Assembly: GCA_019638355.1 (NCBI GenBank)
Contig: JAHBTY010000005.1
Coordinates: 496,001-560,000, forward strand
DNA from: Cyclobacteriaceae bacterium
Lineage (GTDB): Bacteria > Bacteroidota > Bacteroidia > Cytophagales > Cyclobacteriaceae
Direction: 5' to 3'
Length of the DNA stretch: 64,000 bases
Shown: positions 1-64,000 of the stretch, piece by piece
Position numbering within the stretch: position 1 is the first letter of the stretch
Layout: each line of letters begins with the position of its first letter
Notes under the pieces: model-generated
Database searches by the model: none
The model's input: the letters and a program-made list of their open reading frames with translations, nothing else
Told to the model about the DNA's origin: nothing
Position numbers and translations under genes: made by a program

Positions 1-1
1 A

Positions 2-601
2 GCGATTAAAGAATTGAAAGACCGGCTGGAAGGATATGAACAACTATTGAAAATTAAGGATCAGGAAATTGAAAAATTACAGTCGTTAAACAAAGAATTA
101 TTCACTGAAAACCGAACACTAAAGACAAAACAAAATGTATTGAACGATTCGCTAAATCGGTTGAACAAAAACAAGGAAGAATTAGCAACCAAAGTAGCGC
201 TTGCATCACAACTTAAAGCCGAAAACATTGTACTGGTATCGGTAAACGATAAAGGAAAAGAAAAAGAGCCCCCATTTCGCAAACGTCAACTGGATAAGAT
301 TAAAGTTGAGTTCACTATTGCAGATAATAAAGTGGCACCTATTGAGGGAAAGAAAATATTAATTCGGGTTATCGACCAAAACGGCCAACCGATTTTTGAT
401 ACAACCAAGGGGTCGGGCACATTTATTCTGAATGGAAAAGAGGAATTTTATACATCAGCCCAGGAAATTTTGTTCGACAATACCGGCCAGAAGCTATCCT
501 TTACATATGATAAAGGTTCGGAATACACGGCTGGAAACTACCTGGTAGAAATCTATACCGATGGCTACCTGATGGGAACAACGCGGTTTGAGGTACGGTA
601 A
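2..601 (+). CDS. Coiled-coil protein, N-terminus cut off by the window edge
   Basis: The reading frame is open from base 2 and the first in-window start-like codon is only a TTG, so the true start probably lies upstream. The visible 200 residues begin with a charged Leu/Lys/Glu heptad-like coiled coil (about residues 1-75). After a basic linker comes a beta-rich C-terminal domain of about 110 residues (DKIKVEFTIADNKVAPIEGK onward) ending in RFEVR. No signal peptide or catalytic motif is visible. The beta domain resembles adhesion or sensor-type beta-sandwiches, but I do not recognise a family. It is followed by 170 non-coding bases holding the rpsF promoter, so it is not part of the ribosomal operon. 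Role unknown. Confidence 0.7.
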   Translation, partial: AIKELKDRLEGYEQLLKIKDQEIEKLQSLNKELFTENRTLKTKQNVLNDSLNRLNKNKEELATKVALASQLKAENIVLVSVNDKGKEKEPPFRKRQLDKIKVEFTIADNKVAPIEGKKILIRVIDQNGQPIFDTTKGSGTFILNGKEEFYTSAQEILFDNTGQKLSFTYDKGSEYTAGNYLVEIYTDGYLMGTTRFEVR

Positions 602-712
602 AAGGCAACCAACTGTATCTGGGCCACTTCTATCGATAATTAGCAGTTAAACCTCAGATTTTTAACTGGTTAGGTTCAAAGAAAACGGCTCTGGAGCTAA
701 CTTAAATCTTAT

Positions 713-744
713 TTTGGCCGTTTTGGCCGTTTTACCTACTTTTG
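713..744 (+). promoter_or_regulatory. Bacteroidota-type promoter of the rpsF operon
   Basis: TTTG at 713-716 and TACTTTTG at 737-744 are separated by 20 bases. They match the Bacteroidota primary sigma consensus (TTTG, 19-21 bases, TAnnTTTG) exactly. Transcription would start near 750, giving a leader of about 24 bases before the rpsF ATG at 774. The upstream box lies within a direct repeat, ttttggccg twice (712-729). Confidence 0.75.
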
Positions 745-773
745 CAGTCCATTTTAAAACTAATAGTTAAATC

Positions 774-1151
774 ATGAAACACTACGAGACGGTATTCATT
801 TTAAATCCCGTTTTGTCTGAAGACCAGGCAAAGGATACTGTCGAAAAATTCGTGAAGGTTTTAACCAAAGCCAAAGCTGAGGTGATTAACGTAGAAAAGT
901 GGGGACTTAAAAAAATGGCTTATGCCATTCAAAATAAGTCAACCGGTTTCTATAACCTGATTGAATTTTCGACTTCTTCTTCCGACCTGATTAACACTTT
1001 GGAAACAGAGTTCAGACGAGACGAATCGGTAATGCGCTTTTTAACGATAGCACTCGACAAGCATGCTGTTGTTTATAACGAACGCAGACGCAAAGGCGAA
1101 TTTAACCGGAATAAGAAACAAACCACAAGAAAGGAGGAAGTTGCAGCATGA
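774..1151 (+). CDS. rpsF: 30S ribosomal protein S6
   Basis: A 125-residue protein with the S6 opening [11 protein letters not shown], the central [13 protein letters not shown] segment and the [11 protein letters not shown] strand. The C-terminus is extended and basic ([19 protein letters not shown]). S6 binds the central domain of 16S rRNA as a heterodimer with S18, whose gene follows immediately: the rpsF stop overlaps the rpsR ATG in the arrangement ATGA, which suggests translational coupling. First gene of a three-gene ribosomal operon behind a consensus promoter. Confidence 0.97.
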
Positions 1152-1399
1152 CACTTATGAACGAACCCATTAAGCGCGCAGAGAACAAACCCAAATACTG
1201 CCGCTTTAAGAAAAACGGAATCAAGTACATTGATTATAAAGATCCTGATTTCTTATTGAAGTTTATTAACGAGCAGGGCAAGATTCTTCCACGCAGGTTA
1301 ACCGGAACAAGCTGGAAGTTTCAGAATAAAGTAGCGCAAGCTGTAAAACGCGCACGCCACATTGCTATTCTTCCTTACCTGGCCGATTCATTGAAATAA
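1148..1399 (+). CDS. rpsR: 30S ribosomal protein S18
   Basis: An 83-residue basic protein carrying the S18 signatures [36 protein letters not shown] and [11 protein letters not shown]. It joins S6 on the 30S platform. The ATG at 1148 overlaps the rpsF stop by four bases. A second in-frame ATG at 1157 ([11 protein letters not shown]) is an alternative start; I kept the coupled one. rplI follows after 18 bases. Confidence 0.96.
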
Positions 1400-1417
1400 T
1401 CTAAACCCTGTAACACC

Positions 1418-1861
1418 ATGGAAATAATATTAAAACAAGATGTAGCAGGACTCGGTTATAAAAACGATACTGTAAAAGTAAAGCCGGGCTACGGTAGAAA
1501 TTACCTGATCCCAACGGGGGCAGCAATTATCGCGAATGATTCGAACAAGCGAATGATCGCGGAGAACATCCGCCAGGCAGCCCACAAGGCCGCTAAGGTT
1601 AAACAAGATGCAGAAGCTTTAGCCGCCAAGATTGGAGAACTTACTATTGAAGTAGGAACAAAGGCTGGTGAATCAGGCAAGATTTTTGGAGCTGTAACTG
1701 CTGTTCAGGTTGCTGAAATTCTAAAAACGAAAGGTTTTGAAGTGGATCGTAAGAAAATACACTTTAAAGAACAACCCAAGCAATTGGGAACTTATCCAGT
1801 TACACTGGATCTTCACAAAGAAGTGAAGCATACGATTAGTGTAAACGTGGTAGCAGAATAA
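1418..1861 (+). CDS. rplI: 50S ribosomal protein L9
   Basis: A 147-residue protein of normal L9 length. The N-terminal rRNA-binding domain reads MEIILKQDVAGLGYKNDTVK and continues with VKPGYGRNYLIPTGAA. A long helix linker (residues about 42-75) leads to the C-terminal domain with GESGKIFGAVT. L9 binds domain V of 23S rRNA near the L1 stalk. It is the last gene of the rpsF-rpsR-rplI operon and is followed at once by a strong terminator. Confidence 0.97.
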   Translation: MEIILKQDVAGLGYKNDTVKVKPGYGRNYLIPTGAAIIANDSNKRMIAENIRQAAHKAAKVKQDAEALAAKIGELTIEVGTKAGESGKIFGAVTAVQVAEILKTKGFEVDRKKIHFKEQPKQLGTYPVTLDLHKEVKHTISVNVVAE

Positions 1862-1884
1862 TTAAAGAGTTTAGTTGAGTTATG

Positions 1885-1911
1885 AAACCCTGGCGCAAGT
1901 CAGGGTTTTTT
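1885..1911 (+). terminator. Rho-independent terminator of the ribosomal operon
   Basis: The stem AAACCCTG (1885-1892) pairs with CAGGGTTT (1901-1908) around the 8-base loop GCGCAAGT, and the T-run extends to 1911. It overlaps the last codons of the convergent DUF3109 gene, so it probably serves the plus-strand operon. Confidence 0.85.
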
Positions 1912-2472
1912 GTTTTCGATGGCAGCCACTAACTCACCATACCAAACGTCACCATACTTACGAATAAGAGGCTCTTTCAAAAACTTATAAAGTGGCACTT
2001 GTAGCGATTGCCCTAATGTGCATGCCGCAGAACAAATACTCCACTTGTGGTAATTCACGGCTTCAAAACCTTTCTTGTTTTTGGTAATCCGAATGGGGTA
2101 TAAATGGCAGGAAATAGGCTTCCGGAATTCCACCTTTCCATCCAGATAGGCTTGTTCGATACCGCACTTTAACACACCTTTCGCATCGTAAAGTGCATAC
2201 GCGCATTCTTTGCCACCAATGGTAGGTGTAGAGTAATCGCCATCCTCATCCAGAATATAGGGGCCTTGTTCTTTAATGGCAGCCAGTCCTGCTTTTGTAA
2301 GATAAGGCTTGATAGCCTTTTGAATGGATTTCATCGTTTCCAATTCATCCTCTTCCAAAGGCGCGCCCAAATCACCCTCTACGCAGCATGCACCTTTGCA
2401 TTTTTCCAGGTTGCAGACAAACTCAACTTCTTTAATGTCATCCGAAACCAATATCTCGCCTACTTGAATCAT
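1900..2472 (-). CDS. DUF3109 family cysteine-rich protein
   Basis: A 190-residue soluble protein matching DUF3109, a family related to the YkgJ-type Fe/Zn-chelating proteins. Cysteines cluster near the N-terminus ([11 protein letters not shown], residues about 20-30) and recur later ([39 protein letters not shown]), as expected for a metal or Fe-S site. The biochemical role of the family is not established. It converges on rplI and shares the terminator bases. It runs in the same direction as the TcmP-like gene upstream, separated from it by a palindromic repeat region. Confidence 0.85.
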
Positions 2473-2502
2473 GCTATTGAAATTAAAACACCAAGTTACT
2501 TA

Positions 2503-2548
2503 AAACCTTCGAGGTCTTTTCGCATTCGTAAAAAGACCTCGAAGGTTT
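2503..2548. repeat. Perfect 18-bp palindromic repeat
   Basis: AAACCTTCGAGGTCTTTT (2503-2520) is perfectly inverted at 2531-2548 around the 10-base loop cgcattcgta. A degenerate third copy of the same unit (aaaaagacctcggaagtttt) lies at 2590-2609. The hairpin sits between the two minus-strand genes and could end transcription of the TcmP-like gene. The unit structure also fits a dispersed palindromic repeat. Confidence 0.85.
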
Positions 2549-2562
2549 AAGCATTCGATTAC

Positions 2563-2628
2563 TGAAACAACTCAAACTGTATCGCACCAAAAAGACCTCG
2601 GAAGTTTTTATTGAAACAACTCAAACTG
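2563..2628. repeat. 17-bp direct repeat duplicating the 3' end of the TcmP-like gene
   Basis: tgaaacaactcaaactg occurs at 2563-2579 and again at 2612-2628. The second copy encodes the C-terminal QFELFQ of the TcmP-like protein (minus strand). The first copy, beyond the stop codon, also reads QFELFQ followed by a stop, with CAG in place of CAA for the last Gln. The degenerate palindrome unit lies between the copies. Confidence 0.8.
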
Positions 2629-3444
2629 GGTATGTCCGGCCGCCTCAACTGTATTGCGGATGGATTGCGTGGAGAATTCTTTGGAGAAAAAACCAATCTG
2701 GTAAACAGGCACTTCCATTAAACCGGAATCTGCTTTATGTGTTGATAGGGAAAGATTATAGCCCAACGCCAGCATATTGGTTTGATATTGCTGCACCAAT
2801 CGCTTGTAGAAAGTGCGGTTGTTGCCGGTGCCACGCTCAACCAGTTCAGCACCTTCTTTGGTTAAGTAATTGGAAAGTTTAATGCGCGAATCGCGTAGGT
2901 AAAACCGGTAGTTCAGTTTGTCGTTCAGCGCAAAGCAGAAGGGCATCAGAAAGTTTAGTCGCAGGTCGGCCAGTTTTCGTACGGTTTCAAACTCGAGATC
3001 GAATGAAAATGAATCGGCCAGGCAAAACACACTGGTACTACCTGCTGTAACCGGTATATAATGACGTAAATTGGTAATTAGCTCTTCGGGCTTACCTTTA
3101 AGTAACAACACACTCTTTCCCCGAAAATATTTATTCACCCGAATTTTCAGAATGTTTAGCTGCTCCTGATCGGCCGCACAAAAAATGTAACGGGTAATGG
3201 GTAAATCGAGCGAAAGAGTAAGTAATGCCGGTGCAGCAAATAATTCGTGGCGCGCACCCAGCGAATAAAGTCCGTTGCCTGCAAACAAATCAATAAAAAC
3301 CAGGTCGCGAACTTTTCCGGCATGCAGGTTTACATACGACTGAACATATTGCGCAATTACCGAAGTCTTTTCTTTAATCCAGGGTTCGGCCGCTGTAACA
3401 GCAAAGCCATCGTCAGTAAATCGGAAAGGAGGTAGTATTGCCAA
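2608..3444 (-). CDS. TcmP-like (three-Cys-motif partner) methyltransferase-fold protein
   Basis: A 278-residue protein. The N-terminal half has PWIKEKTSVIAQYVQSYV followed by VFIDLFAGNGLYSLG (about residues 48-62), the glycine-rich S-adenosylmethionine-fold loop with the spacing of the three-Cys-motif partner family TcmP. Later segments (FCLADSFSFDLEF, LNFLMPFCF) fit the same fold. The substrate is unknown. The frame opens with a TTG at 3442-3444; no suitable ATG is present, and a weak promoter-like box (TATCTTTC, minus strand, 3461-3468) lies just upstream. No classical three-Cys partner is adjacent, though the next gene downstream is the cysteine-rich DUF3109 protein. The last six codons are duplicated downstream. 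Confidence 0.65.
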   Translation of the reverse strand: MAILPPFRFTDDGFAVTAAEPWIKEKTSVIAQYVQSYVNLHAGKVRDLVFIDLFAGNGLYSLGARHELFAAPALLTLSLDLPITRYIFCAADQEQLNILKIRVNKYFRGKSVLLLKGKPEELITNLRHYIPVTAGSTSVFCLADSFSFDLEFETVRKLADLRLNFLMPFCFALNDKLNYRFYLRDSRIKLSNYLTKEGAELVERGTGNNRTFYKRLVQQYQTNMLALGYNLSLSTHKADSGLMEVPVYQIGFFSKEFSTQSIRNTVEAAGHTQFELFQ

Positions 3445-3651
3445 CGTTGAAAATTATAGCGAAAGATAAGGCTAATCAAAAAAAATCAAAATCAGCCGTG
3501 CTTTTGTGGAATAAACCAGTAACCCGATAAGAATCAGGTATGTTATTCACCTATGGGAACAATAGCTTTAAGTTGTTAAAAAAAATTTGAAATTGAAGGA
3601 TTACGGAAAGGTTTCGGCATTGGAATTCACCTGCCTATATTGCGAACTTTT

Positions 3652-5913
3652 ATGAACGACTATTTACAAACCCTGAACGAACCACAGCGCGAAGGGGTAT
3701 TGAATACCGAAGGGCCAACTATGATTATTGCGGGTGCAGGCTCGGGAAAAACCCGGGTACTTACGTTTCGCATAGCCCATCTTATCCAAAGCAAAAATGT
3801 TGATCCGTTCAATATCATGGCGTTAACCTTTACCAACAAGGCAGCCAAAGAAATGCGCGAGCGGATTGAAAAAATGGTAGGTGGCGATGCCCGCAACCTG
3901 TGGATGGGTACCTTTCACTCGGTATTTGCGCGCATACTTCGGGCTGAAGCGCATCATTTAGGTTATCCTAATAATTTCACCATTTACGATACCGATGATT
4001 CCAAGTCGCTATTACGAAGTGTAATTAAAGAGATGGGGCTTGACGAAACCCAATACAAAGCCAACACGGTTTACAATCGCATTTCATCGGCCAAGAACAG
4101 GCTTATCTCGTGGCAGGATTACATTGCCAATCCCATTTTTGCTGCTGATGATGCTGCCAACATGCGGCCCGAAATTGGAAATATTTTTAAAGCTTATTCT
4201 TTGCGTTGTTTCAAGTCGGGAGCGATGGACTTCGATGATTTACTGTTCAACACCGATAAATTATTCAAAGAACATTTAGAAGTATTGAATAAATATCAGC
4301 ACCGGTTTCATTACATGCTGGTAGATGAGTTTCAGGATACCAACCTGTGCCAATACTTCATTATCCGCAAGCTCGCATCGGTGCGCGAAAATATTTGTGT
4401 GGTGGGCGATGATGCCCAAAGTATTTACGCCTTTCGCGGAGCCGATATTTCTAACATACTCAACTTCGAGAAAGATTATCCGGAAGCGCGCATCATAAAA
4501 CTGGAGCAGAACTATCGCTCCACACAAACCATAGTAGAAGCCGCTAACTCTGTAATTGCCAAAAACAAAGCCCAGCTTCCTAAAAAAGTATGGACCGAAA
4601 ATGAAGAAGGCAACCTGATTGAGTTAATCAAAGCGGTGTCGGATAACGAGGAAGGAAAACTGGTCGCTTCTTCCATCTTTGAAGAAAAGATGCAGCATCA
4701 ATACAAGTTCAGCGATTTTGTTGTGTTGTATCGTACCAACAGCCAGAGCCGGGCAATCGAAGAAGCTTTGCGCAGAATGAATATCAAATACAAAGTAGTT
4801 GGCGGGTTGTCTTTCTATCAACGCAAGGAGATAAAAGATATGTTGGCCTATTTGCGATATTCATTAAACCAGCAAGATGAGGCTTCTTTTAAACGAATCA
4901 TTAATCTGCCCAAACGGGGTATTGGCGACACCACCATTGACAAAATAATTGTTGCTGCAAACGATCACGGCATTTCTATCTGGGAAGTATTGGAAAACAT
5001 CCCTTCCTTTTTGGGAAGCGGAAGATCAGTTTATGCGATTGAAGACTTTGTAACCAAGATTAAACGCTTCGGTATCGAAATTCAAAACAAAGATGCCTAC
5101 GAAGCAGCTGCCGAAATTGCAAAGGCGAGCGGATTGCTGAAAGAATTGTATGAGGACAAAACCGTGGAAGGTTTGAGTCGGTATGAAAACGTGCAGGAAT
5201 TACTGAACGCCATTAAAGAGTACGTGGACGATCCTGAAAAGGAAGATAAAAGTTTAAGTGCATTCTTACAGGAAGTATCGTTGCTCACCGGTCAGGACGA
5301 AGATAAAGACCAAGATCCCGACAAGGTTACCCTGATGACCATACACATGGCAAAAGGCCTTGAGTTTAAGAATGTGTACATCGTAGGGATGGAGGAAGAT
5401 TTGTTTCCATCGCAATTGATGTTGAGCAGCCGCTCGGAATTAGAAGAAGAACGCAGGTTGTTTTATGTGGCCATTACGCGCGCACAAAAAAAACTCTACC
5501 TCTCCTACGCACTTACACGCTATCGGTTTGGCCGCTTGAAGAACTGCGAACCAAGTCGCTTTCTGGATGACATCAACACCAAATTCATTAAAGTGAGTAC
5601 CAAATTTGGTGGTATTGATTCAGTGGCCCCCAATCCCAACTTTGCCAAAAGTTTTGTGAGCGGCATGAAGAAGACAGTGAGTTCGCAACCCGTTGCCAAG
5701 CCAACTGCCTATAAACCACCAGCCGATTTTAAACCCAGCGATACCAGTGCTTTGAAAGAAGGTATGAAAGTAGAGCATCCAAAATTTGGCTTCGGCACCG
5801 TAACAAAAATGGAAGAAGTGGGTGCCGAACGTAAAGCCCGCATTCAGTTTACTGATTTTGGGGAGAAGACCTTATTGCTTAGTTTTGCTAAATTGAAAAT
5901 ACACGAAAATTGA
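3652..5913 (+). CDS. uvrD: ATP-dependent DNA helicase of the UvrD/PcrA family
   Basis: A 753-residue superfamily 1A helicase that translocates 3'-5' on single-stranded DNA in repair and conflict resolution. Visible motifs are Walker A AGAGSGKTRVL near residue 30, LTFTNKAAKEM (Ia), MLVDEFQDTN (II), GDDAQSIYAFRGAD (III), LEQNYRS (IV), VTLMTIHMAKGLEF (V) and RRLFYVAITRA (VI). The last 60 residues (KVEHPKFGFGTVTKME onward) form the Tudor-like RNA-polymerase-binding module of PcrA/UvrD. I chose the ATG at 3652 (MNDYLQTLNEPQ) over a TTG four codons earlier because family members begin with this segment. It starts a tight operon with the DUF4290 gene and murA. PcrA is an equally good name. Confidence 0.93.
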   Translation: MNDYLQTLNEPQREGVLNTEGPTMIIAGAGSGKTRVLTFRIAHLIQSKNVDPFNIMALTFTNKAAKEMRERIEKMVGGDARNLWMGTFHSVFARILRAEAHHLGYPNNFTIYDTDDSKSLLRSVIKEMGLDETQYKANTVYNRISSAKNRLISWQDYIANPIFAADDAANMRPEIGNIFKAYSLRCFKSGAMDFDDLLFNTDKLFKEHLEVLNKYQHRFHYMLVDEFQDTNLCQYFIIRKLASVRENICVVGDDAQSIYAFRGADISNILNFEKDYPEARIIKLEQNYRSTQTIVEAANSVIAKNKAQLPKKVWTENEEGNLIELIKAVSDNEEGKLVASSIFEEKMQHQYKFSDFVVLYRTNSQSRAIEEALRRMNIKYKVVGGLSFYQRKEIKDMLAYLRYSLNQQDEASFKRIINLPKRGIGDTTIDKIIVAANDHGISIWEVLENIPSFLGSGRSVYAIEDFVTKIKRFGIEIQNKDAYEAAAEIAKASGLLKELYEDKTVEGLSRYENVQELLNAIKEYVDDPEKEDKSLSAFLQEVSLLTGQDEDKDQDPDKVTLMTIHMAKGLEFKNVYIVGMEEDLFPSQLMLSSRSELEEERRLFYVAITRAQKKLYLSYALTRYRFGRLKNCEPSRFLDDINTKFIKVSTKFGGIDSVAPNPNFAKSFVSGMKKTVSSQPVAKPTAYKPPADFKPSDTSALKEGMKVEHPKFGFGTVTKMEEVGAERKARIQFTDFGEKTLLLSFAKLKIHEN

Positions 5914-6599
5914 AAACAATCGGAGAATACAACACTTCACGCGAAGCCATTATTTTGAAAGAGTATGGCCGCAACGTACAGAAGCTGGTTAATTACATTC
6001 GCACTATACCCGATAAGGATAAGCGTACACAAATGGCCACTACCCTTATCGAATTGATAAAACAACTGGCACCGGTAGCCAAAGAAGCCCAGGAAAATCC
6101 GCAACGCATGTGGGACGATCTGTACATCATGGCTGACTTTAACCTGGATGTAAACAACCCGTACTCTACACCAGATCGCACTATTCTTTTTAAGAAGCCG
6201 CGAAAAATGGAGTATCCACAAAACGATGTGCGGTACCGGCATTATGGAAAAAATATTGAGCGCCTGGTAATAGAAGCTACCAAAAAAGAAGATCCGCAGG
6301 AGCGTGAAGAGGCAGCCATTTACATTGGTAAGTTGATGAAAACTTTTTACGGTGCCTGGAACAAAGAAACCCTCGATGATTCGGTAATTGTAAAAGACAT
6401 CAGCATTCTTAGCAAAGGAAAATTAACCTTAAGTCTGGATAAGGTTCGCGAAGAAAATCTCTTCGAAAAATTGTATCGGGAACAACGCAAAGGCAATGGC
6501 CAACAGGCACAAGGAAACGATAAACGCGACAATCGTAATTCGCGAAACAACCGACCGTTCAAAAAGAACCGTCATCAACACCGCAGAAGAGATCAATGA
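5910..6599 (+). CDS. DUF4290 domain-containing protein
   Basis: A 229-residue protein matching DUF4290, a Bacteroidota family of unknown function (KTIGEYNTSREAIILKEYGR opening, then LVNYIRTIPDKDKR and PQRMWDDLYIMADF). The tail from about residue 195 is low-complexity and strongly basic (Gln/Asn/Arg/Lys-rich, ending KKNRHQHRRRDQ), which suggests nucleic-acid contact; that is inference. It begins with a TTG overlapping the helicase stop (TTGA) and its own stop overlaps the murA ATG, so the three genes are probably translationally coupled. Confidence 0.85.
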   Translation: MKTIGEYNTSREAIILKEYGRNVQKLVNYIRTIPDKDKRTQMATTLIELIKQLAPVAKEAQENPQRMWDDLYIMADFNLDVNNPYSTPDRTILFKKPRKMEYPQNDVRYRHYGKNIERLVIEATKKEDPQEREEAAIYIGKLMKTFYGAWNKETLDDSVIVKDISILSKGKLTLSLDKVREENLFEKLYREQRKGNGQQAQGNDKRDNRNSRNNRPFKKNRHQHRRRDQ

Positions 6600-7900
6600 G
6601 TTCGTTTAAAATAAAAGGTGGAGTTAAGCTGAAGGGCGAAATTATTCCACAAGGTGCCAAAAATGAAGCACTGCAGGTTTTATGTGCACCATTGTTAACG
6701 GCACAACCCGTAACCATTCATAATATCCCCGACATTGTAGATGTAAACAAACTGATTGAATTAATTGGTGACCTCGGTTGTAAAGTTGAAAAACTGAGTA
6801 AAGGTTCGTACCGCTTTACGGCTACAACTGTAAATACAGCTTACCTCGAAACTCCTGAGTACAGAAAGAAAGCCGCTGCTTTACGCGGATCGGTGATGTT
6901 GCTCGGCCCCATTCTGGCGCGTTACGGAAAAGCCAGTATTCCCAAACCCGGAGGCGATAAAATCGGTAGAAGAAAATTAGATACCCACTTTATCGGGTTT
7001 CAAAACTTAGGTGCCCGTTTTAAATATGAAACAAACGATAACCTGTTTCATATTGATGCCTCGCAATTACAAGGCAAATACATGTTGCTGGACGAAGCTT
7101 CCGTTACCGGAACTGCCAACATTGTAATGGCTGCAGTTTTAGCTAAGGGTACTACTACTATTTACAATGCTGCGTGCGAACCTTATTTGCAACAACTTTG
7201 CTCTATGCTCAATCGCATGGGTGCCAAGATCAGTGGTATTGGTTCTAATCTATTGGTGATTGAAGGCATTGAAAAACTTAACGGCACTGATCATACTATT
7301 CTACCGGATATGATTGAGATTGGTAGCTTTATTGGTCTTGCCGCCATGACGCAATCTGAAATTACCATCAAGAATTGTCGCATTGATATGCTGGGCATCA
7401 TCCCTGAAATCTTCAGACGATTAGGCGTAAAGATGGAATTTCGTGGTGATGATATTTATATTCCTGCACAAGAACGGTACGAAATTGAAACATTTATTGA
7501 TGGTTCCATCCTCACCATTGCCGATGCACCCTGGCCCGGCTTTACACCTGATTTAATCAGTATTGTGTTGGTGGTAGCCATTCAGGCTAAAGGCACCGTT
7601 CTTATCCACCAGAAAATGTTTGAGAGCAGATTATTTTTTGTTGATAAGCTGATTGATATGGGTGCACAGATAATTCTGAACGATCCGCATCGCGCCACTG
7701 TAATTGGACTTGATCGCAAAAACCCTCTCCGCGGAATTAAAATGTCCTCGCCCGATATTCGTGCCGGTGTTGCGCTATTGATTGCAGCCTTATCTGCCCA
7801 AGGCGAAAGCGAAATTTCGAATGTTGAACAGATTGACAGAGGCTACCAGGATATTGAGTTCCGTTTAAAGCAACTGGGTGCGCTAATCGAACGAATTTAG
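6596..7900 (+). CDS. murA: UDP-N-acetylglucosamine 1-carboxyvinyltransferase (Asp active-site variant)
   Basis: A 434-residue cytosolic enzyme that transfers enolpyruvate from PEP to UDP-GlcNAc, the first committed step of peptidoglycan synthesis. QGAKNEALQVL carries the conserved Lys22 and Asn23, and MLLGPILARYGKASIPKPGG leads into the active-site loop. In that loop the usual catalytic Cys (Cys115 in E. coli) is Asp121 (PGGDKIGRR). A Cys-to-Asp change at this position is known to keep activity and prevent covalent inactivation by fosfomycin. Third gene of the uvrD-DUF4290-murA operon (ATGA overlap). Its stop overlaps the convergent gene at 7897. Confidence 0.95.
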   Translation: MSSFKIKGGVKLKGEIIPQGAKNEALQVLCAPLLTAQPVTIHNIPDIVDVNKLIELIGDLGCKVEKLSKGSYRFTATTVNTAYLETPEYRKKAAALRGSVMLLGPILARYGKASIPKPGGDKIGRRKLDTHFIGFQNLGARFKYETNDNLFHIDASQLQGKYMLLDEASVTGTANIVMAAVLAKGTTTIYNAACEPYLQQLCSMLNRMGAKISGIGSNLLVIEGIEKLNGTDHTILPDMIEIGSFIGLAAMTQSEITIKNCRIDMLGIIPEIFRRLGVKMEFRGDDIYIPAQERYEIETFIDGSILTIADAPWPGFTPDLISIVLVVAIQAKGTVLIHQKMFESRLFFVDKLIDMGAQIILNDPHRATVIGLDRKNPLRGIKMSSPDIRAGVALLIAALSAQGESEISNVEQIDRGYQDIEFRLKQLGALIERI

Positions 7901-8625
7901 TTTTGTTGCGTCTGTTGGTTATAGTAACTAAAAACCTGAATGAGGTCTCTTTGTTTAGAGATTGATAAATCCTTTTCAATCATATAAGACTGAACTTGCT
8001 TTTCTTTACCGGTAAAAATTTTTGCGAAGTTTCGTTTGCCCGGAATATCAAAAACCTTCCCATTAACCAGGTAATAAAATTTCTCATTCTTTACCAATCT
8101 CACATCTTTGCTACCCACATTAAGGGCCGGATGATAATCGGGCTGCTTTACTATAATCTCCGATCGCTTCAACAACGTTAGATTACCCTCTGCTAAAATT
8201 TCATAAAAACCTTCAATGGGTGTATTGGAATCGTAAGTCCACTCTCTTGCGTTCACAAAATTGCTTTGAAAATGTGTTAACGAATCTATCGACACAAAGC
8301 TCTTTACCAGGTTTCCTTTTAACACCCGCACACCCTGCGGTGTTATAAGGTCAAATTCATTTTGTTTCAAATCCAGCTTGGCTACTCCCTCCACAATTTT
8401 GTCGGCATCAAAAAGTTGAAATACCACCTTGTTAAAGGTTTTATTCAGGTAAACATCGCCTTTAATACCACCCGGAGGCCCCGCAATAGTAGGTACTGAA
8501 TTGGTTTGCCCCAGGTTGCCTCCCATACGCTCGAGAGAATAAAGGTTATGAATATAGTTACCGTTGTTTTGCGCCTGACATAACACTGTAACGGCCAAAA
8601 AAAGGAAAGGAATAAACCCCCGCAT
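7897..8625 (-). CDS. Exported protein of unknown function (paralogue of the protein at 34947-35561)
   Basis: A 242-residue protein with a Sec signal peptide (MRGFIPFLFLAVTVLCQAQ, cleavage after AQA or CQAQ likely). I do not recognise a named domain. Its C-terminal two thirds align by eye with the 204-residue protein at 34947-35561: LAEGNLTLLKR against [11 protein letters not shown], then KNEKFYYLVNGKVFDIPGKR against [20 protein letters not shown], and finally RDLIQVFSYYNQ against [12 protein letters not shown]. The probable location is the periplasm or cell surface. It converges on murA with a four-base overlap, and the divergent space behind it is short. Confidence 0.7.
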   Translation of the reverse strand: MRGFIPFLFLAVTVLCQAQNNGNYIHNLYSLERMGGNLGQTNSVPTIAGPPGGIKGDVYLNKTFNKVVFQLFDADKIVEGVAKLDLKQNEFDLITPQGVRVLKGNLVKSFVSIDSLTHFQSNFVNAREWTYDSNTPIEGFYEILAEGNLTLLKRSEIIVKQPDYHPALNVGSKDVRLVKNEKFYYLVNGKVFDIPGKRNFAKIFTGKEKQVQSYMIEKDLSISKQRDLIQVFSYYNQQTQQN

Positions 8626-8668
8626 AATGTTTTTATCTTTTTATGTTAGGGAAGTTAATTCATTTTTT

Positions 8669-9436
8669 TCAAATCTCAATCCGCAACCCTACCGGACAAT
8701 GATCCGACCCATGATATTCATTGTAAATCATGGCATCTTTTACGGAAGGTATTATTGTTTGCGGCACCAAAAAATGATCGATGCGCCAACCCACATTTTT
8801 GGCGCGACCGTTTGTTACAAAGTTCCAATACGAATACTTTACTTCTTCCGGGTAAAAATGTCGGAACGTATCCACCAAACCAGCATTCAATAATCTGTCA
8901 AAGCCATCAATTTCTTGCTGCGTGTAGCCGGCTGATTTGTTATAATTCGCTTTAGGATGCGCCAGGTCGATGGGCTTGTGCGCCACATTAAAATCGCCAC
9001 ACACAATTACAGGCTTTCTTCGATTTAGCCACAGGATGTACTCGCGAAAGGCATTATCCCAGGTTTGTCTGTAATCCAATCGCGCCAATCCTTCTCCCGC
9101 ATTGGGTGTATAAACGGTAACAAAAAAATAGGTTGGAAATTCTGCTGCAATCACGCGCCCTTCCTGGTCGTGCACATCAATGCCCATATCGTAGGTAACA
9201 TCCAGTGGTTCAGTTTTTGTTAAGATGGCTGTGCCGGAATAACCTTTGCGCGCCTTGGATGAATTTGCATACACCTTGTATTCAGGCAAAAGTTCCAGTG
9301 TAGAAAGTGTTTCTTCTTTGGCTGCTTTCGTTTCCTGCAAGCCCATCACTTCCGGAGCCATTGCCCGCACGTTGGCAACAAACTCTTTTTTAATAATTGC
9401 TCTGATTCCGTTTACGTTCCACGATACTAAATGCAT
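8669..9436 (-). CDS. xth: Exodeoxyribonuclease III
   Basis: A 255-residue AP endonuclease / 3'-5' exonuclease of the EEP superfamily for base-excision repair. Motifs seen are LVSWNVNGIRAI at the N-terminus, MGLQETKA (metal-binding Glu), TVYTPNAGEGLARLDYR, VICGDFNVAHKPIDL, and the C-terminal GSDHCPVGL with catalytic His. The 14 codons upstream of the chosen ATG (9434-9436) are translatable but lie in a dispersed repeat, and family members start with the MHLVSWNV-type sequence. Likely monocistronic. Confidence 0.94.
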   Translation of the reverse strand: MHLVSWNVNGIRAIIKKEFVANVRAMAPEVMGLQETKAAKEETLSTLELLPEYKVYANSSKARKGYSGTAILTKTEPLDVTYDMGIDVHDQEGRVIAAEFPTYFFVTVYTPNAGEGLARLDYRQTWDNAFREYILWLNRRKPVIVCGDFNVAHKPIDLAHPKANYNKSAGYTQQEIDGFDRLLNAGLVDTFRHFYPEEVKYSYWNFVTNGRAKNVGWRIDHFLVPQTIIPSVKDAMIYNEYHGSDHCPVGLRIEI

Positions 9437-9439
9437 AAT

Positions 9440-9512
9440 CGTTACTGGTTGCTCGTTGCTGGTTTCTGCTTCTGTCAACTAAGAACCAGTGACCAGAAGC
9501 CAGAAACAGAAT
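9440..9512. repeat. Interspersed inverted-repeat spacer (ccagaagccag type)
   Basis: Between xth and the nagB fusion the DNA is built from permutations of a short motif: ctggtttctgcttctg on one side and gaccagaagccagaaacag on the other, roughly inverted. A related run (gccagaagccagcgaccag and so on) occurs at 18137-18165. No gene is present. Confidence 0.5.
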
Positions 9513-11411
9513 TTAAAAATGGTATCTCACAAACGCCTCTATCGCTTCGTATTCGGCTAAGCCCAACAAGTTATACGCTTCGGCTGTGGCATGATTACGA
9601 TCTTCGGCCCGCACCCAAAATTCGCGTTTATCGCTGCCCGGAAATACGGCACTATCTTTTTGCGATTGGTGTTTAAAAATTGCTTTGCGCTTACGAAGTA
9701 ATTCATCCGGACTGAGTGGCACGGCCATCTCAATCTGATCAATATCCCACTCCTGCCATGCACCGCGATATAACCAAACGTAACAATCTTTCATGTAATC
9801 TTTGTGCTTCAGGCGATCGACAGCCTGGTAAATGGCTGCAAGACAAACCCGGTGCGTACCGTGCGGATCGGAAAGATCGCCAGCTGCATAAATCTGATGC
9901 GGTTTTATTTGTTCAATCAGATCAACAATAATCTGAATATCTTTTTCGCCAATAGGTTTTTTCTTAACGGTTCCGGTTTCATAAAAAGGCATATCTAAAA
10001 AATGTGCCTGTGTATCCGGAATACCGGTATAACGACAACCGGCTTTGGCTTCGCCTCTGCGAATCAAGCCCTTGATCTTCATTACCTCAGGGCTATCCAC
10101 AGCGCCCGGTTTTTTCTCTTTGATGTCGCGCACAATTTTTTCATAGAACTTTTCGCCATCGGCTTTACTTAAACCAAACGATTGGTTGAAGTCGCGCACG
10201 AAATCGGCAAACCGGATTGCATCATCATCAAACACGGCAATGTTACCCGAAGTTTGATAAGCCACATGCACTTCATGTCCCTGATCTACCAAACGGATGA
10301 AGGTTCCTCCCATTGAAATAACATCATCGTCAGGGTGTGGACTGAAAATAATAGCCCGTTTTGGAAACGGCTTTGCACGCTCAGGCCGGTGTGAATCATC
10401 GGCATTGGGTTTACCTCCGGGCCAACCGGTGATGGTGTGTTGTAATGCATTAAAGATTTTAATATTTACCTGATAGGCCGATCCAAATTCTGTAATTATA
10501 TCGCCCATACCATGCTCCATGTAATCGTGGTTGGTGAGTTTTAGTACCGGTTTTTTCAATTGCAATCCTAACCAAACTACTGCTTTTTGAATGAGGTTAT
10601 CATTCCAATCCACGCTATCTACCAACCACGGGGTTTTAATGCGAGTAAGTTTAGATGAGGCGGCATCGTCTAATATGACTTGTGTATTGCTGTGTTTCTG
10701 TAAAAAGGTAGAAGGTATCTGATCGGTAACCGGACCTTCTATTGCTTTTTGTACAATCGGAGCTTTGCCTTCGCCCCATGCCATCATAATAATGCGCTTT
10801 GATTTGAGAATAGAACCTACCCCCATTGTAATGGCTTTGCGCGGAACATTTTCTTCACCAAAGAAATCGCTGGCTGCATCAATGCGCGTAACCTGATCGA
10901 GGGTGATCATACGTGTAGGTGATTTCTCGGATGACCCCGGTTCGTTAAAACCAATATGGCCAGTTCTACCAATACCCAGAATCTGCAAATCAATTCCACC
11001 TAACGAATCAATTTTTGCATCGTACTGTTTGCAAAACTCGGCTACTTTATCTTTCGCCAAGGTGCCATCCGGAATGTTGATGTTCGCTTTTGGAATATCA
11101 ATCGAGTCAAATAAATGTTCGTTCATAAACCGCACATAGCTTTGCAACGAAGTGGGTTCAATCGGATAATATTCGTCCAGGTTAAATGTGATAACATTTT
11201 TAAAGCTAAGGCCTTGCTTGTGTAGCTTCACCAACTCGGCATATACACGAGTGGGTGTTGAACCTGTGGCCAAACCCAATACACAAGGTTTGCCCTCGAC
11301 CTGCTTCTGGCGGATAAGACTTGCAATTTCGTTGGCTACAAAAACGGAGGCTTCTTCGGAGGTTCTAAAAATTTGCGTGGGAATGTGTTCGGTAACAGCT
11401 ATTTGACTCAT
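9513..11411 (-). CDS. nagB: Glucosamine-6-phosphate deaminase fused to a PIG-L/LmbE deacetylase domain
   Basis: A 632-residue two-domain protein. Residues about 15-270 are NagB-like: LGLATGSTPTRVYAEL, the catalytic FNLDEYYPI and GIGRTGHIGFNEPGS with the catalytic His/Glu. NagB converts GlcN-6-P to Fru-6-P and ammonia. After a linker, residues about 350-560 form a PIG-L domain with the zinc motif FSPHPDDDVISMGG and a distal SDPHGTHR. PIG-L enzymes deacetylate GlcNAc-type groups, so one polypeptide may deacetylate and deaminate. That coupling is inference. Bacteroidota commonly encode this long form. It is the last gene of the minus-strand group with anmK and murQ, separated from murQ by about 60 bases. 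Confidence 0.9.
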   Translation of the reverse strand: MSQIAVTEHIPTQIFRTSEEASVFVANEIASLIRQKQVEGKPCVLGLATGSTPTRVYAELVKLHKQGLSFKNVITFNLDEYYPIEPTSLQSYVRFMNEHLFDSIDIPKANINIPDGTLAKDKVAEFCKQYDAKIDSLGGIDLQILGIGRTGHIGFNEPGSSEKSPTRMITLDQVTRIDAASDFFGEENVPRKAITMGVGSILKSKRIIMMAWGEGKAPIVQKAIEGPVTDQIPSTFLQKHSNTQVILDDAASSKLTRIKTPWLVDSVDWNDNLIQKAVVWLGLQLKKPVLKLTNHDYMEHGMGDIITEFGSAYQVNIKIFNALQHTITGWPGGKPNADDSHRPERAKPFPKRAIIFSPHPDDDVISMGGTFIRLVDQGHEVHVAYQTSGNIAVFDDDAIRFADFVRDFNQSFGLSKADGEKFYEKIVRDIKEKKPGAVDSPEVMKIKGLIRRGEAKAGCRYTGIPDTQAHFLDMPFYETGTVKKKPIGEKDIQIIVDLIEQIKPHQIYAAGDLSDPHGTHRVCLAAIYQAVDRLKHKDYMKDCYVWLYRGAWQEWDIDQIEMAVPLSPDELLRKRKAIFKHQSQKDSAVFPGSDKREFWVRAEDRNHATAEAYNLLGLAEYEAIEAFVRYHF

Positions 11412-11474
11412 AGGGTTTTGAGGTAGATGAATTTCAAAAATAGAATGGTTTCAGGATCATTCCAGTAAGAATGC

Positions 11475-12296
11475 CTATTTTTTTAACCAGGCATCCACAG
11501 CCTTTTTTACAGATCCGTTCTTGATCAGCAATTGATGGGCTTGCTCGTAATCGGTAAGCCCAGTATTATCCATCACCATTCGCACGCCACGGTCAACCAA
11601 CTTGTCGTTAGTGAGTTGCATGTTCACCATCTTATTGTCCTCTACCCTACCCAACCGAATCATCACCGCTGTGGAGATCATATTGAGCACCAGTTTTTGT
11701 GCAGTACCACTTTTCATTCGGGTACTGCCGGTTACAAATTCAGGCCCAACCACTACTTCAATCGGGTAATCGGCTTCGTTGCTTACCGGTGCCTCGGGAT
11801 TACAGGAAATACTTCCCGTTACTATTTCGCTTTCGCGACATTTTTTCAATGCTCCAATCACGTAAGGGGTGCGACCGCTTGCTGCAATACCAACTACAAC
11901 GTCTTTGGCAGACACCTGATGCTCCAACAAATCTTTCCAGCCTTGTTCCAAACTATCTTCTGCAAACTCCACGGCCTGGGTTATCGCTTTTGTTCCACCT
12001 GCTATTAACCCAATTACCAAACCATATGGCACACCATAGGTTGGCGGACATTCGCTGGCATCTACCACGCCTAACCTGCCGCTGGTTCCGGCACCGATAT
12101 AAAACAACCGGCCACCAGCCATCATTTTATCGACAATAGCCTGAACCAATTTTTCAATTTGTGGAATTACTTTCGCCACTGCCAGCGGCACGGTCTTATC
12201 TTCCTTGTTGATGTTAGTTAGAATCTCATTTACAGACATCTTTTCGAGATGACGGTAATGAGAAGGTTGTTCGGTTATTTTTTTAAAGTCGTTCAT
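11475..12296 (-). CDS. murQ: N-acetylmuramic acid 6-phosphate etherase
   Basis: A 273-residue SIS-fold lyase that cleaves the lactyl ether of MurNAc-6-P to give GlcNAc-6-P and D-lactate. Signatures are RLFYIGAGTSGRLGVVDASE (substrate phosphate loop and catalytic Glu), VVGIAASGRTPYVIGAL and EFVTGSTRMKSGTAQKLVLN. The C-terminal helical segment (DYEQAHQLLIKNGSVKKAVD) is complete. It lies downstream of anmK, the enzyme that supplies its substrate, with a GC-rich hairpin repeat between them, and upstream of the nagB fusion. The three form a peptidoglycan-recycling group. Confidence 0.95.
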   Translation of the reverse strand: MNDFKKITEQPSHYRHLEKMSVNEILTNINKEDKTVPLAVAKVIPQIEKLVQAIVDKMMAGGRLFYIGAGTSGRLGVVDASECPPTYGVPYGLVIGLIAGGTKAITQAVEFAEDSLEQGWKDLLEHQVSAKDVVVGIAASGRTPYVIGALKKCRESEIVTGSISCNPEAPVSNEADYPIEVVVGPEFVTGSTRMKSGTAQKLVLNMISTAVMIRLGRVEDNKMVNMQLTNDKLVDRGVRMVMDNTGLTDYEQAHQLLIKNGSVKKAVDAWLKK

Positions 12297-12311
12297 ATAA
12301 TTTTATTTAAT

Positions 12312-12375
12312 CCCCCACCCCCGTCCCCTCTCCCCAGGGAGAGGGGTGTCTGAGGAACGAAGACGGGGTGAGGGG
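12312..12375. repeat. GC-rich nested hairpin repeat between anmK and murQ
   Basis: CCCCTCTCCC (12325-12334) and GGGAGAGGGG (12337-12346) form a perfect 10-bp stem with a 2-base loop. Outer arms (12312-12325 and 12362-12375) also pair imperfectly, CCCCCACCCCCGTC with GACGGGGTGAGGGG. Base composition differs sharply from the surroundings. The element directly abuts the anmK stop codon. It looks like a dispersed REP-type repeat and may act as an mRNA-stabilising or attenuating hairpin. Confidence 0.8.
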
Positions 12376-13569
12376 CTATCTCCCAAATGAAATCTTCCCC
12401 ATCGACACCGATGGAATTTTTGATCGTTTACCAAAATCTGTTTTGCCACCGGCCAATGCTTCATTGGCCAGAATTGCAAAAAGCACTGCCTCTTTAGCAT
12501 CGCCCGGTATTCCCAATGCATCCATTTTATAAAATGAAACCTGGGGCAACAATTCGGTAAGCCACTGCATCATCAGTGGATTATGCGCACCACCACCACT
12601 TGTAAACAAATCAAATTTTTTATTTCCGATTACATGTGTAATAGCATCGGCCATGGTAACCGAACTGAAATAAGTTAGCGTTGCCAGTAAATCATTCAAA
12701 GCAATTTCGGTGGTATTGCTTTTTTCTTGAGCAGCTTTCACAAACTCTAAATTGAATAATTCCGGCCCGATCGTCTTGGGAAATTTTTGTTTAAAAAATG
12801 AATGTGCTCTTAATGCCGCAAGCAAGGCCTGGTTTACGTTACCCTTACTGGCCAGTTGCGCATCGCGATCAAAAAACTGACCAGGCAAATAAAACCGGAT
12901 TGTTTGATCAATTAATGTATTGGCGGGTCCGGTATCGGTTACAAAAACATCGTTGGCTTTAGCCGTTGCCGGCAAATAAGTAAAGTTGCCAATACCGCCT
13001 GCATTCAATAAAATTCTATTTGCACCTTTTTTGGAGAACAACAAGTAATCGCCATACACGGCCAACGGTGCGCCTTCGCCACCAGCGGCCACATGCTTTT
13101 GCCTGAAATCGCTTAGTGTTGTAATTCCGGTTTCAACAGCCAGATGATCACCATCGCCAATCTGTAAAGTAGCATTGAGATTTACCTGTGGATATAAAAA
13201 TTTGGGTGCATGAAATACCGTTTGGCCGTGCGAAGCAATTACATCAACAAGCTGTGGTTTAACCTTCCATTTTTTCAACGACTTTAATACCAGTTGGCCG
13301 TGGATGCGACCAATTACTGCATTCAGTTCCGTCAGTTTTTGAAAATCAACCTGTGGTTTGGCAAATACTTCCAGGATGCGATCTTTAAAAACCGGTTGAT
13401 ATGACCAGGTATGAAAAGCTTCTAACTTTATTTTTGTTTGCAAGCCGCTTCCGCTGATGCGACATAAGGCAACATCCAATCCATCCAACGAAGTGCCCGA
13501 CATTAACCCAATAATCAATCTCGACTTTTTTGATGCAATCCGATGGAGGTCAGCGATATTTTTATTCAT
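12376..13569 (-). CDS. anmK: Anhydro-N-acetylmuramic acid kinase
   Basis: A 397-residue kinase that opens the 1,6-anhydro ring of anhMurNAc and phosphorylates it to MurNAc-6-P. Motifs are the ATP loop IGLMSGTSLDGLDVALC, IASHGQTVFHAPK, LQIGDGDHLAVETGI, TLSDFRQKHVAAGGEGAPL (with the catalytic Asp region), NAGGIGNFTYLP and FTSGGGAHNPLMM. The product is the substrate of murQ, the next gene on the same strand. Both may be expressed from the region between anmK and the divergent GSCFA gene. Confidence 0.94.
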   Translation of the reverse strand: MNKNIADLHRIASKKSRLIIGLMSGTSLDGLDVALCRISGSGLQTKIKLEAFHTWSYQPVFKDRILEVFAKPQVDFQKLTELNAVIGRIHGQLVLKSLKKWKVKPQLVDVIASHGQTVFHAPKFLYPQVNLNATLQIGDGDHLAVETGITTLSDFRQKHVAAGGEGAPLAVYGDYLLFSKKGANRILLNAGGIGNFTYLPATAKANDVFVTDTGPANTLIDQTIRFYLPGQFFDRDAQLASKGNVNQALLAALRAHSFFKQKFPKTIGPELFNLEFVKAAQEKSNTTEIALNDLLATLTYFSSVTMADAITHVIGNKKFDLFTSGGGAHNPLMMQWLTELLPQVSFYKMDALGIPGDAKEAVLFAILANEALAGGKTDFGKRSKIPSVSMGKISFGR

Positions 13570-13646
13570 AAATCGATCTTGAATAGAATGTGATTAAAAG
13601 TATCGTGGTAACTTTCAATCCAATTCTAAAAGTATCCAAAATTAAG

Positions 13647-14624
13647 ATGAATACGTTTCGAACGGAAATAAATTGTTCGCCTGTGAGCCCCATTGGTCTG
13701 GATCATAAAATTCTTACCATTGGATCTTGTTTTGCCGATCAATTTGGTCAATGGCTCACCAACAATAAGTTTACGGTACTCGCAAATCCATTCGGTACAA
13801 CCTACAACCCGGTTTCTATTCATAACCTACTGCTGAATGCTTTACATAATCATGTTGATTCAACCTTGTTTACCGAGCGTCATGGATTATGGTTTCATCA
13901 CCATTGGCACTCGCAGTTTGCCGCCTCTACGAAGGCTGAACTATTAGCTGAACTGCAACGTGTTCAAAAACAAGTTCGTGCTTTTTTACAGGAAGTAGAT
14001 GTAGTCATCATTACGTATGGAACGGCCTGGGTATATGAACACCAATCCGCTGGCCAACTTGTAAATAATTGCCATAAAGTAGCGGCAGCACAATTTCGTA
14101 AAAGACTTTTAACGGTAGCAGAAATTGAAACTTCTTTTATTACACTAATTCAAACCCTAAAATCAAGCAGGCCCAATTTGCGTATCATCTGTACGGTAAG
14201 CCCGGTGCGGCATCTCAAAGATACGTTCGAACTTAATCAGGTAAGTAAATCTGTATTGCGATTAGCCTGTCATCAGTTTCAACAGGAAAAACTTGCTGAG
14301 TATTTTCCAGCGTATGAAATTATGATGGATGACCTACGCGATTATCGGTTTTATGAGCGCGATATGATTCATCCTTCGATGGAAGCACGGGAATACATCA
14401 ATGAAAAATTCAGCAATCGTTATTTTACATCCGATACCCTGCAACTCCTACAAACGCTGAGTGAAATTCAAAAGGCGTTAGCACACAAACCTTTTCAACT
14501 TGCCTCGGCATTGCATCAAAATTTTTTAAAACAAACCCTGCACAAATTAGAATCGATTCAGCATCGATTACCAGTAGCTGCTGAAATAGAATCTGTACGC
14601 ACACAACTCATTCATCATGCCTAA
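13647..14624 (+). CDS. GSCFA domain-containing protein
   Basis: A 325-residue protein of the GSCFA family, named for the motif seen here as [15 protein letters not shown]. The family is related to SGNH-type esterases: the Ser of GSCFA, a Tyr/Gly block ([13 protein letters not shown]) and a late Asp/His ([15 protein letters not shown]) fit a GDSL-like catalytic set. The substrate is unknown. I chose the ATG at 13647 ([12 protein letters not shown]) over an upstream GTG at 13590 because the family block begins here. It overlaps the next gene by eight bases, so the two are probably cotranscribed. Confidence 0.85.
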
Positions 14625-16602
14625 TCGTCTCATTCACGCAACTTCTCCTTACCTGTTACAGCATGCACACAACCCGGTTGATTGGTATGAGTGGAGTACC
14701 GAAGCACTGCAAAAAGCCAAAGCCGAAGATAAACCCATATTGGTGAGCATCGGCTATTCCAGTTGCCATTGGTGCCATGTAATGGAACATGAAAGTTTTG
14801 AAAACGAAGCGATAGCCGATTTAATGAATCAACACTTTGTCTGCATTAAAGTAGATCGCGAAGAGCGCCCCGATATCGATCAGGTTTACATGGAGGCCGT
14901 GCAGGCCATGCAACAAAATGGTGGCTGGCCACTCAATGTCTTCTTAACGCCTGATCAAAAACCTTTTTACGGTGGCACGTATTTTCCACCGCAAAACTGG
15001 GCGCAGTTGTTGAAACAAATTGATCATACATTTAAAGTAAAGCGAAAAGAGATTGACGAATCGGCAAACGACCTGGCACAACATTTACAAACCAGCGATC
15101 TGAAACGCTTTGCGCAATCAAACGATGCTACCTTCAAGCAAGAGCAGTTAGATACGATGTATGAGATTCTGGTGAAGCGTTACGATACGGTGTGGGGTGG
15201 CATAGAAAAAGCTCCCAAGTTTGTGATGCCATCTATCTGGTTGTTCTTGCTGCGCTACTATGCTGCTACAGAAAATAAACAAGCGTTGGAAATGGTTACG
15301 CACACGTTGCGTCAACTGGCATTTGGCGGAATCTACGATCAGTTAGGCGGTGGCTTTGCGCGCTACTCGGTAGATGGAGAATGGTTTGCACCACATTTCG
15401 AAAAAATGTTGTATGACAATGCGCAGTTGCTTTCGCTTTACGCGGAGGCTAATAGCATTACCAAAGATTCAATCTTCAAAGAAACGGTTTATGAAACTGT
15501 CGGTTGGCTGGAACGAGAGATGCAACACCTGGCTGGAGGCTTTTATTCAGCTTTAGATGCTGATAGCGAAGGTGTGGAAGGAAAATTTTATACCTGGACT
15601 GAAACTGAAATTCGCACAGTATTGGGTAATGATGCTGAAAAACTCATGCAATTTTATCAGGCTACAGCCGAAGGTAATTGGGAACACAATCGTAATATTT
15701 TAAGACGCGATCCACAAACTACACTTGCAGAACCCGATGAGATAAAAAAGTTAAAATATAAATTATTAGCTGAACGTAGCAAACGCATTCGTCCGGGTTT
15801 GGATGATAAAATACTTACAGGCTGGAATGCCATGACCATTCAGGGTTTGGTGGATTGCTACAAAGCATTTAACGATGAACATTTTTTACAACTGGCACTT
15901 AGAGCGATTTCATTTCTGGAAGAGCATTTAATAGATAATAAAGTTTATCGCGCCTGGAAAGGTAAACGATCGGAAACAGAAGGCTTTCTGGAAGACTATG
16001 CTTTTCTGATACAGGCATACACCACGCTTTACCAGGTAACCTTTAATGAAGCCTGGCTCTACAAAGCACAAACCTGGTGCGAGTATGTACTGCAACACTT
16101 TATGGATTCTGAAGAAGGATTCTTCTTTTATTCTTCCAATACAGCCGAAGCCCTGATTGCCCGCAAAAAAGAAATTTTCGATAATGTAATTCCCGGATCA
16201 AATTCTGTGATGGCAAGAAACCTGTTTCAACTCGGTGTATTACTTGATCTTGAAGACTGGAAAGAACAAGCCCGCACCATGACATCCAAACTCTTACACC
16301 TGATTACATCCGAACCAGTTTATACGTGCCATTGGGCTGTGTTACTAAGCGAGTTGATTCACGAACCAGCCGAAATAGTTATTGCCGGAAGTGAAGCCTT
16401 AACGTTTCGAACAGAATTGCATCAGCATTACCTGCCCTTTACACTAACTGCCGGAAGTACAAGCGAAAGTTCATTGCCTCTACTGGAAAACCGTCTCCCA
16501 AAAAGTGGAACATTGATTTATGTTTGTAGAAGCAAAACGTGCCAACTGCCGGTGAATGAAATTGTCTCTGCATTGAATCAAATCAAAAATTTTAAATCTT
16601 GA
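14617..16602 (+). CDS. Thioredoxin-fold DUF255 protein (YyaL/SPATA20 type)
   Basis: A 661-residue protein with an N-terminal thioredoxin-like DUF255 domain opening [20 protein letters not shown] and carrying the redox motif SSCHWCHVM (about residues 47-55), then [16 protein letters not shown] and [13 protein letters not shown]. The remaining 450 residues form an alpha/alpha-barrel like those of sugar epimerases and mannanases ([42 protein letters not shown]). The family is widespread with no settled reaction. No signal peptide is present, so it is probably cytosolic. It overlaps the GSCFA gene by eight bases. Confidence 0.9.
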
Positions 16603-16630
16603 ATCCTGAATTAAGTATTTAACTTTAGTT

Positions 16631-18076
16631 ATGAAATCAATTCATCTTCTACTTACTGCATTGTTTGTGCTATTTAATTGCACATCAAAAGAAACACCAC
16701 CACCCGCTCCACTCCTTCCTGTTCCGGCAGCTAATCAGTTAGCGTGGCATCAAATGGAGTTAAATGCATTTGTGCATTTTACCACCAACACGTTTACAGG
16801 AAAAGAGTGGGGCTATGGCGATGAAAGTCCTTCGATCTTTAACCCTACTGATTACAATGCCGATCAATGGGTGCAAACATTTAAACAGGCCGGCTTTAAA
16901 GGTGTAATCCTTACCTGCAAACACCACGATGGTTTTTGTTTGTGGCCAAGCAAGTACACCGAACATTCTGTTAAGAACAGTCCGTGGCGCGAAGGCAAAG
17001 GAGATGTAGTGCGCGATGTGATGCGGGCCTGTAAAAAGTATGAATTGAAGTTTGGCGTTTATCTTTCTCCGTGGGATCGCAACCATGCCGATTACGGCAC
17101 ACCACCCTACCTGGATTATTATCGCAATCAATTGAATGAATTGTTTACTACTTACGGCCCGGTGTTTGAAATGTGGTTTGATGGTGCCAATGGTGGTGAT
17201 GGTTATTATGGAGGCAAACGGGAGAAGCGCAGCATTCAAGGGTCAACGTATTACGAATGGCCCACTACATTAAGCTTAGTGCGCGAACTTGAACCCGAGA
17301 TTTTATTTTTTAGTGATGCCGGGCCTGGTGTGCGCTGGGTAGGTAATGAACGTGGTGTAGCTGGAGAAACCAATTGGAATACGATTAGTCCTGATACTTT
17401 ATATGCAGGCAAAGGTGGTATTGAACAATTGCTGAACACCGGAGCAGAAAACGGTACGCACTGGATTCCGGCCGAAGTAGATGTATCCATCCGCAAAGGT
17501 TGGTTTTACCATGCTGAAGAAGATACACTTGTAAAGACACCAGAACAGTTGTTTGATATTTATCTCACTTCCGTGGGAAGAGGTTCAACCTTGCTACTCA
17601 ACATTCCGCCCGACAGGCGCGGTCGGGTACATGAAATTGATTCGGCTTCGTTGATGGGTTTTAGGGCACTCCTTGATTCAACATTCAAGAATGATCTTGC
17701 ATTAAATAAACCGGTGAAGGTAAGCTCATTCCGGGGTTCAGATAAAAAATATAGCGGTGCCAATCTTACAGATGGCCATTCAGAAACCTACTGGGCAACA
17801 GATGATGGTACAACCACCAGCTCAATAGAAATTGATCTTGGCAAAACCCAAACGTTAAACTTTATTGAATTACAGGAATACATTCAATTGGGGCAACGGA
17901 TAAAAAGTTTTACCATTGAAGTCCGCATCAACAATGCATGGCAACAAGTAGCATTGGGAACAACCGTTGGTTACAAACGAGTTTTAAAACTGAACGGCAT
18001 TGAAGCCGATGCTGTTCGTATTTCAATTTCAGATTCAAAAGCCTGCCCGGTTATTTCACAGGTGTCGGTTTATTAG
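16631..18076 (+). CDS. Alpha-L-fucosidase (GH29) lipoprotein with C-terminal F5/8-type domain
   Basis: A 481-residue protein with a lipoprotein signal (lipobox LFNC, Cys17), so it is probably anchored in the outer envelope. GH29 signatures are WHQMELNAFVHFTTNTFTGK, LTCKHHDGFCLWPSKYTEHS, VKNSPWREGKGDVVRD and FEMWFDGANGG, the last holding the nucleophile Asp. The enzyme removes alpha-L-fucose with retention. Residues about 350-481 resemble an F5/8 type C (discoidin-like) carbohydrate-binding module (SGANLTDGHSETYWAT). The acid/base residue cannot be fixed by eye. No SusC/SusD pair is nearby, so this is not a visible polysaccharide-utilisation locus. Confidence 0.9.
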   Translation: MKSIHLLLTALFVLFNCTSKETPPPAPLLPVPAANQLAWHQMELNAFVHFTTNTFTGKEWGYGDESPSIFNPTDYNADQWVQTFKQAGFKGVILTCKHHDGFCLWPSKYTEHSVKNSPWREGKGDVVRDVMRACKKYELKFGVYLSPWDRNHADYGTPPYLDYYRNQLNELFTTYGPVFEMWFDGANGGDGYYGGKREKRSIQGSTYYEWPTTLSLVRELEPEILFFSDAGPGVRWVGNERGVAGETNWNTISPDTLYAGKGGIEQLLNTGAENGTHWIPAEVDVSIRKGWFYHAEEDTLVKTPEQLFDIYLTSVGRGSTLLLNIPPDRRGRVHEIDSASLMGFRALLDSTFKNDLALNKPVKVSSFRGSDKKYSGANLTDGHSETYWATDDGTTTSSIEIDLGKTQTLNFIELQEYIQLGQRIKSFTIEVRINNAWQQVALGTTVGYKRVLKLNGIEADAVRISISDSKACPVISQVSVY

Positions 18077-18170
18077 GTAATCGGTTTTCGGTAAACAGTG
18101 ATCGGTAATCAATCTGTATATTCATTTACCAATTCTTGCCAGAAGCCAGCGACCAGAAACAAGCAACCAA
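18077..18170. repeat. Spacer of short interspersed repeats
   Basis: The convergent gap between the fucosidase and DUF4258 genes contains two half-repeats of ggtaatcg/ggtaatca type (18077-18110). A ccagaagccagcgaccag run (18138-18155) resembles the spacer at 9440-9512. I see no gene and no T-tailed hairpin. Confidence 0.45.
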
Positions 18171-18605
18171 TTACTTACAACTCGGGCATTCCCAATCTTT
18201 ATCCAGATCGATAACCGTTACAATAGAAAGATGTTTTTGTTTAGGTGCCACAATAACCCGTATATGTTGTCGGTCTTTCGAAGTGTAGCCTTCCAATGCA
18301 TACTTTGCACCACCTAATGCCTGTAAATCACTTTTGTTATAATTGACTTGGGCTTTGCGCACAATCTCTTTCACTTCTTTTTGCGTGATGCTTCGACACT
18401 CCATCCTGCACCGCGCATGTTTGGTAAAAAAATAATCGGCATCTGCATCGCGAAAAACATCAAGACTGGTGCGACCTGAAGATTGCTTTTGATTAGTGGA
18501 GGTTTCTGTTGCGGCTTCGGGTTGCTGCTGCTCACGGTAATTTCTTACTAATAATGTAACAATAAAAAATCCGAACAGGATTAAATAAGGTATGAAGTTT
18601 TTCAT
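18171..18605 (-). CDS. DUF4258 domain-containing membrane-anchored protein
   Basis: A 144-residue protein with an N-terminal hydrophobic segment (YLILFGFFIVTLLV, residues 6-19) that anchors it or serves as an uncleaved signal. A Gln/Thr-rich linker leads to a DUF4258 domain (FFTKHARCRMECRSITQKEV, then HIRVIVAPKQKHLSIVTVID). The tail has a CPSC motif. DUF4258 proteins resemble small RelE-like folds, but no toxin activity can be claimed here because the domain is probably exported. Function unknown. Confidence 0.75.
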   Translation of the reverse strand: MKNFIPYLILFGFFIVTLLVRNYREQQQPEAATETSTNQKQSSGRTSLDVFRDADADYFFTKHARCRMECRSITQKEVKEIVRKAQVNYNKSDLQALGGAKYALEGYTSKDRQHIRVIVAPKQKHLSIVTVIDLDKDWECPSCK

Positions 18606-18642
18606 CTGCTAACCAAGTTCTTAATGGCGCAGCATAATTAGT

Positions 18643-19302
18643 TCAAAACTGACTTATTATCAATAAAATTGCATTATTGGATAGTGCCTCAAACTCCAGA
18701 TGAGTACAGGCAGGCATGCTCAATGCATCGTGTGCATGCAGCAACCGGTTCTGCACTTCAAACACTCCTTCTAATACAAAAATGAAATGATTGGCATTCG
18801 GTAAACTCAGGCTGCCTTCCGCTCTACCTTCAAACATGCCTGCCCGAACGGCTATACGTTGCCCATGCACGCTACCTTTAAAAATCCGAATCAGCTTTCC
18901 TAAATCGAGGTTTAATTCAAAACTCTGTAAAGCATTACTTTCAGTTGATTCCCCAGTCAACTCCCACATTATAAATCTGATCCACTCCTGTGCGTAAGGA
19001 TTCTTAATGTGAACCACATCATTTATTTCAACATGCGTAAAATACAAACCTCCAATATCAATCGTGCGGCTGTCGGTACCTTTCACTTCACATGCACCTA
19101 CTACCGGTAATAAACAGAATATGCCTGCACGACATACCGGGTGTGTAATAATGCCACCTGGTTTCAACATTACCTCATCAAAGGCATTGAGCAGGCCAAA
19201 TGGTTCGCGCAGACTATGTTTGCTTTCATGAACCGGGCTTTGCGACCGAGTCCGCCTATCGCCCAGCAGAATTTTTACCGGATACCTACTAACCTTATCC
19301 AT
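18643..19302 (-). CDS. Pirin/bicupin family protein
   Basis: A 219-residue double beta-barrel protein. The N-terminal part has a pirin-like ending LREPFGLLNAFDEVMLKPGG followed by a short metal-site region (GIITHPVCRAGIF). The C-terminal cupin reads NHFIFVLEGVFEVQNRLLHA and DALSMPACTHLEFEALSN. The His-x-His-type site of true pirins is only partly evident, so metal binding and quercetinase-like activity are uncertain. Its ATG overlaps the 3' end of the intradiol dioxygenase gene by eight bases, and the two are probably one transcript. Most likely a cytosolic partner of unknown role. Confidence 0.65.
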   Translation of the reverse strand: MDKVSRYPVKILLGDRRTRSQSPVHESKHSLREPFGLLNAFDEVMLKPGGIITHPVCRAGIFCLLPVVGACEVKGTDSRTIDIGGLYFTHVEINDVVHIKNPYAQEWIRFIMWELTGESTESNALQSFELNLDLGKLIRIFKGSVHGQRIAVRAGMFEGRAEGSLSLPNANHFIFVLEGVFEVQNRLLHAHDALSMPACTHLEFEALSNNAILLIISQF

Positions 19303-19996
19303 TTACCACAATAGTATGTGTAAGCGTATAACCATCATTTACGCTTCCACTGATGAAAGCTAGTTCTGTAGAAACACCATCACTAAACACATTGTCGCTG
19401 CTGTTATAGGTATAACCACTCATACCCTTTGTATAACCTTTAGCTGTAGCTGCATTTACCAAGGCAACTGCACTGGAACTTCCTTCCGGGAATGCGATTT
19501 GTGTAACCAGCAACGATGTACCAGACGAACTATAAATGTGTACATGTATGTGTGTTGCCCGCCCGTTATACCAGCCCGGAAAAATAGTTTTAAATCCCAC
19601 TTTACCACTGCTATCCGTTACCTGCCGGCCTCTCAAAAAATGTACAGCCGAAAATGAACTATATTCCGAATAGTTCCCGTCTTTATCGCAATGCCAGATG
19701 TCCACAATCGCACCTTGCAAGGGTGCACAGTTTGTATTCTTATTCTGAATTGTAATTTCAACTGTCATATCCACACCGGTTCTGTCCGATCGAATATCTA
19801 CCATCTGTAAACTGGATGGATTTTTGGTTGGATATGGCCCTGCGGTTTCGGAGTGGGTAGTTGTACAAGTTCCTGTTGTTCCATCATTGGCAGTAGTATC
19901 GCTGTTCAGTATTTCATCACCGGCTGAATCGCATGCCAATAATACTGGAGCCAGTGTACTAAAACCCAGGCGTTTTAAAAATTCATTGCGTTGCAT
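19295..19996 (-). CDS. Extracytoplasmic intradiol ring-cleavage dioxygenase-like protein
   Basis: A 233-residue protein with a signal sequence ending in a lipobox-like LLAC (Cys22), preceded by KRLGF; it is probably a lipoprotein. The dioxygenase_C fold is visible: ETAGPYPTK, GAIVDIWHCDKDGNYSEYS, RGRQVTDSSGKVGFKT, and PGWYNGRATHIHVHIY, which carries the Tyr and two His ligands of the non-heme Fe(III) site. Cytosolic homologues cleave catechol or protocatechuate; substrates of the exported branch are mostly undefined. Ser/Thr/Gly-rich residues follow the anchor. The downstream pirin-like gene overlaps it. Confidence 0.85.
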   Translation of the reverse strand: MQRNEFLKRLGFSTLAPVLLACDSAGDEILNSDTTANDGTTGTCTTTHSETAGPYPTKNPSSLQMVDIRSDRTGVDMTVEITIQNKNTNCAPLQGAIVDIWHCDKDGNYSEYSSFSAVHFLRGRQVTDSSGKVGFKTIFPGWYNGRATHIHVHIYSSSGTSLLVTQIAFPEGSSSAVALVNAATAKGYTKGMSGYTYNSSDNVFSDGVSTELAFISGSVNDGYTLTHTIVVNG

Positions 19997-20138
19997 AAGC
20001 GTTATTTTAGTATCGATCTTGCGTTGTAAACGAAAGTAAATCTAAAATTATGGGTGGGTTGATGAATTTGAGGTAAAGTCAATATATTCAACGGTAAAAT
20101 TGGTCGTGCTTCAATTTTTTGGTAACCTTGAAGAATCA

Positions 20139-20627
20139 ATGGTATTACGTTTTATTCTTTTATTATTTGTAAGTGGCAGCATAACCTACTCATCCGTCTG
20201 TGCGCAGGAATCAACCGGTATTTTTGCTATTATCAAATTGGATAAAAAGTATAAAACCAAAGGCTATGGCCGAAAGGTTTACACACGCAACAACCGCGAA
20301 CGGTTCCTGATTCCGGAGCAAGCGCTGATTGCCAGTGCAGAATTTACGGCTATCCGCCCCATTGAGCACGACCTGCGGGCGCTTATCAGCTACTTTGATA
20401 TTATTGTTTCGGCAGAAGGAATGGTACGGTTGCGTAATACAGTAAGTGCATTACCCGATACCGAACTAATCTTACTTATTGACAACACCGTATTTGGACG
20501 CATCAGCACCCGAAGCGAAGAGGATTTTAAGTTCAATAAAATAACAATTGCCAGTCCTATCAAAGATGTTGATCTGCAATGGGCCTACGAGCAATTGCAA
20601 GAAATGATAGCAACCCGCAAAAATTAA
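20139..20627 (+). CDS. Exported protein of unknown function upstream of priA
   Basis: A 162-residue protein with a signal peptide (MVLRFILLLFVSGSITYSS, cleavage near VCAQ). I chose the ATG at 20139 because it places the signal peptide at the N-terminus; an in-frame TTG lies at 20100. The mature part is mixed alpha/beta (GIFAIIKLDKKYKTKGYGRK, DTELILLIDNTVFGRIS) without a motif I recognise. It lies 48 bases upstream of priA on the same strand. Confidence 0.65.
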   Translation: MVLRFILLLFVSGSITYSSVCAQESTGIFAIIKLDKKYKTKGYGRKVYTRNNRERFLIPEQALIASAEFTAIRPIEHDLRALISYFDIIVSAEGMVRLRNTVSALPDTELILLIDNTVFGRISTRSEEDFKFNKITIASPIKDVDLQWAYEQLQEMIATRKN

Positions 20628-20675
20628 GAAGCAGCAATTATAAGTTGATGTTTGGGTAAATTCTATTTTTACCAG

Positions 20676-23180
20676 ATGGCCGAAGGCGCACTTTTTTATT
20701 CAGAAACTTCCACCTTATTTGCCGAAATTGCATTACCGGTTCCCATTGCCAAGCTATTTACCTATCGTGTTCCGGGTGTATTAGCCAAACATATTAAGCG
20801 CGGGCAACGGGTAATTGTACCCTTCGGTCATAAAAAAATACTTACAGGCCTTGTGGCTAACCTCCATAATCAACCTCCGCAAGAGTATGAAGCAAAGTTG
20901 ATACTGGAACTATTGGACGAAACTGAAATTATCTATGATCAGCAGTTTAAACTATACGATTGGATTGCGCAATATTATATGTGCACCCTGGGCGAAGTAA
21001 TACAAGCGGCCTTACCATCTGGGCTTAAACTTTCCAGCGAATCAATGATACAATTACGTCCTGGTTTTAGCTTGCAAAATTCGGATTTTGATTTTTCGGA
21101 AAAAGAAAGATTGTTATTGAATCGGCTTACTGGTGAAGTACTGTCCTATAGCGAAGCGGCTAAGTTGTTGGATGCCCGTTCCATTTATCATATCCTCAAG
21201 TCACTATCTTCAAAAGAAGCCATTATCTTATTTGAGGAAGTTAAAGAAAAGTACAAACCCAAAACTGAAAAACGCATTCGGCTGCACAGTGCCTTTACTG
21301 GTAAAAAAGCAATAGAGGCTTTATTTGAAAAACTTGCCTCGCGGCCCAAACAAGAAGCCGTTGTGTTGCATTACCTGCAGCATGTGCCTGTTTTTAATGA
21401 TTCGAAATTAAATGAACAGGGCTTAAGCAAAACATCACTGTTACAACACGATATTTCCGAATCATCGTTGACTACACTGCTCAAGCAACGGGTTTTAGAA
21501 GAGTTTGAAGTAATCGTGCCCCGTTTCGGATTTCCGGATACACACAGCACACAACCCATACTGTTAAGCGAGGCACAGGAAGTGGCGCGCAACCAAATAC
21601 TTTCAGCTTTTAAAAATAAAGATGTTGCTTTATTACACGGTGTAACCGGAAGCGGCAAAACTGAAATATACATTGATTTGACCCGCAAAGCGCTAGCAGG
21701 CGGCTCGCAGGTGTTGTTGCTATTACCCGAAATTGCTATTACCACACAAATGGTACAACGCCTTAAAAAAATGTTTGGTAGCGAAATGGGCGTTTACCAT
21801 TCCCGGTTTTCAGACAATGAGCGGGTGGAAGTTTGGAATGGTGTACTTACCGGCAAGTTTCGCTTTGTAGTGGGAGTGCGCTCGGCTGTTTTCTTACCCT
21901 TCGATAACCTGGGGTTAATTTTAGTGGATGAAGAACACGATGCATCGTACAAGCAGCAAGAACCAGCACCGCGTTACCATGCACGCGATGTAGCGCAGGT
22001 AATTGCCCAGCAGCACCATGCCAAAGTAGTGCTGGGCAGCGCTACACCATCCGCAGAATCTTATTACCACGCCACACAAGGTCGATACGGCTATGTGCAA
22101 TTGACACAACGCTTCGGAAATGCCCAACTGCCCGCCATAGTTTTTGCCGATGTTGCCATGGAGCGAAAAAGCAAGACCATGAAGGGCGAGTTTACATCTA
22201 CACTTATTCGCAGTATCGCCAACGCTCTTGAAAAGAAAGCACAAGTTATCTTATTCCAAAACCGAAGAGGCTATTCGCCATTGGTGCAATGTGAAGATTG
22301 CCACTGGGTACCCAAGTGCATTAACTGCTCTGTAAGTCTTACTTACCATCAATACCGCCATGCATTAATTTGCCATTACTGCGGCTATCGTGAAGATTTG
22401 CCCACGCAATGCCCAACGTGCAGTTCCAAACGAATTCTTACCATGGGTTACGGAACCGAAAAACTGGAAGAAGAACTTAAATTTCATTTTCCAAATACCA
22501 ACATCCAGCGTATGGATTTAGACACTACACGCTCGCGCACTGGCTACGAAAATATTATTGAAGCCTTTGAAAAAGGAGAAACTCAAATATTGGTAGGTAC
22601 ACAAATGGTTACAAAAGGCCTGGACTTTGACAGTGTAAGTTTAGTGGGAGTATTTGATACCGATAGAATGATGCACTTCCCTGACTTCCGGAGTTACGAG
22701 CGGGCCTTTCAATTAATTATGCAGGTAAGCGGCAGAGCCGGACGCAGGCAAACAACCGGTACTGTAGTTTTACAAACAGCTAATCCTAAACATGAGTTGT
22801 TTAGCTATGTAGTAACCCATAACATTACTGGTTTTCTGAACGATCAGTTGCGCGATAGGCAATCACACCTTTACCCGCCCTTCACCCGATTAATTGAAAT
22901 AACATTAAAACATACCGATAAAAAAGTAGTGAGTACCGCGGCCACACAATTGGTAAACGTATTGCGAAGCGAACTACCCGGTATAAAAATTATGGGGCCG
23001 GGCGAACCCATGGTTTCTAAAATCCGCAATGAGTTTTTAATGCTCGCTTTACTCAAAATCAGACGCGATCAGGGAAAACTACCCGTGGTAAAACAAACCA
23101 TACTACAAGCAACTAGCCACCTGCAACAAGCCAAAGAGTTTAGGAATGTAAAAGTAGTGTTTGATGTAGATCCGATCTAA
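20676..23180 (+). CDS. priA: Primosomal protein N' (replication restart helicase)
   Basis: An 834-residue PriA, which recognises stalled forks and loads the replicative helicase. The N-terminal 3'-DNA-binding domain (ALPVPIAKLFTYRVPG) is followed by the helicase core: Walker A LLHGVTGSGKTEIY, LPEIAITTQM, LVDEEHDASYKQQ and VLGSATPSAESYY. The eight-cysteine zinc insert runs CEDCHWVPKCINC to CHYCGYREDLPTQCPTC, then GTQMVTKGLDF and VSGRAGRR. The start is taken as the ATG at 20676 (MAEGALFYSE); an in-frame TTG eight codons upstream is less likely. Full length and intact. Confidence 0.96.
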   Translation: MAEGALFYSETSTLFAEIALPVPIAKLFTYRVPGVLAKHIKRGQRVIVPFGHKKILTGLVANLHNQPPQEYEAKLILELLDETEIIYDQQFKLYDWIAQYYMCTLGEVIQAALPSGLKLSSESMIQLRPGFSLQNSDFDFSEKERLLLNRLTGEVLSYSEAAKLLDARSIYHILKSLSSKEAIILFEEVKEKYKPKTEKRIRLHSAFTGKKAIEALFEKLASRPKQEAVVLHYLQHVPVFNDSKLNEQGLSKTSLLQHDISESSLTTLLKQRVLEEFEVIVPRFGFPDTHSTQPILLSEAQEVARNQILSAFKNKDVALLHGVTGSGKTEIYIDLTRKALAGGSQVLLLLPEIAITTQMVQRLKKMFGSEMGVYHSRFSDNERVEVWNGVLTGKFRFVVGVRSAVFLPFDNLGLILVDEEHDASYKQQEPAPRYHARDVAQVIAQQHHAKVVLGSATPSAESYYHATQGRYGYVQLTQRFGNAQLPAIVFADVAMERKSKTMKGEFTSTLIRSIANALEKKAQVILFQNRRGYSPLVQCEDCHWVPKCINCSVSLTYHQYRHALICHYCGYREDLPTQCPTCSSKRILTMGYGTEKLEEELKFHFPNTNIQRMDLDTTRSRTGYENIIEAFEKGETQILVGTQMVTKGLDFDSVSLVGVFDTDRMMHFPDFRSYERAFQLIMQVSGRAGRRQTTGTVVLQTANPKHELFSYVVTHNITGFLNDQLRDRQSHLYPPFTRLIEITLKHTDKKVVSTAATQLVNVLRSELPGIKIMGPGEPMVSKIRNEFLMLALLKIRRDQGKLPVVKQTILQATSHLQQAKEFRNVKVVFDVDPI

Positions 23181-23261
23181 CCTTAAAATTTTTTAATCAG
23201 CTTATCGATAAAGAACAACAAGCGGTATGCACAACAAAAAGATTTAATATTTAAAAAATAG

Positions 23262-23293
23262 TTGATCTACAAAATAATAAATAACTACCTTAG
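23262..23293 (+). promoter_or_regulatory. Probable Bacteroidota promoter of the fluoride-responsive transcript
   Basis: TTG at 23262-23264 and TACCTTAG at 23286-23293 (one mismatch to TAnnTTTG) are spaced 21 bases apart. Transcription would start near 23300, exactly at the 5' edge of the riboswitch aptamer. That fit supports the call. Confidence 0.5.
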
Positions 23294-23300
23294 CGCCTAT

Positions 23301-23356
23301 AATCGGCAATGATGTCTGCCTTGAACCGCCTTAAAAAAGCTGATGACGTCTATTAA
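23301..23356 (+). ncRNA. Fluoride riboswitch (crcB RNA motif)
   Basis: The leader of the CLC gene contains the conserved core of the fluoride (crcB) aptamer: GGCAATGATGTCTGCC (first stem with the ATGATG loop), then TTGAACCGCC, a short A-rich joining region, and GCTGATGACGTCTA. The order AUGRnG...CC, AACCGCC, GCUGAUGRC matches the family consensus as I know it. The aptamer binds F- through Mg2+ and switches on fluoride-export genes. It lies 25 bases before the ATG of a CLC-F type antiporter, the textbook target. Downstream, CTATTAA (23350-23356) can pair with TTAATAG (23371-23377) next to the start codon. Confidence 0.88.
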
Positions 23357-23380
23357 CAAAGCATTGAGCTTTAATAGTAG

Positions 23381-24694
23381 ATGTATTTTAATCAAGGTAC
23401 TATGAACCCTCTCTTTAAAAGTAAAATTGCCCAGGTAGAGCAACTTCCACTTCTTTCGTATTTATTTAAATGGTTATGGCTTTCCACACTTGTCGGATTT
23501 TTGGCAGGGAGTGCATCAGCTTTCTTTTTAGTTAGTTTAGATTGGGCTACTAACTGGCGAGAAAATAATTTATGGATTATCTATTTTCTTCCTTTAGGCG
23601 GCCTGCTTATCGGATTAACCTATCACTACCTGGGTAGCACCGTAGTAAGGGGTAATAATCAACTTCTGGAGGAGTTTCACACCCCCAAACAAATCATTCC
23701 GTTAAAGATGGCACCATTGATTTTATTTGGAACAATTGCCACACATTTTTTTGGTGGTTCTGCAGGAAGAGAAGGCACCGCAGTTCAAATGGGAGGTGCC
23801 ATCGCAGACCAATTTTCCAAATGGTTTAAACTTAAAGCCCGAGACAGAAAGGTGCTCATTATTATGGGGATTAGTGCCGGGTTCGCATCCGTATTTGGCA
23901 CTCCTCTGGCCGGAGCCATTTTTGCATTAGAAGTACTCATAATCGGACGAATGCGCTATGAAGCTATACTACCAAGTTTTTTGGTGGCAATAATTGCAAA
24001 TTATACTTGTAATGCCTGGCAGGTTTCACACACACACTACCACATTCCTTTTGTTCCCGATATGAATCCACAAAATTTTGGCTGGACTATTTTGGCAGGC
24101 ATACTCTTCGGTTTAACTGCGTTGTTATTCTCAAAATCTACAAGCATGTGGAGCCGTTTATTTAACTCAAAAATAAAGTATGCACCCATTAGGCCGCTGA
24201 TCGGAGGAGCCATACTGGCTGTTGTAATTTATTTACTCGGCACTACACAATATATTGGTTTGGGTATCCCTACTATTGTTCAATCTTTTAATACTCCACT
24301 GAACCAGTATGACTTTCTAATTAAAATTGCGTTAACATCGTTTACCCTGGGTGCAGGTTTTAAAGGGGGTGAAGTTACGCCCCTGTTTTTTATAGGAGCT
24401 ACATTAGGAAATGCATTAATTTGGTTTATACCGTTACCAATTGCACTATTAGCAGGTATGGGCTTTGTGGCAGTATTTGCAGGCGCTACCAATACACCAC
24501 TGGCCTGTACGGTAATGGGCATTGAATTGTTTGGTGTAGAAAGTGGACTTTATGTTGGATTAGCCTGCGTGGTAGCCTATCTGTTTTCCGGACATTCCGG
24601 TATTTACTCAGCTCAGATAATCGGAAGCCCCAAACATCTTCTGTACGGGAGGTATAAATCCAAAAAATTAGAAAATCTCAAATCACACAAATAG
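23381..24694 (+). CDS. CLC-family fluoride/proton antiporter (CLC-F type)
   Basis: A 437-residue polytopic inner-membrane protein of the CLC fold. The motif is GGSAGREGTAVQMGGAIAD (about residues 126-144): GREGT in place of the GREGP of chloride CLCs. RGNNQLLEEFH stands where chloride members have GSGIP, and FKGGEVTPLFFIGATLGN follows later. These substitutions are those described for the fluoride-exporting CLC-F clade. A fluoride riboswitch directly upstream gives independent support. The function is therefore F- export in exchange for H+. The start is the ATG at 23381, which the leader hairpin would occlude; a second ATG at 23402 (MNPLFKSK) preceded by AAGG is a fair alternative. Ion preference remains inference from motif and context. 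Confidence 0.88.
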   Translation: MYFNQGTMNPLFKSKIAQVEQLPLLSYLFKWLWLSTLVGFLAGSASAFFLVSLDWATNWRENNLWIIYFLPLGGLLIGLTYHYLGSTVVRGNNQLLEEFHTPKQIIPLKMAPLILFGTIATHFFGGSAGREGTAVQMGGAIADQFSKWFKLKARDRKVLIIMGISAGFASVFGTPLAGAIFALEVLIIGRMRYEAILPSFLVAIIANYTCNAWQVSHTHYHIPFVPDMNPQNFGWTILAGILFGLTALLFSKSTSMWSRLFNSKIKYAPIRPLIGGAILAVVIYLLGTTQYIGLGIPTIVQSFNTPLNQYDFLIKIALTSFTLGAGFKGGEVTPLFFIGATLGNALIWFIPLPIALLAGMGFVAVFAGATNTPLACTVMGIELFGVESGLYVGLACVVAYLFSGHSGIYSAQIIGSPKHLLYGRYKSKKLENLKSHK

Positions 24695-24900
24695 CAAGCT
24701 GGTCGTTCATAATTACAAATATTTCAAATCAACGGAAGTCATTCATGGATTGTTAACAATCATACAACCTGTAAGTAGAAACAACTACTGATCATTCAGC
24801 TTTCACATGTGTAGTTATACTTAATCAGATTAACCTTACCTGTAAATAATTCCAAAAAATTTAGAATTATCTACTATTTTACAACGCTTAATAATATTCC

Positions 24901-25959
24901 ATGAATCCGATTATTTCAGGCATACAACAAGTTGGCATTGGAATTCCTGATGTACAAGAGGCATTTACCTGGTACCGTAGGTTATTTGGCATGGATATTA
25001 AAGTGTTTGACGATGAAGCCGAAGCTAACTTGATGCTTCCTTACACCGGAGGTATGCCACACAAGCGCCATGCTATACTTGCCCTGAATATCCGAGGCGG
25101 TGGTGGTTTTGAAATATGGCAATATAAAAGTCGCGAACCGGTTTTACCTGCTTTTGAAATTCAATTGGGCGACACCGGAATTTTTGCTACCCGTATGAAA
25201 TCGTCTGATATATTACAAACTTATAATTTCATTAAATCTACCAATACCGAAATTTTAGGCGAATTAAATCAGGCACCGGATGGTACCGAGCATTTTTTTG
25301 TGCGCGATCCGTACGGAAATATTTTTGAAATAGTAGAGGCAACCGATTGGTTTGGAAATGCAAGCTCGCACACAGGCGGCCCTGGTGGCTGTATGATTGG
25401 TGTTACCGATGTGGAGCAAGCATTAAAATTTTATGCAACCGTATTAGGATATGATACTGTGCTGTACGATAAAACCGGAATATTCAGTGACCTTGCCTGC
25501 TTGCCAGGCGGGCAATCAAAAGTAAGGCGTGTATTGATAGAACATTCGCAACCAAGGGCCGGAAGTTTTTCAAAGTTATTGGGTAGTAGTAAACTTGAAT
25601 TGGTTTCAGTACAAGACAGAGTTTGCCGAAAAATTTACGAAAACCGTTATTGGGGCGACCGTGGTTTTATTCATTTATGCTTTGACATAAACGGAATGTC
25701 GCGCATGAAAGCATTGTGCGAAAAAAATGGCTATCCCTTCACGGTAGATAGTTCGGGCAGTTTTGATATGGGCGAGGCTGCAGGGTACTTCAGTTATGTT
25801 GAAGATCCGGATGGCACCCTAATTGAGTTTGTAGAAACTCACCGCATTCCTATTCTTAAAAAAATAGGCTGGTACCTGGATCTGCGAAAACGCGATCCGC
25901 AAAAATCGCTTCCCAACTGGATGCTGAAAGCCCTTTCGCTTAATCGCGTTAAAGATTAA
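24901..25959 (+). CDS. Two-domain VOC (glyoxalase/dioxygenase-like) protein
   Basis: A 352-residue protein made of two VOC modules. The first (about residues 5-150) begins ISGIQQVGIGIPDVQEAFTW and ends EHFFVRDPYGNIFEIVEATD. The second (about 160-325) begins GCMIGVTDVEQALKFYATVL and ends YFSYVEDPDGTLIEFVETH. Each ends in the metal-ligand-type Glu segment. The His ligand of the second module is likely in DRGFIHLCFDI. The family includes lactoylglutathione lyases, extradiol dioxygenases and epimerases, and the reaction cannot be assigned. Stand-alone gene with 200 non-coding bases upstream. Confidence 0.82.
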   Translation: MNPIISGIQQVGIGIPDVQEAFTWYRRLFGMDIKVFDDEAEANLMLPYTGGMPHKRHAILALNIRGGGGFEIWQYKSREPVLPAFEIQLGDTGIFATRMKSSDILQTYNFIKSTNTEILGELNQAPDGTEHFFVRDPYGNIFEIVEATDWFGNASSHTGGPGGCMIGVTDVEQALKFYATVLGYDTVLYDKTGIFSDLACLPGGQSKVRRVLIEHSQPRAGSFSKLLGSSKLELVSVQDRVCRKIYENRYWGDRGFIHLCFDINGMSRMKALCEKNGYPFTVDSSGSFDMGEAAGYFSYVEDPDGTLIEFVETHRIPILKKIGWYLDLRKRDPQKSLPNWMLKALSLNRVKD

Positions 25960-26010
25960 AAACCGCTTATACCTTATTTAACTTAAACTATTAATCATAA
26001 ATTCTACCGC

Positions 26011-27135
26011 ATGAAAGTACTCAGTAATTACAATTTTTTTACTCAACTATTCCTGCTATTAATCTTTAACCTATTTGCATTCGCGGTGTCCGCACAAGAG
26101 TCGGACGATGCAACGTATGAGGCTTACAAAAACTTTGACTTTGTTTCCGGCAAAAAAGTTATATTTTTCGATGACTTTCAAAATGGCTTGTCGAAATGGT
26201 CTGTTATTGAATTTGATAAGTCTGAGGAGGTGGAATCGCCCGGCATTAAAACAATTTCAAATACACCATTCAAATGGCTTAAAACCCCACGCAAAGGATT
26301 AATGTTTCCTACCCTGGTAAAAGTTTTGCCCGATGCCTTTACAATCGAATTTGATATGTGGGCTGATACAGAAAGAATGAGTGAGATGGAAGGAGGCTTG
26401 AACCTGATATTCGTAACCAACACTCCTAACCGGCAGGATTTCAGTATTCATTTTGATGAAAATCCTCAAATACAATTAGACATTCATCCTTCATCGGAAG
26501 TTCTTTATTGCACCGCCCTTAAAGAAAATTCAAGCGAAGACCGCATCCTTGACAATCGAATTATAAAGAACGGATGGCAGGCTGGAAAAATACACCGCAT
26601 TTCAATAGCTCGAAACAAAGCCCATGTAAAGGTGTATGTGGACGAACGTAAATTTATCGATTTGCCAAATGGTTTACCTAAGGCTGGTAAGTACACCTTG
26701 ATTCTATCAACCAATATGTGGGGCGATGGCATTTATTTCTCTAACTTCCGGTTAGCCGAAGGCATACCCGATCTGGTGGCACAATTAAATACCGAAGGAA
26801 AGTTTGTAACCCGAGGCATTTATTTCAATGTGAATGCCGCCACCATAAAACCCGAATCATGGCCTGCACTAAACGATGCTGCCAGCGCGATAAAAGCAAC
26901 TACCGGAAAAATTACTATTGTAGGCCATACCGATAGCGATGGTACCGATGAAGCCAACCTGCTGTTATCGCGAAAGCGTGCCGAATCTGTTAAGCAAACG
27001 CTCATTAACGATTTTGGAGTTGCTGCCGACCGATTGCTAACCGATGGTAAAGGCGAATCGCAACCGGCCGAACCCAATACAACTCCAGAAGGCAAAGCCA
27101 ATAATCGCAGGGTTGAATTTATAAAAACCAAATAG
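26011..27135 (+). CDS. OmpA-family outer-membrane-associated protein
   Basis: A 374-residue secreted protein with a signal peptide ending AVSAQ (about residue 28). The middle part (about residues 45-255) resembles a laminin-G/concanavalin-like beta sandwich (VIFFDDFQNGLSKWSVIEFD, GKIHRISIARNKAHVKVYVD). The C-terminal 105 residues are an OmpA peptidoglycan-binding domain: GIYFNVNAATIKPESWPALN, ITIVGHTDSDGTDEANLLLS, RKRAESVKQTLI and NRRVEFIKTK. It probably tethers an envelope component to peptidoglycan. No operon partner is evident. Confidence 0.87.
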   Translation: MKVLSNYNFFTQLFLLLIFNLFAFAVSAQESDDATYEAYKNFDFVSGKKVIFFDDFQNGLSKWSVIEFDKSEEVESPGIKTISNTPFKWLKTPRKGLMFPTLVKVLPDAFTIEFDMWADTERMSEMEGGLNLIFVTNTPNRQDFSIHFDENPQIQLDIHPSSEVLYCTALKENSSEDRILDNRIIKNGWQAGKIHRISIARNKAHVKVYVDERKFIDLPNGLPKAGKYTLILSTNMWGDGIYFSNFRLAEGIPDLVAQLNTEGKFVTRGIYFNVNAATIKPESWPALNDAASAIKATTGKITIVGHTDSDGTDEANLLLSRKRAESVKQTLINDFGVAADRLLTDGKGESQPAEPNTTPEGKANNRRVEFIKTK

Positions 27136-27350
27136 CTCCGCCAACGAACGCCTCCAATTAACGTGCATAACCCATAAAATAATTCGCAACCGATTTAATT
27201 TCATTTTATCGTACTTACCTAACAATCGGATGGATGCAGAAATATAACCAGCACGAAGTTCTACCATCAAATAGTAACTATTTCCAGTTGTTATCCGTAA
27301 GTTTGTGCGTGGATTATATAACAGGCGCTACCCTGCCCTTCAAAAAGTCA

Positions 27351-27761
27351 ATGCCATTACAAAAACATCCTAAAAATCTGATAGCTTACCTGGCTGCTTT
27401 GTCGTTGGGATGGTTTTTAATCTCATTTGCATGCTTTGCCACAATTCCTGATTCTCCTCAACCCTCAACTTCGAATTTCTATCAAACGGATAGCGGAACA
27501 GAACAACTTACTATTGCACCTGCCCCCGTTCAACCCAGGCAAGCTTCAAAGCACAACGAAACTGAGCCTATAACTGAAGAAGAAACCGAAAGCGAGGACA
27601 AAAATGAAAAACATACCGATGCTGTAAGTGCACAAGTTTTTATTCCTGCCGTTATTAAACCCACTTGTAGCAGGTTACATGTAAGTCCGTTGCTTTCAAA
27701 GGTTGCGAACGGCACACAATTCTATATTCTTTACCATTCCTGGAAAATTTTTCAGCGTTAG
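27351..27761 (+). CDS. Small membrane-anchored protein of unknown function
   Basis: A 136-residue protein with one hydrophobic segment (NLIAYLAALSLGWFLISFAC). It is followed by a Pro/Ser/Thr- and Glu-rich extracytoplasmic stretch (TEPITEEETESEDKNEKHTD) and a short C-terminal part ending SWKIFQR. The ATG at 27351 is preferred because it brings the membrane segment close to the N-terminus; an in-frame ATG exists at 27234. I recognise no family. It precedes the RND efflux operon on the same strand by about 110 bases that carry inverted repeats, so cotranscription is doubtful. It could be a spurious or lineage-specific gene. Confidence 0.45.
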   Translation: MPLQKHPKNLIAYLAALSLGWFLISFACFATIPDSPQPSTSNFYQTDSGTEQLTIAPAPVQPRQASKHNETEPITEEETESEDKNEKHTDAVSAQVFIPAVIKPTCSRLHVSPLLSKVANGTQFYILYHSWKIFQR

Positions 27762-27797
27762 AAATTCCAAGCCGCACTTTGTCTAAAAAAAGTGCCC

Positions 27798-27830
27798 TGA
27801 TTTGATTGACTGTTTACGTGCATCAAATCA
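27798..27830. promoter_or_regulatory. Inverted repeat upstream of the RND operon, possible operator
   Basis: TGATTTGAT (27798-27806) and ATCAAATCA (27822-27830) form perfect 9-bp arms around a 15-base spacer, 40 bases before the start of the efflux operon. A second inverted repeat, GCACTTT/AAAGTGC (27774-27780 and 27789-27795), lies just upstream. Neither has a long T-run, so an operator fits better than a terminator; this is inference. Confidence 0.4.
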
Positions 27831-27869
27831 ATTATTTCTATCCATTTTTTCAAGTAGATTCTGTAAAGA

Positions 27870-28955
27870 ATGAAAACCATAATTTTAGTTATTTGCCTGG
27901 CCACGTTTATGTTATTAGGGTGTGGGCATCATCAAACTCATAATCAGGAAACAACCACGTTTGTGGTAACACAACCTGTAAAAACCGATACTACCCTACA
28001 TCAAAGCTATGTTTGCCAGATTCGGTCCATCCAACATATTGAACTAAGAGCATTAGAGAAAGGCTACCTGCAACACATTTTTGTTGATGAAGGTAAACTG
28101 GTAAAGAAAGGCCAGTTATTATTTCAGATTTTGCCGGTAGTTTACCAGGCCGAAGCACAAAAAGCACATGCCGAAGTAAGCTTTGCTGAGATTGAATACC
28201 TGAACACCAAGGCTCTTGCCGATAGTAACATCGTATCTAAAAATGAACTGGCTTTGGCAAAAGCTAAATTAGAAAAGGCGCAGGCCGACTTTCAATTAGC
28301 CAAAGCACACTTAAGTTTTACAGAAATCCGGGCTCCATTCGATGGAATTGTAGGTAGATTTAATGATGTGCGCGTTGGCAGTTTACTCGATGAAGGTGAG
28401 TTGCTAACCACCCTATCCGACAATAACAAAATGTGGGTTTATTTTAATGTGCCCGAGGCCGAGTATATCAACTACACCACTCAACGCAACAGTGAAACCA
28501 CTGCCGTTGTAAGACTTCAAATGGCCAACAATCAACTTTTTGAACAGGATGGGATAATTGAAACAATTGAAGCTGATTTCAATAACGAAACCGGTAACAT
28601 TGCCTTTCGGGCAACATTTAATAACCCCAAGCGCCTGCTGCGCCATGGCGAAACCGGAAACATCTTTATGTACACACCTATTAAAAATGCGGTGCTGATA
28701 CCACAATCGGCTACGTACGAGGTGCTGGATAAAAAATTTGTATATGTGGTTAAAGACGATAATACGGTGCTGGCAAAAGAGATAAAGATTCAAAACGAAA
28801 TGCCACACGTGTATATCGTATCGGCTGGCATTAGCCCTGCTGATAAAATTCTGGTAGAAGGAATAAGAAAGGTTAAGAATGGCGATAAAATCAATATTCA
28901 ACAAAAACCTTTTTACGCTATTCTGCACGAAATGCAGAACCTGAGAGCTGAATAA
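27870..28955 (+). CDS. RND efflux periplasmic adaptor (membrane fusion) lipoprotein
   Basis: A 361-residue adaptor with lipobox LLGC (Cys18). Domain order is typical: a barrel-sandwich hybrid with half motifs QHIELRALEKGYLQHIFVDE and RAPFDGIVGRFND, a helical hairpin between them (about residues 90-150, KAHAEVSFAEIEYLNTKALA onward), a beta-barrel domain (NKMWVYFNVPEAEY), and the membrane-proximal domain (VLIPQSATYEVLDKKFVYVV). It links the inner-membrane pump to the outer-membrane channel. First gene of the three-gene operon, 21 bases before the pump gene. Confidence 0.93.
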   Translation: MKTIILVICLATFMLLGCGHHQTHNQETTTFVVTQPVKTDTTLHQSYVCQIRSIQHIELRALEKGYLQHIFVDEGKLVKKGQLLFQILPVVYQAEAQKAHAEVSFAEIEYLNTKALADSNIVSKNELALAKAKLEKAQADFQLAKAHLSFTEIRAPFDGIVGRFNDVRVGSLLDEGELLTTLSDNNKMWVYFNVPEAEYINYTTQRNSETTAVVRLQMANNQLFEQDGIIETIEADFNNETGNIAFRATFNNPKRLLRHGETGNIFMYTPIKNAVLIPQSATYEVLDKKFVYVVKDDNTVLAKEIKIQNEMPHVYIVSAGISPADKILVEGIRKVKNGDKINIQQKPFYAILHEMQNLRAE

Positions 28956-28976
28956 GTAACTCTAAACCACTTACAC

Positions 28977-31900
28977 ATGTTTAGCAAATTCATTCAACGT
29001 CCGGTTCTTGCTATTTCTATTTCGTTGGCAATCGTTTTTCTGGGAATACTCGCCATCCAAACAAGACCCATATCACAGTTTCCGGATATAGCGCCACCGC
29101 GCGTAAATATCTTTATTGCTTACCCGGGTGCCAGCGCCCAGATTTTAGTTGAGTCAACTTTAATTCCATTGGAACGCGCCATTAACGGAGTACAAGGCAT
29201 GCTGTACCTTACTTCCGATGCAACCAGTGCTGGTGAGGCAACCGTGCAAATTATTTTTGAACCGGGTACCGACCCGAACGCGGCCGTAGTTAATGTTAAA
29301 ACGCGGGTAGATGCAATTATGAATAACCTGCCGCCTTTAGTGCAACGCGAGGGTATCATCATTACACCTATTCAACCCAGTATGCTCATGTATGTAAACC
29401 TTTTTAGTACCGATAAAAATGCGGACGAAAAGTTTTTATACAATTACTCCAACGTACACATTATACCCGAGCTGCAACGCATAAAAGGAATGGGCCGTGC
29501 CCAGATACTGGGTAGCCGCACATTTGCTATGCGTATCTGGCTTAAGCCCGATCGGATGCGTGCCTACAACGTAGCCACCGAAGAAGTAATGAAGGCCATG
29601 GAAGACCAAAGCCTTATCGGACGGCCCGGAAGGTTGGGGCAGGCTTCGGGTAAAACAGCACAATCATTAGAATATACCTTAAGCTATAAAGGCCGCTTTA
29701 ACAAACCCGAAGAGTATGAGAACATTATCATTCGGGCAAATGCGGAAGGTGAAATTCTTAAACTGAAAGATATTGCCGAAGTTGAATTGGGTAGCGAATT
29801 CTTTGATATCTACTCGAACAAAGATGGATACGCATCAGCCTCCATTGTATTGAAACAAAATTTTGGTACCAATGCCAGTGATGTAATTGCCAAAACAAAG
29901 GCAAAGCTGGAAGAACTCCGCAAGGATTTTCCTCCGGGAATGGATTACGAAATAAACTACGATGTATCGAAATTTGTAAATGCCTCTATCGACAAAGTAA
30001 TTCACACATTGGTTGAAGCGTTTATCCTGGTAGCGCTGGTGGTATTCATATTTCTGGGCGATTGGCGCTCTACGTTAATCCCCATCATTGCAGTGCCCGT
30101 CTCATTAATTGGCGCCTTCATCTTTATGCAGATGCTGGGCCTAACCATTAACCTGATTACACTGTTTGCTTTGGTACTTGCTATTGGTATTGTGGTGGAC
30201 GATGCCATTGTGGTAGTGGAAGCTGTGCACGCAAAAATGCACGAGGAAAATATTTCTTCCTTTAGTGCTGTTAAAAAGGTGTTGGGCGAAATAAGCGGTG
30301 CTGTAATTGCAATTACATTAATTATGACAGCTGTGTTTGTACCAATTGCCTTCATGACGGGACCTGTTGGTGTATTCTACCGCCAGTTCTCAATTACAAT
30401 GGCCAGCTCGATTATTCTTTCCGGTATTGTGGCTCTTACGCTAACACCGGTGCTATGTGCTATGATTCTCAAAAATCATCATGGCAGAAACAAGAAAACC
30501 CCGGTTCAAGTATTTATTGATTGGTTCAACCGGGTATTTGAAAAAGTTACAGGCAAATACACCAACCTGCTGCAACACATTGTAAATCGCAGGTTAGTAA
30601 CCTTTGGTTTACTGGCCCTTTTTGCTTTTGGCATTGTCGGTATCAACCAGCAATTACCTTCCGGCTTTATACCCAACGAAGATCAGGGACAAATCTATGC
30701 GATCATTCAAACACCCCCCGGAAGCACCTTAGAACGCACCAATGACGTATCGCACCAATTACAAGCCATTGCCGAAGAAATTGAGGACATTCAATCTGTA
30801 ACTTCATTGGCCGGATATGAAATTCTTACCGAAGGCCGTGGTTCCAATGCCGGAACTTGCCTGATCAACCTTAAAGATTGGGAGCATCGTAAACATTCAG
30901 TAAAAGAAGTTATTGAAGAGTTGGAAGAAAAAACCAAAAACCTGGGAGCTGTAGTGGAGTACTTTGAACCTCCTGCTGTACCAGGATACGGTTCATCGGA
31001 TGGTTTTTCGCTGCGGATGTTGGATAAGAACAGCACCATCGACTACCACGAATTTGATAAGATCAACACCGAATTTATGGATGCGTTGAAAAAACGCAAA
31101 GAGCTAACAGGCCTTTTCACGTTCTACGCAGCTAATTATCCACAATATGAAATTGTAATTGATAACGAAAAAGCCATGCAGAAAGGCGTTTCTATTGGAG
31201 CCGCCATGGAAAACCTGAACATACTTATAGGAAGTACCTACGAACAAGGGTTCACACGATTTAACACTTTCTTTAAAGTATATACCCAGGCTGCACCGGA
31301 ATACCGCAGGCTGCCCACCGATGTATTAAATCTGTTTGTAAAAAACGATCGGGATGAAATGGTTCCCTACTCTTCTTTTGTAACACTTGTAAAAAAACAA
31401 GGACCAAACGAAATCACGCGTTTCAATCTTTATACATCATCGGCCATTCGTGGATTGCCTGCACCTGGCTATACCACCGGTGATGCCATTGACGCTATAA
31501 AAGAAGTGGCTCAACAAACATTACCAAACGGATATGACATTGCCTGGGAAGGCTTATCGTACGATGAAGCCCACCGCGGTAATGAAGCATTGTACATTTT
31601 TATTATTGTTATAATATTCGTTTACCTGGTACTTGCCTCGCAATACGAAAGCTTCATCATTCCGTTTGCAGTATTGTTATCCTTACCGGCCGGAATTTTT
31701 GGAGCGTTTTTGCTTTTAAAACTAATGGGGCTTGCCAATGATATTTATGCCCAAATAGGATTAATCATGTTAGTTGGGTTGCTTGGCAAAAACGCAGTGT
31801 TGATTGTAGAGTTTGCTGTGCAAAAACAAAATCAAGGAATCAGTATTGTATTAGCAGCCATCGAAGGCGCCAAGGTCCGCTTCCGCCCTATCTTAATGAC

Positions 31901-32213
31901 ATCCTTTGCCTTTATTGCGGGATTAATTCCGTTGGTAAGGGCAACCGGGGCCGGTGCGGTTGGCAACAGAACCATTGGCGCTTCTGCATTGGGTGGAATG
32001 TTAATGGGAACTTTATTTGGTGTAATCATCGTACCCGGACTTTATTACATCTTCGCCAAACTTGCCGAAGGTAAAAGGTTAATTAAAGATGAAGACTTAA
32101 TACCATTTACCGAAGAGATGATTGAGCACCACACACATGCAACCATGCTTAAGAAAATTCAAAAACTTCAGTTGCTATTGAAAATAGCCAGACGAAAAAA
32201 AGAAATAAAATGA
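28977..32213 (+). CDS. RND multidrug efflux transporter (HAE1/AcrB type)
   Basis: A 1078-residue inner-membrane proton/drug antiporter of normal HAE1 length. Recognisable segments are FIQRPVLAISISLAIVFLG (TM1), ISQFPDIAPPRVNIFIAYPG, VNVKTRVDAIMNNLPP, GIVVDDAIVVVEAVH in TM4 with the paired Asp residues of the proton relay, TPVLCAMIL, PSGFIPNEDQGQIYAIIQTP starting the second half, GLLGKNAVLIVEFA with the relay Lys, and RFRPILMTSFAFIAGLIPL. The substrate range cannot be read from sequence. It overlaps the outer-membrane gene by four bases (ATGA). Confidence 0.95.
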   Translation: MFSKFIQRPVLAISISLAIVFLGILAIQTRPISQFPDIAPPRVNIFIAYPGASAQILVESTLIPLERAINGVQGMLYLTSDATSAGEATVQIIFEPGTDPNAAVVNVKTRVDAIMNNLPPLVQREGIIITPIQPSMLMYVNLFSTDKNADEKFLYNYSNVHIIPELQRIKGMGRAQILGSRTFAMRIWLKPDRMRAYNVATEEVMKAMEDQSLIGRPGRLGQASGKTAQSLEYTLSYKGRFNKPEEYENIIIRANAEGEILKLKDIAEVELGSEFFDIYSNKDGYASASIVLKQNFGTNASDVIAKTKAKLEELRKDFPPGMDYEINYDVSKFVNASIDKVIHTLVEAFILVALVVFIFLGDWRSTLIPIIAVPVSLIGAFIFMQMLGLTINLITLFALVLAIGIVVDDAIVVVEAVHAKMHEENISSFSAVKKVLGEISGAVIAITLIMTAVFVPIAFMTGPVGVFYRQFSITMASSIILSGIVALTLTPVLCAMILKNHHGRNKKTPVQVFIDWFNRVFEKVTGKYTNLLQHIVNRRLVTFGLLALFAFGIVGINQQLPSGFIPNEDQGQIYAIIQTPPGSTLERTNDVSHQLQAIAEEIEDIQSVTSLAGYEILTEGRGSNAGTCLINLKDWEHRKHSVKEVIEELEEKTKNLGAVVEYFEPPAVPGYGSSDGFSLRMLDKNSTIDYHEFDKINTEFMDALKKRKELTGLFTFYAANYPQYEIVIDNEKAMQKGVSIGAAMENLNILIGSTYEQGFTRFNTFFKVYTQAAPEYRRLPTDVLNLFVKNDRDEMVPYSSFVTLVKKQGPNEITRFNLYTSSAIRGLPAPGYTTGDAIDAIKEVAQQTLPNGYDIAWEGLSYDEAHRGNEALYIFIIVIIFVYLVLASQYESFIIPFAVLLSLPAGIFGAFLLLKLMGLANDIYAQIGLIMLVGLLGKNAVLIVEFAVQKQNQGISIVLAAIEGAKVRFRPILMTSFAFIAGLIPLVRATGAGAVGNRTIGASALGGMLMGTLFGVIIVPGLYYIFAKLAEGKRLIKDEDLIPFTEEMIEHHTHATMLKKIQKLQLLLKIARRKKEIK

Positions 32214-33640
32214 AATTCATTTCGATAATTAAAACTGCCGGTATCTTATTCATACTTGTGGTAGTTTGGAGTTGCAACTCGCTAAAGCCCACTACCCGTA
32301 AAGAAAATAAGTTTATTCCCGAACAGTATTACAAAGAACAAGATACCGTAACCATTGCCAAGCTAAGTTGGCAAACCTACTTTGGTGACAAAAATTTGGT
32401 TGCACTGATTGATACTGCACTCCGAAATAATCAGGAGCTAAATATTTTCCTGCAGGAAATTGAAATCAGCAAAAATGAAGTGCGGGCAAGAAAGGGCGAG
32501 TACCTGCCTTTTATTAACCTGGCAGCCGGAGCAGCTGTAGAAAAACCGGGGCATTATACCACCCAGGGTGCCGTAGAAGAACAGTTAGAGGTTAAACCGG
32601 GCACGTTGTTTCCCGAACCTTTGCAAGACTATATGGTAGGGGCAACAGCAACATGGGAAGTTGATATCTGGAAGAAATTACGCAATGCGCGCAAGGCTGC
32701 GGCCATGAAATACCTGGCGAGTATTGAAGGAAAAAACTTTTTGGTTACCAACCTGATTGCAGAAATTGCCGATGCATACTATGAGTTAATGGCTCTTGAT
32801 AACCTGCTGGATATTATCAATCGGAATATTGAACTACAATCCAGTGCGTTGCAAGTGGTAACACAACAAAAAGAAGCGGCCAAGGTTACACAATTGGGTG
32901 TAAACCGATTTGAAGCCCAGTTGCTCAACACAAAAAATCTGCAATTCAATGTAAAGCAACGTATAGTGGAAATCGAGAATCGCCTGCACTTCTTAACAGG
33001 AAATTTCTCACAACCTATTACTCGCAACTCCGCTAGTTTTCTTACCATCGGATTAGACTCTATCCAGGTTGGAATTCCTTCACAATTATTAAGTAATCGG
33101 CCCGACATCCGGCAGGCAGAGTTAGAATTGGAAGCCAGCAAACTTAACGTAAAAGTAGCACGTGCCAATTTTTATCCATCATTCGGCATTCGGGGTGGCG
33201 TGGGTTTTCAGGCTTTTAAAATGGGTTACCTCATCAATCCGGAATCGATGATGTATAACCTTACGGGTGATTTATTGGCGCCCCTTGTTAACCGAAATGC
33301 CATTAAAGCTGCCTATAAAAATGCAAATGCCAAACAACTTCAGGCAGTTTATAATTACGAACGCACCATTTTAAATGGTTACCTGGATGTACGTAATCAG
33401 CTTTCAAAAATTGATAACTACAACCAGAGTTTTGAAACCAAGAATAAAGAAGTAGAGATTTTAATGCGATCCATTACCATTGCCAACAACTTGTTTAACT
33501 CGGCCCGTGCCGATTATGCCGAAGTACTGCTAACACAACGTGAAGCGCTTGAATCAAAAGTAGATCTGGTTGAAATTAAAATGAAACAACTTAATGCCAA
33601 AGTGAATATTTACCGGGCATTAGGTGGTGGGTGGCGGTAG
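32210..33640 (+). CDS. RND efflux outer-membrane channel lipoprotein (TolC/NodT type)
   Basis: A 476-residue outer-membrane factor with lipobox VWSC (Cys22). Two OEP repeats of helical hairpins and strands are visible. The first contains KLSWQTYFGDKNLVALIDTA and ELNIFLQEIEISKNEVRARK, with WEVDIWKKLRNARKAAAMKY. The second begins SNRPDIRQAELELEASKLNV and ends YAEVLLTQREALESKVDLVE. The NodT-type arrangement and the ATGA overlap with the pump gene complete a tripartite efflux system. It ends just before a good terminator. Confidence 0.93.
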   Translation: MKFISIIKTAGILFILVVVWSCNSLKPTTRKENKFIPEQYYKEQDTVTIAKLSWQTYFGDKNLVALIDTALRNNQELNIFLQEIEISKNEVRARKGEYLPFINLAAGAAVEKPGHYTTQGAVEEQLEVKPGTLFPEPLQDYMVGATATWEVDIWKKLRNARKAAAMKYLASIEGKNFLVTNLIAEIADAYYELMALDNLLDIINRNIELQSSALQVVTQQKEAAKVTQLGVNRFEAQLLNTKNLQFNVKQRIVEIENRLHFLTGNFSQPITRNSASFLTIGLDSIQVGIPSQLLSNRPDIRQAELELEASKLNVKVARANFYPSFGIRGGVGFQAFKMGYLINPESMMYNLTGDLLAPLVNRNAIKAAYKNANAKQLQAVYNYERTILNGYLDVRNQLSKIDNYNQSFETKNKEVEILMRSITIANNLFNSARADYAEVLLTQREALESKVDLVEIKMKQLNAKVNIYRALGGGWR

Positions 33641-33667
33641 GTGCAGCGTGGTTCCTTTGTTAAATTT

Positions 33668-33703
33668 AGCCCTGGTAGCTAGTTACTGGGGCTTTGCTTT
33701 TTA
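33668..33703 (+). terminator. Rho-independent terminator of the RND efflux operon
   Basis: AGCCCTGGTA (33668-33677) pairs with TACTGGGGCT (33684-33693) through ten pairs including two G-U wobbles, with a 6-base loop. The tail is TTGCTTTTT. Confidence 0.75.
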
Positions 33704-33753
33704 CGGTGGGAAACATTTAACCTTTTGTATTATTACATCACCATGAAAATAAA

Positions 33754-34134
33754 ATGAAAAAAGTTAGAGCTATAAAATTTAATCCCCAAGACTTTGAACC
33801 CATCAAAGCCATTGCCCTCACCTTTCCGGGAACGGAAGAAAGCATTTCGCATGAAGGTACACCATCGATTAAAGTAAGAGGAAAATTAATGTGCCGGTTG
33901 CATGATAATGGCGAGTTTATTCCCATTCGATTGGATTTCCATTTACGCGATGCTTACCTGGAGAAATATCCGGAACTTTTTCAGGTACCGGTACACTTTA
34001 AGGCTTACCCGTACATTTGTATGAACACATCTGGATACACCAAAAAATTATTGAAGGAAGTGCTTGAACTTAGCTGGCGCAGCCTGGCCAGTAAAAAACA
34101 GTTGGCTGAGTTTACACTGCGAGCCAATACTTAA
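33754..34134 (+). CDS. MmcQ/YjbR family DNA-binding-like protein
   Basis: A 126-residue cytosolic protein of the YjbR/MmcQ fold (CyaY-like alpha/beta). The opening PIKAIALTFPGTEESISHEG, the central LMCRLHDNGEFIPIRLDF and the C-terminal LKEVLELSWRSLASKKQLAE fit the family. Reported members bind DNA weakly or have no known role. Single-gene unit following the RND terminator. It converges on surE, with about 24 bases between the ends. Confidence 0.82.
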   Translation: MKKVRAIKFNPQDFEPIKAIALTFPGTEESISHEGTPSIKVRGKLMCRLHDNGEFIPIRLDFHLRDAYLEKYPELFQVPVHFKAYPYICMNTSGYTKKLLKEVLELSWRSLASKKQLAEFTLRANT

Positions 34135-34158
34135 TTTAAGGTTATTCAGGCTTTGATC

Positions 34159-34938
34159 TCAACCCAATATCTCCCACTCTTCATTCAATACTGGAATAGC
34201 CGAGTGTGCTGTAAGATCAAACTGGCAGGGTACTACCGACACATAGTTGTTGGCTATAGCCCACTCATCGTTGTCTTCGCCTTTATCGAAGTTAACGAAG
34301 TTGCCAGTCATCCAATAATACTTCCTTCCGTTAGGGTCTAACCGCTCTACAAACTCTTCCACCCACTTGGCGTTAGCCTGCCGGCAAACCCGAATTCCTT
34401 TTATTACTTCATTGCGCTTGGGCGGAATGTTAACATTCAGCGCTACTCCCTTAGGTAGGCCTTTGTCCAATACTTGTTTGGTAATTCGTTTTACAATTTC
34501 AGCCGTGTGCGAGAAGTCGGCCTTGTGGCTGTAATCGCACAATGAAAAACCAATGGCCGGTGTTCCTTCAATAGCACCTTCAATTGCTGCCGACATGGTG
34601 CCTGAATACAATACACTGATGGAGGTATTGCTGCCGTGATTGATTCCGCTTACCACAATATCGGGCTGGCGACTGTTCTTGCACACAAAGTGCCGCGCCA
34701 TCTTTACACAGTCAGCCGGTGTGCCGCTGCACTCGTACGCGCGCACACCATCAAAAATATTCGACTCGGTTAAACGCAAGGTATCGCCCACGGTTATGGC
34801 ATGGCCCATACCGCTTTGTGGCCCATCGGGTGCTACTACTAGCACATCGCCCAGGTCTTTCATTACATGTACCAGATTTAAAATACCGCGCGCGGTGATG
34901 CCATCATCGTTGGTCACCAATATTAAGGGTTTACTCAT
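34159..34938 (-). CDS. surE: 5'/3'-nucleotidase SurE
   Basis: A 259-residue metal-dependent survival-protein phosphatase acting on nucleoside monophosphates. The N-terminal motif ILVTNDDGITARGI carries the paired Asp metal ligands. GPQSGMGHAITVGDTLRL and CSGTPADCVKMARHF follow, and VVSGINHGSNTSISVLYSGT contains the conserved SGINxG block with the Asn ligand. Length and motifs are complete. It lies eight bases downstream of the minus-strand exported-protein gene at 34947 and behind ribBA, so it probably belongs to that transcript. Confidence 0.95.
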   Translation of the reverse strand: MSKPLILVTNDDGITARGILNLVHVMKDLGDVLVVAPDGPQSGMGHAITVGDTLRLTESNIFDGVRAYECSGTPADCVKMARHFVCKNSRQPDIVVSGINHGSNTSISVLYSGTMSAAIEGAIEGTPAIGFSLCDYSHKADFSHTAEIVKRITKQVLDKGLPKGVALNVNIPPKRNEVIKGIRVCRQANAKWVEEFVERLDPNGRKYYWMTGNFVNFDKGEDNDEWAIANNYVSVVPCQFDLTAHSAIPVLNEEWEILG

Positions 34939-34946
34939 ATCCTGGA

Positions 34947-35561
34947 TTAGCGTTTTCCGAAAAGTGAATTATAGTATTCAATTATTCGCGAAAGGTCGTA
35001 TTTATCATCAAAACTAAGTCGGTTTTTTTTTGCAAATCGTTGTACTTCTTCGGCTTTACCGGGCATATACTCCAACCAATCATTCTTTTTGCCTTTAAAC
35101 TCTTCAATGTTTCCATTTTCCTGCAGGATGTAATACTTGTTGATCAATACCAGGCGTGTATAACTTCCGTAGAAATAATAAGGAGAACTGGTAGTACGGT
35201 ATTCCAGGTTTTCGCGGGTTAGTACGGTTAATTTTCCTTCTTGCAATAACTCAAAAAATACAGGTGTTTTATATTGGCCCGTGTGCGAATAGGGTAATGA
35301 ATAAAAGTTACGATAACGTCTTACCGTTTCATCAAAAATTTCAAATAATAAAATTTTACGGGCCGTGTAGCTCTCTAACTTATTGTTACTGTTAAGTTGA
35401 ATAATATCACTTTGTAAATCGTATTTAATCAGGCCCCGTAACGTATCGCCCGTATCTAAAATCATTTTACCGGTATGCCACAATTCAAACGACCATTGCT
35501 GGCTGGTAGCATGTGTGGATACCAGGGCACTAAAACATACAAGTATTATTCGCAGTTTCAT
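34947..35561 (-). CDS. Exported protein of unknown function (paralogue of the protein at 7897-8625)
   Basis: A 204-residue protein with a signal peptide ending STHATSQQ (about residue 20). No named domain is recognised. It aligns by eye over most of its length with the 242-residue exported protein at 7897-8625 (see that entry), including [20 protein letters not shown] and the closing [13 protein letters not shown]. It lies between ribBA (four-base overlap) and surE on the same strand, so cotranscription with both is likely, although nothing ties it to riboflavin. Confidence 0.7.
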
Positions 35562-36775
35562 TTATGCTTTAAAATGGAATGTCCTAATTTATCGCGTTTG
35601 GTTTGTAAATACTTTTCGTTGTGCGGATTGGGCGCAATTTCAATAGGAATGTTTTCAACTATCTCCAATCCATACCCAATTAAGCCAACCCGCTTTTTGG
35701 GGTTGTTGGTAATTAACTTCAGTTTTGAAATTCCCAGGTCGTTTAAAATCTGGGCTCCGATGCCGTAATCACGGTTGTCCATATCAAATCCCAATTGCAG
35801 GTTCGCTTCAACCGTATCAAGTCCATCTTCCTGCAGCTTATAGGCTTTTAGTTTATTCAATAACCCGATGCCCCGGCCTTCTTGTTTCATATAAAGTACT
35901 ACTCCTTTGCCTTCTTTTTCGACCATACTCATGGCGTTGTGCAGTTGGGGCCCGCAATCGCAGCGGCACGAACCAAAAATATCACCTGTAACGCAACTGG
36001 AATGCACCCGCACCAACACGGGTTCGTCTTTTTTCCATTCGCCTTTCATTAACGCCATGTGTACCTCATTCGTATCTACCTGCTCGTAGGCTATCAATTT
36101 AAAATCGCCATACGCAGTTGGCATGTTAACGGCTACCTGTTTGCGTATCTGGCTTTCTTGCCTCATCCGGTAAGCAATCAGGTCTTTGATGGTTACCAGT
36201 TTTAATCCAAACTTATCGGCCACTTTACGCAAGTCGGGCAGGCGTGCCATGCTGCCATCTTCGTTCATGATTTCTACCAACACACCAGCAGGACGGAATC
36301 CCGCCAAACGGGCAAAATCTATTGCCGCTTCGGTGTGGCCCGATCTGCGCAGCACCCCTTCTTTTTTTGCTTTGAGTGGAAAAATGTGTCCGGGTTTACC
36401 CAACTCTTCAGGTTTTGTTTCCGGATCGACCAATGCTTTGATGGTTTTAAACCGATCATGAGCCGAAATGCCTGTGGTACAACCATGTCCGATCAGATCG
36501 ACCGAAACGGTGAAGGGTGTTTCGAAAACAGCTGTGTTCTTGCCCACCATTAATTCAAGGCCCAATTCCTCGCAGCGGTCTTCAATCAATGGCGCGCAAA
36601 TAAGGCCCCGGCCGTGGGTGGCCATAAAGTTTACAATGGCGGGCGTAATGCTTTCGGCAGCACAAATAAAATCGCCTTCATTTTCGCGGTCCTCATCATC
36701 CACCACCACTATCACTTTGCCATTTTTAATGTCTTCAATGGCTTCTTCTATTGTATCAATCTTAATTGTGCTCAT
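35558..36775 (-). CDS. ribBA: Bifunctional 3,4-DHBP synthase / GTP cyclohydrolase II
   Basis: A 405-residue riboflavin-pathway enzyme. The N-terminal RibB domain (residues about 1-200) makes 3,4-dihydroxy-2-butanone 4-phosphate from ribulose-5-[42 protein letters not shown] and [17 protein letters not shown]. The C-terminal RibA domain opens [22 protein letters not shown] with the three zinc Cys, [18 protein letters not shown], and [14 protein letters not shown]. Both halves look active. It heads a minus-strand group with the exported-protein gene and surE. No FMN riboswitch is evident upstream. Confidence 0.95.
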
Positions 36776-36824
36776 TCGGAATTATAATTCAGCTAAATAA
36801 ACAAAAAATACCGTGCGCGTGTTC

Positions 36825-38750
36825 CTACCGCGCAATAACAATACCCAGTAGTTTGGCCAATTCCTGTTCGGCTTCTTTAAGGCCGGTTTGGGTGGTTAAG
36901 GCAGCCTCCAGGTCATCCCACGAGCCGCCTGCTTCAGCCAGCTTAACTTTTTGCAGATTGTCTTCCAGCATTTTCTGTACTACCCGGAATTTTAATCGCA
37001 ACACATTGCTCAGAGCCATTTGGTTTACTACATCTTTTTCTTTAGGGAAGTAAATATGATACTTATCGCTCCAATGTTTGCTGGCATCGTAGCGTGTGGT
37101 AATTAAACCGGTAACTACATTTTTGATTTCTGTTGAGCCGTGATGCATAAAGTAATGGCTATCGGGCACATTTCCTGTTTCAACACCTTGTTTGAAGGCT
37201 TCATAAATCTGACGGTAAACCGGATTAAGAAACTCAACATCGTCTAATTCACGCAGTACAAAATCCGATAGCGATTGGTTATCCACTGATAGATCGGCAT
37301 AATTTAATAATAGCCGGATTGTTTCCTGCTCTTGTCGCTCCACCATGGTTTGGGCATCCACTTTGGTTGCGGCAACTTCCACAATTGGTTCAACAGGAAT
37401 TTGGGTTTCATCACCTTGCCGGAATTTTTCTTTCTCGGTCTTGCGCTTATCGCTGATCAGAATTTTGTTGAGTTCGCTCAACAAAACACTTTCCTGAATT
37501 TTTAGCAACGAGCTTGTTTCCTGAATATAAACCGAGCGTTTTACCGGATCAGGAATCTGGGCAATGCTGGTTACAATTTCTTTTATTGATTCAGCACGCT
37601 TAATCGGATCGTTGGATTCCTTCGCGTACAAACCCGCTTTAAATGAAACAAAATCCTGTGTATGCTCTTTTAAAAATTTTTGAAACTCGGTAGTGCCTAC
37701 TTTGCGTGAATAGCTATCCGGATCTTCGTTATCCGGAAACAACAACACGCGCACATTCAGGCCACCTTTCAGAATCATATCAATGCCGCGCAGTGCTGCT
37801 TTGATTCCAGCCGAATCGCCATCGAACAACACCGTTATGTTTTCAGTAAACCTGCGGATGAGTTTGATCTGATTTTCAGTGAGGGCCGTGCCCGATGAAG
37901 CCACCACATTCTGCACATCGGCCTGATGCATGGAGATAACATCGGTATAACCTTCTACCAGGTAACATACATCGTGCTGACGAATGGCATTCTTGCCCTG
38001 GAACAATCCATACAACACATCACTTTTATGATAGATTTCTGTTTCGGGCGAGTTGATGTATTTGGGTTGGTTCTTATCCTTACCCAACATGCGGGCACCA
38101 AACGCTATTACCTTACCGGTGATGTTATGCACCGGAAAAATTACTCTTCCGCGAAAGCGATCATAAGTAGAGCCATCGTCTTTCTTAACTACTAATCCTG
38201 TTTTCTCTAAAAGTTCTTTATTGTAACCACTGGCAATCGCCTCTTTGCTGAAGTTCTCCCAACCTTCCAACGCATAACCGAGTTCGAACTTTTCGATAGT
38301 GCGATCGTTAAACCCACGTTCCCGAAAATAACTCAACCCGATACTGATACCTTCTTCGCTGCCGGTAAGTTGTTTACGATAAAATTCCTTGGCGAAGTTC
38401 ATGAGAATATAAAGCCCTTCGCGTTCGCTTTGCACGGCTTTACTTTCATCCGACAGGCGATCCTCTTTTATCTCAACGCCATATTTTTTGGCCAGGTATC
38501 GTAGTGCTTCGGTGTAGGTGAACTTTTCATGCTCCATTACAAACGTAATGGCATCGCCACCTTTGCCACTACTGAAATCCTTGAAAATACCCTTGCCGGG
38601 AACGACAAAGAATGAAGGTGTCTTTTCGTTGGCGAATGGACTGAGCGCTTTATAATTCTGCCCTGACTTTTTGAGCGACACAAAATCGCTGATCACATCG
38701 ACAATGTCCATGCGGTTGCGGATTTCTTCAATGGTATCGCGGGAAATCAT
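36825..38750 (-). CDS. dnaG: DNA primase with a zinc-ligand-less N-terminal domain
   Basis: A 641-residue replicative primase that makes RNA primers and works with DnaB. The N-terminal CHC2 zinc-ribbon fold is recognisable (YKALSPFANEKTPSFFVVPG, then IFKDFSSGKGGDAITFVMEH). All four ligand positions are changed, with Ser37, Ala40, Asp58 and Ser61 standing where Cys, His, Cys and Cys are expected, so it cannot bind zinc in the usual way. The TOPRIM core is intact (YLVEGYTDVISMHQ, VTVLFDGDSAGIKAALRGID), as is RGRVIFPVHNITGKVIAFGARML. The C-terminal helical region that contacts DnaB is present. I recall the same loss in some other Bacteroidota, so it is probably clade-wide and not decay. Confidence 0.95.
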   Translation of the reverse strand: MISRDTIEEIRNRMDIVDVISDFVSLKKSGQNYKALSPFANEKTPSFFVVPGKGIFKDFSSGKGGDAITFVMEHEKFTYTEALRYLAKKYGVEIKEDRLSDESKAVQSEREGLYILMNFAKEFYRKQLTGSEEGISIGLSYFRERGFNDRTIEKFELGYALEGWENFSKEAIASGYNKELLEKTGLVVKKDDGSTYDRFRGRVIFPVHNITGKVIAFGARMLGKDKNQPKYINSPETEIYHKSDVLYGLFQGKNAIRQHDVCYLVEGYTDVISMHQADVQNVVASSGTALTENQIKLIRRFTENITVLFDGDSAGIKAALRGIDMILKGGLNVRVLLFPDNEDPDSYSRKVGTTEFQKFLKEHTQDFVSFKAGLYAKESNDPIKRAESIKEIVTSIAQIPDPVKRSVYIQETSSLLKIQESVLLSELNKILISDKRKTEKEKFRQGDETQIPVEPIVEVAATKVDAQTMVERQEQETIRLLLNYADLSVDNQSLSDFVLRELDDVEFLNPVYRQIYEAFKQGVETGNVPDSHYFMHHGSTEIKNVVTGLITTRYDASKHWSDKYHIYFPKEKDVVNQMALSNVLRLKFRVVQKMLEDNLQKVKLAEAGGSWDDLEAALTTQTGLKEAEQELAKLLGIVIAR

Positions 38751-38839
38751 GAAAAGGCTATAAATTCAAGCGGCAAGATAGGCCGGAGAAGCGGAAGTTT
38801 ATCCACCGATAGTCCACAGATTTACGAACATGCTAGAGA

Positions 38840-39298
38840 TTATTCTTCCTTTGAGTTTTTCAGAATCCTTTTTTCCAATTCAGATTCCAACCGAAAATCC
38901 GTAGTCTTAATCTTAGCCAATATAGGTTTCACAGAGTTTATATGACCGTGTAATTTTGCCAATACGATAACACCTAAGGTACCGGTAATTTTAATTCCAA
39001 ATTGTTCGGCAAACCTTCGGCCTTTATAATCATTAATTATCAATAAACAATCAGACTGCTCAATGGCGAAAGCAATTGCACTCGCCTCACCTTTATCTAA
39101 GGATGCTTCAAGTATTTGCTGATAAACGATATTAGTTGGATTTTCGATTTTAAACCAAGCGGGCAATTCTCTTTTGAACTCGTTAGCAATTTCTTGCGTA
39201 ACTGTAATCTGTCCAAAGAGCTTATTCAAAAGGTTTAATTCACCAATCTTATCTAATAAGATAAGACAACTGGTGTCAGACAATATAATTTTTTGCAT
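38840..39298 (-). CDS. DUF3368 PIN-like toxin
   Basis: A 152-residue protein of the DUF3368 family, PIN-domain-like ribonuclease toxins often paired with UPF0175. Acidic PIN positions are plausible: IILSDTSCLILLDKIGELN (first Asp), DKGEASAIAFAIEQSDCLLI (middle Glu) and INDYKGRRFAEQ (later Asp). It overlaps the UPF0175 gene upstream by 23 bases and is read in another frame, the usual antitoxin-first order. Target RNA unknown. It stands alone between dnaG and the cys operon, as mobile toxin-antitoxin pairs often do. Confidence 0.85.
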   Translation of the reverse strand: MQKIILSDTSCLILLDKIGELNLLNKLFGQITVTQEIANEFKRELPAWFKIENPTNIVYQQILEASLDKGEASAIAFAIEQSDCLLIINDYKGRRFAEQFGIKITGTLGVIVLAKLHGHINSVKPILAKIKTTDFRLESELEKRILKNSKEE

Positions 39299-39518
39299 GG
39301 GCTACGTCCCGATCCAACTCAGACGCGGGATGATTAAAAACAGAGACTCCATACGTGCCCACAATCTCCATGAATGCTTGTTTGGAAATACCCACAAGTT
39401 CGGCAGCCTGCCCGAGCGAAAGTTTACCTTTTTCATATAAGGTTGCTGCAATTGCCATTAACGCCTCGTTATTATCAAGGTCAATTGTATCCGGTATGTT
39501 TAGTACCAATTTCTTCAT
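39276..39518 (-). CDS. UPF0175 family antitoxin
   Basis: An 80-residue UPF0175 protein (KLVLNIPDTIDL opening, then LMAIAATLYEKGKLSLGQAA and ELVGISKQAFMEIVGTYGVS), containing a short helix-turn-helix-like segment. It probably represses its own promoter and neutralises the DUF3368 partner. The start is taken as the ATG at 39516-39518 (MKKLVLNIPD); nine more codons could be read upstream. Overlap with the toxin gene suggests translational coupling. Confidence 0.85.
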   Translation of the reverse strand: MKKLVLNIPDTIDLDNNEALMAIAATLYEKGKLSLGQAAELVGISKQAFMEIVGTYGVSVFNHPASELDRDVAHAKNYIV

Positions 39519-39569
39519 AGTACAAACATACGATTTTAAAATCACTTGATTATTTAGATAATGAGTGGC

Positions 39570-40811
39570 CTACTCAAAAAAACCAACCGCTACCGTATTA
39601 TTGGTAAACTCATCAATTAAGATAAACGTGCCGTTTGCTGGATTTTCAGAGTAGGTATCTACTGGCAGAGGTTTGGCTGTCTTTACTTTTACCTGGGCTA
39701 TTTCATTCATTTTTAAACCACTAGTGGGTTCAACTTGTTGCAACGAGGCGGTGTCTTGCACAAATGTTATCTGGGTTACTTTTGCTCTGATGCGCTGCGT
39801 ACCATGTTGAATTAAATACGATTTCACTGTGTCCAACACGTTTCCATCCATCCAACAAATAAAAGCTTTATGTTCTGTCTTTAACGTTGGCTCCTCTCCT
39901 GTTCGCACCAACATATCGCCACGACTAATATCAATGTTATCGGCAATGGTAATGGTAACCGATTCGCGATCGGTGGCTGTGGATTGCTCCTGACCATTTT
40001 TATGAATACCCGTAACTTTTGAACTACGCCCCGAAGGTAAAACCGTTACCGAATCACCTACACTAATCTTACCGCTCGAAATTCTGCCTGCATACCCACG
40101 ATAATCATGGTGACTTTCATTACGCGGCCGAATAGCTAACTGCACAGGCATCCGGAATTTTCCGCGCGCAGTTGGCACCGGCAAACCCTCTAACAAAGTG
40201 AGTAATGGTTCGCCTGTAAACCAAGGCATTTTGGGAGACTGTGTCGTCAGATTATCTCCATGCAAAGACGAAACCGGGATTACTACAATCTGTTGTTGTG
40301 TGTTGGGTAAGTTGGCCGAAAGTTTTAAGAAATCGTTTTTGATTTTGGTAAACACCTCTTCCGAATAGTTTACCAAATCCATTTTGTTGACACACACAAT
40401 CACGTATGGAATACGCAACAGGTTGGCAATAAAATAATGCCGGTGTGTTTGCTCAATTATTCCCTTGCGCGCGTCCACCAGAATAACAGAAGTTTGCGCA
40501 CGCGAAGCACCCGTAATCATGTTGCGGGTGTATTCCACATGGCCCGGTGAATCGGCTATAATAAATTTACGCTTGGGTGTATTGAAATAAATATGCGCTA
40601 CATCAATAGTTATTCCTTGCTCGCGCTCTGCTACCAAACCATCCGTAAGTAACGACAAATCCAAAAAACCAATGCCTTTGCGTTGGCTGGCGCGTTCTAT
40701 CGCTTCAAGCTTATCGGTTGTGATAGAGTTTGTTTCGTAAAGTAATCTGCCAATCAAGGTACTCTTGCCATCATCTACACTGCCTGCTGTTGCTATTCTG
40801 AATACATCCAT
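39570..40811 (-). CDS. cysN: Sulfate adenylyltransferase GTPase subunit
   Basis: A 413-residue EF-Tu-like GTPase that drives APS formation by CysD. The G motifs are visible: AGSVDDGKSTLIGRLLY (G1), EREQGITIDVAHIYF (G2), IADSPGHVEYTRNM (G3) and VNKMDLVNYS (G4). Two beta-barrel domains follow. No C-terminal CysC (APS kinase) domain is fused. It is the last gene of the minus-strand cysH-cysD-cysN order, with a gap of about 115 bases after cysD. Confidence 0.95.
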   Translation of the reverse strand: MDVFRIATAGSVDDGKSTLIGRLLYETNSITTDKLEAIERASQRKGIGFLDLSLLTDGLVAEREQGITIDVAHIYFNTPKRKFIIADSPGHVEYTRNMITGASRAQTSVILVDARKGIIEQTHRHYFIANLLRIPYVIVCVNKMDLVNYSEEVFTKIKNDFLKLSANLPNTQQQIVVIPVSSLHGDNLTTQSPKMPWFTGEPLLTLLEGLPVPTARGKFRMPVQLAIRPRNESHHDYRGYAGRISSGKISVGDSVTVLPSGRSSKVTGIHKNGQEQSTATDRESVTITIADNIDISRGDMLVRTGEEPTLKTEHKAFICWMDGNVLDTVKSYLIQHGTQRIRAKVTQITFVQDTASLQQVEPTSGLKMNEIAQVKVKTAKPLPVDTYSENPANGTFILIDEFTNNTVAVGFFE

Positions 40812-40926
40812 AACTATGATTAAACTCCGAATGAAAATCTGTTTTATTTAAAATTCATTATTCCTATTAAGTGAAGGAATTGATTAATGTGATTCTCCTG
40901 ATAAAATTTTATAGCTACTTATCATA

Positions 40927-41835
40927 TTAAAAATACCCCACCGCTTTACGTGCTTCCATAGCGGCTTCACTTCGTTGATCGTCCAAACGGGAGCCGCGCT
41001 CCGACACAGAAGTACCAATTACTTCTTCTATAATTTGTTCAATCGTATTGGCTGTTGATGCCAACGCAGCCGTACAACTCATATCGCCAACGGTTCTAAA
41101 GCGAACGGTCCTGGTTTGAATAACTTCATCGGCATCTTTAAAAATAAAATCCGAATACGGCCACAACACGCCATTGCGCTCAATCACCGGTCGCTCATGC
41201 GAATAATAAATAGAAGGGATTTCCAACTTCTCTTCACGAATATAATTCCACACATCCAACTCCGTCCAGTTGCTGATGGGAAACACGCGCACGTTTTCTC
41301 CAGGGCGAATGCGACCATTCAGGTAATCGAACAACTCCGGCCGCTGGTTCTTGGCATCCCATTGCCCAAAATCATCGCGCACAGAAAATACCCTTTCTTT
41401 GGCACGAGCTTTTTCTTCATCGCGCCTGGCACCCCCCATGCAGGCATCTAACTTATAAGCTTCAATGGTTCTTAAGAGTGTGGTGGTTTGCAAAATATTG
41501 CGACTTGCAAACTTTCCGCTTTCTTCCACAACACGCTTTGCATCAATGTCATCCTGCACTAAACCTACAATCAGCTCCAGTCCGGTTTCGGCAACCAGCT
41601 TATCACGAAAAGTAATTGTTTCGGGAAAATTGTGGCCGGTATCAATGTGCACCAATGGAAACGGAACCTTACCGGGATAAAATGCTTTTTGAGCCAGACG
41701 TACTAACGTAATTGAATCTTTTCCACCACTGAATAAAATTGCAGGTCGTTCGAACTGGGCCGCAGCTTCACGAATGATGTAAATCGCTTCATCTTCTAAC
41801 TCGCGTGGAAACTCTTTCAGGTAATCTTTCTTCAT
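40927..41835 (-). CDS. cysD: Sulfate adenylyltransferase catalytic subunit
   Basis: A 302-residue ATP-PPi loop enzyme that adenylates sulfate to APS. Motifs are the PP-loop RPAILFSGGKDSITLVRLA, LVHIDTGHNFPET, CMGGARRDEEKARAKER and RVFPISNWTELDVWNYI, and the C-terminus ends SRLDDQRSEAAMEARKAVGY. Its ATG overlaps the cysH stop (ATGA), so the two are translationally coupled. It works as a heterodimer with CysN encoded next. Confidence 0.96.
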   Translation of the reverse strand: MKKDYLKEFPRELEDEAIYIIREAAAQFERPAILFSGGKDSITLVRLAQKAFYPGKVPFPLVHIDTGHNFPETITFRDKLVAETGLELIVGLVQDDIDAKRVVEESGKFASRNILQTTTLLRTIEAYKLDACMGGARRDEEKARAKERVFSVRDDFGQWDAKNQRPELFDYLNGRIRPGENVRVFPISNWTELDVWNYIREEKLEIPSIYYSHERPVIERNGVLWPYSDFIFKDADEVIQTRTVRFRTVGDMSCTAALASTANTIEQIIEEVIGTSVSERGSRLDDQRSEAAMEARKAVGYF

Positions 41836-42539
41836 GCGTTTTGTTTAATTACGGTGGCGTGCAGGCCGCATTCTTTAGCTGAACTCTCCCACCACCAGCG
41901 ACCGGCACGCGCATCTTCACCCGGCATTACAGCGCGGGTACACGGTGCACAGCCAATACTTGGAAATCCTTTCTTGTGCAATGTGTTTACCGGAATCTTA
42001 TTAGCACCAATAAATTCATGGAGCTGATCATCGCTCCAATCAAAAATCGGGTTGTACTTAATCAATTTATATTCTTCATCCCAAACGGCCCGCTGCATAG
42101 TACCACGGTTGGCTGATTGCGATTGGCGTAAACCAGTAATCCAAACTTCAGCACCATGCAAGGCTCGTTTTAGCGGAACTACTTTACGAATATGGCAGCA
42201 TTGTTTCCGGTTATCCAGCGAATCATAAAATCCATTGATACCATGTTGATTGACATACACCTCCACTTGTTCGTTATCCGGAAAAAAAACTTGTAAAGGA
42301 ATTTTATAATGCGATCGGGTAAGGTGTAGCAGGTCGTATGTTTCCTGAAACAGGCGCCCGGTATCCAATGTAAAAACAGTAACCGGAAAATTATTGCGGG
42401 CTATGATGTGTGTAATGGCCTGATCTTCTTCGCCCAGCGAAGTAGCAAAACGCACCTGCTTAAAGTTGGAACTTACCCAGCCCAAGCCTTCGGTTGCGTT
42501 TAAACTATTCAAGTGGTTAACGGCACGCTGCACATCCAT
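41832..42539 (-). CDS. cysH: Assimilatory adenylyl-sulfate reductase (Fe-S type)
   Basis: A 235-residue reductase. It shows FATSLGEEDQAITHII, VFTLDTGRLFQETYDL, the paired-Cys motif RKQCCHIRKVVPL and the second pair GCAPCTRAV that together bind a [4Fe-4S] cluster, plus the catalytic tail ECGLH. The cluster motifs indicate APS, not PAPS, as substrate, which fits the absence of an APS kinase gene here. The start is the ATG at 42537-42539 (MDVQRAVNHL); translatable codons upstream look non-conserved. It leads the cysHDN operon. Confidence 0.93.
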   Translation of the reverse strand: MDVQRAVNHLNSLNATEGLGWVSSNFKQVRFATSLGEEDQAITHIIARNNFPVTVFTLDTGRLFQETYDLLHLTRSHYKIPLQVFFPDNEQVEVYVNQHGINGFYDSLDNRKQCCHIRKVVPLKRALHGAEVWITGLRQSQSANRGTMQRAVWDEEYKLIKYNPIFDWSDDQLHEFIGANKIPVNTLHKKGFPSIGCAPCTRAVMPGEDARAGRWWWESSAKECGLHATVIKQNA

Positions 42540-42746
42540 ACGAAAAGTTCTGTTTAAGCTTTTCAGAACCGCAAATATAACCACTAAACTACTTTGCAGA
42601 TAGACTTAAGGAATTAAGGCAGGGCATTTTTTGAAAATCGTTATGAAAGCGTTAGCGGCATCAGTAATTTTGAGATTTTAAGGCAAATTAAACAGGCTAC
42701 CGAACTGTTGGTTGGCCGAAGTTGTTTTTATCGAAACCGATTTAGA

Positions 42747-43841
42747 ATGAAGTTTACTACGGAAGATATTTTAAAAGCGCTGGGGCTGGTAAATGATCCT
42801 GACCTGAAAAAAGACCTAGTTACACTGGGTATGGTGAAGGACGTTATTGTAAAGGATAGTTCTGTTGAATTTACGGTGGTGCTTACCACTCCGGCTTGTC
42901 CGTTAAAGGAAAAAATCCGGCAAGATTGTGAAGAAGCGGTTCGGGCTGTGATTGGTGAAGATGCGGAATTGACTATCATTATCACATCTTCCGTAACCTC
43001 TGGTCGGGGCAATACGCCTACCCTTCCCAAAGTAAAAAATATTATAGCCATCGCTTCAGGCAAAGGTGGTGTAGGTAAATCAACTGTTACCAGTAATCTG
43101 GCGGTGGCATTGGCACAAGCCGGTGCCCGTGTAGGTTTAATTGATGCTGATATTTTTGGCCCCTCTATGCCGGTAATGTTTAATTGCGAGCGTGAGCAAC
43201 CCGAAGTAAAAGTAATTGATGGCAAAAATTACATTTTGCCGTTGGAACAATACGGAGTAAAGTTGGTTTCGATTGGCTTTCTTACTCCTGCAGATAGTGC
43301 CATTGTATGGCGTGGACCGATGGCTTCGGCTGCTCTGAAACAATTTATTGGCGATGTAATCTGGGGCGAGTTGGATTATCTGTTAATTGATCTACCTCCT
43401 GGCACCAGCGACATCCATTTAACTTTAGTGCAATCGGTACCCGTTACCGGAGCTGTTATTGTAACTACGCCACAAAAAGTTGCCTTGGCCGATGCAACAA
43501 AAGGTGTAGCCATGTTCAAGCAGCCGCAGATCAACGTTCCCGTGTTGGGCATTGTAGAAAACATGGCCTACTTCACGCCCGAAGAATTGCCCGATAACAA
43601 ATACTATATCTTCGGTAAGGATGGCGGAAAAAATCTGGCGGATAAATTCAACGTACCTATGTTGGGCCAGGTGCCGTTGGTGCAAAGTATCCGCGAAAGC
43701 GGGGACAGCGGTTTGCCAGCCGTAATGAAAGAAGGCGTAATGGCTGACGTTTTTAAAACGATTGCCGAAAATGTTGCGCGACAGGTTGCCATAAGAAATG
43801 CTACCTTTGCCGAAACCAAACGAGTTGAGCTTACTGTTTAA
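42747..43841 (+). CDS. mrp: Mrp/ApbC family iron-sulfur cluster carrier ATPase
   Basis: A 364-residue protein. An N-terminal MIP18/DUF59 domain (about residues 1-85, LVTLGMVKDVIVK and TTPACPLKEKIRQDCEEAV) is followed by a deviant Walker A P-loop ATPase (IAIASGKGGVGKSTVTSNL, GLIDADIFGPSMP, YLLIDLPPGTSDIHLTLVQS). It carries Fe-S clusters to apo-proteins. The CxxC pair seen near ENM in enterobacterial ApbC is absent here (ENMAYFTPEELPDNKY). The start is the ATG at 42747 (MKFTTEDILKAL). The NifU-domain gene follows after 20 bases, a natural partner. Confidence 0.93.
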   Translation: MKFTTEDILKALGLVNDPDLKKDLVTLGMVKDVIVKDSSVEFTVVLTTPACPLKEKIRQDCEEAVRAVIGEDAELTIIITSSVTSGRGNTPTLPKVKNIIAIASGKGGVGKSTVTSNLAVALAQAGARVGLIDADIFGPSMPVMFNCEREQPEVKVIDGKNYILPLEQYGVKLVSIGFLTPADSAIVWRGPMASAALKQFIGDVIWGELDYLLIDLPPGTSDIHLTLVQSVPVTGAVIVTTPQKVALADATKGVAMFKQPQINVPVLGIVENMAYFTPEELPDNKYYIFGKDGGKNLADKFNVPMLGQVPLVQSIRESGDSGLPAVMKEGVMADVFKTIAENVARQVAIRNATFAETKRVELTV

Positions 43842-43861
43842 CCTTCAACCATCTAAAGCGC

Positions 43862-44113
43862 GTGACCAGAGAAGAAATTACCAACCGAGTTGAATCTGCA
43901 TTAGACAGCATTCGCCCGTATTTAGAGGCCGATGGCGGCAACGTTCGCGTTTTGGATTTGAATGCTGATAATAATCTGAAACTGGAATTCGTTGGAGCGT
44001 GTGGCAACTGCCCCATGAGTACCATGACGTTTAAAGCCGGTGTAGAAGAAGCGATTAAGCGCGCAGTACCTGAAATAAAAAATATTGAGGTTGTTAACCT
44101 CACCACGGCCTGA
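43862..44113 (+). CDS. NifU-like C-terminal domain protein
   Basis: An 83-residue stand-alone NifU_C/Nfu domain. RPYLEADGGNVRVLDLNADN leads to the cluster-binding CGNCPMSTMT with the essential CxxC, then ikRAVPEIKNIEVVN. It binds or transfers [4Fe-4S] clusters as a dimer. It starts at a GTG (43862); the sequence MTREEITNRVESALD fits family N-termini. It is cotranscribed with mrp. Confidence 0.92.
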   Translation: MTREEITNRVESALDSIRPYLEADGGNVRVLDLNADNNLKLEFVGACGNCPMSTMTFKAGVEEAIKRAVPEIKNIEVVNLTTA

Positions 44114-44174
44114 GCCGGGTTACTCATTGGTTGTTGCCTGACATTAATGTTGAACAATTTCTAATGGTAAGGTA

Positions 44175-47168
44175 ATGTTTACGAAAGGCCTCATTCTTTT
44201 TTTTGTTCTGGCCTCCCTTGCCGGTACAGCTCAAACGTCCCGCGCACCCATGCTGGAGCGCTGCGGCACCACCAAATATGAAACACTACAGCTGCAACTA
44301 AATCCCAATCGTGAGCGTAACCGGCAATTTGAAAACTGGATCCAACAAAAGCTCGAAACCAAACGCTTCGGTAATCAACGTACAGAAGGAACACAATCAG
44401 TTTACACCATCCCGGTGGTAGTACATGTTATTCATAATGGTGAAGCCATAGGAACGGGAACTAATATTTCCAACAACCAGATTCTTTCGCAGATCAATGC
44501 GATGAATAAAGACTTTCAGCGATTGAATTTAGATGCAGCCAATACCCCTGCAGAATTTTTACCCGTTGCCGGAAGTATTGACATAGAATTTGTATTGGCA
44601 AAACAAGATCCGTTTGGCGCACCCACCAACGGCATCAATCGCGTACAGGGAACCAAAACCGTTTGGACGATAAATGACAATGCAACATTCAAAGCCTTGA
44701 GTTATTGGCCAGCCGAAGATTACCTCAACATTTGGGTAATTAATATTCCATCTTATCTTGGCTTTGCCCAGTTTCCGGTTTCTTCCTTGCCGGGATTGGA
44801 AGATTCGTCTAACGACAGACTTACAGACGGTGTGGTAATTGATTATACTGTCTTCGGTTCAAACTTTGAAGGCCTCGGTACATTTGCACTTGATACAAAA
44901 TACAACCGCGGCCGTACGTGCACCCATGAAGTAGGCCACTTTTTTGGACTCAAACACATTTGGGGCGATGATGGCTCCGCTTGCAGCGGAACCGATTATG
45001 TTGACGACACACCCAATCAAGGCGGAAATTATGTAGGCCAATGCCCCAGCGGTACCCGAACCACTTGCAGCAGCAATGATATGTACATGAACTACATGGA
45101 CTATACCGATGATGCCTGTATGAACCTCTATACACAAGGCCAGGTTGCCCGAATGACTGTTGTTGTAGAGAACAGTCCGCGAAGGTTTAGTTTACTCAAT
45201 TCAAATGGCGCTAATGATCCACCACCGTTGGCAAATGATCTCGCACTTACTCAAATCAATGCGCCTACTCCCGGAATTTGCGGAGGCCAGTTTACACCAA
45301 CTATTACCGTACAAAATATTGGAACCAACACCGTAACAAACGCACGGGTTCAATTAAAAGTAAACAGCGCAATAGCTGAGATAAAAGATTTTACCACCAA
45401 CCTGGCAAATCTTGCCACAACAACTTTCAGTTTTAGCCCGCTTACCCAAACCTCCGGAAACAGTACTTATGAGTTTGAGGTATTGTTGGTAAATGGTGTT
45501 GCCGATCAACGTCCACAAAATAGTTTGCTTACAGTTACCACCACGGTTCCTGCCAGCATTACCCTACCGGTGGCAGAGGTATTTAATTCAATTCCATCCA
45601 ACTGGAAAATTTATAATCCCGATGGTGGTGTACAATGGAGTTTACGAAACACGCCCACCAACGGCAATGCCATGTATGTAAATTGTTACGACTATGAAAT
45701 TGAAGGGGCAGTTGACAGACTGATTACACCTATACTTGACTTGACCTCAGCATCAACGGCATACCTGCGGTTCGATCGGGCTTATGCGTTATTCAGTGCC
45801 TCGTATCCGGAGCGGCTGCGGGTGTTGGTTTCAACAGCTTGCGATTTTACCCATAGTTTTACTGAGGTATTGAACCTGGAAGGCAGCACCCTGGCAACAG
45901 CACCCGCCACTACAGCTTCGTTTGTGCCTTCCAGTGCAGCACAATGGCAAAATACAATTGTTTCGCTCCAGGATTTTATTGGCAACAAAATCCTGATTGC
46001 CTTTGAAGTTACAAACGCATACGGCAATAATGTTTACATTGATAATGTTACTATCGCTACCGACAACTCGGTTGACCTCGCTTTACTCACCATTGAAAGT
46101 CCGGGGCCGGTAACATGCGTACTACAGCCTGCTCCGGTTTTCCGGGTTAAAAATATGGGGTCTGTTATCATTGAATCATTTAAAGTTCAACCCGAATTGA
46201 ATGGACTTATATTGGCTACCCAAACCTTTACCGGGCAAACTATAAACCCCGGAGGTGAAGCATCTTTTGCCTTAACGGCATTGCCGTATAATACCGGGCA
46301 CAACACACTTACGTTAACTGTAATTGAGCCAAACGGATTGCCAGATGCTAATGGCAACAACAATGTAGTTTCATTTAGCTCTGTTATCAACAATCAGCAA
46401 CAAACCATTCCGCTGCGCCAGGATTTTAATTCATCATTTGATGATTGGTCCGTTATAAGCCAGGGCCAGGCATCTGCATGGAGTTCGCTTGCTACCAATA
46501 AAGTAAGTTCGTTAGTTTATCAGGCATTTAACAACCCAAACCGGGGCGAAGAAACCTGGCTTGCCTCACCGGTTTTAGATTTTTCGCGTACCAGCAAGGC
46601 CAGTGTATTTTTTGATGTGAGCTATGCTACACAAAGCAACGGCAACGAGCGTTTGCGTGTAATGGCTTCCACCGATTGCGGCCAAACATATCCAATTACG
46701 TTGTACGATCAGGCCGGTGAATCACTTTCCAGTGCTACTGCGGCCACCAACTGGATTCCAACTGAAAACGATCATTGGAACAGGGAATCGATCATTCTCA
46801 ATTCCCTCACAGGAAATGCCCAAACCCGGATTGCATTTGTGGCCACGGCCGATAATGGCAACAACCTGTTTATCGACAACATCGAATTTTTTATAAGCGA
46901 TAACATTGCTCCAATCAGCATAGCTGATAAATTTAAAATTTACGGTTCCGGATCGCAGGTATTCGTAACCTTTAACCTGCCCGAAAAATCCGATGCTCAA
47001 CTTCGCATCTACAATTTAGTGGGCCAACTGGTATTATCCAATCAACTATCAGATGTACTTAATCAAACGTACGAGTTAACGCTTGCGCAAGGAACAGGAA
47101 TTTACATTGTGCAGGTACAAGCCGGAAATATGGTTGGGGCTGAACGGGTTTGGTTAACTAACCGGTAA
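44175..47168 (+). CDS. Secreted M43 (cytophagalysin) zinc metalloprotease with T9SS signal
   Basis: A 997-residue secreted protein. A signal peptide (MFTKGLILFFVLASLAGTAQ) is followed by a propeptide-like stretch and the M43 domain (about residues 75-330). This has the extended zinc motif THEVGHFFGLKHIWGDDGS and the Met-turn NDMYMNYMDYTDDACMNLYT. Next come a CARDB-like segment, a jelly-roll domain (FNSIPSNWKIYNPDGGVQWS), a second CARDB-like segment and a second jelly-roll copy (FNSSFDDWSVISQGQASAWS). The C-terminal 75 residues (about 920-997) are a type A T9SS sorting domain ending GIYIVQVQAGNMVGAERVWL. It is therefore exported across the outer membrane and probably cell-surface-bound. Confidence 0.92.
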   Translation: MFTKGLILFFVLASLAGTAQTSRAPMLERCGTTKYETLQLQLNPNRERNRQFENWIQQKLETKRFGNQRTEGTQSVYTIPVVVHVIHNGEAIGTGTNISNNQILSQINAMNKDFQRLNLDAANTPAEFLPVAGSIDIEFVLAKQDPFGAPTNGINRVQGTKTVWTINDNATFKALSYWPAEDYLNIWVINIPSYLGFAQFPVSSLPGLEDSSNDRLTDGVVIDYTVFGSNFEGLGTFALDTKYNRGRTCTHEVGHFFGLKHIWGDDGSACSGTDYVDDTPNQGGNYVGQCPSGTRTTCSSNDMYMNYMDYTDDACMNLYTQGQVARMTVVVENSPRRFSLLNSNGANDPPPLANDLALTQINAPTPGICGGQFTPTITVQNIGTNTVTNARVQLKVNSAIAEIKDFTTNLANLATTTFSFSPLTQTSGNSTYEFEVLLVNGVADQRPQNSLLTVTTTVPASITLPVAEVFNSIPSNWKIYNPDGGVQWSLRNTPTNGNAMYVNCYDYEIEGAVDRLITPILDLTSASTAYLRFDRAYALFSASYPERLRVLVSTACDFTHSFTEVLNLEGSTLATAPATTASFVPSSAAQWQNTIVSLQDFIGNKILIAFEVTNAYGNNVYIDNVTIATDNSVDLALLTIESPGPVTCVLQPAPVFRVKNMGSVIIESFKVQPELNGLILATQTFTGQTINPGGEASFALTALPYNTGHNTLTLTVIEPNGLPDANGNNNVVSFSSVINNQQQTIPLRQDFNSSFDDWSVISQGQASAWSSLATNKVSSLVYQAFNNPNRGEETWLASPVLDFSRTSKASVFFDVSYATQSNGNERLRVMASTDCGQTYPITLYDQAGESLSSATAATNWIPTENDHWNRESIILNSLTGNAQTRIAFVATADNGNNLFIDNIEFFISDNIAPISIADKFKIYGSGSQVFVTFNLPEKSDAQLRIYNLVGQLVLSNQLSDVLNQTYELTLAQGTGIYIVQVQAGNMVGAERVWLTNR

Positions 47169-47495
47169 AGTAGGTTGGACTGTGAGGGCACAGTCCTTGT
47201 GAATGGTATTGAATAAAAAGTTTGAGGGTGGTAAAGCTCCGTATGAGCGCGATAATGGAAGCCAAGTGCTCCAGCCCGTGGAAATAAATGTCAAATCAAA
47301 ATGTTGGCCTACACAAGATTTCTAAACTACAAGTTTTCAATCCTACAGATCTGCCACGAGTTGAACAGGGTTTGGCTTTGCCATTAAAAAATGTATCCTA
47401 AAGTGCGGAGTTACTGCATCTTAGAAATAGGCCAGTCGTCTCCAAAAGGTTGTCAACCTAAAGTAATTTAAACATCTTTGAGTTTTGATTTTAGC
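47169..47495. other. Intergenic region before ddl
   Basis: 327 bases without a convincing gene. GGACTGTG (47177-47184) and CACAGTCC (47189-47196) form a perfect 8-bp hairpin with loop AGGG just after the protease stop; it lacks a T-run. AGGTTGTCAACCT (47447-47459) is a small palindrome overlapping the upstream promoter box of ddl. The rest shows nothing I can support. Confidence 0.5.
47450..47480 (+). promoter_or_regulatory. Probable promoter of ddl
   Basis: TTG (47450-47452) and CATCTTTG (47473-47480, one mismatch to TAnnTTTG) are 20 bases apart. They predict a start near 47487, about ten bases before the ddl ATG. The palindrome at 47447-47459 overlaps the upstream box. Confidence 0.45.
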
Positions 47496-48575
47496 ATGAG
47501 CAAAATACGCATTGCCATATTGTATGGAGGCCGGTCGGTAGAACATGGAGTATCCATCAATTCAGCCCGCAATATTTTTCAATACATTGACAAAAATCGT
47601 TTCGAACCTATTCCCATTGGTATCGCATTAAGCGGAACATGGTACAAAACAGAAGGTGTGAATAAGGAAATCGAAAAAGGAGAACCACTCACACTTTCAC
47701 TCAATCCCGCAGCGCCTTTGTTTATAACGCTAGCTGGTCAGTCATTTTCGGTTGACTTGGTTTTTCCGGTTCTACATGGTACCGATGGTGAAGATGGTAG
47801 CATTCAAGGGTTGCTGAAAGCGATGGATATACCCCTGATTGGAACCGGAGTAAGTGGTTCGGCTATGTCGATGAGTAAACTCGTGGCAAAGCGACTATTA
47901 AAAGAAGCCGGCCTGCCCGTTAACAAATTTCTGCATGCGCACTATACCAATCCCAAGCAATATACTTTTGAAGAAGTGGTGAAGGAGATCGGCCTACCCT
48001 TTATGGTGAAGGCTTGCAACCTTGGCTCATCTGTTGGGGTTTCAAAAGTAAAATCAAAATCCGACTTTGAAACTTCGGTACGGGAATCGTATAAATACGA
48101 TGACAGTATTCTGTTTGAAGAGTTTATTTCCGGAAGAGAAATTGAATGCGCTATTTTGGGTAACGATCCTGCAGAAGCCTCGCTGCCCGGTGAAATCATC
48201 ATTAACAAACACTACGAGTTTTATACCTTCGATGCCAAGTATGTTGATGGTGATGCCGTAATAATTGATGTGCCCGCCAAATTGGATGCAGCTACTACCG
48301 AACGCATCCGCGAGGTTTCCATTAAAGCCTACCAGGTATTGGGTTGCGAAGATTTTTCGCGTGTGGATTTATTTCTTACACCCGAAGGTATAGTTTTCGT
48401 AAATGAAATCAACACCATTCCGGGGTTCACTAACTCCAGCATGTTTCCTATGATGTGGAAAGAACGTGGCATTTCGTTTACCGATTTGATTAGTAAATTG
48501 GCTGATCTGGCATTAGACCGTTATTCCAAATCAAAACGTACCGATCGTAATTTTCAATCAGCTTTAAAATTTTAA
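47496..48575 (+). CDS. ddl: D-alanine--D-alanine ligase
   Basis: A 359-residue ATP-grasp enzyme that makes the D-Ala-D-Ala dipeptide of peptidoglycan. Motifs are IAILYGGRSVEHGVSINSAR at the N-terminus, VFPVLHGTDGEDGSIQGLLK, GTGVSGSAMSMSKLVAKRLL, FMVKACNLGSSVGVSKVKSK (ATP lysine and loop), ILFEEFISGREIECAILGND, and the metal-binding end FVNEINTIPGFTNSSMFPMM. The start is the ATG at 47496 (MSKIRIAILYGG), preferred over a TTG six codons upstream that lies in the promoter. The PASTA-protein gene follows after two bases. Confidence 0.95.
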   Translation: MSKIRIAILYGGRSVEHGVSINSARNIFQYIDKNRFEPIPIGIALSGTWYKTEGVNKEIEKGEPLTLSLNPAAPLFITLAGQSFSVDLVFPVLHGTDGEDGSIQGLLKAMDIPLIGTGVSGSAMSMSKLVAKRLLKEAGLPVNKFLHAHYTNPKQYTFEEVVKEIGLPFMVKACNLGSSVGVSKVKSKSDFETSVRESYKYDDSILFEEFISGREIECAILGNDPAEASLPGEIIINKHYEFYTFDAKYVDGDAVIIDVPAKLDAATTERIREVSIKAYQVLGCEDFSRVDLFLTPEGIVFVNEINTIPGFTNSSMFPMMWKERGISFTDLISKLADLALDRYSKSKRTDRNFQSALKF

Positions 48576-48577
48576 AA

Positions 48578-49414
48578 ATGAAATTGAAGCAATTTTTAAA
48601 AAGGGGTTCGGTGGGTGGGCTATTCCTTTCAGTTGTTATTCCGCTGGGCATTCTGCTGTTAACAGGCATTTTATACTTTTATATTTACCTGCCCGCTATA
48701 ACCAACCATGGCGAATCAATTACAGTACCCGATGTTACAGGCATACATATTGACGAACTGGAGAGTTTTTTAACCAAACATGAACTTCGTTTTGCAGTTA
48801 ACGATTCTTCGTATTCAGCAGATTATCCACCACTAGCCGTGCTGCGTCAATTTCCCCAGCCAGGCTCATTGGTAAAACAAAATCGCGTGGTGTATGTATC
48901 GCTTAACCGGATTTTACCCCCATCGTTGCCATTACCCGAACTTGAAGTTCGATCGTTAGTAAATGCTGAGGTGGTATTGAAAAGCCTTGACCTGAAACGG
49001 GGTAAAATATTTTATAAACCCAGTCCGTTTCGCAACTTGGTATTGGAAGTAAGAATGGATGGGCAGGAAATTAAACCCGGTACGCGCATTACAAAGGGAT
49101 CGGTGATTGATTTGGTAGTAGGCGATGGCAATGGGCCGGCTGATTTTACCATTGGAAATTTGGTAGGTGATGCCTTTGAAACCGCAAAGTTTAAACTAAG
49201 GGGTTGGAATTTACATTTAGGTAGCGTACAAATCCCCACGCAGGTAGATACTACCGGTATTGAAATTTTCGTTTTCAAACAATATCCGGCTGCGGGCGAT
49301 TCGGTTCGTGTGGGCGATCCGGTTGATTTGTGGATTGGACCAAAAGGCTATACAGAATCGGAAGAAACAGAAGAAGGTGGGGAAACGGAGGATAATGAAG
49401 TAATTGACAATTAG
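48578..49414 (+). CDS. Membrane-anchored PASTA-domain protein
   Basis: A 278-residue protein with a single N-terminal transmembrane segment (FLSVVIPLGILLLTGILYFY, about residues 16-35) and three extracytoplasmic PASTA modules: residues about 45-110 (ITVPDVTGIHIDELESFLTK), 115-185 (LPLPELEVRSLVNAEVVLKS) and 190-257 (FTIGNLVGDAFETAKFKLRG). An acidic tail follows (SEETEEGGETEDNE). PASTA modules bind muropeptides or beta-lactams, and cotranscription with ddl supports a cell-wall role. No kinase or transpeptidase domain is attached. Confidence 0.9.
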   Translation: MKLKQFLKRGSVGGLFLSVVIPLGILLLTGILYFYIYLPAITNHGESITVPDVTGIHIDELESFLTKHELRFAVNDSSYSADYPPLAVLRQFPQPGSLVKQNRVVYVSLNRILPPSLPLPELEVRSLVNAEVVLKSLDLKRGKIFYKPSPFRNLVLEVRMDGQEIKPGTRITKGSVIDLVVGDGNGPADFTIGNLVGDAFETAKFKLRGWNLHLGSVQIPTQVDTTGIEIFVFKQYPAAGDSVRVGDPVDLWIGPKGYTESEETEEGGETEDNEVIDN

Positions 49415-49466
49415 CAATGCGATTATCGGGGCAATTGACAAAACGAGTAACTAACTAAAAAACATA

Positions 49467-51374
49467 GTGCGGCTTTTTGCCTTGCTTATATTGATTGTTA
49501 ACGCAACCACAGCCAGTGGCCAATTAGCGCTTACGCCTATTCTGAAAGAACCAGGCAAATCAAAATCTGCACAAGCCAGAACCCAAGACATTACGCCCCG
49601 TTCACTTCCTTTCTGGGATGATTTTGCAACCATAAAAAACGGAGTGGCCGATCCAACCTTATGGCAATTCGGAAACTCGGTGTGGATTAATTCAGGACTG
49701 GGAATCAATCCTCCTTCATTAAATGTTGCCACATTCGATGGATTGGATAGTTTAGGCCGACCTTACAACGTAAACGATGTGCTGGCCAAAGGATTTGCGG
49801 ATAAAATGGTTTCGGCACCCTTGCGTTTAGATGAAGTAATTCCTGCCAACCGTACCAATGTAGCCATTACGTTCTTTTATCAATATAAAGGACGGGGCGA
49901 AGCACCTGATCCTGGCGATATTCTGAGTTTACATTTTAAAAATAACCTGGGTGTATGGACTCCAGTATGGGCCATTGAAAATGATGGCACATTAGCCGTA
50001 GATGAATTTGTGCGCGTAACAATTCCAATTATTGGTGATGGATACTTTCATGACACATTCCAGTTTCGGTTTCAAAACTTTGCACGGTTATCCGGCCCGT
50101 ATGATACCTGGCATGTAGATTATGTGTATGTGAATAATGGAAAATCGCAGGTTGCTCCAGTGTTTCCATTATTTCCGGATCGTACGGTTTCGCAACCACT
50201 AACTTCACTCTTTCAAAATTATCGTGCAGTACCAATTAAACATTTTTTTAATGATCCTGCCACTATACTCAAGCAACCGATTCTTACCCTTACCACTTTG
50301 CGAACCGATCAGGTGTTGCCATCAGGTCAGCCTGTGGATTATGCATCTGAAGTAAAAATTACATCTTACAAAGAAGAGCTTCCGCCCGTTATTAATAATT
50401 TAACCTTAGATACTGACGCGGAGGTTTTAAATCCGCTATTCTATCAAACCTTCACCCAAATAACATTACAAACTTTGCCTGCACCAACTTCATTAGATGC
50501 AACAGCAGACTCCATATTCTTAAGGCTAAAAGTAATTGTGGATTCAGGTGATGACATTGCAAAACCTATTGCGGAAGCTGATTACGATTTGGATGTTTTC
50601 AGTCCGATAAGTTTTCGGTCTAATGATAGTACCCATGCCACTTTTGCCCTCTCCAACTACTACGCCTACGATGATGGTGAAGCCGAATACGGTGCAGGTT
50701 TAAATAAGGCTGGTGCACAAGTGGCATATCGGTTTGATATGCTTACGGATGAAGCGGATACAATCGTAGCGGTTGATTTATATTTTCCCCGCTTTGGCGA
50801 TGAGTCCAGTCAGAGTATTCAACTACAAATTTGGAAAAGCCTATCCACCAACACCCCGGATATTCTTTATTCTGGTACCGTAACCATTCAACGTAATTCC
50901 TTTAATAAATTCTGGCGGGTAAAATTACCGGAACCTATTACGGTGCGCGATTACTTTCACCTGGGTTGGCGGCAACTCTCATCAGCACTTGTTGCAATTG
51001 GGTTAGATAAAAATACCGTAGTGCCCGATAAAATTTTTGTTAACCTGAATGGCACGTGGCAACCCGATAACCTGGCCGGTAGTTTAATGATGCGCCCTGT
51101 GTTTGGGAAAGGTAATGGTAGTGGTGTTATTTCCGGTACTCCGGAAACCCAAGCAATAAACCTCTACCCCAACCCGAACCCTGGCGTGTTTTATATTGAT
51201 GACAAGCCCGATCAAATTCAGTTATTGGATCTTACAGGCAAAGCAATTGCCATCCAAACAGAAACTACTTTTAACAAAACCCGAATTTCAATTATAAATC
51301 CGGTTGCCGGAATTTATGTATTGCGTACACGCCAAGGCAATCAACTGTTTACACAAAAAGTTATCGTTCGGTAA
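49467..51374 (+). CDS. Secreted protein with T9SS type A sorting domain
   Basis: A 635-residue protein beginning at a GTG (49467) with signal peptide MRLFALLILIVNATTASGQ. The body is beta-rich (LPFWDDFATIKNGVADPTLW, NVAITFFYQYKGRGEAPDPG), consistent with jelly-roll or MAM-like adhesive domains, without a catalytic motif I recognise. The C-terminal 75 residues (INLYPNPNPGVFYIDDKPDQ to LFTQKVIVR) are a type A T9SS sorting domain, so it is secreted or surface-anchored. It lies 52 bases after the PASTA gene on the same strand. Confidence 0.85.
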   Translation: MRLFALLILIVNATTASGQLALTPILKEPGKSKSAQARTQDITPRSLPFWDDFATIKNGVADPTLWQFGNSVWINSGLGINPPSLNVATFDGLDSLGRPYNVNDVLAKGFADKMVSAPLRLDEVIPANRTNVAITFFYQYKGRGEAPDPGDILSLHFKNNLGVWTPVWAIENDGTLAVDEFVRVTIPIIGDGYFHDTFQFRFQNFARLSGPYDTWHVDYVYVNNGKSQVAPVFPLFPDRTVSQPLTSLFQNYRAVPIKHFFNDPATILKQPILTLTTLRTDQVLPSGQPVDYASEVKITSYKEELPPVINNLTLDTDAEVLNPLFYQTFTQITLQTLPAPTSLDATADSIFLRLKVIVDSGDDIAKPIAEADYDLDVFSPISFRSNDSTHATFALSNYYAYDDGEAEYGAGLNKAGAQVAYRFDMLTDEADTIVAVDLYFPRFGDESSQSIQLQIWKSLSTNTPDILYSGTVTIQRNSFNKFWRVKLPEPITVRDYFHLGWRQLSSALVAIGLDKNTVVPDKIFVNLNGTWQPDNLAGSLMMRPVFGKGNGSGVISGTPETQAINLYPNPNPGVFYIDDKPDQIQLLDLTGKAIAIQTETTFNKTRISIINPVAGIYVLRTRQGNQLFTQKVIVR

Positions 51375-51441
51375 ACAAATCATTTGAAGCTAAAGGCGTC
51401 TGGCACATGTATGCTACAATGGTCAAGCGTCTGACGCCATA

Positions 51442-52608
51442 TTAATGGCTCAATTGAGCTACAGCCTCTTTTGTTGGTTCTATGATAATCAACTCGAGTG
51501 GCTGTGGTGTAAAACAAAGTATAAAAATCAGCAAAGCAATTATTCCCAACACCACACGCATGGGTGTAAGTGGTTCTTCAACTTCAGATGGCGGATGTGC
51601 AACCCGTACAAATTTCCCAATCAAAAAAGCAAACAATAACCAACCCGGATACCCATTTATCATGGGGAAGAAAGAAACCAGCGCATATTGAATTGTAAAG
51701 ATGAGTAACGCATACATCCACCGATCGCGAGTAGAAAGTTGCAATCCTTCCAACGCTAAAAACATAAAACCTATGAAGAGCGGAATTTCATACCACAGTA
51801 CATCCCAGCCAGACTTGGGATGGATGTAACCCAACCCTGCGTAAAACAGAAATGCTATAAAAATTACCGAAGCAATACGTTTATGCCATTTATAACCGAC
51901 CAATCCATACAACACATGGCCACCGTCTAATTGCCCGATGGGGAGAAGATTAATGGCCGTAAACACCAGCGATAAAAATCCGGCAAACAAAAAGGGATAA
52001 TGAACCAACTCATACATGTTGGGAACGCGTGCCGGATCGGCTACAAATTTTTCAAAGAATACAAAAAGCAGATTTTTGCCGGTAGTAGTGATTAACCCAC
52101 CTTGTTCGTAAAAGCCGGTGTTATACACATAGTTGGGGTAATCCAAACCAAATTGTTCGTACTCCGGATGGATTGTAAAAATATACTCGGGTGGTGGCAA
52201 ATGTGTAAAGCCATACCACAGCAAGCCGAAAGCCACCACAAAACCTGCCAGCGGGCCGGCAATGCCAATATCAAAACTTTGTGTATTGGTTTTAACGCGC
52301 TGGCGCAAGCGAATTAACGCACCCAATGTTCCCAGCATTAAAGGAATGGGTGGTAAAGGAATAAAATACGGCAACGATGATCGCACACGATGGTACATGG
52401 CCGTGAAATAATGACCAAACTCGTGCACGGTAAGCACCGATAAAAAAGTAATGGAATAAGGTAGCCCGCCCATAAAATCCTGCCACGTATATTCACCCGA
52501 TAATATCGATTTACCATTTGTCCACTCGGCACCCGCCAATGTGGTGGTAATAAACGTTACAATAAAAAGCGAGCTGTGAATGAGGACTGCTTTGAGTTTT
52601 GGATTCAT
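51442..52608 (-). CDS. Site-2 protease family (M50) intramembrane metalloprotease
   Basis: A 388-residue polytopic membrane protein. The zinc motif HEFGHYFTAMYHRV (about residues 63-76) lies in the second membrane segment. The conserved LLPIGQLDGGHVLYGL (third zinc ligand Asp) occurs further on, and FDIGIAGPLAGFVVAFGLL is the S2P core segment. Such proteases cleave membrane-bound anti-sigma factors or signal peptides; the substrate is unknown. No PDZ domain is visible. It overlaps the HAD gene by four bases, so the two are cotranscribed. Confidence 0.9.
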   Translation of the reverse strand: MNPKLKAVLIHSSLFIVTFITTTLAGAEWTNGKSILSGEYTWQDFMGGLPYSITFLSVLTVHEFGHYFTAMYHRVRSSLPYFIPLPPIPLMLGTLGALIRLRQRVKTNTQSFDIGIAGPLAGFVVAFGLLWYGFTHLPPPEYIFTIHPEYEQFGLDYPNYVYNTGFYEQGGLITTTGKNLLFVFFEKFVADPARVPNMYELVHYPFLFAGFLSLVFTAINLLPIGQLDGGHVLYGLVGYKWHKRIASVIFIAFLFYAGLGYIHPKSGWDVLWYEIPLFIGFMFLALEGLQLSTRDRWMYALLIFTIQYALVSFFPMINGYPGWLLFAFLIGKFVRVAHPPSEVEEPLTPMRVVLGIIALLIFILCFTPQPLELIIIEPTKEAVAQLSH

Positions 52609-53231
52609 GCAAAAAAATCAAAAATCTGGTTAGGGTACTGAACATGAAACGTGTGTAACCCGGCCTTTGCTGCGCCTGTTATGTTATCCATGTTGTCGTC
52701 CAGAAAAACAGTTTCGGAAGGTAATAAGTTTTGTTCGCGCAACACATGTTGATAAATAGCCACATCCGGCTTGCTCAGGTTAAGCACGTGCGAAAAATAG
52801 GCTTGATGAAAATAATGATCGATGTTAGGCTTACCGGAAGTTTGCAACACGATGTTATTAAAACACTGGCGGTGAATCTCGTTGGTATTACTGAGCAGAA
52901 ACACCCGATGGGTTTCCTTGAGTTGTTCCAATAAAGTAAATCTCTCATGGGGAATATCCAGCAACATAGCATTCCACGCTTTATCCAGTTCCTGATCGGA
53001 AACCTTTACTTGCAACGTTTCACGCAAGTGATTTCTAAATTCAATGTCGGTAATCAGTCCGCGTTCATAGTCGTGAAAGAAAGGGCCCTGGTGTACCCGC
53101 AACTTAATTTCGGGTAAGGTCAATCCGCTTAAATCAGCAAATGCCTGGTGGGTACGTTCAACCGAAAGGTTAAGAATTACACCACCGAGGTCGAAAATGA
53201 TATTCTTGATTCCTGCATTCAACGTGTGCAT
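52605..53231 (-). CDS. HAD-superfamily phosphatase
   Basis: A 208-residue HAD hydrolase of the subclass that includes haloacid dehalogenase-like and YihX-type sugar phosphatases. Motif I is IIFDLGGVILNLS (the second Asp position is Gly, as in the YihX branch), motif II FLLSNTNEIHRQ, motif III near LSKPDVAIYQHVL, and motif IV VFLDDNMDNITGAAKAGLHT. The start is the ATG at 53229-53231 (MHTLNAGIKN); longer versions would run through the tRNA terminator. Substrate unknown. Upstream of the site-2 protease gene. Confidence 0.85.
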   Translation of the reverse strand: MHTLNAGIKNIIFDLGGVILNLSVERTHQAFADLSGLTLPEIKLRVHQGPFFHDYERGLITDIEFRNHLRETLQVKVSDQELDKAWNAMLLDIPHERFTLLEQLKETHRVFLLSNTNEIHRQCFNNIVLQTSGKPNIDHYFHQAYFSHVLNLSKPDVAIYQHVLREQNLLPSETVFLDDNMDNITGAAKAGLHTFHVQYPNQIFDFFA

Positions 53232-53249
53232 ACCAGCATATAAACTAAA

Positions 53250-53280
53250 ACAAGAAAGCCACGCGCTGTTGCGTGGCTTT
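53250..53280 (-). terminator. Terminator of the CAU tRNA
   Basis: Read on the minus strand, AAAGCCACGC (53271-53280) pairs perfectly with GCGTGGCTTT (53255-53264) around the loop AACAGC. A T-rich tail (CTTGTTTTAG) follows. It starts four bases after the tRNA 3' end. Confidence 0.85.
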
Positions 53281-53283
53281 GTG

Positions 53284-53357
53284 TGGGCCCAGCTGGGCAC
53301 GATCCAGCGACCCCTTGATTATGAGTCAAGTGCTCTAACCAGCTGAGCTATGGGCCC
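53284..53357 (-). tRNA. tRNA with CAU anticodon (elongator Met or Ile2)
   Basis: A full 74-base cloverleaf folds by eye on the minus strand: acceptor GGGCCCA/TGGGCCC, D-arm GCTC...GAGC, anticodon stem CTTGA/TCAAG with loop CTCATAA (anticodon CAT), variable GGGTC and T-stem GCTGG/CCAGC. CCA is not encoded. It lacks the three G-C pairs in the anticodon stem expected of an initiator. Elongator Met and lysidine-modified Ile2 cannot be separated by eye. The T-loop reads ATCGTGC, with A54 and T58 instead of the usual T54 and A58. Confidence 0.92.
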
Positions 53358-53451
53358 TATTAAAAGAGACTGCAAATCTAATAATCTCAATTCTGTTTCA
53401 ATAGTTTAGGGACTAATTCGAAGCATTTTTTTCAACTTTTGAGCGGTCGAT

Positions 53452-53829
53452 TTACTTTGTTTCAAAGATTTTCTTCAATTCTGCTTCAATTGCCAGTTTA
53501 GCTGGAGCGTTCGGCTTTAGAATCACCTGCTTCTCGCCCACCACCACTAGCCCACTGGTTTTAATCCGATCGGGAATTTGTTGATCGGTTTGTGCTAGTG
53601 CGGCTTCAAACATTTTTTTTAACTGACTGTATTGCTGCTCGTTTAAGGCTATCCGTGCAGGTTCACCTCCGCTGTAGAAACCAGTAGAGCTTTCTTCCGG
53701 TTTAACCGGAATATACCGGAGCTCGTTAGCTGAAATTTCATACCGGTTGGCACTGCCATCGGCATAAATAAGTTGTGGTTGCTGATTCATACAAGCGACA
53801 ATATATAAAAGTGGAACTATGCGAAGCAT
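53452..53829 (-). CDS. Small lipoprotein of unknown function
   Basis: A 125-residue protein with a short lipoprotein signal (MLRIVPLLYIVAC, Cys13). The ATG at 53827-53829 is chosen because it gives a compact lipoprotein signal; 14 more codons could be read upstream. The mature part (RYEISANELRYIPVKPEESS, GLVVVGEKQVILKPNAPAKL) matches no family I recognise. It lies 34 bases downstream of the pentapeptide-repeat gene. Confidence 0.6.
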   Translation of the reverse strand: MLRIVPLLYIVACMNQQPQLIYADGSANRYEISANELRYIPVKPEESSTGFYSGGEPARIALNEQQYSQLKKMFEAALAQTDQQIPDRIKTSGLVVVGEKQVILKPNAPAKLAIEAELKKIFETK

Positions 53830-53863
53830 AACCCAAGATACTATTTTTCTAATTGACCGGCCC

Positions 53864-54436
53864 CTACTCAATTACCAGGTCATACTTGTGGAGTAATCCG
53901 GGTAGCCCATTCATTGAAAATTTAGCCTTCCTCAGTTTGTTCAATTCGGGATCAATCGAAAAGTTAATTGCACTTCTGAAATCAGCACCATTCAAAATCG
54001 TGTTCTCAAAAAGTGCTCGTGTCAGGTCGCATTCGTCAAAACGGGCATTGGTAAGATCGGCCTCGCGAAACTCAACTTCGTGCAGTTTACAATTTTTAAA
54101 AGTTGTGCCTTTCAACTTCAGTTTATAGAAAGAAGAAAAATCCAACTGACAATTTTCGAAGGTGAAGGCGAGCAGTAAAGTCTGGCATTCATCAAAGCGC
54201 AAGCCTAACATTTTGCAGTTTTTGAAGTGCGCTGTTTTAAATGCAGCACCGCGCACCTTTGCCATACTGAAGTCGCACTCATTAAAAGTACACTCACTAA
54301 AAATTACCTGGTTTAAATCTACTTCAGCAAAGCGACATTGTTTAAAAACACATGTATCATACTCACCTTTCGTTAAAGGAATGTTTGCAAAGTCAACACC
54401 CTCAAATTCTTCGCCTTCGGTAAAATGCTTGTTCAT
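53864..54436 (-). CDS. Pentapeptide-repeat protein (Qnr-like fold)
   Basis: A 190-residue protein built almost wholly of pentapeptide repeats with Phe/Leu at the central position, for example CVFKQCRFAEVDLNQVIFSE, CTFNECDFSMAKVRGAAFKT and FREADLTNARFDECDLTRAL. It forms a right-handed quadrilateral beta-helix. The repeat block is followed by the C-terminal capping helix typical of this subfamily (DPELNKLRKAKFSMNGLPGL). Some relatives protect DNA gyrase from quinolones, but this housekeeping-type member cannot be assigned that role from sequence. No signal peptide. Confidence 0.9.
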   Translation of the reverse strand: MNKHFTEGEEFEGVDFANIPLTKGEYDTCVFKQCRFAEVDLNQVIFSECTFNECDFSMAKVRGAAFKTAHFKNCKMLGLRFDECQTLLLAFTFENCQLDFSSFYKLKLKGTTFKNCKLHEVEFREADLTNARFDECDLTRALFENTILNGADFRSAINFSIDPELNKLRKAKFSMNGLPGLLHKYDLVIE

Positions 54437-54504
54437 TACGCGATTTATAGCAGAAAGATATTACTGCTACATCAAAGATAACCTATTGTTACTTCCCCAC
54501 CCGA

Positions 54505-56946
54505 TTACTCATACTTCAGCGTTTCAGCCGGGCGGGTCCAGGCGGTTTTTAAAGCCTGGTAACTAATGGTAAGCAATGCAACTATCAGCGAAATTCCACC
54601 AGCCAATGCAAACACCTGCCACCCTACCTCAATGCGGTACTGAAAGTTTTGTAGCCAGTTAGTCATCAGGTACCAGGTAATCGGAACGGACAAAGCCAGC
54701 GAAACAAAAATCATCATCACATAATCGCGCGAAAGCAAAACCAATAGCGATTGTTCGGTAGCGCCCATAACTTTGCGGATTGAAATTTCTTTAGTCCTGT
54801 TTTGCATTGCCAACGAAGCCAACGCATACAACCCAAGGCTACCGATAATTACGGCAAGTAATGTTGCCAGGCTCACAATCTTACCCAGATTCTGATCGCT
54901 TTGGTATTGCGCGTTTAACGCCTGATCTACAAACGTAAAATCAAACTCTTCGGCACCGGTTAAGTTATCCCAAACCGTTTTTACCTGCTCTAAGGTAGCC
55001 TGCATGTTATCAGGCGCAAGTCGCACAAATAATTTTGGCATGGGGTTATTCTCGAAGTTAATATTTTCTGAGCCGGCCAGAATAATTGCCGGATTTTGCA
55101 CCAGCACCAACGGTGGTACCGAAGTATAGAGTGAAGTGTAGTTAAAGTCTTTCACAATGCCAATCACTTCATGATCGCCAAAGCCCTTGCCGGGAATACG
55201 TTTACCACTTACATCTGTCCACCCGTATTCTTTTGCAAACGCTTCGTTTACAATCACACCTTTGCGATCGGCCGGAGCATCGGTAAAGTTTCTACCGGCC
55301 ACCAACTCCATTTTCATTAACGGAATGTAATCATCATCCACCACGTTTACATTAAAGTTCCGATACGTGCCTTGATCATCTGTAAAACCTACTGCTGTCC
55401 AACTGCCATCACCAAAATCATGTGAAGATGCACACACCGCCAAGACACCGGGAATTTTACCAAGCTCGGTCTTGAATTGTTCGGCCATCTCAAAACCTTT
55501 ATTCACACGTTCACCCAACCTACCCACGCGCGGTACATTTAATTGAATAACCGCCAAGTGTTCTTTGTTGAAACCGAGGTTTTTGTTTTGCAGGAAATCC
55601 AATTGCTGCTGCATGATAAGCGTGCTTGAAACCAAAAAAATGGAAAGTACCAATTGCACACCCACCAATACCTGCCGCACCCGCTGTTTGGTACTACCCA
55701 TTTGCAAGCCTTTCAATACAGCAATGGGTTTGAATGCTGATAAAACAAATGCCGGATAACTACCCGCCATTAATCCAATGATGAGTAACAAACTTGCAAC
55801 CACTATCACCAAAAAACCATTCCATGAAAATATCAATTGCTTACCCGATAGCTGATTAAACAACGGCAAGCCTAACACCGATAATAAAATACCCACCACC
55901 AGGGCAATGGTGGTAATCAAAATAGCTTCACCAATAAACTGGGCCACTAATTGCCTGCGCTCTGCACCTACCACTTTCCGAATCCCTACTTCGCGGGCAC
56001 GCTTTAACGATCGGCCCACCGAAAGCGTAACAAAGTTGATGCAAGCCACAAGTAAAATCAGGATGGCAATTGCACCCAGAATGTAGGAATACTTCGCATC
56101 GCTTACCGGGGCATCGCCAACCGGATAGGACGTATCGAGGTGGATGGAAGTAAGCGGTTGTAAGCCCGGTGCATATTTGCTTTGTTTAAAATCTTCTTCG
56201 CCCAACAGCCTGCGAAATAAATCGGGGAACTTGCTTACTACTTCCGTTGCCGTACTACCTTCACGCAACAACACATAAGTGGACGGATGAATGTTGAACC
56301 AACCGGAGGTTAACTGCCGCTCCGAAAATATTTTCGTGTAGTTATGATCGGGAATAACCATGTTAAACCGAATACCGGAATTGGTAGGAATAGAAACTAC
56401 ACCGGTTACCGTGAACTCCTCAAAGTTTTCGCCTAATTGAATTGACAGCGATTGCCCCACCGGCTTGGCCGATCCGAAATATTTGTCGGCCATGTTTTGT
56501 GTAATGACAATGTTATGCTGGTCTTGTAACACAACTTCGCGTTCGCCTTGAACCAAATCGAAATCAAATACCGAAAACAATGCCCGATCGGCCAGCATTA
56601 CACCTTCGCTGAATTGCTTCTCGCCTACCTTCACCATGGTATTGATTGCTACAAATCGCACAAAGCTTTCTACTTCGGGTAGGTTGTCTTTCAAAGCCGG
56701 ACCCATCGGCATGGGTGTAGTAGTATTGAAGAACTGTTGGTTCTCGCCCCAGTCTTCTTTTACAAACACGCGGTAAATGCGATTAGCCTTGGTGTGAAAT
56801 GCATCGAAGGTTAACTCATCTTTTACAAAAAGGGCAATGAGCACACAGCAGGCAATGCCGAGACTAAGACCCAACACATTGATAGAAGAATGAATTTTGC
56901 TGCGCCATAAGGCACGAAAAGCAATTTTGAGGTAATTCTGAAACAT
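54505..56946 (-). CDS. MacB/FtsX-type ABC transporter permease
   Basis: An 813-residue inner-membrane protein of the Bacteroidota long-form MacB_PCD/FtsX family. TM1 (INVLGLSLGIACCVLIALFV) and a large periplasmic MacB_PCD domain come first. The first FtsX domain has RAREVGIRKVVGAERRQLVA, then a second periplasmic domain and a second FtsX domain with TKEISIRKVMGATEQSLLVL. The EVGIRK/EISIRK coupling loops meet the ATPase. No ATP-binding partner is adjacent, so it must use one encoded elsewhere. The start is the ATG at 56944-56946 (MFQNYLKIAFRAL); a GTG two codons earlier is possible. Substrate unknown. Confidence 0.92.
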   Translation of the reverse strand: MFQNYLKIAFRALWRSKIHSSINVLGLSLGIACCVLIALFVKDELTFDAFHTKANRIYRVFVKEDWGENQQFFNTTTPMPMGPALKDNLPEVESFVRFVAINTMVKVGEKQFSEGVMLADRALFSVFDFDLVQGEREVVLQDQHNIVITQNMADKYFGSAKPVGQSLSIQLGENFEEFTVTGVVSIPTNSGIRFNMVIPDHNYTKIFSERQLTSGWFNIHPSTYVLLREGSTATEVVSKFPDLFRRLLGEEDFKQSKYAPGLQPLTSIHLDTSYPVGDAPVSDAKYSYILGAIAILILLVACINFVTLSVGRSLKRAREVGIRKVVGAERRQLVAQFIGEAILITTIALVVGILLSVLGLPLFNQLSGKQLIFSWNGFLVIVVASLLLIIGLMAGSYPAFVLSAFKPIAVLKGLQMGSTKQRVRQVLVGVQLVLSIFLVSSTLIMQQQLDFLQNKNLGFNKEHLAVIQLNVPRVGRLGERVNKGFEMAEQFKTELGKIPGVLAVCASSHDFGDGSWTAVGFTDDQGTYRNFNVNVVDDDYIPLMKMELVAGRNFTDAPADRKGVIVNEAFAKEYGWTDVSGKRIPGKGFGDHEVIGIVKDFNYTSLYTSVPPLVLVQNPAIILAGSENINFENNPMPKLFVRLAPDNMQATLEQVKTVWDNLTGAEEFDFTFVDQALNAQYQSDQNLGKIVSLATLLAVIIGSLGLYALASLAMQNRTKEISIRKVMGATEQSLLVLLSRDYVMMIFVSLALSVPITWYLMTNWLQNFQYRIEVGWQVFALAGGISLIVALLTISYQALKTAWTRPAETLKYE

Positions 56947-57192
56947 AAGCACCTGGTTGATGATGTGAAAGTGAACAAACAGGCTTAGTTAACCAACCCG
57001 CTTTGCACTAACCGGAGCTAGGATGCTGTGAAGTGTAGAAAAGTTGTAGTGGTTTGGTGGAAGTTTTTAGTTGTGGATTGGATTTTAAAAAATCCAGTTA
57101 TCTAAGGTTCGACATTATAGATGTCGAACAGCAAGGGTCATCAGAAATAAAATTATCAGTGCTATTTTAATCTTCATAATCCAAGGGCATTA
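56947..57192. other. Upstream region of the permease gene
   Basis: About 245 bases without a gene. It contains GGATTTT/AAAATCC (57080-57095, 2-base spacer) and GTTCGACAT/ATGTCGAAC (57107-57129, 5-base spacer). Both are perfect inverted repeats and could be operator sites for the minus-strand permease gene. No consensus promoter is convincing. Confidence 0.45.
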
Positions 57193-57328
57193 CCCACAAC
57201 GTTTCGGGGCTTTGCGTTCGGGCGGGATTTCGAAGCACAAAAGTTGATATTATTACTAATGTTCAATTGAAAAACTGCCGTTGAATTTTGCACTTCAGCC
57301 CGCCTGACGCAAAACCCTTGTTGGCAGT
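57193..57328. repeat. Long imperfect inverted-repeat element, left boundary of the island (attC-like)
   Basis: Outer CAACGTTT and TTGTTGGCAGT enclose the arms GGGCTTTGCGTTCGGGCGGG (57207-57226) and CCCGCCTGACGCAAAACCC (57299-57317), imperfectly inverted. Between them lies GGCGGGATTTCGAAGC plus an AT-rich loop with aattgaaaaactg. The element ends 11 bases from the DUF1801 stop codon. It shares architecture and interior words with the element at 62399-62531, but the arm sequences differ. This variable-arm, fixed-end layout resembles integron attC sites, although GTTRRRY/RYYYAAC are not matched exactly. Confidence 0.65.
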
Positions 57329-57339
57329 AGTTGTTCTTT

Positions 57340-57577
57340 TCATCTTTCGATTAGGTCAAGCCATTCTTTAATTGTCAATTTTAGTTTTTCTTCCTTTGCT
57401 TTTATGTCTGCAAGGTCATTGAAATTAATAATCCGTCTACCGTCAGTATAATTACCTTCTAAAATTTGTGTGTTATTTTTGATTGACATTCCTGTCGGTA
57501 AAACACACATTATTTTGTCCTTGCGTAAGTTCATTACAAGAATATCTCGTTTATATTCTTTGGGGTCAAAATCTTTC
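57340..57577 (-). pseudogene. DUF1801 protein, 3' part split off by an IS insertion
   Basis: The C-terminal 78 codons of a DUF1801 protein: KDFDPKEYKRDILVMNLRKD, then KIMCVLPTGMSIKNNTQILE, GNYTDGRRIINFNDLADIKA and KLTIKEWLDLIER. The frame continues at its upstream end into IS sequence, producing an artificial chimera. The 5' part is at 60265-60437. Deleting the IS and one TTTC target copy restores ...YFSGKMKDFDPKEY..., typical of the family. DUF1801 proteins resemble the YdhG fold and have no firmly known function. Confidence 0.85.
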
Positions 57578-57778
57578 GGTAAATGGCTGAGAATTTTGAC
57601 AGGTTGTAAATATAGATTACTGATTTGAATTTTGCATTGTTGAACTGAAACGGAAACAGGCTCTGCTGAGGAGCAACCTGTCAGGGTTAGGTTCAACCGA
57701 CTGGAATGGTCAAGCCCTGCCTTTTGTGCGGGGCTTTTCTTTTGGATCATTCCAAGAGTCTTATGCCTTAAAAAAACC

Positions 57779-58343
57779 TTACGCTGCATAAGCCATCGGG
57801 GTCTGATAGTTGAGCGATTGATGTGGCCTTTTGTGATTGTAGTCATCTACCCGCCTTTCCGTCTACGTCATTTGCGCTTGTTCCAATGGTGTGAAACAAG
57901 TGGCATCCAGCGCATCCTTCGCGATACGTTTGTTGAAGCGTTTCATTGATGGCATTCTGTTGCGGCTTACCTTTCTGTGGCGACCATTCTATGTGGTTTA
58001 TCCTTCATCACAATTGAAATCGTTTGGGTGGAACTCAGGACCGTTGTCGGTACGGATTTTAAGCGGTTTGCGTTCAATTGCTCGCTCCAATATTTCTATT
58101 ACCCTTCGAGCTGGTAGGTTGAAATCCACTTCAATGCCTTTGCACTGCCGATTGAAATGATCGACAATGTTAAGTACTCGGATTCTTCGGCCATTATCCA
58201 AGGCATCACTCATGAAGTCCATCGCCCATTCCTGGTTGGCTCTTAACGGAATAGAGATAGGATTGGCAGGGTTGTCCTTGATACGCCTACATAATCTTTT
58301 ACTCAACGAGAATCCTTCGTTCTCATACACTCTTCTGATTTTA
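57779..58343 (-). pseudogene. Transposase orfB of copy A, C-terminal piece with indels
   Basis: This piece corresponds to the C-terminal 190 residues of the intact OrfB at the window end. About 58080-58343 is clean (VYENEGFSLSKRLCRRIKDN and AMDFMSDALDNGRRIRVLNI are readable). Between about 57845 and 58080 the frame is broken several times by single-base gains and losses, for example cgtttcattgatgg against cgttcgatgatgg. The rest of the gene lies beyond copy B at 59694-59930. Confidence 0.8.
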
Positions 58344-58347
58344 CTAT

Positions 58348-59689
58348 GGTAAATGGCTGAGAATTTTGACAGGTTGTAAATATAGATTACTGATTTGAAT
58401 TTTGCATTGTTGAACTGAAACGGAAACAGGCTCTGCTGAGGAGCAACCTGTCAGGGTTAGGTTCAACCGACTGGAATGGTCAAGCCCTGCCTTTTGTGCG
58501 GGGCTTTTCTTTTGGATCATTCCAAGAGTCTTATGCCTTAAAAAAACCTTACGCTGCATAAGCCATCGGGGTCTGATAGTTGAGCGATTGATGTGGCCTT
58601 TTGTGATTGTAGTCATCTACCCACCTTTCCGTCACTGTCATTCCTTGTTCAATGGTGTGAAACAAATTGGCATCAGCACATCTTCGCGATACGTTTTGTT
58701 GAAGCGTTCGATGATGGCATTCTGTTGCGGCTTACCTTTCTGTATGCGGCTCCATTCTGTGTGGTTCTTTTTTGCACATCCTTCATCCACAATTGAAATC
58801 GTTTGGAGCGGAACTCAGGACCGTTGTCGGTACCCAGATTTTAAGCAGTTTACCATAGCGTTCAATTGCTCGCTCAATATGTTTCCTAAAGTACCTTCGA
58901 GCTGTTAGGTTAAATCCACGCTAATGCCTTTGCACTGCCGATTGAAATGATCGACAATGTTAAGTACTCGGATTCTTCGGCCATTATCAAGACACATCTC
59001 ATGGTCATCGCCCATTCCTGGTTGGCTCTTAACGGAATAGATAGGATTGGCAGGGTTGTCCTTGATACCATACCATAATCTTTTACTCAACGAGAATCCT
59101 TCGTTCTCATACACTCTTCAGATTTACTATCACCCGGTTGGATGTTTTTCTGTACGAGCTTAATCACTTTCATTCTTCGCTTTGCGGCTACTGTAACCAG
59201 CTTCTTCAATCGCTTTTTTACTATAATATCTTTGGCTGGCATTCGCTTTTGATAATAGCTGTTCGTTCGCGAGAACACCCCACCAACACGCGCCTGAGGC
59301 GCTGGCTCATCTGGTAGTGTTCTCCGAATACTTTCAAGCCGTGTTCTTTCTGATCGGGCGTTAACTTTTGATAAATCCCTTAATGGCATCGAATCTTTCC
59401 AGACTCTGGTTTGCTGCTACAATTTTCTGGCCGTTCTCGTATTCCAGTTCCTTAAGCCGCTTGTCATCACTACATGCCTGCATATTTACTACGCCAATTG
59501 TAAAACGTAGCTTCGCTTATGCCATGTTTGCGGCATACTTCTGAAACCTTTTGATCCTGTTGTGACTGTTCGTTGAGTATCCCAATAATCTGGGCCTCGG
59601 TAAAACGCATCTTTTTCATTTGACTGTTTGGTTAGGTTAAAATTAAAAAACTCTACTTTTAACCTGTTCAAAAAAATCAGCCTAGTACC
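58348..59689 (-). mobile_element. IS3-family element, copy B (inner, nested in copy A)
   Basis: A 1342-bp copy with both ends present (GGTAAATGGCTGAG at 58348 and GCCTAGTACC ending at 59689), in the same orientation as copy A. The outermost 150-250 bases match the other copies perfectly. The middle carries many scattered 1-4 base indels, so no transposase frame survives. This pattern is more like consensus error in a nested repeat than age. Confidence 0.88.
58549..59619 (-). pseudogene. Transposase orfAB of copy B, frameshifted throughout
   Basis: orfA starts correctly (KKMRFTEAQIIGILNEQSQQ and SEVCRKHGISEATFYNWR are readable at 59480-59619). It loses frame at about 59475 through losses in the leucine-zipper region and regains short stretches of orfB. 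Examples against the intact copy are an inserted ccc in the TDNGPEF region and missing bases around 58990-59020. The stop codon at 58549-58551 is conserved. Confidence 0.8.
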
Positions 59690-59693
59690 CTAT

Positions 59694-59930
59694 CACCCAG
59701 TTCTGGATGTTTTTTCTGTACGAGCTTAATCACTTTCATTCTTCCTTTACGGCTACTGCCAATAACTTCTTCAATCGCTTTTTTTACTACGGCATCTTTG
59801 GCTGGCATTCGCTTTTGATAATACTTCTTCGTTCGCGAACACCCCACCAGCTTACACGCCTGAGCATGGCTCATCTGGTAGTGTTCTCCCAGATACTCCA
59901 AGCCGTGTTCTTTCTGATCAGGCGTTAAAA
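59694..59930 (-). pseudogene. Transposase orfB of copy A, N-terminal piece
   Basis: Codes for the first part of OrfB after the frameshift site (EYLGEHYQMSHAQACKLVGC, RTKKYYQKRMPAKDAVVKKA, KLVQKKHPELGD). It is identical in protein to copy C up to the point where copy B is inserted, after GD. Downstream sequence resumes at 58343. Confidence 0.8.
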
Positions 59931-60194
59931 CTTTTTTGTAAGTAAATCCTTAATGGCATCGATCTCCAGACTCTGGTTTGCTACAATTTTCTTTAGCCTT
60001 GCGTTCTCGTATTCCAGTTCCTTAAGCCGCTTAAGCTCATCTACTTTCATGCCTGCATATTTACTACGCCAATTGTAAAACGTAGCTTCGCTTATGCCAT
60101 GTTTGCGGCATACTTCTGAAACCTTTTGATCCTGTTGTGACTGTTCGTTGAGTATCCCAATAATCTGGGCCTCGGTAAAACGCATCTTTTTCAT
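59925..60194 (-). CDS. IS3-family transposase OrfA (copy A)
   Basis: An 89-residue HTH_Tnp_1 protein. KKMRFTEAQIIGILNEQSQQ and VSEVCRKHGISEATFYNWRS form the DNA-binding helix-turn-helix, and the C-terminal leucine-zipper helix reads LKRLKELEYENARLKKIVAN. Its protein sequence is identical to OrfA of copy C, so the copies separated recently. It ends at the slippery AAAAAAG site. The matching orfB is interrupted, so the copy cannot transpose by itself. Confidence 0.93.
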   Translation of the reverse strand: MKKMRFTEAQIIGILNEQSQQDQKVSEVCRKHGISEATFYNWRSKYAGMKVDELKRLKELEYENARLKKIVANQSLEIDAIKDLLTKKF

Positions 60195-60264
60195 TTGACT
60201 GTTTGGTTAGGTTAAAATTAAAAAACTCTACTTTTAACCTGTTCAAAAAAATCAGCCTAGTACC

Positions 60265-60437
60265 TTTCATTTTACCCGAAAAATAAAAAGCTGGGGAATT
60301 CCATTTTATGTGTTCAGCTATATCTTTGTCTATGGATAAAATGACTTTTCGTAAGTATTCAATTGGAGTCTGAATAGTTTCAGGAAGTCTTTTTATATGT
60401 TGTGTTACTTGTTCACTGTCAGATTTTTTTTTGCCAT
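60265..60437 (-). pseudogene. DUF1801 protein, 5' part split off by an IS insertion
   Basis: Reading from the ATG at 60435-60437, the gene begins GGC AAAAAAAAA (nine A). With nine A the frame closes after a few codons. With ten it reads MAKKKSDSEQVTQHIKRLPE, TIQTPIEYLRKVILSIDKDI, AEHIKWNSPAFYFSGKMK and continues correctly into the 3' part at 57577. There is thus both an IS insertion and a one-base poly-A shift, the latter either mutation or homopolymer error. The start lies seven bases after the cupin stop, suggesting an original cupin-DUF1801 transcript. Confidence 0.75.
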
Positions 60438-60444
60438 ACTCTCT

Positions 60445-60852
60445 TTAATTATTGTCTTTAAACCATTGAACTATTGAAGGCATATTTCTCTCAAAACCTC
60501 CCGGAATAAAAAAGTTGAGAAGTCCAGATTTTTCATCCGTCCTGTTAGCAAAGTCGTGGATGGTCTTTGCAGGTATTCGTAAAAATGTTCCTTTATTAAC
60601 ATCAACCCATTTGTCGCCAACAAGTATAGATGTCGTTCCTTCTATGCCGTAAAAGACTTCATCATTGTCTTCGTGTGAATGAGCTCCTGGTCCGTCCGAA
60701 TTCGGTTCTAACCACCATTCTGAAACCGAATACTTTTCGTTGGTCTCGTTTTCGTCCGCCTTAAAAACAGCAGTCATTGTCCCACAGTTGTAAACTCTTC
60801 CTTCTCCTGATTGCAGGATAAGAGCTTCCGTATGATTGTTCTTATGTTTCAT
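60445..60852 (-). CDS. Cupin-domain protein
   Basis: A 135-residue single-domain cupin. The first motif reads PNSDGPGAHSHEDNDEVFYGIEGT (here split: GPGAHSHEDNDE then VFYGIEGT) with the two His and a Glu for metal. The second reads LRIPAKTIHDFANRTDEKSG with the last His. GSILVG-type strands complete the barrel. Reaction unknown; small cupins of this sort are common in accessory regions. On the minus strand it follows a terminator hairpin and precedes the broken DUF1801 gene. Confidence 0.87.
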   Translation of the reverse strand: MKHKNNHTEALILQSGEGRVYNCGTMTAVFKADENETNEKYSVSEWWLEPNSDGPGAHSHEDNDEVFYGIEGTTSILVGDKWVDVNKGTFLRIPAKTIHDFANRTDEKSGLLNFFIPGGFERNMPSIVQWFKDNN

Positions 60853-60889
60853 AAGTTGAATTGTGAAATTATATTAAAGTAAAATTAAC

Positions 60890-60929
60890 AAAAACGTCAA
60901 GTAAAACATAAAGTCCACTTGACGTTTTT
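60890..60929 (-). terminator. Perfect 13-bp inverted repeat with T-run, terminator
   Basis: AAAAACGTCAAGT (60890-60902) and ACTTGACGTTTTT (60917-60929) pair perfectly with a 14-base loop. Both ends carry A/T runs, so it can end transcription in either direction. It lies 20 bases past the VOC lipoprotein stop and separates it from the cupin gene. Confidence 0.8.
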
Positions 60930-60948
60930 GCCATTCGTTTTATGTATT

Positions 60949-61452
60949 TTAATTCGGTGAATGAAGTCCAATTTTATTTCCCTCTGTATCTATAAAGATT
61001 GCGAAGTAGCCACTTTCATCAGCATGTTGTGTTTTTGGGACAACAATTTTACCGCCATTAGCCTCTACCTTATCAAGAATTACTTGAAGGTTTTTTCCTC
61101 CATTCAAATAAATAGTCACACCATCGGCAGAGGGTTTGTAACCTTCAGCTTTAGTAATGACTGCTGTAACAGCTTGATTTTCGTAAGGGAAAATCCCCAT
61201 TTGCATTTCAGGCATTTCCATTAATTCAATTTTAATATCTAAAATTGCTTGGTAAAAATTTACCGCTCTTGAAATGTCGGTTGCAGGAATTTCAAACAAG
61301 GAAATATAACTATTCATTTTTTTATCATTTAAATTGGTTAATGTATCATTAATTGTGGTTTCTGAGTTTTTAGTTTTGGAATTCATCTCTTTGCAGGAAG
61401 CGAGACAAACTCCAAGTAATGCTATTGCTATGCTAATTCTTTTTAGTGCCAT
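60949..61452 (-). CDS. VOC-domain lipoprotein
   Basis: A 167-residue protein with lipobox LASC (Cys20) and a Lys/Asn/Thr-rich tether, followed by one VOC module from about residue 45: YISLFEIPATDISRAVNFYQ, AILDIKIELMEMPEMQMGIF and the closing DESGYFAIFIDTEGNKIGLH. VOC proteins include glyoxalases and drug-binding resistance proteins, mostly cytosolic; an envelope-anchored version is unusual. Substrate unknown. It lies 66 bases downstream of the AraC-type regulator on the same strand. Confidence 0.82.
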   Translation of the reverse strand: MALKRISIAIALLGVCLASCKEMNSKTKNSETTINDTLTNLNDKKMNSYISLFEIPATDISRAVNFYQAILDIKIELMEMPEMQMGIFPYENQAVTAVITKAEGYKPSADGVTIYLNGGKNLQVILDKVEANGGKIVVPKTQHADESGYFAIFIDTEGNKIGLHSPN

Positions 61453-61518
61453 ATTTTATTTTTGGCAAAAAAACTCCGCCTCCTAATGATAGAATAGTAA
61501 AAATGCGACAATGAAAGT

Positions 61519-62334
61519 TTATTTGTAGAAAAGTGTTGAGAGCGTCATTTCTTCATTCTTCATAAATTCTTTGGGAGTTACTCCAATCAGTTCCTTGAAA
61601 TCCTTGATGAAGTGATTTTGGTCAAAATATTCATTCTCATACGCAAGTTCCGTTAATGTTTCATTTTTTTGATTGAGTAGCATTTGTAAGGTTGCTTGTA
61701 AACGAATGACCTTGCATAGTTGTTTCGGGCTAATTCCAATTTGCTTCTTAAAGTGTCTCTCTAGTTGTCTTCGCTTAGAAAGTTTGTCGTCTAAGATGTT
61801 GGATATATTCTTGGTGCCATTCGTTTTAAGTATAGCATCTACAGTTGATTTTACTATGTTGCTTATTGTTGAATGCTGATTTAATATTTCTAAAAGAAAT
61901 ATTTCTATTATTTCAATTCTCTTTGCTGTCGTTGTCGCATTCCTAATTTGTTGTTCTAATGCGGTTGCTTCCGTTTTACCAAAAAGCTCTGCAACCGGAA
62001 TTTCCTTGTTAACAATCGTTTCTAATGGGGTATTAATAAAGTTCGCAAAACCGTGTGGATAAAAACAAATCGCAAAAGTGTCAACATTGCCAATTGGTAA
62101 AATATCATAAGGTTTTGTTCTTTGACCCATTACCATTGCATCTGGATTTATGATGTATTCATATTCAGAGATAAACCTTTTTATTTTATCCCCGAAATTG
62201 AAAGTCATTTCAATACAACCGTCAGGAATAATCTTTTGCTTTTGATTTGCTGTGTCAAAAGGCACTTTTAGTGTCCAGTAATACTTTACTATTGTTTCTA
62301 AATCCTTTTGTGGTTTAAATGTCTTATATTCCAT
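61519..62334 (-). CDS. AraC-family transcriptional regulator
   Basis: A 271-residue regulator. The N-terminal 150 residues (YYWTLKVPFDTANQKQKIIP, DGCIEMTFNFGDKIKRFI) match the DUF6597-type sensor domain common in this branch. The C-terminal 100 residues carry two AraC helix-turn-helix motifs (LSKRRQLERHFKKQIGISPK and LTELAYENEYFDQNHFIKDF) closing with ELIGVTPKEFM. It probably controls the VOC gene downstream or itself. Codon use is visibly AT-richer than the core genes, consistent with transfer. Confidence 0.88.
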   Translation of the reverse strand: MEYKTFKPQKDLETIVKYYWTLKVPFDTANQKQKIIPDGCIEMTFNFGDKIKRFISEYEYIINPDAMVMGQRTKPYDILPIGNVDTFAICFYPHGFANFINTPLETIVNKEIPVAELFGKTEATALEQQIRNATTTAKRIEIIEIFLLEILNQHSTISNIVKSTVDAILKTNGTKNISNILDDKLSKRRQLERHFKKQIGISPKQLCKVIRLQATLQMLLNQKNETLTELAYENEYFDQNHFIKDFKELIGVTPKEFMKNEEMTLSTLFYK

Positions 62335-62398
62335 TTATTTAATCATAAAATTTAGTGTTTGTATAAAGAATTGTTAATAGGGTATGTCTTTACAATTA

Positions 62399-62531
62399 CT
62401 GCCAACGTTTGGCTATAACCAGTGGCGGGAGTTCGAAGCGCTTCATTGTCCCACGTGACCAAACGTAATTTGAAAACTAAACTGCAAATTTAAACCAAAC
62501 CCCGCCATTGGTTATAGCTTTTGTTAGCGGG
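62399..62531. repeat. Long imperfect inverted-repeat element, right boundary of the island (attC-like)
   Basis: CTGCCAACGTTT and TTTTGTTAGCGG enclose the arms GGCTATAACCAGTGGCGGG (62411-62429) and CCCGCCATTGGTTATAGC (62501-62518), inverted with one mismatch. The interior has GGCGGGAGTTCGAAGC and aatttgaaaactaaactgc, cognate to the interior of the element at 57193-57328. It lies five bases past the stop of the YwqK-like fragment, as the other lies just past the DUF1801 stop. Confidence 0.7.
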
Positions 62532-62535
62532 CGTT

Positions 62536-62666
62536 TCATAACTCCTTTGTTGATTTTAATACTCCGTTCTTATAGGTTAGAATAGTCTTTACTTGTCCAT
62601 TGTTATAAATTTTCCACTGTCCGTGTTGTTTTCCTTCTTTCCAAAATTCTTCTTTCAGAGTCATAT
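62536..62666 (-). pseudogene. YwqK/MORN-repeat protein fragment cut by IS copy C
   Basis: About 43 codons remain, reading EEFWKEGKQHGQWKIYNNGQ then VKTILTYKNGVLKSTKEL and a stop at 62536-62538. The Gly-x-x-x-x-Gly-x-W-x-x-Tyr spacing is that of MORN repeats in YwqK-type antitoxin-like proteins, which normally have several repeats. IS copy C begins at 62667, so the upstream part is probably lost or beyond the window. An ATG at 62662-62664 could start a mini-gene, but I regard it as a remnant. Confidence 0.6.
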
Positions 62667-62736
62667 GGTACTAGGCTGATTTTTTTGAACAGGTTAAAAG
62701 TAGAGTTTTTTAATTTTAACCTAACCAAACAGTCAA

Positions 62737-63006
62737 ATGAAAAAGATGCGTTTTACCGAGGCCCAGATTATTGGGATACTCAACGAACAGTCACAACAGG
62801 ATCAAAAGGTTTCAGAAGTATGCCGCAAACATGGCATAAGCGAAGCTACGTTTTACAATTGGCGTAGTAAATATGCAGGCATGAAAGTAGATGAGCTTAA
62901 GCGGCTTAAGGAACTGGAATACGAGAACGCAAGGCTAAAGAAAATTGTAGCAAACCAGAGTCTGGAGATCGATGCCATTAAGGATTTACTTACAAAAAAG
63001 TTTTAA
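62737..63006 (+). CDS. IS3-family transposase OrfA (copy C)
   Basis: 89 residues, identical in protein to the copy A OrfA: helix-turn-helix (EAQIIGILNEQSQQDQKVSE, KHGISEATFYNWRSKYAG) and leucine zipper (ELEYENARLKKIVANQSLEI). It ends at TAA just after a slippery A_AAA_AAG heptamer (62994-63000) in the correct zero-frame register, so the ribosome can shift -1 into orfB and make the fused transposase. Confidence 0.95.
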   Translation: MKKMRFTEAQIIGILNEQSQQDQKVSEVCRKHGISEATFYNWRSKYAGMKVDELKRLKELEYENARLKKIVANQSLEIDAIKDLLTKKF

Positions 63007-63812
63007 CGCCTGATCAGAAAGAACACGGCTTGGAGTATCTGGGAGAACACTACCAGATGAGCCATGCTCAGGCGTGTAAGCTGGTGGGGTGTTCGCGAAC
63101 GAAGAAGTATTATCAAAAGCGAATGCCAGCCAAAGATGCCGTAGTAAAAAAAGCGATTGAAGAAGTTATTGGCAGTAGCCGTAAAGGAAGAATGAAAGTG
63201 ATTAAGCTCGTACAGAAAAAACATCCAGAACTGGGTGATAGTAAAATCAGAAGAGTGTATGAGAACGAAGGATTCTCGTTGAGTAAAAGATTATGTAGGC
63301 GTATCAAGGACAACCCTGCCAATCCTATCTCTATTCCGTTAAGAGCCAACCAGGAATGGGCGATGGACTTCATGAGTGATGCCTTGGATAATGGCCGAAG
63401 AATCCGAGTACTTAACATTGTCGATCATTTCAATCGGCAGTGCAAAGGCATTGAAGTGGATTTCAACCTACCAGCTCGAAGGGTAATAGAAATATTGGAG
63501 CGAGCAATTGAACGCTATGGTAAACCGCTTAAAATCCGTACCGACAACGGTCCTGAGTTCCGCTCCAAACGATTTCAATTGTGGATGAAGGATAACCACA
63601 TAGAATGGAGCCGCATACAGAAAGGTAAGCCGCAACAGAATGCCATCATCGAACGCTTCAACAAAACGTATCGCGAAGATGTGCTGGATGCCAATTTGTT
63701 TCACACCATTGAACAAGCAAATGACGTGACGGAAAGGTGGGTAGATGACTACAATCACAAAAGGCCACATCAATCGCTCAACTATCAGACCCCGATGGCT
63801 TATGCAGCGTAA
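62737..63812 (+). CDS. IS3-family OrfAB transposase (predicted -1 frameshift product)
   Basis: The orfB frame lies at -1 relative to orfA and is open from the slippery site (junction ...LLTKKVLTPDQKEHGLEYLG) to the stop at 63810-63812, giving about 358 residues. The OrfB part has an HTH_21 region (EVIGSSRKGRMKVIKLVQKK, KIRRVYENEGFSLSKRL) and an rve integrase core. The catalytic DDE residues are visible in QEWAMDFMSDAL, IRTDNGPEFRS and QQNAIIERFNKTY. It closes DDYNHKRPHQSLNYQTPMAY. The enzyme would catalyse copy-out transposition through a circular intermediate. A TTG at 63030 could give OrfB alone. Confidence 0.93.
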
Positions 63813-64000
63813 GGTTTTTTTAAGGCATAAGACTCTTGGAATGATCCAAAAGAAAAGCCCCGCACAAAAGGCAGGGCTTGACCATTCCAGTCGGTTGAAC
63901 CTAACCCTGACAGGTTGCTCCTCAGCAGAGCCTGTTTCCGTTTCAGTTCAACAATGCAAAATTCAAATCAGTAATCTATATTTACAACCTGTCAAAATTC

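Follow-up and report, generated by a model that had tools for sequence, protein, structure and literature searches.

A fluoride riboswitch directly before a predicted CLC-F antiporter gene in a Cyclobacteriaceae genome, with a predicted rival hairpin and possible translational control

CLC antiporters under the control of riboswitches were reportedly described by Stockbridge et al. 2012, and the locus analysed here has the same arrangement without essential difference, that is, a fluoride riboswitch directly before a CLC-F gene. The locus lies in a 64,000-nucleotide stretch of the genome of a Cyclobacteriaceae bacterium (the window; all positions count from its first letter). According to the sections of PMC7266159 that deal with the subject, the products of eriC genes controlled by fluoride riboswitches are fluoride exporters, and the riboswitch itself (crcB motif) is credited there to Baker et al. 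2012. The corresponding sections of PMC11139923 name two bacterial kinds of fluoride exporter and report a fluoride riboswitch with about 30% of CLC-Fs. As far as these sections of PMC7266159 and PMC11139923 go, CLC-F under the control of a fluoride riboswitch is established knowledge, of which the window holds an ordinary example, and the understanding of the system is unchanged by it. A sequence-only reading had proposed a fluoride riboswitch directly upstream of a CLC-F type antiporter, and the family assignments of both hold (49.4 bits for the riboswitch family RF01734; 215 bits for the solved CLC-F 6d0j compared with 40 bits for ClcA), so that we give this explanation as a whole a probability of about 95%.

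The aptamer at 23296-23359 on the forward strand matches the Rfam covariance model of the fluoride riboswitch (RF01734, crcB motif) over its full length (model positions 1-64 of 64) with 49.4 bits, and the gathering cut-off is 34 bits. The E value of 1.1e-10, computed over the window, rules out a chance match. The core elements that had been read in the leader are present, namely ATGATG in a GGC/GCC stem, AACCGCC and GCTGATGACGTC, and the covariance model, which had been proposed as the arbiter, recognized the leader well above threshold. A search of the whole 4.49 Mb genome with RF01734 found no second fluoride aptamer, 23296-23359 being the sole match. As a member of its family, the aptamer would bind fluoride together with Mg ions and thereby affect expression.

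The window aptamer also has an intact pseudoknot, in which GATGT in the loop of the first stem (23311..23315, forward strand) pairs with ACGTC (23346..23350, forward strand), and all five of five pairs form. The structure line of RF01734, and with it the score, does not include the pseudoknot, and the pairing was therefore read off for 54 aptamers above the cut-off, 23 from 194 genomes of the order, 28 from 395 genomes of the phylum and three from 58 genomes of the genus; in the phylum sample, loci were obtained for 30 of the 52 above-cut-off matches, two of which were already included, so that 28 were added. Five of five pairs form in 44 of the 54 aptamers, the remaining 10 have four, and the two strands covary by paired changes, the types including GGAGT/ACTCC, GGTGT/ACGCC, GGTGT/ACACC, GATAT/ATGTC, GGCAT/ATGCC and the GATGT/ACGTC of the window. 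The last of these is uncommon, as two of the 54 aptamers have it and one more has GATGT/GCGTC. The number 54 overstates the independent cases, because the leaders are mutually related and near copies are included (L016/L017 and L019/L020). Eight sub-cut-off matches were examined as well, of which five could be parsed, with pairing at 0 to 4 of the five positions, and three could not. Compared with the RF01734 family, the window thus has the whole aptamer consensus and the pseudoknot directly before an exporter gene, but its pseudoknot bases are uncommon and it probably has no terminator platform.

Promoters of the Bacteroidota type consist of a TTG -33 element and a TAnnTTTG -7 box. A -7-like box with one mismatch to this consensus, TACCTTAG, is found at 23286..23293 (forward strand), and TTG at 23262..23264 (forward strand), 21 nt upstream of it, is a possible -33 element. 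For 40 of the 54 aptamers, a box with at most one mismatch to TAnnTTTG occurs between -30 and +5 relative to the aptamer start, compared with 327 of 1856 control stretches, and the earlier proposal that a promoter puts the start of transcription at the 5' edge of the aptamer is plausible. A plain sigma-70 scan returned three weak sites (9 of 12 matches) farther upstream (shuffle mean 1.2). The first in-frame ATG of the open reading frame is at 23381, and the start codon is more likely the ATG at 23402 than this one. The ATG at 23402 is preceded at a distance of 4 nt by AAGG (23394..23397, forward strand), which reads like a ribosome-binding motif, and AAGG also stands just upstream of the corresponding ATG in L014 and L077, which are the two nearest of the aptamer-bearing relatives; the upstream ATG of L077, as read from the sequence, runs into a stop codon.

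The 3' strand of the pseudoknot has a second possible partner. ACGTC is also the foot of a predicted rival (OFF) hairpin of 39 nt at 23346-23384 (forward strand; local fold of -14.6 kcal/mol), in which ACGTCTATTA pairs with TAGTAGATGT, the inner stem is AAAGC/GCTTT, and the 3' arm contains a second GATGT. Pseudoknot and hairpin use the same strand, and formation of the hairpin undoes the pseudoknot. The following mechanism can be envisaged. Transcription would begin at or near the 5' edge of the aptamer. In the absence of fluoride, the downstream GAUGU would capture the pseudoknot strand ACGUC in the 39-nt hairpin, the aptamer would be undone, and the ribosome-binding region adjoining the hairpin would be poorly accessible. 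With Mg-bound fluoride, the pseudoknot would keep ACGUC, the hairpin would be blocked, and the CLC-F antiporter would be made (an ON switch) and would expel fluoride in exchange for protons. The switch would govern the sole fluoride exporter detected in the genome.

The predicted folds of the window leader are in line with this mechanism at the ribosome-binding motif. AAGG is paired with TGCCTTGA of the aptamer in the predicted free fold, and its mean unpaired probability is predicted to rise from 0.01 to 0.37 once the pseudoknot strands are barred from pairing. The bases at the favoured start codon, probed one base late, are predicted to be largely free of pairing in either state (0.81 and 0.72), and therefore only AAGG and the upstream ATG would change. 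A complementarity to AAGG like that of the window can also be read in L014 and L077; it may be due to chance, since the consensus of the aptamer comes close to CCTT and start codons are commonly preceded by AAGG.

For comparison, the 54 leaders were folded with 70 nt of downstream sequence and regarded as switch-like when at least three of four bases of the pseudoknot strand were paired downstream. This was found for 34 of the 54, compared with 17.1 (sd 3.1) expected with the downstream sequence shuffled, and the excess is seen both in the leaders of CLC-F genes (21 of 36 compared with 9.4, sd 2.4) and in the other leaders (13 of 18 compared with 7.8, sd 2.0). The minimum-energy fold lacks the rival pairing in 20 of the 54 leaders, 15 of them among the 36 CLC-F leaders. 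A duplex test gave p values of at most 0.05 in 24 of the 54 (0.030 for the window), with the core mis-set in two leaders, L005 and L014. When the downstream parts were swapped between loci, the mean energy was -7.2 compared with -9.6 for the own partners, and the own partner was among the top three for only 15 of the 54, with a median rank of 10 (again with the core mis-set in two leaders). Taken alone, the window leader is a moderate case, as 32% of its shuffles are switch-like.

Both transcriptional and translational control are known for fluoride riboswitches; in the portion of PMC13273304 concerned, 323 of 1901 were functional in a transcription assay and two were used as translational controls. 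The alternative that survives best retains the riboswitch and the exporter, but assumes intrinsic termination as in the crcB riboswitch of Bacillus cereus, in that the hairpin at 23346-23384 and the following AUUUU would stop RNA polymerase when fluoride is absent. The hairpin takes in the pseudoknot strand in the same way as the terminator of the transcriptional switches described in the relevant part of PMC11077080, and a run of at least five T stands at the hairpin end in 6 of the 34 switch-like leaders, all six among the 13 that do not belong to CLC-F genes. Termination does occur in the group, because in L015 and L032, two CLC-F leaders outside the 21 switch-like ones, the hairpin is directly followed by 7-8 T. 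Of the two marks of a terminating riboswitch of the B. cereus type, a terminator hairpin overlapping the pseudoknot strand and a U-tract after it, the window has an overlapping hairpin, followed by AUUUU only, the longest T-run being 4, and a terminator scan of 23150-23500 found no terminator-like site. In the near relative L077 the hairpin is present as well, with ATTATATAAAC after it. Translational control is favoured because none of the 21 switch-like CLC-F leaders has a T-run of five, and the leaders of the CLC-F group as a whole point in this direction. For the window, control would be exerted at translation rather than at termination with somewhat better than even odds, and termination retains a substantial chance, albeit one clearly short of even.

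The gene behind the leader (23402..24694, forward strand) is predicted to encode a CLC-F fluoride/proton antiporter of 430 amino acids from the favoured start, or of 437 from the ATG at 23381. Its product belongs to the CLC superfamily (PF00654, 266.4 bits with a Pfam cut-off of 24.8), and in a sequence comparison with solved structures the three CLC-F entries reached 212-215 bits over residues 34-412, with 215 for 6d0j, compared with 40 for the best ClcA entry. The text of PMC11139923 identifies the organism of 6d0j as Enterococcus casseliflavus and gives GNNLI/GMGLI, GREGT/V and GEVTP as the signatures of CLC-F. The window protein contains GNNQL at 84-88, the last letter of which is unlike that of the printed GNNLI, GREGT at 122-126 and GGEVTP at 322-327 (numbering from the Met at 23402); the GREGT and GNNQLLEE motifs that had been pointed out from the letters are both in the open reading frame ending at 24694. 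M79, E118 and E318, which the pertinent part of PMC12035849 names as residues of the solved CLC-F, align in 6d0j with Asn85, Glu124 and Glu324 of the window protein. The likeness to 6d0j thus includes the GREG and GGEVTP motifs and both glutamates, but the window has GNN where 6d0j has GMN and GREGT where 6d0j has GREGV, and the listing in PMC11139923 includes both variants for CLC-F. As a member of this family, the protein would exchange fluoride for protons.

The possibility was considered that the gene encodes a chloride CLC that merely happens to lie behind a fluoride aptamer. The relatives on plasmids are labelled as voltage-gated chloride channel family proteins in 9 of the 15 records listed, and the only NCBIfam models that match at all are of the ClcA and ClcB types. 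None of the NCBIfam CLC models reaches its cut-off for the window protein, and no CLC-F model was named for it; the sub-cut-off scores are far too low (102 with a cut-off of 482, 78.5 with 350 and 70.2 with 425). The CLC-F signatures and the large difference between the scores of 6d0j and ClcA also argue against a chloride CLC, as does the phylogeny that the earlier reading had called for. A tree of 58 CLC rows contains a split with support of 100/98, which separates 47 rows that include the window protein and 6d0j from 11 that include ClcA and the second CLC of the genome, that is, the protein groups with the solved CLC-F and away from the chloride CLCs; the rows of 6d0j and ClcA are fragments on long branches, and their exact places are therefore unsure. 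On the NCBIfam scores, the comparison of 6d0j with ClcA and the tree, a chloride CLC was rejected as highly improbable. A function in fluoride resistance is thereby assigned to a gene of a type that is often labelled as a chloride channel.

The second CLC gene of the genome, the only other one, lies on a different contig, and no match to CrcB/Fluc (PF02537) was found in the genome. With one CLC-F and no CrcB, the window gene is therefore the sole exporter detected of the two bacterial kinds named in the sections of PMC11139923 consulted. CrcB/Fluc channels have the same task and stand behind the same riboswitch in 11 of the 28 further loci of the phylum, but as proteins they are unrelated to CLC-F.

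In the order, 23 aptamers above the cut-off were found in 20 of 194 genomes, and 22 of them have a CLC-F open reading frame on the same strand within 1.5 kb downstream; the exception is L013, where an MFS gene comes next and CLC-F follows about 3.2 kb on. Of the 28 further loci of the phylum, 13 lead to CLC-F, 11 to CrcB (each of these 11 by Pfam), one to a Na+/H+ exchanger and two to dynamin-family GTPases, and one is without an assigned gene. In L092 the aptamer precedes CrcB. Seen from the side of the gene, an above-cut-off aptamer is present at 10 of 30 CLC-F loci examined, which are the closest relatives and hence an uneven sample. In 19 loci none was found at E values up to 1, and L045 has only 22 nt upstream; a divergent aptamer missed by Rfam before these genes was thus sought in the 19 testable loci without success.

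That the window aptamer is a decayed remnant without function is scarcely credible, for although relatives do have aptamers without an intact gene close behind (L027 and L095, with sub-cut-off scores of 26.5 and 33.7 bits), that of the window matches the model from end to end and clears the cut-off by a wide margin, all five pairs of its pseudoknot form, and a full-length open transporter gene lies downstream. These two matches (L027, G015:C35:106083-106160 minus; L095, G623:C19:119561-119629) are possibly remnants of lost exporters. An open reading frame for an EamA-type transporter lies just upstream of the aptamer in L027 (by Pfam) and in L013 (G160:C11; by sequence likeness only).

Several loci show other neighbourhoods. 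In L085 (G367:C40:38021-38083 minus, 50.2 bits) the aptamer lies 26 nt before a gene for a dynamin-family GTPase (Dynamin_N, 97.2 bits), and in L075 (G344:C4:1751-1813, 55.6 bits) such a gene (Dynamin_N, 76.6 bits) follows after an open reading frame of 90 codons; among the papers searched, none names both fluoride riboswitch and dynamin. In L024, from the same genus (G144:C22:192415-192475 minus), a sub-cut-off aptamer of 31.1 bits is followed after about 30 nt by a DUF2490 gene (95.9 bits), and the complement of the aptamer 3' strand is found downstream. A general pairing of the riboswitch with DUF2490 was rejected, as among the six genomes of the genus with an aptamer match the adjacency occurs in G144 only; the DUF2490 matches in the other aptamer-bearing genomes lie on a different contig. 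In L006 (G185:C27:11791-11927), the aptamer that precedes the CLC-F gene has an inverted copy of its 3' half immediately next to it (28.4 bits), and the repeat adjoins a gene of the phage integrase family.

Of 58 genomes of the genus, 50 have CrcB/Fluc above the cut-off and two have CLC-F (>500 bits), namely the window's genome and G581, both of which are without CrcB; neither exporter was found in six genomes, some of them incomplete. The glyoxalase-family gene downstream is 92% identical between the window's genome and G581, and the CLC-Fs are 61% identical. The CLC-F of G581 groups with full support with L081, which comes from a different family of the class, in the 58-row tree, and the AU test rejects a tree in which the two congeneric CLC-Fs are constrained together (p 3e-44; the pair was picked with the tree already known). 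The two CLC-Fs of the genus belong to different lineages. The bases of the pseudoknot agree with the tree, with GATGT in the window, L014 and L077 and GGTGT in G581 and L081, but GGTGT is a widespread type.

What precedes the glyoxalase-family gene differs among congeners (window 20652-25959 compared with L164 of G581 and L165 of G585): in the window it is the riboswitch and CLC-F, in G581 a CLC-F of another lineage, and in G585 a methyltransferase gene between priA and the glyoxalase-family gene; in G581, priA does not adjoin CLC-F within the 11 kb read. The site is thus a variable one, at which sensor and transporter seem to have arrived as a unit; the comparison suggests that the two are inherited together. 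Relatives of the CLC-F of up to 70% identity are found on plasmids, the best in Emticicia and Hymenobacter, although many of the 292 records may be other CLCs, and named relatives are an uncultured Bacteroidaceae bacterium (63% identity) and Ochrovirga pacifica (55%). It is conceivable, though we would hold it only tentatively and at a little under even odds, that aptamer, translation-governing hairpin and CLC-F travel together in this phylum as a prefabricated cassette for fluoride defence, that two lineages of it have replaced CrcB/Fluc before the same glyoxalase-family gene within one genus, and that the CLC-F switch is translational and not terminating.

About 3 kb downstream of the locus and on the same strand, at 27870-32213 of the window, lies an RND efflux pair consisting of an HlyD-type fusion protein and an AcrB-family pump.
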